This document shows, in pieces, positions 1 through 32,909 of a stretch of DNA of 32,909 bases; position 1 is the first letter of the stretch, and every line of letters starts with the position of its first letter. Below the pieces are notes generated by a model that did no database searches, was not told where the DNA came from, and worked only from the letters and a program-made list of their open reading frames with translations. The stretch covers positions 1 through 32,909 of the forward strand of contig SUVY01000027.1 in NCBI GenBank assembly GCA_015061775.1, read 5' to 3'. The position numbers were made by a program, and so were the translations under genes. The stretch is from Lentisphaerota bacterium (lineage in GTDB: Bacteria; Verrucomicrobiota; Lentisphaeria; Victivallales; Victivallaceae).

Positions 1-13
1 AAAGGCTGCTCAG

Positions 14-224
14 GGGCGGCTACTATGCCGCCCGGAGCCGAACGCAGGGAAGAGGCGGATGAAGCCGGGAGCAGAAATTCGCAGAAAAAAGAGCAGAAGT
101 CTCTATTTTCCATCCCCCAAAAAAGCGTCGGACACATGATTTTAGCAAAATCATGTGTCCAGAGGTGCAGGGGACTCTCCCCTGCCGGGAGATTTTTAAG
201 AGGCAAGCAGCCTCTTAAACTCCC
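14..224. repeat. Cluster of strong stem-loops in the left intergenic region
   Basis: Four hairpins are packed into about 210 bases. Stem 14-20 pairs with 27-33 (7 bp, GGGCGGC). Stem 130-143 pairs with 147-160 (14 bp, perfect, 3-base loop AGC). Stem 167-174 pairs with 178-185 (8 bp, GCAGGGGA). Stem 195-204 pairs with 210-219 (10 bp, TTTAAGAGGC), enclosed by GGGAG 187-191 and CTCCC 220-224. No T-run follows the hairpins in the way a terminator would need. Such palindrome clusters usually belong to dispersed intergenic repeat families; copy number in the genome cannot be seen here. A 74-codon reading frame crosses the cluster, but it has no family features and I do not call it a gene. Confidence 0.7.
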
Positions 225-248
225 TCACCATACGATGCCGAAACAATA

Positions 249-264
249 AGGTTTTGCAACAGCC
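249..264 (+). repeat. Left copy of a 16-base inverted repeat pair
   Basis: The sequence AGGTTTTGCAACAGCC is the reverse complement of 6191-6206 with one mismatch (15 of 16). The two copies face each other and bracket the radical SAM to hrpB segment. The core GGCTGTYGCAAAA resembles the ends of several transposon and MITE families, so these may be remnants of an element. The match is short and may be coincidental. Confidence 0.45.
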
Positions 265-283
265 CCCGGTGATCGAATCCACG

Positions 284-1249
284 TTATTGAAGGCGCCAGG
301 GGCAATGGTCGCATACGGGGAGCTGGTGGTCTCTTGCGGCTGTTCTGAAAATGGAACTTCTTTCGTTGGTCAGCAGATCTATGAGCGGAGTTGTTTTGAC
401 GTTTCCCGCTGAAAATCCGAAATAATCGGTGCAGAATCCAAGCTCTCCGTCATGTCTGATATGGATGCGTTCGAGTTGCTTTTTGCAGCCCTCTGAGTCC
501 ATTCCGAACCAGTAAGCGTGCGGAGTGAATTTAACGGATATGGGGTAAGTGGTTTTTTCAAACTCCCTGAGCATAGCGTTGAGTTTTTGACGGTAAGAGG
601 CGTCGTCATCTCTGCACCATCCGGTCAACTCAGGGTAATCGGTTCCGAAATTTTCCAGGCTGAAACGGCGGTATTTTTCGATTTCCGCGGAGCTGAGATA
701 CATGAGCTGCTGAAGGACGACCTCATCGCATCCGAGCTCCGCCATTTGCAACGGAAGCCGGGCGGCTTTCTCAACGTTTCTGTCAGAAACGGTACAGAGG
801 AAGATCAGTTTTCCATTGCGTTCTCTCAGCAGTTCAAGGTTTTTCCGGACTTTGTCGAATACTCCCTCTCCGCGTATGGCGTCGTGGTCATCTCTCATTC
901 CGTCGAGCGAGATGAATATGCGGTCAAAACAGCGGCACAGAACGTCCGAGGCTTTCTGGATCTCAGTTCCATTGGTCACTATGTGAAGCGGATGACCGGC
1001 TTTGTGCAACTCTTCGGCAAGGAAACGGAAGTCGTCGTACAGCATAGGTTCTCCGCCCCAGAGAGTGATGGTGACTTTCTCTTCCGCCGGAGCGAGTTTT
1101 CTCAGCTGAGAGGCATAATCAAGCCATTGAGCGGCAGTTATTTCATTGGCGGCACATCCAGCCATTCCGCGGCTCTGACCGCAGAATGAGCACTTGAGGT
1201 TGCAGCGCACGGTAAGCTGAAAGTGCGCTGCTCTGATTTCAGGAGTCAT
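284..1249 (-). CDS. Radical SAM protein with a twitch/SPASM-like C-terminus
   Basis: This 321-residue cytoplasmic enzyme should bind a [4Fe-4S] cluster and cleave S-adenosylmethionine to a radical. The cluster motif is CNLKCSFC (C16, C20, C23), and the SAM-binding GGEP motif lies at about residues 65-68 (LWGGEPM). The C-terminal part has four further cysteines, C255, C273, C313 and C316. This arrangement fits a twitch-type domain with one auxiliary cluster rather than a full seven-Cys SPASM domain. Proteins of this class modify peptides or activate other enzymes. The substrate cannot be read from the sequence, and no obvious small precursor peptide is adjacent. The gene is second in a minus-strand pair: its ATG overlaps the stop of the SH3 gene (ATGA, 1246-1249), so the two are probably translationally coupled. 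The 3' end faces the stem-loop cluster. Confidence 0.85.
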   Translation of the reverse strand: MTPEIRAAHFQLTVRCNLKCSFCGQSRGMAGCAANEITAAQWLDYASQLRKLAPAEEKVTITLWGGEPMLYDDFRFLAEELHKAGHPLHIVTNGTEIQKASDVLCRCFDRIFISLDGMRDDHDAIRGEGVFDKVRKNLELLRERNGKLIFLCTVSDRNVEKAARLPLQMAELGCDEVVLQQLMYLSSAEIEKYRRFSLENFGTDYPELTGWCRDDDASYRQKLNAMLREFEKTTYPISVKFTPHAYWFGMDSEGCKKQLERIHIRHDGELGFCTDYFGFSAGNVKTTPLIDLLTNERSSIFRTAARDHQLPVCDHCPWRLQ

Positions 1250-2256
1250 TTTTCTGCTTTTTTCTCAAATACAAGTATGGTGGATTTCCAGCGTTTTACG
1301 CGGTAGATCCTTCCGGTGACCGTGACATCTTTGTCGGTGTTGGCTGCGTAGAAATCGTCAGAGATTCCGCAGACAAAAATTCCCTCTTTGGTTTTGCGGT
1401 CAACGACGGCATATTCGGTGAAGCTGGTGGTGCTCTGTCCGATTTTGCACAGGGCTCCGGAGATGGTTGTGAGTTCCTTGTCGGCGACAGCTTTTAATGC
1501 TCCGAGATCATTCCGGATCTGCTTCATTTTTTCAGGAGACGCTTCTTTGACAGCAACGGCAGGTTTCTCAGCTTTCTTCGCAGCAGGCTTTTTCACTTCA
1601 GCAGGTTTTTCCGCTTTCTTTCCCTCAGACTTTTTCACCTCGGCGGATTTTTCAGCCGCAGGCTTCTTTACCCCGGCAGGTTTTTCAGCTTTTTCAGCCG
1701 CAGGTTTCTTCACCTCAGCGGGTCTCTTTTCGTCTTTTTTCTCAGGAGCGGGAGCCGCCTCAGCAGGTTTGCTCTCTTTCTTTTCTCCGATCACGGCATC
1801 TTTGTCGATAGCGATGTAGTCGCCGTAAGCATAGACGAGCAGCCCGGCGGGAGGTTCGACCTTTATCCAGCCGAATTTATCGACGGAGCCGATGGCTTTG
1901 AGTTTGGTTCCGGCAGGATAAACTCCGAAACTCGGGGCTTGGGGATCGTTTGTCGGACGCAGTTTGGTCGCGTTTGAGAGTTTTCCGTTGATGAGATATA
2001 CGGCTGAGACGTAAACCGGCATCGAAGAGGGAGCTTCGAGTTCGAGCCATCCATCTTTTTTTGCCGTTACTTTGACACGGGTCCCCTTCATGATGATTCC
2101 GGCTCTCGGAGACTTGATCGTGGGTTTCATCCGCAAATTGAGCTTGGTTGCGCTCACCTGGGCGTTTCCATACACTTCAGAAGTCTGCACCGGCTCGGCG
2201 GCACTGACAGCGAAAACAGCACACATAAAGACAGAAAACAGAGCAATTTTTTTCAT
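1246..2256 (-). CDS. Secreted protein with two SH3-like domains and a Lys/Pro/Ala repeat linker
   Basis: The 336-residue product begins with a signal peptide (about residues 1-19, ending VSA). Two tandem SH3b-like units follow, at about 31-88 and 90-150. Each has an N-terminal TKL[NR] strand, a central KGT/AGT turn and a GW[LI] core, and the two resemble each other, suggesting an internal duplication. Bacterial SH3 domains usually bind cell-wall peptides. Residues 155-245 form a highly charged Lys/Pro/Ala/Glu linker with 14-residue repeats. The last 90 residues (ending in a VTVTGRIYRV strand) look like a small beta-barrel, perhaps OB-like. A role at the cell wall or periplasm is likely; the exact function is unknown. 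It is first in an operon with the radical SAM gene. Annotation as an SH3 protein is solid, anything further is inference. Confidence 0.8.
   Translation of the reverse strand: MKKIALFSVFMCAVFAVSAAEPVQTSEVYGNAQVSATKLNLRMKPTIKSPRAGIIMKGTRVKVTAKKDGWLELEAPSSMPVYVSAVYLINGKLSNATKLRPTNDPQAPSFGVYPAGTKLKAIGSVDKFGWIKVEPPAGLLVYAYGDYIAIDKDAVIGEKKESKPAEAAPAPEKKDEKRPAEVKKPAAEKAEKPAGVKKPAAEKSAEVKKSEGKKAEKPAEVKKPAAKKAEKPAVAVKEASPEKMKQIRNDLGALKAVADKELTTISGALCKIGQSTTSFTEYAVVDRKTKEGIFVCGISDDFYAANTDKDVTVTGRIYRVKRWKSTILVFEKKAEK
1561..1722 (-). repeat. Tandem repeat coding for a 14-residue Lys/Pro/Ala unit
   Basis: Residues 179-232 of the SH3 protein contain four related units: PAEVKKPAAEKAEK, PAGVKKPAAEK, SAEVKKSEGKKAEK and PAEVKKPAAKKAEK. 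The underlying DNA repeats about every 42 bases, with one unit shortened to 33. Copy number probably varies between strains by slippage or recombination. Such linkers typically span or bind peptidoglycan electrostatically. Confidence 0.8.
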
Positions 2257-2343
2257 GAGATCACCTCTTTCGGACTTGAAAAAGAACTTTCAAGACGCTA
2301 TTTTTAAATCCGGACAAAACTTTAAACTTATTTGATATAACAT

Positions 2344-2371
2344 AATATAACAGTTGTTTTCCGTGGTACAA
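2344..2371 (-). promoter_or_regulatory. Probable promoter of the SH3/radical SAM operon
   Basis: Read on the minus strand, a -35 box TTGTAC (2366-2371) is followed after 16 bases by a -10 box TATATT (2344-2349). The -10 box sits in the same TGTTATATT context seen in front of leuS and at 32266. It would give a leader of roughly 80 bases before the ATG at 2256. The plus-strand lipoprotein gene starts at 2372, so its own promoter must overlap this AT-rich stretch. I could not pick a convincing plus-strand -35 box. Confidence 0.5.
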
Positions 2372-2809
2372 ATGAAAAACGCAAAAAAAAGCTTTATTCT
2401 TCTGTTTTTTCTCCTTGCGGCGGGAGTATTTTCCGGCTGCGCGTCAAAGGAGGAGCCTGCGATCGAACCTGATTTTCCGCTTGCCGGAACCCATTGGGCT
2501 CCGTTGAGCGGACCGCAGGGAGCTGTGCTTGAGTTCTCTCCGGACGCCAAGCGCATTGTCGGAACAACCAACGGCAATCGCTTTTTCGCTCCTGTCGAGC
2601 GGGCAAGGGGGGAGTTGCTCAATTTCGGAAACATTGCCATTACCCGGGCAATTTCCCGCGATCCCGAGCGCGAAGCGATGTTTATCGACGCCCTCGACCG
2701 TACCCGGGCGTGGAAGATCAGCGATAACACTCTGGTTCTTGAGGACGAACGCAAAAAAACGGTTCTCCGTCTCCAGCGTCTTTATCTCAAAAAACGCAAG
2801 GCAAAATGA
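2372..2809 (+). CDS. Small META/HslJ-like lipoprotein
   Basis: A predicted lipoprotein of 145 residues. The N-terminus is MKNAKKS followed by a hydrophobic stretch and a lipobox VFSGC, with the lipidated Cys at position 23 and CASKEE after it. The mature part carries a pattern like META-domain proteins: 'LAGTHWAPLSG', then 'AVLEFS', then 'WKISDNTLVLED'. That fold is common in small outer-membrane or periplasmic proteins of unknown biochemical role (HslJ type). I chose the ATG at 2372 because the upstream in-frame TTG at 2354 would add six residues in front of the signal peptide. The gene overlaps the recombinase gene by four bases (ATGA at 2806-2809), so the recombinase and helicase are probably co-transcribed with it. 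Confidence 0.75.
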   Translation: MKNAKKSFILLFFLLAAGVFSGCASKEEPAIEPDFPLAGTHWAPLSGPQGAVLEFSPDAKRIVGTTNGNRFFAPVERARGELLNFGNIAITRAISRDPEREAMFIDALDRTRAWKISDNTLVLEDERKKTVLRLQRLYLKKRKAK

Positions 2810-3738
2810 CCCGTCTCGAACAGTACATCCGCTATCTTGAAAATGAGCGCAACGCAAGTCCGCATACCGTCGGAGCTTACCGCAGAGATATCCTCGAATT
2901 CTGCCGTCTGGTGACTTCCGGAGAGGAGTTCGACGATTGGAGCCAAATCGATGCCGACTGTGCCCGCAGATATCTTATGCTGCTCCATGAGCGTCAGACC
3001 TCAAAACGCACGATACAGCGAAAAATATCCTCTCTCAAATCCCTCTGCCGTTATCTTATCCGTCAAGGGCATATCAGAAGCAATCCATTTGCCGAGGTCG
3101 GAAGAGTGAAGGCAGATAAACCTCTGCCCAAAGTGATGAGCACAAGGCAGATAGATGAACTTATCAGCGCAGTCGCAGGCTACTGGGAAAATATGAAGGA
3201 GTGCGGAGCGAGCCGCAGCGATGACTCTGCAGAGTTTTCCATGCTGCGCGATACCGCAATGATCGAGGTGATATACTCTTCCGGTCTGCGCGTGAGCGAG
3301 GTCGTCGGAATCACTTCAGGCGACATAAGTCACGATGTCGTAAAGATCCGCGGCAAAGGGAAAAAAGAGCGGCTCGGAGTTCTGGGCAAACAAGCCCTCG
3401 ACGCCATCGCCCGCTACCGCCGCTTCTGCCGCAGCTGCGGAATAAGTTTCAGACCGGATCAGCCGCTCTTTCTCAACCGTTTCGGAGAGGGTATCACCGC
3501 AAGAAGTTTCCAGCGCAATCTCAAAAATTATCTTATATTTGCCGGACTTCCTCCGGACTTTACTCCGCATAAACTGCGCCACAGCTTTGCGACCCACCTG
3601 CTCGATGCCGGAGCCGATCTGCGCAGCGTGCAGGAGCTGCTCGGACACGAAAATCTGAGCACCACCCAGATATACACCCATGTCGGAGTTGAACGGCTCA
3701 AAAAAGTTTATCGCGAAGCGCATCCGAGGGCGAAATGA
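2806..3738 (+). CDS. xerC: Tyrosine recombinase of the XerC/XerD type
   Basis: A 310-residue site-specific recombinase, the usual length of chromosomal Xer proteins. Residues 1-95 form the SAM-like core-binding domain (LEQYIRYLENERNAS), and residues 105-305 the catalytic domain. All catalytic residues are present: R162 (SGLRVSEV), K184 (RGKGKKER), H255 and R258 (HKLRHSFATHLL), H281 (LGHENLSTTQ) and the nucleophile Y290 (IYTHV). The Xer pair resolves chromosome dimers at dif during division. Phage and integron integrases share the catalytic core, but the compact length and the housekeeping-like operon favour the Xer role. Whether it is XerC or XerD cannot be settled here. Start and stop both overlap neighbours by ATGA. 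Confidence 0.88.
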   Translation: MTRLEQYIRYLENERNASPHTVGAYRRDILEFCRLVTSGEEFDDWSQIDADCARRYLMLLHERQTSKRTIQRKISSLKSLCRYLIRQGHIRSNPFAEVGRVKADKPLPKVMSTRQIDELISAVAGYWENMKECGASRSDDSAEFSMLRDTAMIEVIYSSGLRVSEVVGITSGDISHDVVKIRGKGKKERLGVLGKQALDAIARYRRFCRSCGISFRPDQPLFLNRFGEGITARSFQRNLKNYLIFAGLPPDFTPHKLRHSFATHLLDAGADLRSVQELLGHENLSTTQIYTHVGVERLKKVYREAHPRAK

Positions 3739-6173
3739 GAGAAGTTCTGCCGATAGATGAGAGCATTCCGCAAATCGTGGAGACCGTTCTTGATAATGCC
3801 GTCACCGTTCTGCGCGCCGCTCCGGGAACCGGAAAGACCACGCGGGTAGCTCCTGCACTGCATTCACTCCTTGCCGGAAAGATACTGCTGGTCGAGCCCC
3901 GCCGTGTCGCAGCTTCAGGAGCAGCCTCAAGGATAGCTTATGAGCTCGGAGAGAAGTGCGGCAAGACTGCGGGTTTCATCGTGCGCGGAGAAAAGTCATG
4001 CTCAAAAGAGAGCTCCATCATAGCCGTCACCACCGGAATATTTCTCAATATGCTTCTGCATGACCCATCCCTCGACGGAGTGTCGGCAGTTATTTTCGAT
4101 GAGTTCCATGAAAGATCCATGCAGTCCGATCTCGGGTTTACCCTGACGCTTGAGAGTATGCGGATTTTCAGAGACGACCTTAAAATCGTCATCATGTCTG
4201 CGACCATCGACGCCAATAAGCTGCTTGAGATGGTTCCTGAGGCAAAAATTGCCGACGTCCCGGGAAAGCTCTACGAGTTGACCACACAGTACAATCCCGA
4301 TGGAATCGTTCTGCGCGACCTTATTCCCGTCTGTGCCCGCCACACCATGCAGGCAGTGAAAGAGTATCCGGGCGACGCGCTGGTATTCATGCCCGGAGCA
4401 GTCGAGATAGACCGTCTTGCCGATGCGCTCAAAGAGTTCGCTTCTGAGCAGGATATCGAGATATGCAAGCTCCACGGAAGAATGAAATTTGAGGAACAAT
4501 CCGCCGTATTGAACCCCTCCTGCCGTGCGCGCCGCCGTATAGTCATCGCCACCAATATTGCCGAGAGCAGCGTCACCATTCCGCATATACGCATAGTTAT
4601 AGACAGCGGCTATGAAAAGCGTCTGCTCCATGACCCCTCTACCGGATTTGACCGCCTCGAGACCTGCCGCATATCGCTTGAGTCGGCGGATCAGCGGGCG
4701 GGACGCGCGGCGAGAACTGCATCAGGGTATGTGAAACGGCTCTGGAGCATGAGCGATGAACGCAGTTTTGAGCGCCATACTCCGGCGGAAATATCCGGAT
4801 GCGATCTTGCTCCGCTTGCGCTGGCTCTGGCGGACTGGGGGGCGGCTCCCGATGAGCTTATTTGGATGACCCCTCCGGACTCTGCGCGGCTTGCGGCGGC
4901 ACAGGAGCTGCTTAAAGAGCTCGGAGCGGCAGATGCTGAGAACCGCATCACGGAACGCGGAAAAGAGATGTCCCGTCTTCCCGTGCACCCGCGCATATCC
5001 GCTATGCTTAGGGGGGCAGCCGGAGACCCTTCCATGCTTGCTCTCGGCTGCGAGACGGCAGCGGTGATAGAAGAGCCGGCTCCGCATGAAAATTCGGTGC
5101 TGATATCGCAACATATCGAACTCCTGAGGAGGCATCCCGATAAATTCCGCCGCCGCAAAGAGTTGGCAAATCAGCTCAAAAAGTTGACTGGAGCAGTCGA
5201 TGTTTCTGCTGCTGCTCCTGAGCTTTGTTCCCAGCTTGTAATGCGCGCATTTCCCGACCGGGTCGGAGGATTTTCAGGCAGAATGTACCGGTTTTCCGGA
5301 GGAGGTTCCGGAGTTCTTGCTCCTGATTGTGATCTGCAGTCTTCTCCTGTGCTCGCCTGCGCAGCACTTCAGGGAAGCATCAATGCCAGTTGTGTCATAA
5401 GGCTTTGCGAATACACTTCACTTGAGGAGATAAGGGAGATTTTTTCCGACCGCATCACCAGCTCCGTGGTCTCGCGCTTCGACCCATCTGACGGCAAAGT
5501 GACCTCAGTCCGCGAAGAGCGCCTGGGAGAACTCGTTTTGAATTCGACTCCCTGCGCTTCCGATCCGCAGGAATCGGCAAAAGCCGTAGTCTCCGAAGCC
5601 CTGAGGCGCGGAATAGCCATTCCCGACCCGTCGGATAAAAAAGCCGTCCAGTTTCTTGAACGTGTCCTCTACGCCCGCAGGCAGTCGGACGAGGAGTTTC
5701 CCCATTGGGAAGAGCCGGAAGTCTGGAAAGATTTTCTGCTTGAAAATGCCGCCTTTGCCGGGAATATCCGCGATTTCAACTCCCTGCGTTCAGCCGATTG
5801 GCTCAATGTGATGAAAAATGCGGCAGGATACCAGAATACAGTTCTGCTGGACAGACTTTATCCTGAGTATTTTGTCACTCCGGCGAACTGCCGCCATGCG
5901 ATAGATTATTCCGGAGACGTTCCGGTGCTGAGGGCGAGGGTGCAGGAGATGTACGGAGTAAAGAGTCATCCGTGTGTAGGCAAGAAAAATATTCCGCTCA
6001 AAATAGATCTGCTCTCCCCCGCATTGAGGAGCACGCAAATAACATCCGATCTGCCGGGGTTCTGGAAAAACTCCTGGCACCTTGTCCGCAAAGACATGAA
6101 GAGCCGTTACCCCAAACACGACTGGCCTGAAGACCCGGAAAACGCCACTCCGCATACCAAAGTAAGGTTGTAA
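3735..6173 (+). CDS. hrpB: ATP-dependent helicase of the HrpB family
   Basis: An 812-residue DEAH/RHA-type helicase, matching the usual HrpB length (about 800-840). Motif I is APGTGKTT (residues 29-36), motif II is DEFHER (122-127), motif III is SAT (155-157) and motif VI is QRAGRAART. The second RecA domain, the winged-helix/ratchet region and the long HrpB-specific C-terminus (ending in a 'LPGFWKNSW' stretch) follow. HrpB is a widespread but poorly understood RNA/DNA helicase. Three Xer-type and helicase genes being coupled suggests a nucleic-acid maintenance operon, but co-function is not known. The gene overlaps the recombinase by ATGA and ends 10 bases before the stem-loop that separates it from the convergent operon. 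Confidence 0.92.
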   Translation: MREVLPIDESIPQIVETVLDNAVTVLRAAPGTGKTTRVAPALHSLLAGKILLVEPRRVAASGAASRIAYELGEKCGKTAGFIVRGEKSCSKESSIIAVTTGIFLNMLLHDPSLDGVSAVIFDEFHERSMQSDLGFTLTLESMRIFRDDLKIVIMSATIDANKLLEMVPEAKIADVPGKLYELTTQYNPDGIVLRDLIPVCARHTMQAVKEYPGDALVFMPGAVEIDRLADALKEFASEQDIEICKLHGRMKFEEQSAVLNPSCRARRRIVIATNIAESSVTIPHIRIVIDSGYEKRLLHDPSTGFDRLETCRISLESADQRAGRAARTASGYVKRLWSMSDERSFERHTPAEISGCDLAPLALALADWGAAPDELIWMTPPDSARLAAAQELLKELGAADAENRITERGKEMSRLPVHPRISAMLRGAAGDPSMLALGCETAAVIEEPAPHENSVLISQHIELLRRHPDKFRRRKELANQLKKLTGAVDVSAAAPELCSQLVMRAFPDRVGGFSGRMYRFSGGGSGVLAPDCDLQSSPVLACAALQGSINASCVIRLCEYTSLEEIREIFSDRITSSVVSRFDPSDGKVTSVREERLGELVLNSTPCASDPQESAKAVVSEALRRGIAIPDPSDKKAVQFLERVLYARRQSDEEFPHWEEPEVWKDFLLENAAFAGNIRDFNSLRSADWLNVMKNAAGYQNTVLLDRLYPEYFVTPANCRHAIDYSGDVPVLRARVQEMYGVKSHPCVGKKNIPLKIDLLSPALRSTQITSDLPGFWKNSWHLVRKDMKSRYPKHDWPEDPENATPHTKVRL

Positions 6174-6182
6174 AACGGTTCA

Positions 6183-6236
6183 AAAAAAGAGGCTGTCGCA
6201 AAACCTCAAAAAGGTGAGCAGCAACGCCTCTTTTTT
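6183..6236. terminator. Bidirectional terminator between convergent operons
   Basis: AAAAAAGAGGC at 6183-6193 pairs perfectly with GCCTCTTTTTT at 6226-6236 (11 bp), with a 32-base loop that can fold further (ACCT/AGGT). The A-run at one end and T-run at the other make it usable for transcripts from both sides: hrpB ends at 6173 and the LarA-like gene ends at 6257 on the other strand. The left arm runs into the 16-base repeat at 6191-6206, so the hairpin may derive from a mobile-element end. Confidence 0.75.
6191..6206 (-). repeat. Right copy of a 16-base inverted repeat pair
   Basis: GGCTGTCGCAAAACCT is the inverted partner of 249-264, differing at one base. It forms part of the left arm and loop of the terminator hairpin. 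Confidence 0.45.
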
Positions 6237-6256
6237 ACAGATAGGACAGATCAAGT

Positions 6257-7543
6257 TCAATCAGCAAAGTTCTCTTTGAGAGCCCACAAGCCGAGGGCGG
6301 GATTGCTGATGTAGAAGATCTCTTCTCCGTTGACGGTATTGTATCCGTCCTTGAGCTGATCGACGGGATATTTTTTCAGCATCTCATCGAGGTCGCCGTA
6401 CTCAAAACCGACTGATCTGATCTCCTCTTCGGAGACTCCGGGACCGGGACAGTAGGTGATGGTGAAGCGTCCTTCGCTCGAACCGTGGATGAAGTGTGCT
6501 GCCGCTCCGAGGCTCTTTTGGAGCTCTTCGTTCTCCGCGACCATCTTGAGGGTGTAATCGGTTCCCTTGTAGCCGTATTTGCGGATGAGGCGGTCGTTTT
6601 CTTTGTCCTCTCCGAACTCTTTCAATCCCGGTGCCAGCACGATGAGGTCTCCGTCATCGGCGATTGCCATGCGGGTACGGTAAACCGCTTTGTTTCCGAG
6701 CCAGGTGCTCTTGAACTCTTCGGGATCGAGATAGACAACGACCTTTTTGAGCGGCTTATCCAGAAGCTGGAGATTGGTCTCGACAGAGAGTTTTGCCGCG
6801 AGCTTGAAAGCGTCCTCATTGTCTCCGGAGTAAAATCCGCGCAGAGCCATTTTTCCGGTCTCTTCGTTCTTGGAAAGCACCGTGAGCATATAGACGATCG
6901 GGCGGTCAGCGAGGAAGGTATTGACTCCGTAGTTGAAGAGACTGCGGACGGGGCTTACCGCGTGCCCCATGATCTTTTCAAGGTTGGAGACCGCTCCGAG
7001 GAAGTGGCTCTTATTGATCATATCCGAGCCGCCGACTCCGACCATGATGTTTTTGGTGTAGTTCGCCATGCCGACGACTTCGTGCGGAACCACCTGACCG
7101 ATGGAAAGAATAAGGTCATAATCCTCAAAGAGGATCTTGTTGACCTGAACATTGACTTCGTAATCTACTTTGCCTCCGGAAAGCTCAGAGATGAATTTGC
7201 TGTCGGCTTTTCCCAGAGTCACCACATCGTTTCTCCAGTCGTGCACGAGAAACGCGCTCTTGGGAATATCTTTGCCGAACATCAGTTCAAGTTCAGCGTC
7301 TCCCATCGGGCTGTGAGTTCCCAGCGCGGGCATGATGTCGATGTGACACTTGTCGTGATACTCTTTCCAGATGATATTGGTAATAAGACCCGCCTGAGAG
7401 TTGAGACGGGTGTGGTCAGGAGGCAGAAGCAACAGTTTTTTGATCTCTTTGCCGGTAGCTTTGATGGTATCGAGAACGAGAGTTTTGAGTTCTTCTTCTC
7501 TGATGTCGAAGTTTGCGGCTCCCTTTTGGATATATACAGCCAT
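6257..7543 (-). CDS. LarA-superfamily nickel-pincer epimerase, probably D-mannonate/D-gluconate 2-epimerase
   Basis: A 428-residue member of the lactate racemase (LarA, formerly DUF2088) superfamily. These enzymes swap stereochemistry at C2 of alpha-hydroxyacids using a nickel-pincer nucleotide. The key residues are all visible with LarA spacing. D43 and R46 lie in PPDHTR, and H77 is in LGTHSP (acid/base His). H154 is in VPHEVVG, K164 in YTKNIMVG carries the cofactor, and H180 in KSHFLG is a Ni ligand; the spacings 10 and 16 equal those of H174-K184-H200 in LarA. The superfamily is known to include D-gluconate 2-epimerases. Being in an operon with a mannonate oxidoreductase-like SDR and 6-phosphogluconate dehydrogenase makes D-mannonate to D-gluconate the likely reaction (inference). 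The cofactor-building genes larB, larC and larE are not in the window. An AAAGGA ribosome site precedes the ATG. Confidence 0.8.
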   Translation of the reverse strand: MAVYIQKGAANFDIREEELKTLVLDTIKATGKEIKKLLLLPPDHTRLNSQAGLITNIIWKEYHDKCHIDIMPALGTHSPMGDAELELMFGKDIPKSAFLVHDWRNDVVTLGKADSKFISELSGGKVDYEVNVQVNKILFEDYDLILSIGQVVPHEVVGMANYTKNIMVGVGGSDMINKSHFLGAVSNLEKIMGHAVSPVRSLFNYGVNTFLADRPIVYMLTVLSKNEETGKMALRGFYSGDNEDAFKLAAKLSVETNLQLLDKPLKKVVVYLDPEEFKSTWLGNKAVYRTRMAIADDGDLIVLAPGLKEFGEDKENDRLIRKYGYKGTDYTLKMVAENEELQKSLGAAAHFIHGSSEGRFTITYCPGPGVSEEEIRSVGFEYGDLDEMLKKYPVDQLKDGYNTVNGEEIFYISNPALGLWALKENFAD

Positions 7544-7565
7544 GATATTTTCCTTTCAATGTGCA

Positions 7566-7600
7566 ACGGGAGAAAGGTCAAAAAATTGCCTTTCCCCCGT
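7566..7600 (-). other. Intercistronic hairpin between gnd and the LarA-like gene
   Basis: ACGGG-A-GAAAGG (7566-7577) pairs with CCTTTC-C-CCCGT (7589-7600): 11 pairs, one A/C mismatch and an 11-base AT-rich loop. No T-run follows on the minus strand, so it is unlikely to be a terminator. It sits just upstream of the ribosome site of the LarA-like gene, where it may stabilise or process the mRNA or lower expression of the last gene. Confidence 0.6.
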
Positions 7601-7625
7601 GATTAAGTTTCAGAAAAGCCTCAGC

Positions 7626-9077
7626 TTACGCGGTGTAGGTTTCTGCAACGGTTTTGCCGCTGTGCTCGGTCCACTCGGTGTGGAAGAATTTTCCGCGCTC
7701 GGCATCGACACGCTCGTAAGTGTGAGCTCCGAAGTAGTCACGCTGAGCCTGAAGCAGATTGGCGGGCAGGTTTCCTGAGCGGTATCCGTCGAAGTAGGCG
7801 AGTGCGCTGCTGAATGCCGGGACGGGAACTCCGCAGAGGACAGCCTGGGCGACGACCTCGCGCCACGCGCTCTGGCAGTCGTCGATAGCCTGACGGAAGA
7901 AGTCATCCATGAGCAGATTGGCGAGCTCGGGATCTTTGTCGAACGCGGCTTTGATCTTCTCGAGGAAGGTCGCACGGATGATGCAGCCGCCTCTCCAGAG
8001 CAGTGCGATCTCGCCGTACTGCAGATCCCAGTTGTACTCTTTTGCGGCGAGCTTCATAAGCTGGAAGCCCTGGGCATAGGAGCAGATCTTGGAGGCATAG
8101 AGTGCTTTGCGGACAGACTCGATGAACGCCTTTTTGTCTCCGGAAAACTCTTTGGTGATTCCTTTGATGACTTTGGAAGCGGCGACGCGCTCCTCTTTCA
8201 CCGCAGAGAGACAGCGTGAGAAGACCGCCTCAGCCACGGTCGGAGCGGGAGCTCCGAGGTCGAGCGCGCTCTGGCTGGTCCATTTTCCGGTGCCCTTCTG
8301 ACCTGCGGTATCGAGGATGATATCAACGACCGGTTTTCCGGTCTCGGGATCGGTCTTGGTGAAGATCGCGCTGGTGATCTCGATAAGATAGCTTGAAAGC
8401 TCTCCGGCGTTCCACTCTTCAAATACTTCGTGCAGTTCAGCCGCGGAGAGACCGAGGATGTTTTTCAGCAGCCAGTAGGCTTCGCAGATCATCTGCATAT
8501 CGCCGTATTCGATTCCGTTGTGGACCATTTTGACATAGTGTCCTGCACCGTCGCTGCCGACCCACTCGCAGCAGGGAAGTCCGCCTGCGACTTTGGCTGA
8601 GATAGCCTGGAAGATCGGTTTGACAGCCGGCCATGCCTCGGGGCTTCCGCCGGGCATCAGGCTGGGACCGAGCAGAGCACCCTCTTCACCGCCGGAAACA
8701 CCGGTTCCGATGAAGTTGAAGCCCTTCTCCGCCAGGTATTTTGTGCGGCGGATGGTATCGGGGAAATAGCTGTTTCCGCCGTCGATGAGGATATCTCCTT
8801 TGTCGAGGTGGGGAATGAGCTGCTCGATAAGGTCATCGACAGCCTTTCCTGCCTTGACCATCATCATGATGCGGCGGGGAGACTTCAAATTGGCGCACAG
8901 CTCTTCGAGGCTGTGGCATCCGATGAATTTCTTGCCGGCACCGCGTCCGGAAATAAAGTTGTCAACTTTTTCAACGGTGCGGTTGTAAACGGCGGCGCAA
9001 AAACCGTTGCGCTCCATGTTGAGGACGAGGTTTTCACCCATGACCGCAAGACCGATAAGACCGATATCTGCTTTCAT
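7626..9077 (-). CDS. gnd: 6-phosphogluconate dehydrogenase, decarboxylating
   Basis: A 483-residue enzyme that oxidises and decarboxylates 6-phosphogluconate to ribulose 5-phosphate in the cytoplasm, normal length for the long form. The Rossmann motif is [12 protein letters not shown] (residues 9-20). N32-R33-T34 after the second strand is the signature of NADP preference. The substrate-binding and catalytic segments GVSGGEEGA and [17 protein letters not shown] are intact, including the catalytic Lys and Glu. The C-terminal all-helical domain is complete. It is the middle gene of a minus-strand operon, 49 bases after the SDR gene with a GGAGA ribosome site. Its place beside mannonate and gluconate enzymes implies a role in sugar-acid catabolism as well as in the pentose phosphate pathway. 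Confidence 0.95.
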
Positions 9078-9126
9078 TTTATTTTCTCCAAATCAGAGTT
9101 GTATTTGCTGCGTTAAAAACGGAGAA

Positions 9127-9972
9127 TTAAACTCCGCTGAATGCGGCGAAACCGCCGTCGATGGGAAGAACGACACCGTTGATGAATCCTGCGGCCTCTT
9201 CGTCGAGCAGGAAGAGCAGTGCTCCGTTGAGGTCTTCGGGCTCACCGAATTTGCCCATAGGGGTGTGGCTCAGGATGGTGTTTCCGCGCGGAGTGAGGCT
9301 GCCGTCGGGGTTGGTCAGGAGAGCGCGGTTCTGGTTGGTGAGGAAGAATCCGGGAGCGATGGCATTGACCCGGATATTGACCTTAGAGAAGTGAACAGCG
9401 AGCCACTGGGTGAAGTTGCTGATAGCGGCTTTTGCTCCGGAGTATGCCGGGATCTTGGTCAGCGGGCAGAAGGCGTTCATGCTGGAAATGTTGATGATGT
9501 TTCCGCCTTTTCCCTCAGCCATCTTGCGGGCGAAGACCTGGGTCGGAAGCAGAGTTCCGAGGAAGTTCAAGTTGAATACAAAACCGATTCCGGCGGGATC
9601 GAGGTCGAAGAAGGTGGTCACGCCTTCGATCTTGGCGGCGAGATCCTCTTTGGTGAGATACTCTTTGCTGGTGGTTCCTTTGGGATTGTTTCCGCCGGCA
9701 CCGTTGATGAGGATATCGCAGACACCGAGTTTTTCGGTGACAGTCTTTTCAGCAGCCTGGAGACTCTCAAGTTCAAGGACATTTGCTCCGATGCCGATAG
9801 CGGTTCCGCCTGCGGCGTTGATTTCATCTGCGACAGCCTGGGCTGCTTCCTGACGGAGATCGAGGATTGCGACTTTTGCTCCGCTCTTGGCGAGGGCTTT
9901 TGCCATGACTCCGCAGAGGATGCCGCCGCCGCCGGTGACGACAGCCACTTTTCCGGTAAGATCGACTTTCAT
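9127..9972 (-). CDS. uxuB: SDR-family D-mannonate oxidoreductase (fructuronate reductase)
   Basis: A 281-residue short-chain dehydrogenase. It has the cofactor loop TGGGGILCG (residues 13-21), D38 at the end of the second strand (favouring NAD), NGAGG, the catalytic Ser in ISSMNAF, and YSGAK with catalytic Tyr and Lys. The C-terminus has the run NRALLTNPDGSLT, HTPMGKFGEPEDL and DGGFAAFSGV. These are typical of the SDR-type mannonate oxidoreductase found in Bacillus (YjmF), which is unrelated to the long-chain UxuB of E. coli. The reaction would be D-fructuronate + NADH to D-mannonate. It is the first gene of the operon and lies about 56 bases below a predicted start site. Related SDRs such as gluconate 5-dehydrogenase or KduD are alternatives. 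Confidence 0.8.
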   Translation of the reverse strand: MKVDLTGKVAVVTGGGGILCGVMAKALAKSGAKVAILDLRQEAAQAVADEINAAGGTAIGIGANVLELESLQAAEKTVTEKLGVCDILINGAGGNNPKGTTSKEYLTKEDLAAKIEGVTTFFDLDPAGIGFVFNLNFLGTLLPTQVFARKMAEGKGGNIINISSMNAFCPLTKIPAYSGAKAAISNFTQWLAVHFSKVNIRVNAIAPGFFLTNQNRALLTNPDGSLTPRGNTILSHTPMGKFGEPEDLNGALLFLLDEEAAGFINGVVLPIDGGFAAFSGV

Positions 9973-10034
9973 AATTCCGTTTCCTTTCTGTTATGGTATA
10001 GAATGATCGTTTTAAAGAATAACTTATCGGTATA

Positions 10035-10063
10035 AATATAATTGCAACTTTGAGCCAATGCAA
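10035..10063 (-). promoter_or_regulatory. Promoter of the uxuB-gnd-larA-like operon
   Basis: On the minus strand, TTGCAT (10058-10063) is followed after exactly 17 bases by TATATT (10035-10040). The predicted start would be near 10028, giving a leader of about 56 bases to the ATG at 9972. I saw no convincing operator palindrome. Confidence 0.7.
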
Positions 10064-10134
10064 GCGGTAAATCAAATATTTTGCTGAATTACCTGCGAGG
10101 AGCCTCCGCGGGGAGATTTTTTTTGCATGGACGG

Positions 10135-10163
10135 TTGCAAAAGCAGATACTTTGTGTTATATT
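10135..10163 (+). promoter_or_regulatory. Promoter of leuS and the genes downstream
   Basis: TTGCAA (10135-10140), a 17-base spacer, then TATATT (10158-10163). It lies back to back with the uxuB promoter, about 72 bases between the two -35 boxes. The leader to the leuS ATG (10220) is only about 50 bases, too short for a T-box riboswitch. Confidence 0.75.
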
Positions 10164-10219
10164 AGTCCCGATTATAAATAAGTTGAATAAAACATTACAA
10201 AATCAAGTGAGAGGATAAT

Positions 10220-12778
10220 ATGAGTTCAGAATACGATTTTTCAGCCATTGAGAAGAAATGGCAGCAGTATTGGGAGGAAAACAAGACCTTCAAAGCGGTC
10301 GATTTTGCTCCCAAACCGAAGTTTTACTGTCTTGACATGTTTCCGTATCCGTCCGGAGCGGGACTGCACGTCGGACACCCTGAGGGCTACACCGCGACCG
10401 ATATCATCTGCCGCTACAAGCGTATGCGCGGTTTCAACGTTCTGCACCCCATGGGATGGGATGCGTTCGGACTTCCTGCCGAGCAGTACGCGGTAGATAC
10501 CGGAACCCACCCCTCGATCACCACCAAAAAGAACGTGGATAAATTCCGCAGCCAGATCAAGGCACTCGGATTCAGCTATGACTGGGACCGTGAGATCAAC
10601 ACTACGAGTGTCGATTACTACAAGTGGACTCAGTGGATATTCATGCAGCTCCACAAGAAGGGACTTGCCTACCTCGATGAAGTTCCGGTGAACTGGTGCC
10701 CCGCTCTCGGAACCGTTCTCGCCAATGAAGAGGTCATCGACGGCCGCAGCGAGCGCGGAAATCACCCCGTGGAACGCCGTCCGATGAAACAGTGGATGCT
10801 CAAGATCACCGAGTATGCCGAGCGTCTGCTCAACGACCTCGACGGCCTCGACTGGTCTGAGGGAATCAAAGAGATGCAGCGCAACTGGATCGGCAAGTCC
10901 ACCGGAGCTGAAGTCATCTTCACCACCGAGGGCGGAGTCGATATCACCGTTTACACCACCCGCCCCGATACCCTTTTCGGAGCAACTTACATGGTGCTTT
11001 CTCCGGAGCACGCTCTGGTCGATACCATCACAACTGACGCACAGAAAGCCGAAGTCGAGGCCTACAAGAAGGCGGCGAGCCTCAAGAGTGAGCTCGCCCG
11101 TACCGATATGTCCAACGAAAAGACCGGAGCCTTTACCGGAGCTTATGCCGTCAATCCGGTCAACGGAGACAAAATTCCGATCTGGATCGCGGATTATGTG
11201 CTTTCCAGCTATGGTACCGGAGCTATCATGGCAGTTCCGGCGCACGATACCCGCGACTATGATTTTGCGGTCAAGTTCGGACTTCCCGTCAAGTGCATCA
11301 TCTCTCCCGATCCCGCCGAGGCAAAGGCGGCAGGAGCTGATATCGAAGCCGTGCTCGCCGGAAAAGCCTGCTGGACCGGAGAAGGTAAACTCATCAATTC
11401 CGCCAACAGCGACGGTCTCGACCTCAACGGTTTGAGCGTCAAGGATTCCAAACCCGCCGCGACCCGTTATCTTGAGGGCAAGGGCAGGGGCAAGGAGTCA
11501 GTCAAATACAAACTGCGCGACTGGCTGTTCAGCCGCCAGCGTTACTGGGGAGAGCCCTTCCCGGTGATCCACTATGAGAACGGAGATATCGAGCTGGTCG
11601 ATGAGAGCGAGCTTCCGGTCGAGCTTCCGGAAATGCCCGATTTCAAACCCACGGGAACCGGAGAGCCGCCGCTCGCCAAAGCCGAACAGTTCGTCAAGTA
11701 CGTCGATCCCAAGACCGGCCGCAAAGGCAGACGCGAGACCAACACCATGCCCCAGTGGGCTGGAAGCTGCTGGTACTATCTGCGCTACATCGACCCCCAC
11801 AACGTCGCTGCCAGCTGGGATAAGGCTCTGGAAAAATACTGGATGCCCGTCGATCTCTATGTCGGAGGTGCCGAACACGCGGTGCTCCACCTGCTCTATG
11901 CCCGTTTCTGGCACAAGGTGCTGTTCGATCTGGGATACGTCTCAACTCCCGAACCCTTCCAGAAGCTGATAAATCAGGGAATGATCCTCGGAATCTCCTA
12001 CAAGGACAGCCGCGGAGTCCTCGTTCCCACCGATCAGGTCGAATTCACCTCAAACGGCCCCGTCCGCAAGAGCGACGGAGAGAAACTTGTCGAGTTCCCC
12101 GCCAAGATGTCCAAGAGTCTGCGCAACGTCATCAATCCGGACGATGTCATCGCCCAGTACGGTGCCGACAGTATGCGTCTCTACGAGATGTTCATGGGAC
12201 CGCTTCAGGCGACCAAACCATGGAGCACCGCAGGTGTCGAGGGAGTGTTCCGCTTCCTCAAGCGTGCATGGCGCGTTTTTGATACCATTCCGGTTTCAGA
12301 AGAGGCTGCCTCAAAGGAGCTCGAGCGTCTGGTGCATCAGACGGTCAAGAAGGTCACCACCGATCTCGACAACTTCGACTTCAATACAGCGATCAGCGCG
12401 CTGATGGTGCTGCTCAATGAGCTTGCCAAACAGAGTTCGCTTCCCCGCAGCGCGGCAGAGCGGTTCGTCCTTATGCTCTCAGTGTTCGCTCCGCATATCG
12501 GAGAAGAGCTCTGGGAGAAACTCGGACACTCCGATACCTGCGCCTACGTCGAGTGGCCCACCTGGGATGAGAGCGTCCTCAAAGTCGATGAGGCTGAGAT
12601 ACTCGTTCAGGTTCTGGGAAAACCCAAAGCGCGCATCATGATGCCCACCGGCTGCTCCGCCGCCGATGCGGAAAAGATCGCGCTCGAAAATGCCGATGTC
12701 CAGAACGCCATTGCCGGCAAGAGCGTGGTCAAAGTCATCGTCGTTCCCGGAAGACTTGTCAACATCGTTGTCAAATAA
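10220..12778 (+). CDS. leuS: Leucyl-tRNA synthetase
   Basis: An 852-residue class I aminoacyl-tRNA synthetase that charges tRNA-Leu with leucine. The N-terminal motif [13 protein letters not shown] contains the HIGH-type signature (HVGH, residues 50-53), and KMSKS lies at about residue 629. Between them are the CP1 editing domain ([14 protein letters not shown], and [15 protein letters not shown]) and the WCP zinc-type region. The C-terminal anticodon-binding domain and the small tail domain ([12 protein letters not shown]) complete the bacterial architecture. A GAGAGGA ribosome site precedes the ATG. It is the first gene of a long same-strand run. Confidence 0.98.
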
Positions 12779-12801
12779 TTTCAGTAAAAGGAATTGCTGC
12801 T

Positions 12802-13251
12802 GTGAAAAAGATATTTTTACTTGCCGTTTTTGCGGCGCTCTTCCTCTCAGCAGGATGCGCGTCGCGCCAGCTCAACATCGGAGTTTACCGCAATGTTGAC
12901 TCATCGCGCGAAGATATCGCTATGGTATTTGAAGACCATATCATCATGCAGGTCAAGAGCCCGGATAACTCCGAAGGCTCTCTCGCCTACTGGACATGGG
13001 GAGGCAAATACTCCATCGCCGACGACGGAACCATCATCCTCGATATGGACAAGGAGACCCGCCGCCGCTGGAACTTTGCCTTCAACATCGTCAGCCGTCA
13101 GGACGGTATCGTAGTTAATGAGCTCGCCACCGACAACGGAGTGGTTCTGCGCTACGAACTGCCCAAACGCCGCAGCCAGGGCGGAAATCCGGTTCCGGTC
13201 GGTTCCGGCGGCGTCAATCCGCGTTATCAATTTCCGTCTGAAGACCTTTAA
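12802..13251 (+). CDS. Small lipoprotein of unknown function
   Basis: A 149-residue predicted lipoprotein with signal peptide MKKIFLLAVFAALF and a relaxed lipobox LSAGC, lipid-bearing Cys at 19. The mature domain is mainly beta-strand (IAMVFEDHIIMQV, GGKYSIADDGTIILDMD) and looks like a small barrel or sandwich resembling lipocalin-like 'copper/META' type folds, without a recognised family. The tail is Gly/Pro-rich. The start is GTG at 12802, set by an AAAGGA site nine bases upstream. It follows leuS by 23 bases and precedes the channel-like gene by 29. That context suggests it is the outer-membrane piece of the envelope module that follows (inference). Confidence 0.75.
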   Translation: MKKIFLLAVFAALFLSAGCASRQLNIGVYRNVDSSREDIAMVFEDHIIMQVKSPDNSEGSLAYWTWGGKYSIADDGTIILDMDKETRRRWNFAFNIVSRQDGIVVNELATDNGVVLRYELPKRRSQGGNPVPVGSGGVNPRYQFPSEDL

Positions 13252-13280
13252 GCAATCAACTGTCAGGAGCATTGACATCT

Positions 13281-13823
13281 ATGAAAAAGAACAGCGGTCG
13301 TTTTATTCCCGTAGTACTCGTTATACTGGCCGGCATCGCGTTTATCTATGCGATGAATCATTGGTTTGAGACTTCAAGCACGCTGCGAGCCCTCTTTTCC
13401 GGAGGTGACAGCGGAGCTGTGCTCGGTGAGGTGGGAGAGAACTCCGAAGCGAGTCTCGCCATGCGCGGAAGAGTCGCCGCCAAGGTGTCAATGATGATCT
13501 TTGCCGTCATCACCGTACTGCAGTTTGTCGCCTTCGCCGTCGGAGCAGTCGTCGTCGGAGGCATCAGAAAGCATGAAGCAAAAGCCGAACAGAAGCTCCA
13601 GATGCTCGACAATGCCGAGATCTTTTTTGATGTTCCGCTGTACGTCGGACTTTTCGGAACGGTTTCCGCGTTCCTCGTAATGACCTTTTCTCCGCAGAGC
13701 AGCCGTCTCATCGCGTACAGCTCCACTCTGATCGGAATCATCTTCAGTCTGGTGCTGCGCCTTATCATGCAGTATCCGCTGCGCCGCCGGCTCATCAATG
13801 AAGCTGCGGAGGAAAAGAAGTGA
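13281..13823 (+). CDS. Four-helix membrane protein resembling MotA/TolQ/ExbB channel subunits
   Basis: A 180-residue inner-membrane protein with predicted helices at about 8-26, 70-95, 117-136 and 142-163. Helix 3 holds VGLFGTVSAF, the GLxGTV signature of MotA/TolQ/ExbB proteins, whose Thr lines the ion path. Helix 4 (AYSSTLIGIIFSLVL, then RRR) resembles their last helix (ALxTTxxGL pattern). A charged cytoplasmic loop lies between helices 2 and 3. The usual large cytoplasmic domain is missing, so the protein is smaller than typical family members. The ATG at 13281 is preferred to the TTG at 13272, because AGGAG at 13265-13269 is too close to the latter. It overlaps the next gene by four bases (GTGA). 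Similarity is by motif only; function as an ion channel is inference. Confidence 0.65.
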   Translation: MKKNSGRFIPVVLVILAGIAFIYAMNHWFETSSTLRALFSGGDSGAVLGEVGENSEASLAMRGRVAAKVSMMIFAVITVLQFVAFAVGAVVVGGIRKHEAKAEQKLQMLDNAEIFFDVPLYVGLFGTVSAFLVMTFSPQSSRLIAYSSTLIGIIFSLVLRLIMQYPLRRRLINEAAEEKK

Positions 13824-15529
13824 ATAAAGCCATCCTGATCGTCATCTGCGACTTTCTGGTCTCAGCGATGCTCTCGATGATGACCGGAATGGTCGCCGCT
13901 CACTCCGGAGGTACCGGCGTCGGACTCGACGAAAAGACCACTCAGATGCTGCTCGCCGAGCTCGCCAACAAACACCGCGAGATCGAGGAGCTCCGCAAAA
14001 AGCTCAGTCTCGCTGCCGACAACGCCGAAAACGCCGCCGAGCTGCGCCGTCTGGCAAAACTGCTTGCCGAGAACCGTCTCCAGCAGGAGACACTCAAAAA
14101 ACAGCTCAATGCCAAGCCGGAAAATACCGGAGAACTTACTCCTGCCGAGCTCAAAAAGATGCTCGACGAAGAGAAGCTCAAACGCTATACGGTGGAGGTC
14201 GAACTCAAAAGCCGTTCAGAGGCTCATAAGGATGCCAAGGCAGATCTTGCCGCATCGCGCAAGGAGGCTTCCGAGCTGAGAAAAGATCTCTCTGAGACCT
14301 CAAAAAATATGCGCGAGATATCCCGCGACTATGCCGATGCCAAAAGTAAACTCGCCGGAACTGAGCAGGCTCTCGAAGCTGAAAAACGTATCGCCAAAAA
14401 AGCCGAATATGACCTTCAGCGGGCGACCGAAGCCCTTACCGATATGACCCGGCGTTTCAATGACGCCAATCAGCAGGCGCAGCGGGCGCAGAACGACCTT
14501 GCCTATATGGGCGGAAAGATCCAGTCCGTCGAGCGCGATGCCGCTGATTTGCGCGGTCAGAATGCCAAGATATCCCGCCAGCTTGCCCAGCTTCAACTCA
14601 ATTACCGCGATGCCCAGCGCCGCAATGATGAGCTGAGCCGCACGGTAAAGACTGCGGTGCGCGATTTGACCAACACCAAAGTCACCCTCGAAAAGACCCG
14701 CAAGGAGGCTCAGAAAAACCGCGAGAGCGCAGTGCGTTCCGAGGCGAAGCTCGAGGCTGCGCGCCAGCAGCTTGATGACGCAAGAAAACTGCTCAAGACC
14801 GATGTGCTGGAACTCTACTCCAAGTCCGCCGTCGCGCTCAAGATCACCCTTGAAGCCAAAAATGTCTTTACCGGCATGAAGGCAGGAGGCACTTACTATC
14901 TGCCGGTCGTCGATTTCAACGGAACTCTGCGCATCGCCGGAAGTTTTGCAACTCTCTGCGGAGATGGTGAAAAACCGGTCATCTTCAACCGCGTGACCAA
15001 TGTCGGATACCTTGCCGTACCCGCTGCCGACCCTGCAGGAAAAGGCAAAGTGCTCTCCGGAGTGATCGACGTGCTCAAGTCCGAGCCCCGCGCCTCTTCG
15101 ATCAGGTGCGGAAAAATTCAGGGAATAACTCCCCTCAAATTCCTCGACCGCGCGAAACTGCGCAAACGCGGATTCCAGCAGCTTGTCCTCTTCAAAAACA
15201 GCGGAGGCAAACGCGATGTGGTCGATCTTGAAAACCGCTGCTCGCTCGATCTGGCCGAAGGCGGAGACTACCTCTTTATCCGCAATGACAGCCGCAGTGT
15301 GCGCGCCGCGCAGGGCGATATCGTCCTGACCCGCGAGGGAGAATTCGTCGGAATCGTGGTCGGGGTTGACCGCATGGGAGAGCGCGCAAGACTCTATGTT
15401 TTCCCGGCGGAAAAATCCTGGAGCGATACGGTCGAAGTTCCTTTCGAGAAACGCAACGGCTCATACGAAGATTTTACTGCGCGGGTCAAGCAGGTCAAGG
15501 ATATGATATTCAAGGCCGAAAAGAGATAA
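13820..15529 (+). CDS. Membrane-anchored coiled-coil protein with a protease-like C-terminus, candidate MotB/ExbD-like partner
   Basis: The 569-residue product starts at GTG 13820, overlapping the previous stop, with a GGAGGA site just upstream. Residues 4-26 form one membrane helix containing Asp11 in ICDFLVSAMLSMM. This resembles the ADFMT-type helix of MotB, where the Asp carries protons. Residues 37-326 are an almost unbroken Lys/Glu/Ala/Leu coiled coil. Residues 335-560 form a beta-rich domain ending in GDIVLTREGEFVGIVVG, like the last strands of trypsin-fold proteases. The GDSG Ser motif is replaced by AQGD, so it is probably inactive. Topology would place coil and C-terminus in the periplasm. 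Pairing with the upstream four-helix protein is suggested by translational coupling. The stator-like role is inference. Confidence 0.65.
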   Translation: MNKAILIVICDFLVSAMLSMMTGMVAAHSGGTGVGLDEKTTQMLLAELANKHREIEELRKKLSLAADNAENAAELRRLAKLLAENRLQQETLKKQLNAKPENTGELTPAELKKMLDEEKLKRYTVEVELKSRSEAHKDAKADLAASRKEASELRKDLSETSKNMREISRDYADAKSKLAGTEQALEAEKRIAKKAEYDLQRATEALTDMTRRFNDANQQAQRAQNDLAYMGGKIQSVERDAADLRGQNAKISRQLAQLQLNYRDAQRRNDELSRTVKTAVRDLTNTKVTLEKTRKEAQKNRESAVRSEAKLEAARQQLDDARKLLKTDVLELYSKSAVALKITLEAKNVFTGMKAGGTYYLPVVDFNGTLRIAGSFATLCGDGEKPVIFNRVTNVGYLAVPAADPAGKGKVLSGVIDVLKSEPRASSIRCGKIQGITPLKFLDRAKLRKRGFQQLVLFKNSGGKRDVVDLENRCSLDLAEGGDYLFIRNDSRSVRAAQGDIVLTREGEFVGIVVGVDRMGERARLYVFPAEKSWSDTVEVPFEKRNGSYEDFTARVKQVKDMIFKAEKR

Positions 15530-15532
15530 AGC

Positions 15533-17839
15533 ATGACTGACAGCAGGTTCAATTTTCCTGGAGATGCGACAGTCCCGGCGGGAAGTGCCGCCGGTGACAG
15601 CCAGCTCACCGAAGCGGAGCTGCGCGAACTGCTCGGAGACATTTCCGGAGAAAACTTCTCCGAATACCTCGACCGCAAACTGCTCGGTCTCGGAGGTATG
15701 GGAGCGGTGTATGCCGGAACCGAGCCCGGATTGAACCGTACAGTCGCAGTCAAGGTGCTGCGTCCCCAGTACCGTTACAGCGCAGAGCGCATCGAGGCGT
15801 TTATCCGCGAAGCGCGCCTGACTGCAAAGATCGACCATCCCAATATAATTCCGGTGCACCGTTTCGGAGTGTTTGACGATGCCGGAGTTTATTTCACCAT
15901 GCGCCGTATTGCAGGGCACACCCTCAATACCATAATATCCCATATACGCGACGATCACGAAGATTACCGCAGACGCTATTCTCTGCGCCGCCTGATCGGA
16001 ATTTTCCTCTCAGCGTGCAACGCCGTCGCTTTCGCTCACAGCCGCGGAGTCATGCACGGAGATCTCAAACCCGGCAATATCATGGTCGGCAAATACGCCG
16101 AAGTGCTCGTTATGGACTGGGGACTTGCCTACGATACCTCCGGAGAGGGAGATGAAGCTTTGCGAAAAGCCCTCGTTCCGGAAAAAAAAGCAAAAGATGC
16201 CGGCGATATCGGAGGAACTCCGGCGTTCATGGCTCCCGAGCACGTCACCGGAGAGTTTTCAGTTCCCGACCGCAAGAGCGAAGTCTATGCGCTCGGAGCC
16301 ATTCTCTACTCCATCCTCACCTTGCAGAAGAGCCCCTTCGAGACCAGCTCCCGCCGGAATCTTGCCCGGCGCATCGTTTCCGGAAAACCCGTATTGCCCC
16401 GCCGTGCCGCTCCGAAGTTCTGGGATACTCCGCGCGAACTTGAGGCTATCTGTCTCAAAGCTATGGCGGTCAAACGCGAAGAGCGGTACAATGATGTCGA
16501 AGAGCTTATCCAGGATATAATGAACTATCTTGACGGTTATCCGGTCAAGGCATACAGTCCGCTGCTCATCTACCGTCTTCAGAAACGCATACTCCGCAAG
16601 CCTCTGATACCGGCACTGGTGTTCGTGCTTCTGCTGGTGAGCGCCTTTTTCTATGAGTGGAACATGATAGAGCTGCGGAGAGACCGTCAGATACGCTATG
16701 AGCTTGCTGTCAGTTCAGCAAATCAGGGAGTGAACCTCAGCCGCATTTTGCGCCGTTACTGCCGGACTTTGCGCAGCGAGCATATAGATACCGAGCGCCG
16801 GCGTTCGCTTGAGCAGCGTATTGCGGGAGTGATAATCCGCACGGCAAACGTCTATGATTCCGCGCTGGGAAATCTTGAGGAGCTTCCTCTTTCTGAAGTG
16901 ATGGTCGATGTCAAACTGATCATCTATGACCTCATCATGACCGGAAACGCCCTCAATACCCACAGCCTTGCCTGTGAAGCGTCCACGAACTTCAGATATT
17001 CCGGAAGCATACTCACCGCAGATTTTCTTTCCACTCTGGGCAGACACAAAGCACTCACCGACCTTATGGTCAAAAACAACCCCTATATGAGCAGTATGTA
17101 CGGCAAGCTTTCAGGCAGCAATGCAAGACTGCGTCTTCCGGAAAGTTTTGCTGCTTCCGGCTGGAAGCTCGATGTGCTCGACAGCAATTTCAAAGCGATT
17201 CCGGCTCCGTTTGTTGACGGCAGCGAGATATGTCTTGATGCGGGGAGATATATCCTCAGATTCAGCCATTTGAAATTTGGAGTTTTCCACACACCGCTGC
17301 AGCTCAATACCGGAAACATTTACGTTTGCGACTTGAGGTTTCCGGAAAAGCCCATTCCGGAAAATATGGCATATATTCCGGGGGCGGAAGATGAAAACTT
17401 TGTGCGCGGATTTTTCATCCGCCGCAAGGAGGTCACGATAGCTGAGTACATCGAGTTCTGGAAGAGCCTTCCTGAAAACGAGCGCAAGTCGCGGCAGGTG
17501 CGTTTTTTCTCGCACGAAAAAGACCGTTTTCTGCCGCTCTGGGATAATGGCGGCAGCGTGACAGCTCCCTATCGTCCGGACTCTCCGGTATTCGGAGTCT
17601 CTCTCGAACAGGCAGAGGAGTACTGCCAATGGCTTTCCGCAAAACTCCATAAAACAGTGCGTCTGCCTGAGACCGGAGAGTGGGAGCGGGCGGCATACAG
17701 TTTCGGCAGCAAAAATATTTCGGCATACGCCGTCGGAGACCTCAACCGCAGCATACGTGAGCTGCGGGCTTCCAAGTCATCGGGGCTCTACGGACGCAAT
17801 ACCGGATTCAGATACGTTATGGATATGGAACAGAAATGA
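15533..17839 (+). CDS. Transmembrane Ser/Thr protein kinase with a C-terminal formylglycine-generating-enzyme-like domain
   Basis: A 768-residue PknB-type kinase. The Gly loop is GLGGMGAVY (52-60), the ATP Lys is K74 (VAVK) and the helix C Glu is E93. The catalytic loop is HGDLKPGN (175-182, D177), the metal motif is DWG (195-197) and APE is 234-236, so the kinase looks active. One membrane helix (about 357-374) separates this cytoplasmic part from a region of about 230 residues. A terminal FGE-sulfatase-like domain (about 605-768) follows, with the family pattern FGVSLEQAEEYCQWLSA and RLPETGEWERAAY. The catalytic Cys pair of true formylglycine generators is absent, so it probably serves for binding. 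The gene sits three bases after the coiled-coil gene and overlaps the ABC-F gene by ATGA. It probably signals for the preceding envelope proteins. Confidence 0.88.
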   Translation: MTDSRFNFPGDATVPAGSAAGDSQLTEAELRELLGDISGENFSEYLDRKLLGLGGMGAVYAGTEPGLNRTVAVKVLRPQYRYSAERIEAFIREARLTAKIDHPNIIPVHRFGVFDDAGVYFTMRRIAGHTLNTIISHIRDDHEDYRRRYSLRRLIGIFLSACNAVAFAHSRGVMHGDLKPGNIMVGKYAEVLVMDWGLAYDTSGEGDEALRKALVPEKKAKDAGDIGGTPAFMAPEHVTGEFSVPDRKSEVYALGAILYSILTLQKSPFETSSRRNLARRIVSGKPVLPRRAAPKFWDTPRELEAICLKAMAVKREERYNDVEELIQDIMNYLDGYPVKAYSPLLIYRLQKRILRKPLIPALVFVLLLVSAFFYEWNMIELRRDRQIRYELAVSSANQGVNLSRILRRYCRTLRSEHIDTERRRSLEQRIAGVIIRTANVYDSALGNLEELPLSEVMVDVKLIIYDLIMTGNALNTHSLACEASTNFRYSGSILTADFLSTLGRHKALTDLMVKNNPYMSSMYGKLSGSNARLRLPESFAASGWKLDVLDSNFKAIPAPFVDGSEICLDAGRYILRFSHLKFGVFHTPLQLNTGNIYVCDLRFPEKPIPENMAYIPGAEDENFVRGFFIRRKEVTIAEYIEFWKSLPENERKSRQVRFFSHEKDRFLPLWDNGGSVTAPYRPDSPVFGVSLEQAEEYCQWLSAKLHKTVRLPETGEWERAAYSFGSKNISAYAVGDLNRSIRELRASKSSGLYGRNTGFRYVMDMEQK

Positions 17840-19809
17840 TCGATTTTCAGAATATTTCAAAACTTTACACAGGAGCATACATCCTCAAAGATGTTTCGTT
17901 CCGCATAAATTCGGGCGAGCGAGTCGGTATCGTCGGTCCGAACGGAGCAGGAAAAAGTACCATCTTCAATATCATTACAGGCGCAGTTGCTCCGGATGGC
18001 GGCAGCGTGGTCATTCCCAAAGATCACCGCGTCGGCATCATGGCGCAGAATATCAGAAACAGCGACCTCGACCGCAAACTGGTGGAGTTTACTTCAGACG
18101 CCATACCCGAACTCAAAGAGTTCATGCGCGAACTTCACGATATCGAGAGCCGCATGGAGAGTGCCGGAGCTGAAGAGCGCACCTCCCTTCTGCGCCGCCA
18201 CGGAGAGCTGCAGACCAAAGTCGAGCACCTCGGAGCCTACCGCCTCGATCAGGAGGCTAAAGAGGCATTGACCAATCTCGGATTTGCTCCAGAGTCTTTC
18301 GATAAGCCGCTCTCACAGTTTTCCGGAGGCTGGCAGATGCGCGCTGCTCTTGCGCGGGTATTGATATCCAATCCGGATATCCTGCTGCTCGACGAACCGT
18401 CAAACTATCTTGACGTTCCTGCCGTCGAGTGGCTCTGCCGTTTCCTCGGAGGCTTTGCCGGAACGCTTGTACTCATCTCCCACGACCGTTTCCTTCTGCG
18501 CAAACTCGCCTCCGTCACCCTCGAGGTGAACAACGGAGAAGTCACCCGCTACGCCGGAAACTACGACTACTACCGCCGCGAACGCGAGAATCGTCTCAAA
18601 ATGCTCGAAGCCGCCTACCGCAACACTGAGCGCAAGAAGGAGCAAATGGAGCGGGTCATCGACCGTTTCCGCGCCAAGAGCACCAAGGCGGCGCAGGCAA
18701 AGAGTATGCAAAAGAAGCTCGACCGCATCGAGGATGTGACGCTTCCGGATGCGCTCAATTACTCAGGAGCCATCCGTTTTCCTGCGCCTCCTGACTGCGG
18801 AGTAGAGGCTTGCAGGTTTGAAGATGTCGCATTCGGATACTCTCCGGACAAGACCCTCTGGAGCGGAGTCTCTTTTGAGATCGCCGCCAAAGAGAAGGTC
18901 GCCTTCATCGGTTACAACGGTATGGGAAAAACCACTTTGCTCAAGCTCATGGTGGGCAAACTTGCTCCGACTTCCGGACAGGTGGTGCTCGGACACCACA
19001 TCGTTGTCGGATATCAGGCCCAGGAGTTCGGCGACGTGCTGGCTCCGGAAATGAGCGTATATGACGCCGTAAAGAGTGCGCTTCCAGCCGGAGCATCCAC
19101 CGCCAATCTGATGAACGTGCTGGGCTCTTTCGGATTTTCCGGAGATGACCGCGACAAGCCGTGCAAAGTTCTTTCCGGAGGTGAAAAGATACGTTTGCAG
19201 TTTGCCCGTATCTTCGTCAATCCTCCGAACCTTCTTGTTCTCGATGAGCCGACCACCCACCTCGACGTGGCGGCGCGCGAGCTGCTCCAGCAGGCGTTGT
19301 GCAGTTTCCATGGAACGGTTTGCATCGTAAGTCACGATATCGAGTTTGTCCGCAACGTGGCGCAGACCATCATCTGCATCGAGCCGCACAGGATCAAAAA
19401 ATACTTCGGCAACTACGACTACTATCTGGAAAAATCCCGCGAACTTCAGACCGATACCGTTACTCCCGGACGGGTGAGTGCCGGAAATCAATCCGACAAC
19501 TCCATGAGTGCCAAAGACCGCCGCCGTGCCCGGGCTCAGGCGCGCAGCGCAGTATCAGGAAAGCTGCGCGAAGCCAAACAGCTTCTGGAAAAACTTGAAA
19601 AGACCCTCGACACTCTTGCCGATCAGAGAAAAGTCCTGCTCGCCAAGATGTCCAGCGGCATGAAAGTGGATTTTGAAGCTCTCAACAAGGAGCTTGCCGT
19701 TGTGGAAAAAAATATCTCCGAAGCGGAGACATCATGGGAAGAGTGTGCCGTCGAACTTGAGGCACTTAAAATAGAAAATGACCGTATAAACAGTGAGGTT
19801 GGAAGATGA
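17836..19809 (+). CDS. ABC-F family ATPase
   Basis: A soluble protein of 657 residues with two ABC ATPase domains and no membrane segment, as in ribosome-associated ABC-F proteins. Domain 1 has Walker A GPNGAGKST, signature FSGGWQMR and Walker B LLLDEPSNYLD. Domain 2 has GYNGMGKTT, LSGGEKIRLQ and LVLDEPTTHLD. The linker between them (about residues 240-300) is the charged helical hairpin that reaches into the ribosomal E/P site. The C-terminal 110 residues form a second coiled coil, as in Uup/YdiF-type members. Likely roles are rescue of stalled ribosomes or other translation quality control. It overlaps both neighbours by ATGA, so it is translated with the kinase. Subfamily assignment would need a phylogeny. 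Confidence 0.92.
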   Translation: MIDFQNISKLYTGAYILKDVSFRINSGERVGIVGPNGAGKSTIFNIITGAVAPDGGSVVIPKDHRVGIMAQNIRNSDLDRKLVEFTSDAIPELKEFMRELHDIESRMESAGAEERTSLLRRHGELQTKVEHLGAYRLDQEAKEALTNLGFAPESFDKPLSQFSGGWQMRAALARVLISNPDILLLDEPSNYLDVPAVEWLCRFLGGFAGTLVLISHDRFLLRKLASVTLEVNNGEVTRYAGNYDYYRRERENRLKMLEAAYRNTERKKEQMERVIDRFRAKSTKAAQAKSMQKKLDRIEDVTLPDALNYSGAIRFPAPPDCGVEACRFEDVAFGYSPDKTLWSGVSFEIAAKEKVAFIGYNGMGKTTLLKLMVGKLAPTSGQVVLGHHIVVGYQAQEFGDVLAPEMSVYDAVKSALPAGASTANLMNVLGSFGFSGDDRDKPCKVLSGGEKIRLQFARIFVNPPNLLVLDEPTTHLDVAARELLQQALCSFHGTVCIVSHDIEFVRNVAQTIICIEPHRIKKYFGNYDYYLEKSRELQTDTVTPGRVSAGNQSDNSMSAKDRRRARAQARSAVSGKLREAKQLLEKLEKTLDTLADQRKVLLAKMSSGMKVDFEALNKELAVVEKNISEAETSWEECAVELEALKIENDRINSEVGR

Positions 19810-20597
19810 AAAAAAATATTTTTGTTCTGCTTATGCTTATATTTTCAGCAGCTGTGTTTGCTGAAGACGGAGTGAAAATTCCGGAAAAATCCAAGTTCAA
19901 ACTCGTGCTGCTCATCGGGCAATCCAATATGGCAGGACGCGGCTTTGTGGAAGCATCCGACAAAGTTCCCCATCCGCGGGTAGTCATGCTCGACAAAGGC
20001 GGCAAATGGGTTCCTGCGGTCGATCCTGTGCACTACGACAAACGCGCTGCCGGTGTCGGTCTTGGAAGAACGTTTGCCAATCTTCTTGCTGCTGATGATC
20101 CGGACTGTGTCGTCGGACTGATCCCCGCCGCCTGCGGAGGCTCAAGTCTCACTCACTGGAAAAAAGGAGTCTATTTCAAGCCGACCAAAAGCCATCCCTA
20201 CGATGACGCAGTAAAACGCGCCAAACTTGCCATGCAGCAGGGAACTCTTACTGCGATACTCTTCCATCAGGGAGAAGCGGACGGCAAACGGGCAAAAATC
20301 TACAAGACCATGCTGACAGATTTGATCAATGGTTTGCGTTCTGAGCTTGACGCCAAAGATGTTCCTTTCATCATCGGTCAGCTCTCGACCGTCAAACCCA
20401 TGAGTAAAGCCAAGAGGTCCATCGATGCCAGCCACCGCGCCTGCGCCGCAGAGCTGCAGCCGGCAGGATTTGTTCCGAGCAGCGGTCTTACTTTAAATCC
20501 GGATAATGTGCACTTTGACCGCAAGAGCCTCATCGAATTCGGAAAACGCTACTACAAGGTCTATAAAGAGATCGTATCCAAAGGAGCAGTCAAATGA
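19806..20597 (+). CDS. Secreted SGNH-type carbohydrate esterase (sialate O-acetylesterase/CE6-like)
   Basis: A 263-residue protein with a signal peptide (about 1-19, ending FAE). The fold is SGNH/SASA: the nucleophile Ser40 lies in LIGQSNMAGRG, the block with HQGEAD gives the oxyanion/support residues, and the C-terminal D233-x-x-H236 (NPDNVHFD) completes the triad. Family members remove acetyl groups from xylan or sialic acids in the periplasm or outside. The specificity cannot be read here. It overlaps the ABC-F gene by ATGA and gpsA by ATGA, although the products look functionally unrelated. Confidence 0.85.
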   Translation: MKKNIFVLLMLIFSAAVFAEDGVKIPEKSKFKLVLLIGQSNMAGRGFVEASDKVPHPRVVMLDKGGKWVPAVDPVHYDKRAAGVGLGRTFANLLAADDPDCVVGLIPAACGGSSLTHWKKGVYFKPTKSHPYDDAVKRAKLAMQQGTLTAILFHQGEADGKRAKIYKTMLTDLINGLRSELDAKDVPFIIGQLSTVKPMSKAKRSIDASHRACAAELQPAGFVPSSGLTLNPDNVHFDRKSLIEFGKRYYKVYKEIVSKGAVK

Positions 20598-21586
20598 AGA
20601 TATCTGTTTTCGGCGACGGAGCGTGGGGAACTGCCCTTGCCATGAATCTGATTTCAAACGGACACAAGGTGACGGTCTGGGGAGCTTTTCCGGATTACCT
20701 TGAGGAGATGAAAGCAAGAAGAGAGAACTTCCGTTTTCTTCCCGGAGTGACGCTTCCGGAGGAGCTTGAGTTTGAGAGCGACGCTGAAAAAGCCGTCCGC
20801 ACCTGTGATATAATACTGCTTGCCACTCCGACCCAGTTTCTGCGCGGAGTGCTCAAAAAAATGAACGGTTCAGTTGCTCCGGGCAGGCTGGTGATAAATG
20901 TCGCCAAGGGCATCGAAAAGGATACCTTCTTATTGATAAGCCAGATCGTCAAGGAGGAGCTCGGATTTGTCACCTTCGTCGATCTCTCAGGTCCCAGCCA
21001 CGCCGAAGAGGTCGCCCGCAAAGTTCCGACCGCGGTGGTGGCGGCTTCAAATTGCCTCGAGGCTGCGGAAACGGTGCAGCAGATTTTTATGAATGAGAAC
21101 TTCAGAGTCTATACTTCGACCGACGTCATCAGCGTCGAACTCGGAGGAGCATTGAAAAACGTTATGGCGATCGCCGCCGGTATCATCGACGGCATGGAGC
21201 TCGGAGACAATCCCAAAGCCGCCTTCATGACCCGCGCCATCTATGAGATGGGCAAGCTCGGAGAGCTTCTCGGAGGCAGTCAAGCCACCTTCTCCGGCTT
21301 GAGCGGCATCGGTGACCTCATCGTCACTTGCACCAGCGGACACAGCCGCAACCGTCACGTCGGCGAAGAGCTGGGCAGAGGCAAAAAGCTCAAAGAGGTC
21401 CTCGACAGTATGGGAATGGTGGTCGCCGAAGGAGTTCCGACTGCGCTCGGAGCTTATACGCTTGCCAGAAGAGTCAATGCCACGACTCCGCTCATCGACA
21501 GCATATATGAGATACTCTACCATGATTTGTCAGCCAAAACAGCTCTGCGTGAGCTTATGACCCGTTCAGCAAAAGCAGAGAATTGA
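20594..21586 (+). CDS. gpsA: Glycerol-3-phosphate dehydrogenase [NAD(P)+]
   Basis: A 330-residue cytoplasmic enzyme that reduces dihydroxyacetone phosphate to sn-glycerol 3-phosphate for phospholipid synthesis. The N-terminal cofactor motif is GDGAWGTALA (G7-x-G9-x-x-G12). The family segments NVAKGIE, LSGPSHAEEVA, the catalytic Lys in ELGGALKNVMAIAAGI, and GLSGIGDLIVTCTSGHSRNR are all present. Length is typical. It overlaps the esterase gene by ATGA. The downstream regulator gene starts at or immediately after its stop. Confidence 0.97.
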   Translation: MKISVFGDGAWGTALAMNLISNGHKVTVWGAFPDYLEEMKARRENFRFLPGVTLPEELEFESDAEKAVRTCDIILLATPTQFLRGVLKKMNGSVAPGRLVINVAKGIEKDTFLLISQIVKEELGFVTFVDLSGPSHAEEVARKVPTAVVAASNCLEAAETVQQIFMNENFRVYTSTDVISVELGGALKNVMAIAAGIIDGMELGDNPKAAFMTRAIYEMGKLGELLGGSQATFSGLSGIGDLIVTCTSGHSRNRHVGEELGRGKKLKEVLDSMGMVVAEGVPTALGAYTLARRVNATTPLIDSIYEILYHDLSAKTALRELMTRSAKAEN

Positions 21587-21588
21587 CC

Positions 21589-22560
21589 ATGACCCAGTCT
21601 GAAATAGCAAAAAAACTCAATCTTACGCAGGCGGCAGTGTCGATGGCATTGAACCGCCATCCGGCGATATCCGAGGCAACCCGCAACCGGGTGCTCGAGC
21701 TTGCCGGCAAATGCGGCTACCGCCCGAATATCGCTGGTCAGATGCTGCGGCGTAAGCGCACCAACATCATAGGAGTCATCCTGCCGATGTTGACCAACAG
21801 TTACTTTGCCGAGCTTTTTCTGCTGCTTCAGGATCATCTCGAAAAGGCGGGATTCGTTCTGCACCTCTCTCAGGTTCGCAGCACAGAGGAGTTCATGAGT
21901 GCGCTGGACAGTTTGCGCAGGATAAATATCGGGGGATTGATAACGCTTGCAGAGAACACAGATATACTTATGGAGCTCAAAGAGTCCGGACTTCCGATGG
22001 CACTCTATGGAGCGGGCCACGATCTTCCGGGGATATGTCAGGTCTCTCCCGACCATTATGCGGCAGGATTTGAGATGACCGAGTACCTGATATCCCGCAA
22101 CTGCCGCCGCATACTTTTTGCCGGCAGACGCTTCGAGCAGGAGGCGCGCTGTGCCGGATTTCTCGCCGCCTGTTCCAAACATGGTATCACTCCGGAAGGA
22201 ATCATCTCGCTTGACCCATGCGAACCGGCAACTCCCGAAGCCGGATGGAGTATCATGAACAAGTTTCTCGACTCAGGAAACACGTGCGATGCCGTCTTTG
22301 CCCACAACGACGAACTTGCGCTCGGAGTCATCCGGGCGGCAAGGGAGCACGGTATCCGTGTTCCGGAAGATATGCTCGTAAGCGGTTTTGATAACATCAC
22401 ACTCTCAGAGTATCTCTCTCCGCCGCTCACCACGGTCGAGCAGCCCAAGGAGCAGATCGCCAAAGCACTTGCAGAGGAGCTCATCAAAAGTATTGCAGAT
22501 AATTCATACGCTGGCAAAGTGAACATAGCCTGTCGTATCGTAAAAAGAGTATCGGCTTAA
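21589..22560 (+). CDS. LacI-family transcriptional regulator
   Basis: A 323-residue sugar-responsive repressor. The N-terminal helix-turn-helix is SEIAKKLNLTQAAVSMALNR, followed by the hinge helix (about residues 45-58, PNIAGQMLRR). The rest is the periplasmic-binding-protein-like sensor domain, with NIIGVILPMLTNSYFAEL and VSGFDNITLSEYLSPPLTTVEQP typical of the family. I chose ATG 21589; an in-frame TTG at 21583 overlaps the gpsA stop and would add two residues. It lies directly before the propeller/isomerase/kinase genes, which are its likely targets. No clear 14-base LacI operator could be found. Confidence 0.9.
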   Translation: MTQSEIAKKLNLTQAAVSMALNRHPAISEATRNRVLELAGKCGYRPNIAGQMLRRKRTNIIGVILPMLTNSYFAELFLLLQDHLEKAGFVLHLSQVRSTEEFMSALDSLRRINIGGLITLAENTDILMELKESGLPMALYGAGHDLPGICQVSPDHYAAGFEMTEYLISRNCRRILFAGRRFEQEARCAGFLAACSKHGITPEGIISLDPCEPATPEAGWSIMNKFLDSGNTCDAVFAHNDELALGVIRAAREHGIRVPEDMLVSGFDNITLSEYLSPPLTTVEQPKEQIAKALAEELIKSIADNSYAGKVNIACRIVKRVSA

Positions 22561-22575
22561 AAAGGAGAATAAACT

Positions 22576-23775
22576 ATGGCAATAAGTGACAAATTCAACT
22601 GGGTGCAACTCTCTCCGCAGGAGGAGGGATTTGAGTACTATTTCGGTTATTACGACCGTTGCGCGTGGGATATGCAGGATGAACTGCATCTTGCTCTGCG
22701 CGTCAAAAGGATGCTGCGTATCCCCGAGCGCGGAGAGACTGCCGACATTGGTACACTCGACCGCAAGGGCAACTTTACCAAGCTGGTGACCACCCGTGCA
22801 TGGTGCCACCAGCAGGGGGCCATGCAGCTCTTTCTTCCGAAAGCTCCGGGCAGCTTTGTTTACAACGACTTTGATGTGGAGCAGAACAAGATGGTTGCCC
22901 GCATCTATACCATCGGCAAGGGCATCACAGGAGGATACAGCCGTCCGCTTTACACCATATCTCCGGACGGAAGATACGGAGCATCCCTTGATTTTTCCCG
23001 TATTCCCCGCCGCGGATACAGTTATGCCGATGCAGTCCTGAGCACCGACCGCTTTCCGCAGGATCTCGATGCCGACGGTCTCTGGCTGGTCGATCTTGCC
23101 ACCGGAGAGGATAAACTCATCGTCACCTACCGCACTATGCTCGAGCGTCACCCCTACGCATTCAGCTGCAAGGGACAGCATATCTGGATGAATCATATCA
23201 TCTTCAACGCCACGAGCGACCGTGTGCTGTGGCTCTTCCGCCAATGCGAAAACACCAACGGTGATGTGGGCTGCTGGTGGAAGACTTTTATGTACACCAG
23301 CGATCTTACCGGAAAAGATGCCGCCTGCATCCTTCCTGAGCCCTACTGGACCGGAATGATCTCCCACCAGATCTGGGGCCGCACCCGCAACGAGATACTG
23401 GTCGATGCCAAGTGGAACAGCAAGACCCACAGCGCGGTGGTGCTTGAGGACAATGTCAATCCGTTTATTTCCAAGGAGATATCTCCGAGCCACGGCGGAA
23501 TGTCCCACATGGTGTTTTCTCCGGACGGCAAGACCATCGCAGCCGACGGTTATCCCATTGACGGCCACCAGGTGCTGTGCCTGATCGATGTCGCCACAGG
23601 AAAAGTTACCGAGATAGGTAAATTCCGTCACCAGCTCCCAGCCGGAACCACCGTCGATGTCCGTTGTGATATCCACCCGCGCTGGAGCCATGACGGCAAG
23701 ACGCTGACCGTTGACTCGATCGACTCCGGAAAGCGTGCGATATATATGCTTGATGTAACAGAACTTGTGAAATAA
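22576..23775 (+). CDS. Uncharacterised beta-propeller protein, TolB/oligogalacturonate-lyase-like
   Basis: A 399-residue protein without signal peptide, so probably cytoplasmic. It shows repeated propeller motifs: ISPDGRYGASLDFSRI, FSPDGKTIAADGYP and IHPRWSHDGKTLTVDS. The FGYYDRCAWD opening, QQGAMQ block and MNHIIFNATSDRVLWLFR block belong to a family common in Planctomycetes, Verrucomicrobia and Lentisphaerae. That family has no firm function that I know. Oligogalacturonate lyase (PL22) is a propeller of similar length, but its metal-binding His/Gln cluster cannot be matched with confidence. A GGAG site precedes the ATG. Its place between a LacI regulator and sugar isomerase/kinase genes points to carbohydrate breakdown. 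Confidence 0.7.
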   Translation: MAISDKFNWVQLSPQEEGFEYYFGYYDRCAWDMQDELHLALRVKRMLRIPERGETADIGTLDRKGNFTKLVTTRAWCHQQGAMQLFLPKAPGSFVYNDFDVEQNKMVARIYTIGKGITGGYSRPLYTISPDGRYGASLDFSRIPRRGYSYADAVLSTDRFPQDLDADGLWLVDLATGEDKLIVTYRTMLERHPYAFSCKGQHIWMNHIIFNATSDRVLWLFRQCENTNGDVGCWWKTFMYTSDLTGKDAACILPEPYWTGMISHQIWGRTRNEILVDAKWNSKTHSAVVLEDNVNPFISKEISPSHGGMSHMVFSPDGKTIAADGYPIDGHQVLCLIDVATGKVTEIGKFRHQLPAGTTVDVRCDIHPRWSHDGKTLTVDSIDSGKRAIYMLDVTELVK

Positions 23776-23789
23776 AAGGAGCACTATTT

Positions 23790-24482
23790 ATGAAACGCAG
23801 TCTTATCAACCGTGTCATCCGCGAAGCTGAAGAGCTGATGGCTGAGCACTCATTTCTTCTGCCTCCGTTCGGAAAATATACCCTCGAAGACTGGCAGAAG
23901 TGCGACAGAGCCGCCTGTCAGGAAATTTTTGATCTTGGACTCGGCTGGGACGTCACCGGTTTCGGAAAAGAGGATTTCTTCCGCATCGGATTGCTGCTTT
24001 TCACTTTGAGAAACGGCAAGGCGGGCAGCTCAGTTTACTCCAAGCCCTATGCTGAAAAAATCATGGTCGTCCGCGAAGAGCAGGTGACTCTCTGCCACTT
24101 CCATTGGAACAAGCAGGAGGATATCATCAACCGCGGAGGCGGAAATCTGGTCATCGAACTCACCGCCTCCGACCCGGCAAACAATGCCCTCAAGGGCGGA
24201 AAATTCGAGATCACCGTCGATGGACAGAAGCGGATCATGGATTCCGGTGAGCGTCTCATCCTCACTCCGGGCGAGAGCGTGACACTTCTTCCCTGCCACG
24301 CCCACAGCTTCTGGGCTGAAAAGGGTTCGGGAACTGTCCTTGCCGGAGAGGTCTCCATGGTCAACGACGACTCGACCGACAACTGCTTTGTCCTCGAAAA
24401 AGAGGCTCTGCGCTACGACCCCGTCGAAGAGGATGAAAAACCGTACAGACTGCTCTGTGCTGAGTATGCCAAGTGGCTTTGA
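23790..24482 (+). CDS. D-lyxose isomerase-like cupin
   Basis: A 230-residue single-domain cupin close to the D-lyxose ketol-isomerase family. These enzymes interconvert D-lyxose/D-xylulose and D-mannose/D-fructose with a divalent metal. The family signatures LGWDVTGFG, LFTLRNG, KPYAEKIM and INRGGGNL are present. Metal ligands fit H103 and H105 (CHFHW), E110 (KQEDI) and a third His, H170 or H172 (CHAHSFW). Length matches. It is 14 bases after the propeller gene with an AAAGGAG site. Its product could be phosphorylated by the kinase encoded next. The physiological sugar may differ from lyxose. Confidence 0.88.
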   Translation: MKRSLINRVIREAEELMAEHSFLLPPFGKYTLEDWQKCDRAACQEIFDLGLGWDVTGFGKEDFFRIGLLLFTLRNGKAGSSVYSKPYAEKIMVVREEQVTLCHFHWNKQEDIINRGGGNLVIELTASDPANNALKGGKFEITVDGQKRIMDSGERLILTPGESVTLLPCHAHSFWAEKGSGTVLAGEVSMVNDDSTDNCFVLEKEALRYDPVEEDEKPYRLLCAEYAKWL

Positions 24483-24514
24483 GAAATAACCCCAGAACAA
24501 AAGAGATGATCAAT

Positions 24515-25501
24515 ATGGAACGTAAAGGAATCATTGGTGCCGGCAACTGGATCGTTGATAATATCAAGTATATCGAACGCTGGACGGGCGAAGGCAATCT
24601 CTGCACCATTCTCGGACAGGAAATGGCAACGGGAGGCGGTCCCACCAACGTCCTCTTCGATATTGCCGCGATGAACTGCTCTATTCCCCTCTATGCCGCA
24701 GGACGCATCGGAAGCGACGCGCTGGGAGCTTTTCTGCTCGATGAGATCAGGAAGCGCGGCATTGACACCTCGAATATCATCATGACCGATACTCCGACGA
24801 GCTATACCGATGTCATGTCCGGCAACGGAAAACGCAGTTTCTTCTGTTTCCGCGGCTCGAACTCCGAGTTCGATTGCGCCGATGTGGAAAAAATCGATTT
24901 CCCCGCCAAGTGGTTCTACCTCGGATATCTGCTGCTGCTCGATAAGCTCGACTCAGACGATCCGGAATACGGAACCCGCGGCGCGCGTCTTCTCGATATG
25001 ATGCAGAAAAAGGGATACAAGACTATCGTTGACTTCGTATCTGAAGCTCCGGAAAAATTCCGCAAGGTAGTCATGGCGGCACTTCCGTACATCGATGCGC
25101 TGGTCATCAACGAAGTTGAAGCCGGAAACACCTTCGGACTTGAAACCTGCAATCCTGACGGTACTGCCAACATCGAAGAGATCAGAAAAGCGGCAAATCT
25201 TTTCCTCGACAATGGAGTTAAAGAGTACGTCATCATCCACTACCGCGACGGAGCATTCGGAATCGACTCCAAGCGCAACGAGTGCGTCACAAAGAGCTTT
25301 GACGTCGATAAGATCGTCGGAACCAACGGCGCCGGAGACGCCTTCTGCGCCGGAGTGCTCTACGCTCTGCATGAGGAAAAAAGCCTCGAAGATATGCTTC
25401 GCTACGGCGGAGCTTCTGCAATCTTCAATCTCCGCAGTGCATCCGCTTCCGGCGGAGCTGCAAGTCTGGGTGAGATAAACGCTTTTCTGGCAGAAAATTG
25501 A
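24515..25501 (+). CDS. PfkB-family sugar kinase
   Basis: A 328-residue ribokinase-family enzyme that phosphorylates a sugar or sugar acid with ATP. The N-terminal block GAGNWIVDNI and the GGGPTNVLFDIAAM motif (substrate and di-Gly region) are present. The C-terminal signature is GTNGAGDAFCAGVLYAL, with the catalytic Asp in GAGD. The start at ATG 24515 is set by an AAGAG site; an in-frame GTG at 24473 would overlap the isomerase stop and place 14 odd residues in front. It is the last gene before a hairpin and a new promoter. Candidate substrates are the ketose made by the upstream isomerase, or 2-keto-3-deoxygluconate. Sequence alone does not decide. Confidence 0.9.
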   Translation: MERKGIIGAGNWIVDNIKYIERWTGEGNLCTILGQEMATGGGPTNVLFDIAAMNCSIPLYAAGRIGSDALGAFLLDEIRKRGIDTSNIIMTDTPTSYTDVMSGNGKRSFFCFRGSNSEFDCADVEKIDFPAKWFYLGYLLLLDKLDSDDPEYGTRGARLLDMMQKKGYKTIVDFVSEAPEKFRKVVMAALPYIDALVINEVEAGNTFGLETCNPDGTANIEEIRKAANLFLDNGVKEYVIIHYRDGAFGIDSKRNECVTKSFDVDKIVGTNGAGDAFCAGVLYALHEEKSLEDMLRYGGASAIFNLRSASASGGAASLGEINAFLAEN

Positions 25502-25525
25502 GTCTGACGTAAGGTGAAGCAGATA

Positions 25526-25594
25526 CGCAAGGAGCGGGCACAGGATTTTTTTTGTAAAAAAGTGCTCTGCCCCCCTTGCGGCAATACTTTTTTT
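25526..25594 (+). terminator. Long imperfect hairpin with trailing T-run after the sugar operon
   Basis: CGCAAGG (25526-25532) pairs with CCTTGCG (25574-25580), and GGGCA (25536-25540) pairs with TGCCC (25568-25572). An inner A/T stem follows. Seven Ts lie at 25588-25594, seven bases beyond the stem. It could end transcripts from the leuS-to-pfkB run. The right arm overlaps the -35 box of the next promoter, so transcription from it and hairpin extrusion could interfere. Confidence 0.6.
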
Positions 25595-25604
25595 GCTGTA
25601 TAAT
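25576..25604 (+). promoter_or_regulatory. Promoter of the pseudopilin gene
   Basis: TTGCGG (25576-25581), a 17-base spacer, then a perfect TATAAT (25599-25604). The leader to the ATG at 25652 is about 40 bases and contains an AAAAGGA ribosome site. Confidence 0.8.
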
Positions 25605-25651
25605 ACATAAAGACACTTGCAGAATTCAGTTTTTTGAAAAGGAAAAGTAAA

Positions 25652-26449
25652 ATGAAAAAAGCTTCACTCCCGGGAGTGAGTGTAAAGTCATCCTTTACAC
25701 TTATCGAACTTCTCGTTGTCATTGCCATTATTGCCATCCTCGCGGCGATCCTGATGCCCGCGCTGAGTTCTTCACGCACCCGCGCTCAGGTGTCGGTCTG
25801 TCAGAACAATATGAAGGAGTTGGGTATGGCAGTCCACAGATATGCCGATGATTTCGGCGGAGTGGTCATTCCGCGCCGCTGTTACAGCGGCGACTATTGG
25901 CCGGCGAACCTTGCCACCAACAAATACATCAGCTGGAAATCTCTTCTCTGCCCCGCCTCCAAAGAATCCATCATCGGACCGGGAAGCACCGTTCCCAACG
26001 AGAACTACCGTATCGCCTGGAGAACCGGAGCCTTCGTCAACAAGCAGAAAAACTACTGGTCATGCACTCAGGCGTGCGGATATGCGATCAACCGCAGTTA
26101 CATCTATGACTTCAACGACAAACCGGGAAAAGAGACTCTTACGACCTTTGCTATCGTGAGACAGCCCGCCCGCTGGCTGATTTTCGGCGAGTCAAGCACC
26201 CAGAATAAATCCTCATATCCCCACTACATGATGCGTTCAAGCTACAACACCAGCGATGAAGCTGCGTTCATCTATCCGTGGCATGGCGGAAATATGTGCA
26301 ATCTGCTCTTCGGTGACGGTCACGTCAAGATGATCAATGCCGGAGCCGACGGCTGGGCAGGAACCGAACTCATCTATGCGGACGGCGGTCCGGTCGGCAA
26401 CCACGACTGGGCAAGCGCCAAGCTCGGTGTCTGGTACTGGAAACATTGA
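25652..26449 (+). CDS. Secreted pseudopilin-like protein with type IV prepilin N-terminus
   Basis: The 265-residue product begins with a short basic leader and the prepilin cleavage/methylation segment [18 protein letters not shown], with Glu at +5 of the mature pilin-like helix. A globular domain follows (about residues 55-265). It has four cysteines and a C-terminal [15 protein letters not shown] block, a variant of the His-to-DG motif of DUF1559/GspG-type proteins (10 residues between, not 9). Large families of these occur in Planctomycetes, Verrucomicrobia and Lentisphaerae, often beside sugar-degrading genes. They may be adaptors for secreted enzymes. An in-frame TTG at 25634 lies before the ribosome site and is not the start. 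It has its own promoter and terminator. Confidence 0.88.
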
Positions 26450-26473
26450 TTTAAATACATCTGTTTATACATG

Positions 26474-26504
26474 ACCGCGCCTGTTTAAGACGCGGTTTTA
26501 TTTT
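26474..26504 (+). terminator. Rho-independent terminator after the pseudopilin gene
   Basis: ACCGCG (26474-26479) pairs with CGCGGT (26491-26496) across an 11-base loop, followed by TTTATTTT. It ends 10 bases before the next ATG, so the sialidase-like gene is either read through or has a promoter that I could not identify. Confidence 0.8.
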
Positions 26505-26514
26505 GGAATACATA

Positions 26515-27666
26515 ATGTCTGATTTGAAAAAGTACGGCAGGATAAATCTCCATCCGGGGGACTCTTACCGCGATGAAAAACGCTACTGGCAGGGGTGTCC
26601 CACTATCGCCCGCAGCAAAGGAGGGATACTCTATGCCGGATGGTACACCGGCGGAACCCGTGAGCCCTCTCCATTCAACTGCAATATCATGGTCAAGAGC
26701 ACCGATAACGGAATAAGCTGGAGCGATGTTTTTTTAGCCATAGAGAGCGTTCCCGGGGATAAAATAAGAGCGATCGACATTCAGCTTTGGATCGACCCGG
26801 ACTGGAAACTCTGGGCGTTCTGGACGGTGAGAGATGATAACTTCCGCAACGATGACCCGCAGCATCTTTCGGTGTGGGCGATGGTGTGCGATGATCCCGA
26901 TGCCGCTGAACTTGTCTGGAGTGAGCCGCGCTTTATCTCCTCCGGTTTTCTCCGCTGTCAGCCGACGGTGCTCTCGGACGGCAGGATACTGCTCTTTTCC
27001 TACGATTGGACAAATGAATACTACTGTTACTCCGAGTCCTGCGACGGAGGCGTATCCTGGCAGCGCAGGCAGGGAGGCAGAAAAATCGCCACCTCCTTCG
27101 ACGAAGGCATGGCGGTCGAAAAGCTTGACGGCTCCATCTGGCTGCTGGCAAGAAGCGACAAGGGTGCGATAGCCGAGTCATACTCTTTCGATGGAGGAAA
27201 AACCTGGAGCGACGGAAAGCTCACCGGTTTGACCGCTCCCTCTTCGCGTCACTTTATCAAACGCCTGAAATCCGGAAATCTGCTGCTGGTGCGCAACAAC
27301 TCTCTGCCTCCTCACCGTACCAATATGACCGCATATCTGAGCGACGATGACGGTAAAAGCTGGAAGTGGAGTCTGCTTATCGATGCTGATATCCACGTCT
27401 CCTATCCCGATGCCGCCTTTGACGGCGACGGAGTCATCTATCTGCTCCATGACCATTGCCGTTTCCACGGAAAGACCATATATATATCGCGCCTTACTGA
27501 AGAGGATATCAAAGCCGGTAAATGCGTCGATCCCGACTCTTATGTCAAACATATCGTCAGTAAGCCTCCTTACGATCCGGTCGATCAGGAGGAGTATGAT
27601 AAGCTCGCCGCACTCGATGCCCAATGGAGAGCCGAAAACAGTAAGTTCAACTCAAAAGAGGTATAA
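26515..27666 (+). CDS. Sialidase-superfamily (BNR/Asp-box) beta-propeller protein
   Basis: A 383-residue six-bladed propeller of the neuraminidase fold. Four Asp-boxes are visible: STDNGISWSD, SCDGGVSWQ, SFDGGKTWSD and SDDDGKSWKW. The N-terminal RYWQGCPTIARSKGGILYAGWY resembles sialidases, in which an Arg near the start contacts the substrate. There is no signal peptide, so the product is probably cytoplasmic, unlike typical extracellular sialidases. Likely a glycosidase or lyase of unknown substrate. The ATG at 26515 is chosen over a TTG at 26503 that would lie in the terminator T-run. It precedes the 1461-residue secreted protein by three bases, which implies a shared substrate. Confidence 0.8.
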   Translation: MSDLKKYGRINLHPGDSYRDEKRYWQGCPTIARSKGGILYAGWYTGGTREPSPFNCNIMVKSTDNGISWSDVFLAIESVPGDKIRAIDIQLWIDPDWKLWAFWTVRDDNFRNDDPQHLSVWAMVCDDPDAAELVWSEPRFISSGFLRCQPTVLSDGRILLFSYDWTNEYYCYSESCDGGVSWQRRQGGRKIATSFDEGMAVEKLDGSIWLLARSDKGAIAESYSFDGGKTWSDGKLTGLTAPSSRHFIKRLKSGNLLLVRNNSLPPHRTNMTAYLSDDDGKSWKWSLLIDADIHVSYPDAAFDGDGVIYLLHDHCRFHGKTIYISRLTEEDIKAGKCVDPDSYVKHIVSKPPYDPVDQEEYDKLAALDAQWRAENSKFNSKEV

Positions 27667-27669
27667 GAT

Positions 27670-30600
27670 ATGAAAAAATTTTTGACCGCATTACTCGTTG
27701 CAGCATCATGTATGCTTTTTGCCGCTCCCAAAGCCGACTGGCTGGGGATAGCCCCTGCCAAGGGAGGAACTTATGAATTCACCTCCGTTGCTCCCGGCAG
27801 CTTCAAAGCCAAACTCACCAAAAATGAAAATAAAGCAAACTCATCGATCATCGCCTGCCGCACCTTCGATAAGGTGGAAAAGACGGCAAATTATGCCATC
27901 ACCTTCAAGGCGCGCATCACCGGAGACAAGCCGGTTTACCTCTCTCCGCTTCTGAGCTGGAAAAAGGATGGAAAGGTCGTTGCCCGCCACGGAGCAAGAA
28001 AAATCACCGTGAAATCCAAAGAGTTCGTCACCTTCTCATGCCCCTTCAAGGATTTCGGGATCACTGCCGGCACCACCCATTTATGGCAGTTCAAGCTCGG
28101 ATTGAGTCTGCGCAATGCCGTTTCCGGAGAGAGTTCCGGAATCGAGGTCAAAGATCTTGCCATTGAAAAGGTGAAAGTGACCACCTATTTCCTCATCGCT
28201 CCGGGCAAAGGAGCATCATACGACTTCAAAGATATCTCTGAAAAAGAGTTCAGCCTCAAAATCACCCGCAACAGCGTGAACGCCCATCCGGGAGCGATCG
28301 TGTGCAGCAACATCGACAAGGCTATCCACGCACAGCACAAACTGCAGTTCTCCTGCCGCGTCGCCAAAGGCAAAGCTCCGGTGCGGGTCAAACCGATCAT
28401 CAGCTATATGAACGACAAGAAGAGCGTCATGTGCTGGGGCCCTGAGATAATCCTCAAAGGAGATACCTGGAAAGACAATCTGCTCTCTCTCGACTCCACC
28501 TTCAAACTTGCTGATGCCGTCTATCAGTTCCGCCAGCTTAAAATCGGTGTCGATATCAAAGGAGCCAAGCCGGGAACTGAGGTCGTCGTCGAATTCAAAA
28601 ACGTTGCAATCGTTTCCGCAGACGCCGCAGGATTGAGCACCGGACTCAATGAGGTGGTCGTCCATCCGGTGAAAAAAAAAGCAGTAACTCCGGCATCTGA
28701 CGCCCTCAAAGTATTCACCCATTTCGATAACGACGACCTCAATACCGTCTATGACGGACGCGGCAGGATGCGTCATTTGAAAGACAACCAGCCGTATCCC
28801 GGATTCCGCTATGTGCTTTTTGAGACCGTGCAGAAAGATGTGAAAGCGGTAAAGACTCCTGAGGAGGCGGATGTCATCGTCTATTCAGCGGCGAGACCCG
28901 ACAAAAAGATGGCTTCCCGCATAGCCAAGGCGGTGAAATCAGGAAAACATCTTATCGCAGCTTCAGCGGTGGCGGACAAAGAGGTGGCTGAGCTGCTTCC
29001 GGTCAAAATCACCAAGCTTCCGGAAGAGGATTTTCCTGAGCGCAAACAGCTTGTTCCAGCCAAAGACGGCGGAAAACTCTTTGCCGGACTCAGCAAAGCA
29101 AGATTCGGAGTCTATACCAAACTTGCTCCCGCAAACGGTGCCAGAGTTCTTTGCAGCTACTCCGACGGCTCTCCCGCCATGGTCGAGGGCAAAGCCGGAA
29201 AAGGCAGAGTATTTTACAACTCCGTGGCGTTCGGAAGTGATTTGATTTCAGGATACGCTGCGCGCGATGCGTTTCTTCTGCGTACCGTTGAATATATCTC
29301 AGGCAAAAAAATTCCGCTTGCAGTAAAGAAGTCCTCCGTTCCTGACAAAGACGGCTACTACGCCGGAGCAGGACAAAACAACTTCGGCCGCTTCGGAATC
29401 ATTCTCGGAGACGGTTTGCTCACCGAGGAGATCAACAACTTCCTCGCTGTCATCAACAACTCCCAGGAGTACCGCTTCACCAACAGCAGCACCCGCAAGA
29501 TCAAGCTCGGAAACTGGAACTTCAAAGTTCTCAAAAAAGGTGCCCAAAGCCGCAAAGTCATGTGGGCGTACCGCTATCCTGAGCTCTCAAAGGTCGAATA
29601 TACCTCTGACTGCGTCATTCCTGCTGATTGGAAGGGTTCTGCCCTTCAGTTCGCGGTCCAGAACGGAATAGACGATGTGGCAGCAGTCTATTTCAACGGC
29701 AGAGAGATCGGAAGAGTCACCAAAGATATGTCCGAGTACTGGATGCGTCCGCACCGTTATAATATTCCTGCCGACATCATCAAATTCGGAAAACCCAACC
29801 GGATAAAAATCGTCGCCGAGAACATCCGCGGAGAGGGCGGATTCGGCAGTTGTCCCGAGCTCGTGCAGCTCAATCCAGAGAGCAGCAGACCGTGGAAATT
29901 CGTTCCCGACCGCGTGAACTGGCTGGGCAAGGGCGGAGTTGTCACAGAAGAGAACGGCAGCAAAAGAAGATTCGATACTTCGCTCGCTTTCCCCGGAATC
30001 CGCTGGGATATCTATACCGACAGCGTAGATCTTGAGCTCACCAATGTCGCAGAGTACTGCGCCTATCCGACTTCCGGAGGAATAAAAGTTGAGCAGATGA
30101 AAAATATCCAGACGGTTCCCGTCAACTGGAGCGCACCCTGGCTGCTGCTCTTCAAAGAGAACGCCGACCACCCGCTGCTGCTGGTGTTTTCCAGAAAGCA
30201 GGACAAAATCGAGATATCGCAGGTCGGCGGAGCGGTCTCAGGACTCAACTTTTCGCGCAAGGGCGGAGTTGGAATGGTAACTCCTGTCTGGCTTTACGGA
30301 AGGGCTCCCGTCGATACCGCAATCTGGAAAAAATCCTTGCCGTCCGAGACCGTTGCGCGCATAGATTTCTGGATGAAGCGCGCCTTCAAATATCCCGCCG
30401 CGGCGGAAGAGTCTTTCAAGATTTCCGGAAACCGTGTCAATATCAGAACCCGTTTCAGCTACATCGAGACCGCCAATGACTGGGGAGTGAGATCCGACGA
30501 TTACGCGCCCGTCTCTCCTCTGGCATACTTTGCCAAGGGCAGGCTGTTCGAGTCCGGTGAGGTCGCCGATTGGAAGCTTGTCACCAGCTATGGAAACTAC

Positions 30601-32055
30601 GCCGCACGCGACAGATCCAATACCGTCAACTGGAGTCTTCCGCTTCCCGATATGGAGTACCGTACTATTCCCGGTACCGATGTGTGCGGCGATCTTAAAA
30701 TCGAAGGAAATAAAGTCTTCCGCAATGGACTGCGCTGGTCTTGCGGAGGCAGAGTTCCGGCATCGCGCTGGACGCTGGATTATCCCGTCAACAAAGATTT
30801 CCCCGAGTGTTTCAATATCGGTATGCACGGCTGGCTGATGGGAATAAACCAGTCGTTCATCGCTCCGTATGATCTTGATGATGCTTCAACTGCCGGACTG
30901 CGCCAGCGCACGCGCAAACGCTTCTTTGAGGCGGTCGAGTTCGCCCAGTACAAGGCAGTTCAGCGTTGGAGAGAGGAGCCCATGAGCGGTATCCGTTACT
31001 GCGTTCTCTTCCCCAACCGTCACGCTCATGCGACAAAATACGCTCCCGGAACCGGAACGAGCATCAACTACGCCGATTGCAACGAGACCGTCTATATGGT
31101 GCTCTCTCTTGCCCGTATGCTCGCCGACCGTCACGGACAGAAGGATTTTGTCCTCGCTAATCAGAGCTATCTCAAAGATGCGGTCAGCCTGCTGATGGTG
31201 AGTGACGACTGGGGCTATATGGCGTGCCATTGCCGCGAATCCGGACTCTCAGCTACGATCGATATGCTCAACTGTGAGTACGCTGCGATGATGTCGCTTG
31301 CCCGCATCGCGGAGATCATCGGAGATGACTCCCTCAAAGCACAGGCACTCTACCGCGCCGCCCGCCGTATGGTTCCGACCTACACCCGGCTGATCTTCAA
31401 GGATTATGCAGTCAAAAACAAGCTGGTTGCATACGCCGACAGCATCGCGTTCGGAGTCGGATTTACCGAGCACGGATTCTCTTACCGCACCAAAGGAAAG
31501 AAACCGGTGGAGCTCGATTTGTTCGATACCTCGCAGGGAGTTCCCGAGGAGCTGGCAGACTTCTATGAGAAACACGCTCCGGCTGAGATCGGAGTGTACT
31601 TCAATGACTTTGTTACTCCGACGCTGTATGGCAAAGATGGACGTTTCCAGCTGGGAACTTATATGCTGGGAATCGCCGGAAAAATGCCGACGCTCTCCTC
31701 TTCCGACGCAGAGAAACTGGCGCGTGCCGCAGTGTTTGAGCTCGATAAAAAGTTCAAAAAACTCCATTGGGATTGGCCCGGAATGTGTTTCCAACCCTAC
31801 CTCTCACAGGTGTTGTTCCGTATGGCAGGCAAGGTGAAACTCTACAACTCCGAGGATGTTGACATTACCAGAATGGTATATGATCCGGCAAAGAGAGAGC
31901 TGACGATAGAAGTTGCTCCCGGAGAAAAACCGCAGCTCAAACTTGAGACTTCACTCATCCCCAAAGATAAAAGCCTGAAGAGAAACGGAAACATCATAAC
32001 CGTCCCTGTAACAGGCAAAGGCAAACGCACCATCAAAATCGCTTTCGAGAAGTAA
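27670..32055 (+). CDS. Very large secreted multidomain carbohydrate-active-type protein
   Basis: A 1461-residue protein with a signal peptide (about 1-18, ending LFAAP). Residues 22-170 and 171-320 are two copies of a beta-sandwich module (IAPAKGGTYEF and IAPGKGASYDF), likely carbohydrate-binding. Residues of about 380-545 resemble a glutamine-amidotransferase-like fold (VIVYSAARPD, GKGRVFYNSVAFG). About 630-730 resembles the jelly-roll of GH2-type enzymes (SDCVIPADW, AVYFNGREIG). About 1080-1390 is helical and fits an (alpha/alpha) barrel (NCEYAAMMSLARIAEIIG). A short beta domain ends the protein. No catalytic Asp/Glu pair can be assigned. The order resembles large secreted proteins of PVC bacteria that act on complex polysaccharides. 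It is the last gene of its operon. Confidence 0.75.
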   Translation: MKKFLTALLVAASCMLFAAPKADWLGIAPAKGGTYEFTSVAPGSFKAKLTKNENKANSSIIACRTFDKVEKTANYAITFKARITGDKPVYLSPLLSWKKDGKVVARHGARKITVKSKEFVTFSCPFKDFGITAGTTHLWQFKLGLSLRNAVSGESSGIEVKDLAIEKVKVTTYFLIAPGKGASYDFKDISEKEFSLKITRNSVNAHPGAIVCSNIDKAIHAQHKLQFSCRVAKGKAPVRVKPIISYMNDKKSVMCWGPEIILKGDTWKDNLLSLDSTFKLADAVYQFRQLKIGVDIKGAKPGTEVVVEFKNVAIVSADAAGLSTGLNEVVVHPVKKKAVTPASDALKVFTHFDNDDLNTVYDGRGRMRHLKDNQPYPGFRYVLFETVQKDVKAVKTPEEADVIVYSAARPDKKMASRIAKAVKSGKHLIAASAVADKEVAELLPVKITKLPEEDFPERKQLVPAKDGGKLFAGLSKARFGVYTKLAPANGARVLCSYSDGSPAMVEGKAGKGRVFYNSVAFGSDLISGYAARDAFLLRTVEYISGKKIPLAVKKSSVPDKDGYYAGAGQNNFGRFGIILGDGLLTEEINNFLAVINNSQEYRFTNSSTRKIKLGNWNFKVLKKGAQSRKVMWAYRYPELSKVEYTSDCVIPADWKGSALQFAVQNGIDDVAAVYFNGREIGRVTKDMSEYWMRPHRYNIPADIIKFGKPNRIKIVAENIRGEGGFGSCPELVQLNPESSRPWKFVPDRVNWLGKGGVVTEENGSKRRFDTSLAFPGIRWDIYTDSVDLELTNVAEYCAYPTSGGIKVEQMKNIQTVPVNWSAPWLLLFKENADHPLLLVFSRKQDKIEISQVGGAVSGLNFSRKGGVGMVTPVWLYGRAPVDTAIWKKSLPSETVARIDFWMKRAFKYPAAAEESFKISGNRVNIRTRFSYIETANDWGVRSDDYAPVSPLAYFAKGRLFESGEVADWKLVTSYGNYAARDRSNTVNWSLPLPDMEYRTIPGTDVCGDLKIEGNKVFRNGLRWSCGGRVPASRWTLDYPVNKDFPECFNIGMHGWLMGINQSFIAPYDLDDASTAGLRQRTRKRFFEAVEFAQYKAVQRWREEPMSGIRYCVLFPNRHAHATKYAPGTGTSINYADCNETVYMVLSLARMLADRHGQKDFVLANQSYLKDAVSLLMVSDDWGYMACHCRESGLSATIDMLNCEYAAMMSLARIAEIIGDDSLKAQALYRAARRMVPTYTRLIFKDYAVKNKLVAYADSIAFGVGFTEHGFSYRTKGKKPVELDLFDTSQGVPEELADFYEKHAPAEIGVYFNDFVTPTLYGKDGRFQLGTYMLGIAGKMPTLSSSDAEKLARAAVFELDKKFKKLHWDWPGMCFQPYLSQVLFRMAGKVKLYNSEDVDITRMVYDPAKRELTIEVAPGEKPQLKLETSLIPKDKSLKRNGNIITVPVTGKGKRTIKIAFEK

Positions 32056-32242
32056 TATCTCGTTAATGTTTCAAATGTTGTGAGGCAATCTGAACGGCGG
32101 CGGCGCCCCGCGGTCAATCTCGCGCCTTGCATCTGCGCCGCGGCGGTCGTGTACAAAAGTACACTCCCTTGCTGTGCTCAATGCAAAACGCGACCTTGCC
32201 CCGCGGATGCATCCCCCGATGCTGACAAGCGTTTTGCGTATT
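32056..32242. other. GC-rich palindrome-dense intergenic element
   Basis: No gene is seen. Three CCGCGG sites lie at 32108, 32138 and 32201, two of them in the direct repeat GCCCCGCGG (32105-32113 and 32198-32206). Hairpins are GTGTAC/GTACAC (32149-32164) and GCATC/GATGC (32209-32222), the latter enclosed by GCAAAACGC (32183-32191) and GCGTTTTGC (32229-32237). The composition is more GC-rich than the flanks. It is a candidate dispersed repeat or structured RNA. Confidence 0.55.
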
Positions 32243-32271
32243 TTGACAAAACATATCTTATGTGTTATATT
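32243..32271 (+). promoter_or_regulatory. Near-consensus promoter with no gene in front of it
   Basis: A perfect TTGACA (32243-32248), a 17-base spacer and TATATT (32266-32271) give the strongest promoter in the window. It points rightwards into about 300 bases that hold only a broken gene and a convergent ABC gene on the other strand. The 32272-32571 stretch has no supported plus-strand gene. Confidence 0.75.
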
Positions 32272-32347
32272 TAAGCGTATAACAAAATATTGTTTATCAT
32301 CTGTTTCAAAAAGTTTTCACAAAAATTGGGACAATACCAATATCTCA

Positions 32348-32388
32348 GCCGCACGAAATAAGTATTCAAAGAACACTTAGCGTGCGGC
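32348..32388. repeat. 41-base near-perfect hairpin at a gene breakpoint
   Basis: GCCGCACG (32348-32355) pairs with CGTGCGGC (32381-32388). Inside, after a small bulge, TAAGTATTC pairs with GAACACTTA (one mismatch) around an AAA loop. It begins exactly where the similarity of the recombinase-associated fragment stops. No T-run follows, so it is not an ordinary terminator. Confidence 0.7.
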
Positions 32389-32513
32389 ATTGTCAGACGA
32401 ATCGCCCGTCCAACGTAAGATTCATTGACATTCATAATTTTTGCCAATTCACGGATATTGGTAATCTTTCCATTGTCAATCATTTCCTGCCAATAGAATC
32501 CACGGGCAATGAC
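32388..32513 (-). pseudogene. Broken recombinase-associated helix-turn-helix fragment
   Basis: About 42 codons on the minus strand encode VIARGFYWQEM followed by IDNGKITNIRELAK and NESYVGRAIRLTM. This is the pattern of a small HTH protein or domain found with serine recombinases and phage-type elements (WQEM.. / I.ELA.. / SYV.R..RLT). A TAA stop lies in frame just upstream (32514-32516), and no proper start is present. Downstream the expected 'LLAPDIVEAIL' continuation is lost at the 32348-32388 hairpin. It is probably a relic of an inserted element. Confidence 0.65.
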
Positions 32514-32571
32514 TTATTCGCATGTGTTTTGAATAAAATCTCTTGTTTTTCTCTGTTTCTATAAAGAAAAT

Positions 32572-32909
32572 TTACTGTGCTTTGATCTTGCCGTCTTCCA
32601 TAACATAGATGCGGTCAAAAACATCTATCGCACGGTGGTCGTGCGTTACCACCAATACTCCTGTATTGTGTTCGTGGGCGACTTGCTTCAATAGCTCCAT
32701 AACCTTCCGTCCCATTGCACTATCCAGCGCGGCGGTAGGTTCATCGGCAAGGAGCAGTTCGGGAGTGTTTGCCAATGCTCTGGCTATTGCAACCCGCTGT
32801 TGCTGACCTCCGGAAAGTTCTTTGGGCATAAAGTTTTTGCGTTCACTCAAATCAAACTTTGCCAAAAGTTCTTCCGCTTTCTTTTTTGCCGCTTTGCCGG
32901 AAACATCGT
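32572..32909 (-). CDS. ABC transporter ATP-binding subunit, MacB/LolD/DevA type (partial)
   Basis: Only the C-terminal 111 codons are in the window; the gene continues past the right edge. The signature LSGGQQQRVAIARAL, Walker B LLLADEPTAALD with the D-loop, and the switch His in VVTHDHRAID are intact. The Q-loop and Walker A must lie outside. This sequence type drives MacB-like efflux, LolD lipoprotein release or DevA-type export, and usually pairs with a FtsX-like permease encoded nearby. The DNA is more AT-rich than the rest of the window and lies beside recombinase debris, so it may have been acquired. The stop TAA is at 32572-32574. Confidence 0.9.
   Translation of the reverse strand, partial: DVSGKAAKKKAEELLAKFDLSERKNFMPKELSGGQQQRVAIARALANTPELLLADEPTAALDSAMGRKVMELLKQVAHEHNTGVLVVTHDHRAIDVFDRIYVMEDGKIKAQ

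Follow-up and report, generated by a model that had tools for sequence, protein, structure and literature searches.

To our knowledge, only a handful of ion-driven motors of the 5:2 type have been described, namely Mot, Ton, Tol, Agl, Gld and Zor. The Mot, Exb, Tol, Agl and Gld systems share the same two-subunit layout (PMC9389320), and in both MotAB and ZorAB a ring of Ser/Thr residues from the channel subunit surrounds the membrane Asp of the partner to form a shared ion site (PMC11890865). The ZorAB rod is formed by the cytoplasmic tail of the channel subunit, and ZorB is the peptidoglycan-binding partner (PMC11890865). For GldL, a channel subunit with two helices, the residue used is Glu49 (PMC8986121).

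In this study, we examine a group of genes from a Lentisphaerota bacterium, located in a window of 32,909 nucleotides (the whole stretch of DNA that was analysed). The window lies on contig C81 of a 2.7 Mb Lentisphaerae-type genome. An initial annotation had proposed that a lipoprotein, a four-helix protein with a GLFGTV signature, a coiled-coil protein with an Asp in its single membrane helix (CDFLVSAM, residues 10-17) and a transmembrane kinase with an FGE-like outer domain assemble into one ion-driven complex coupled to phosphorylation. The four open reading frames are present in the window sequence with gaps of 29, -4 and 3 bases, the start of the third gene (cc) overlapping the stop of the second (chan) by 4 bases, and the descriptions of the individual products are borne out (Table 1). 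The composition of the system differs from that proposal: its core is the chan-cc pair, two genes and not four. This pair probably encodes an ion-powered membrane machine that has not been described before and is related to the motors of the flagellum and of the Tol/Ton systems.

Table 1. Features of the chan-cc locus and its neighbours, in window positions.
Feature	Positions	Strand	Description and basis
Lipoprotein	12802..13251	+	GTG start, 149 aa, lipobox LSAGC; neighbour, probably outside the complex
chan (core gene 1)	13281..13823	+	180 aa from ATG; predicted four-helix membrane protein, MotA/TolQ/ExbB-like subunit
chan GLFGTV motif	13647..13664	+	Residues 123-128, third membrane helix; within a block near-invariant in the order
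cc (core gene 2)	13820..15529	+	GTG start, 569 aa, bitopic, putative axle subunit
cc Asp11 codon	13850..13852	+	Middle of the sole membrane helix of cc; invariant in alignments
cc coiled coil	13931..14794	+	Residues ~38-325, predicted periplasmic; alignment, SMC/Rad50 coiled-coil-type matches, charge bias
cc HtrA/DegP-like trypsin-fold domain	14807..15526	+	C-terminal, predicted pseudoprotease; AF2, Foldseek, no conserved His/Ser
cc Gly499-Asp500	15314..15319	+	Invariant pair in alignments
Membrane Ser/Thr kinase (accessory)	15533..17839	+	768 aa; Pfam
Kinase domain	~15674-16501	+	Part of the kinase gene
Kinase membrane helix	~16604-16666	+	Part of the kinase gene
FGE-like outer domain	17390-17740	+	Part of the kinase gene; degenerate
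ABC-F ATPase	17836..19809	+	Continues the same operon-like run; start overlaps the kinase stop

A scan that took a single genome for each species yielded 33 Victivallales loci, Victivallis vadensis DSM 14823 among them. In all 33, cc lies directly downstream of chan, with the 4-base overlap kept in 32; these cc genes were located by tblastn without a pattern containing the Asp. Of 388 genomes sampled across the phylum, 125 gave a single match each to a chan profile, among them 56 of the 58 from the host's family. For the more distant set, 72 loci were fetched that represent 71 chan places (L075 and L202 coincide), nearly all of them in other families. cc directly follows chan at 69 of these places, and in the two exceptions (G337 and G343) a cc homologue is encoded elsewhere in the genome. 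In many distant families, and unlike MotA/TolQ/ExbB, chan makes up the C-terminal portion of a larger protein (~520-570 aa), and the long region that precedes it lacks any Pfam match. An obvious shared third partner was not seen when the neighbourhoods of the distant pairs, in which most genes are unannotated, were read by eye. It is this synteny across loci that defines chan-cc as the unit, the kinase as a family-level accessory and the lipoprotein as a neighbour. Thus, of the gene order that the initial annotation expected in relatives, the chan-cc part is conserved across the phylum, whereas the lipoprotein and kinase are not consistently linked to it. Because the pair is single-copy and widely retained, the data suggest a housekeeping role in the envelope rather than one in defence.

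The AlphaFold2 (AF2) model of chan (pLDDT 83) contains four long helices, at residues 5-31, 56-97, 113-133 and 138-179, and this model combined with a positive-inside reading suggests an N-in/C-in layout like that of MotA. The block FFDVPLYVGLFGTVSAFLVMTFSPQSSRLIAYSSTLIG is nearly invariant in the order, and phylum-wide the invariant residues are Gln81, Asp117, Leu120, Tyr121, Gly123, Ala145, Tyr146, Ser148, Gly152 and Leu171. At position 127, almost every sequence has Thr, and two loci (L070 and L071) have Ser. As the initial annotation had supposed in knowing of no described system of this composition, no Pfam, NCBIfam or PADLOC family covers chan, for which searches of all three returned no significant match. 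PF01618 was neither among the matches of the window chan at E<=10 nor among the families listed for 22 diverse members, and a PDB sequence search gave no related chain. The structural comparison that had been put forward as a check gave a divided answer, in that TolQ, MotA, ExbB and PomA chains occupy many of the top 50 Foldseek ranks for the chan monomer model, but none is significant (best E ~0.45, with low TM-scores).

In a profile-profile comparison against MotA/TolQ/ExbB proteins of the same phylum, chan gave pairwise p values of 0.003-0.004, as compared to 0.33-0.41 for reversed-profile controls, and its GLFGTV was aligned to the GLFGTV of TolQ/ExbB and the GMVGTL of MotA, and its SSTLIG to TTxAGL. 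A deeper chan profile, set against 33 membrane-type families, placed the MotA family first (pairwise p 0.0016) and the TolQ/ExbB family second (0.0032), with GxxGT and (S/T)T..G in register and a weak absolute probability of 8-16%. In an hmmsearch with the phylum chan profile, run over a background of ~1,560 non-chan ORFs from the fetched loci (41 of them MotA/TolQ/ExbB), the best ten non-chan ORFs were all MotA/TolQ/ExbB; the positives in this and the 33-family test are relatives of one another and the background set is limited in size, so the ranks overstate their independence, and the tests favour a distant homology of chan to MotA/TolQ/ExbB while falling short of proof.

The first 27 residues of cc form one hydrophobic helix, and in the phylum-wide alignment of this N-terminal segment Met1 and Asp11 are the sole invariant residues. 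In 104 of 104 cc sequences examined, among them the two encoded away from chan, position 11 is Asp, a count for which the denominator is chan loci (each chan locus or genome gave an Asp11 protein) and for which most of the distant cc genes were recognised by a pattern that includes the Asp. Identity to the window protein drops to about 15-20% in distant families, while Asp11 is kept. Together, the GLFGTV block and Asp11 stay invariant while the rest of the two proteins diverges, a signal far above chance. The charge is +2.1 on the N side of the helix and -1.1 over the next 15 residues on its C-side, and the N side is the more positive in 95 of 102 cases. This bias predicts that cc is oriented N-in, C-out, with the coiled coil and C-terminus in the periplasm. 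The earlier suggestion that a MotA/TolQ/ExbB-like subunit is paired with a single-helix, membrane-Asp partner is supported by the phylum-wide pairing and by the motif in register. No homology of cc to ExbD/MotB is claimed: set against ExbD/MotB helices, the cc helix profile did not separate from background (ranks of 5 to 1188 among 1593 for ExbD), and neither PF02472 nor PF13677 is among the Pfam matches listed for cc.

Beyond the membrane, the window cc has a coiled coil of ~290 residues, with SMC/Rad50 matches of the coiled-coil type, and across relatives cc as a whole measures between 445 and 756 aa. If straight, the coiled coil would be long for a normal periplasm, and its variable length fits a simple periplasm-spanning ruler poorly. 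An AF2 model of the C-terminal 248 residues (pLDDT 92, pTM 0.91) gave 42 PDB matches by Foldseek at E<=1e-3, with HtrA1, HtrA3 and DegP leading; the protease domains of HtrA1, HtrA3, DegP and DegQ were matched at E 1.5e-5 to 1e-3. The fold is significantly trypsin-like, as in HtrA/DegS/DegP, yet here it forms the tip of a coiled coil, and among 101 cc sequences the conserved His-Asp-Ser triad with GNSGG was not found (best His column 41%, best Ser about 52%). Since a trypsin fold is predicted with no conserved catalytic His or Ser, the end domain is, on model and alignment, a catalytically dead HtrA-like pseudoprotease; the first description of it as trypsin-like but Ser-less was apt, and an active protease is rejected on the same alignment. 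The pair Gly499-Asp500 is kept in 99-100% of the 101 sequences and, in our reading of the sequence, would lie just before the strand that carries GNSGG in active HtrA proteases, at the start of the GNSGG region. We know of no stator-type motor with an outer arm of this kind, in which a dead protease caps a long rod.

How closely the pair follows the described systems can be judged subunit by subunit. Like MotA/TolQ/ExbB (PF01618), chan has GLxGTV in its third helix and (S/T)T..G in its fourth, in register, together with cytoplasmic ends and a paired gene for a single-helix partner. Unlike them, it is missed by PF01618, and it has a tiny cytoplasmic loop where MotA/ExbB have a large one. cc resembles MotB/TolR/ExbD (PF13677, PF02472) in its N-in single helix with one invariant Asp and, by charge bias, in its periplasmic C-terminus, but it has no significant profile similarity to them, its N-terminus is very short (Asp at residue 11), and a coiled coil plus HtrA-like domain replace the OmpA-like or ExbD domain. 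The host genome has separate canonical MotA_ExbB/ExbD pairs (TolQR/ExbBD-type) at C27 and C74, which rules out chan-cc as a replacement for Tol/Ton. Zorya ZorAB shares the membrane Asp partner, the Thr/Ser-bearing channel helix and a long rod. In contrast to ZorAB, the rod of chan-cc sits on the axle protein, and the pair is single-copy and was not found on plasmids or viral contigs. PADLOC gave no ZorA/ZorB match for chan, and its sole ZorA3 match fell on the coiled-coil region of one distant cc (L068). An origin from Zorya or a mobile element is judged unlikely, given one copy per genome and no chan on any viral contig or plasmid searched. GldL/GldM, of type IX secretion and the gliding motor, likewise combine a channel subunit with a bitopic partner that has a long periplasmic arm, but chan has four helices to the two of GldL, and the invariant acid is in the partner and not in the channel subunit. 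A search of the open-access literature, with subscription papers mostly outside its scope, found no description of the chan-cc pair.

The channel motif and the partner Asp of MotAB/ZorAB are strictly conserved in chan-cc, co-encoded, and found in the same predicted orientation. On this basis we infer, with a probability of about 0.6, that chan and cc together form an ion-driven two-subunit complex of the MotA/TolQ/ExbB plus MotB/TolR/ExbD type, bearing a novel periplasmic arm. By analogy, several chan subunits, possibly five, would ring a cc dimer. Ions would reach Asp11 of cc where it lies beside the Thr/Ser in the GLFGTV helix of chan, and cc would move relative to chan when Asp11 is protonated or binds an ion. 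The motion could then be relayed by cc through its periplasmic coiled coil to the dead HtrA-like domain, which may bind a putative envelope partner. In the host's family, the membrane Ser/Thr kinase beside the pair may regulate it or read it out.

The wider complex that was first proposed, in which lipoprotein, channel, axle and kinase would span the envelope and couple to phosphorylation, draws on the tight packing in the window and on the order leuS-lipoprotein-chan-cc-kinase, which recurs in L002, L021, L023, L024 and L033. The lipoprotein, however, adjoins chan only in L002, the closest relative, at 26 bases; in the other four it comes after leuS, with 395-518 bases between it and chan, in L004 the distance is 3.5 kb, and in most of the 33 Victivallales loci it was not found near chan. 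We therefore reject it as a component. The kinase adjoins cc in 28 of the 32 Victivallales loci long enough to show it, but it is absent after cc in L003, L007, L013 and L014, with the ABC-F gene directly behind cc in L003 and L014. Outside the host's family it was not found beside the pair: a tblastn search of 18 loci gave matches only at L079 and L080, both of the host's family. Pfam identifies both a kinase domain (E 4.8e-32) and an FGE-like domain (E 4.4e-14) in the window gene, and a PknD model matches at E 2.3e-63, below that model's cut-off. The catalytic Lys/Asp/Asn are invariant in the kinase alignment and, with the membrane helix, identify a membrane Ser/Thr kinase of the PknB/PknD type; the FGE-like outer domain is missing from L021, L023, L024 and L033, and it is degenerate in other loci. 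Within the host's family, the kinase counts as an accessory, tied to the pair by synteny only. With a lipoprotein that tracks leuS, a kinase linked in one family and an outer domain missing or degenerate in many relatives, a four-component module is very improbable.

That same kinase bears on a second alternative, in which the pair is an envelope sensor and not a motor: the pseudoprotease would bind a periplasmic signal, the coiled coil would carry it, and chan, with or without the kinase, would pass it inward, Asp11 being structural or gating and performing no ion-driven work. In its favour, HtrA-like domains are known as peptide sensors, as in DegS, a membrane kinase adjoins the pair in the host's family, and the likeness of chan to MotA/TolQ/ExbB is weak. 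Against such a sensor, conservation within the pair is highest at Asp11 and in the GLFGTV/SSTLIG blocks, and the kinase is not beside it in the other families tested; we consider a sensor unlikely, if the most credible of the alternatives. A passive scaffold or tether, in which chan would anchor a cc rod holding membrane and wall apart without ion coupling, accords with the long coiled coil of variable length and the catalytically dead end domain. A passive anchor would have no need of a buried Asp and a Gly/Thr motif kept across the phylum, and we give this possibility the least credence of all, marginally below the four-gene complex.

The ion-driven reading of chan-cc has a broader form, which we hold tentatively and at somewhat less than even odds. 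In it, the pair would belong to a phylum-wide, vertically kept family of ion-driven rotary motors distinct from Mot, Tol/Ton, Gld and Zor, with an axle that bears a pseudoprotease on a long periplasmic rod, and to this family the Victivallales would have added a membrane kinase. If chan-cc is such a complex, it would constitute a further 5:2-type motor family, unannotated in Pfam and NCBIfam and single-copy in a large part of the phylum. Its dead-protease arm would be a new output for this motor class, and the pair would point to an unknown envelope process in the Verrucomicrobiota/Lentisphaerota.

Downstream of the kinase, the run of overlapping genes goes on with the ABC-F gene (17836), a SASA-type acetylesterase (19806), gpsA (20594) and a LacI-type regulator (21583), and the ABC-F gene is syntenic in the host's family.

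The small lipoprotein encoded in the window belongs to a family with relatives at five Victivallales loci (L002, L021, L023, L024 and L033), at all of which the lipoprotein gene lies 18-38 bases after leuS. In the host's family, the synteny of the ABC-F ATPase gene with the genes for the channel-like protein (chan) and its coiled-coil partner (cc) is about as close as that of the accessory kinase gene, and at L003 and L014, where the kinase is absent, the ABC-F gene is still kept with chan-cc.

Genes and matches outside the chan-cc pair
Feature	Location
Small lipoprotein gene	window 12802-13251
ABC-F ATPase gene	window 17836-19809
Third MotA_ExbB match of the host genome (L085)	G000:C60:8012-8275

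Among relatives, cc ranges from 445 to 756 aa (the longest at L022), and coiled-coil insertions are the main source of these differences (columns 150-400 of cc alignment A2). Many distant relatives (L065-L069, L072, L075, L077, L078, L081, L082) encode a chan of ~520-570 aa in total with a long N-terminal region, which has no Pfam match and is probably an additional periplasmic domain.

The L085 match is weak (25.7 bits, in a 327-aa frame) and distinct from the host's two canonical MotA_ExbB/ExbD pairs; its product could be a Zorya-like or another unusual channel protein.
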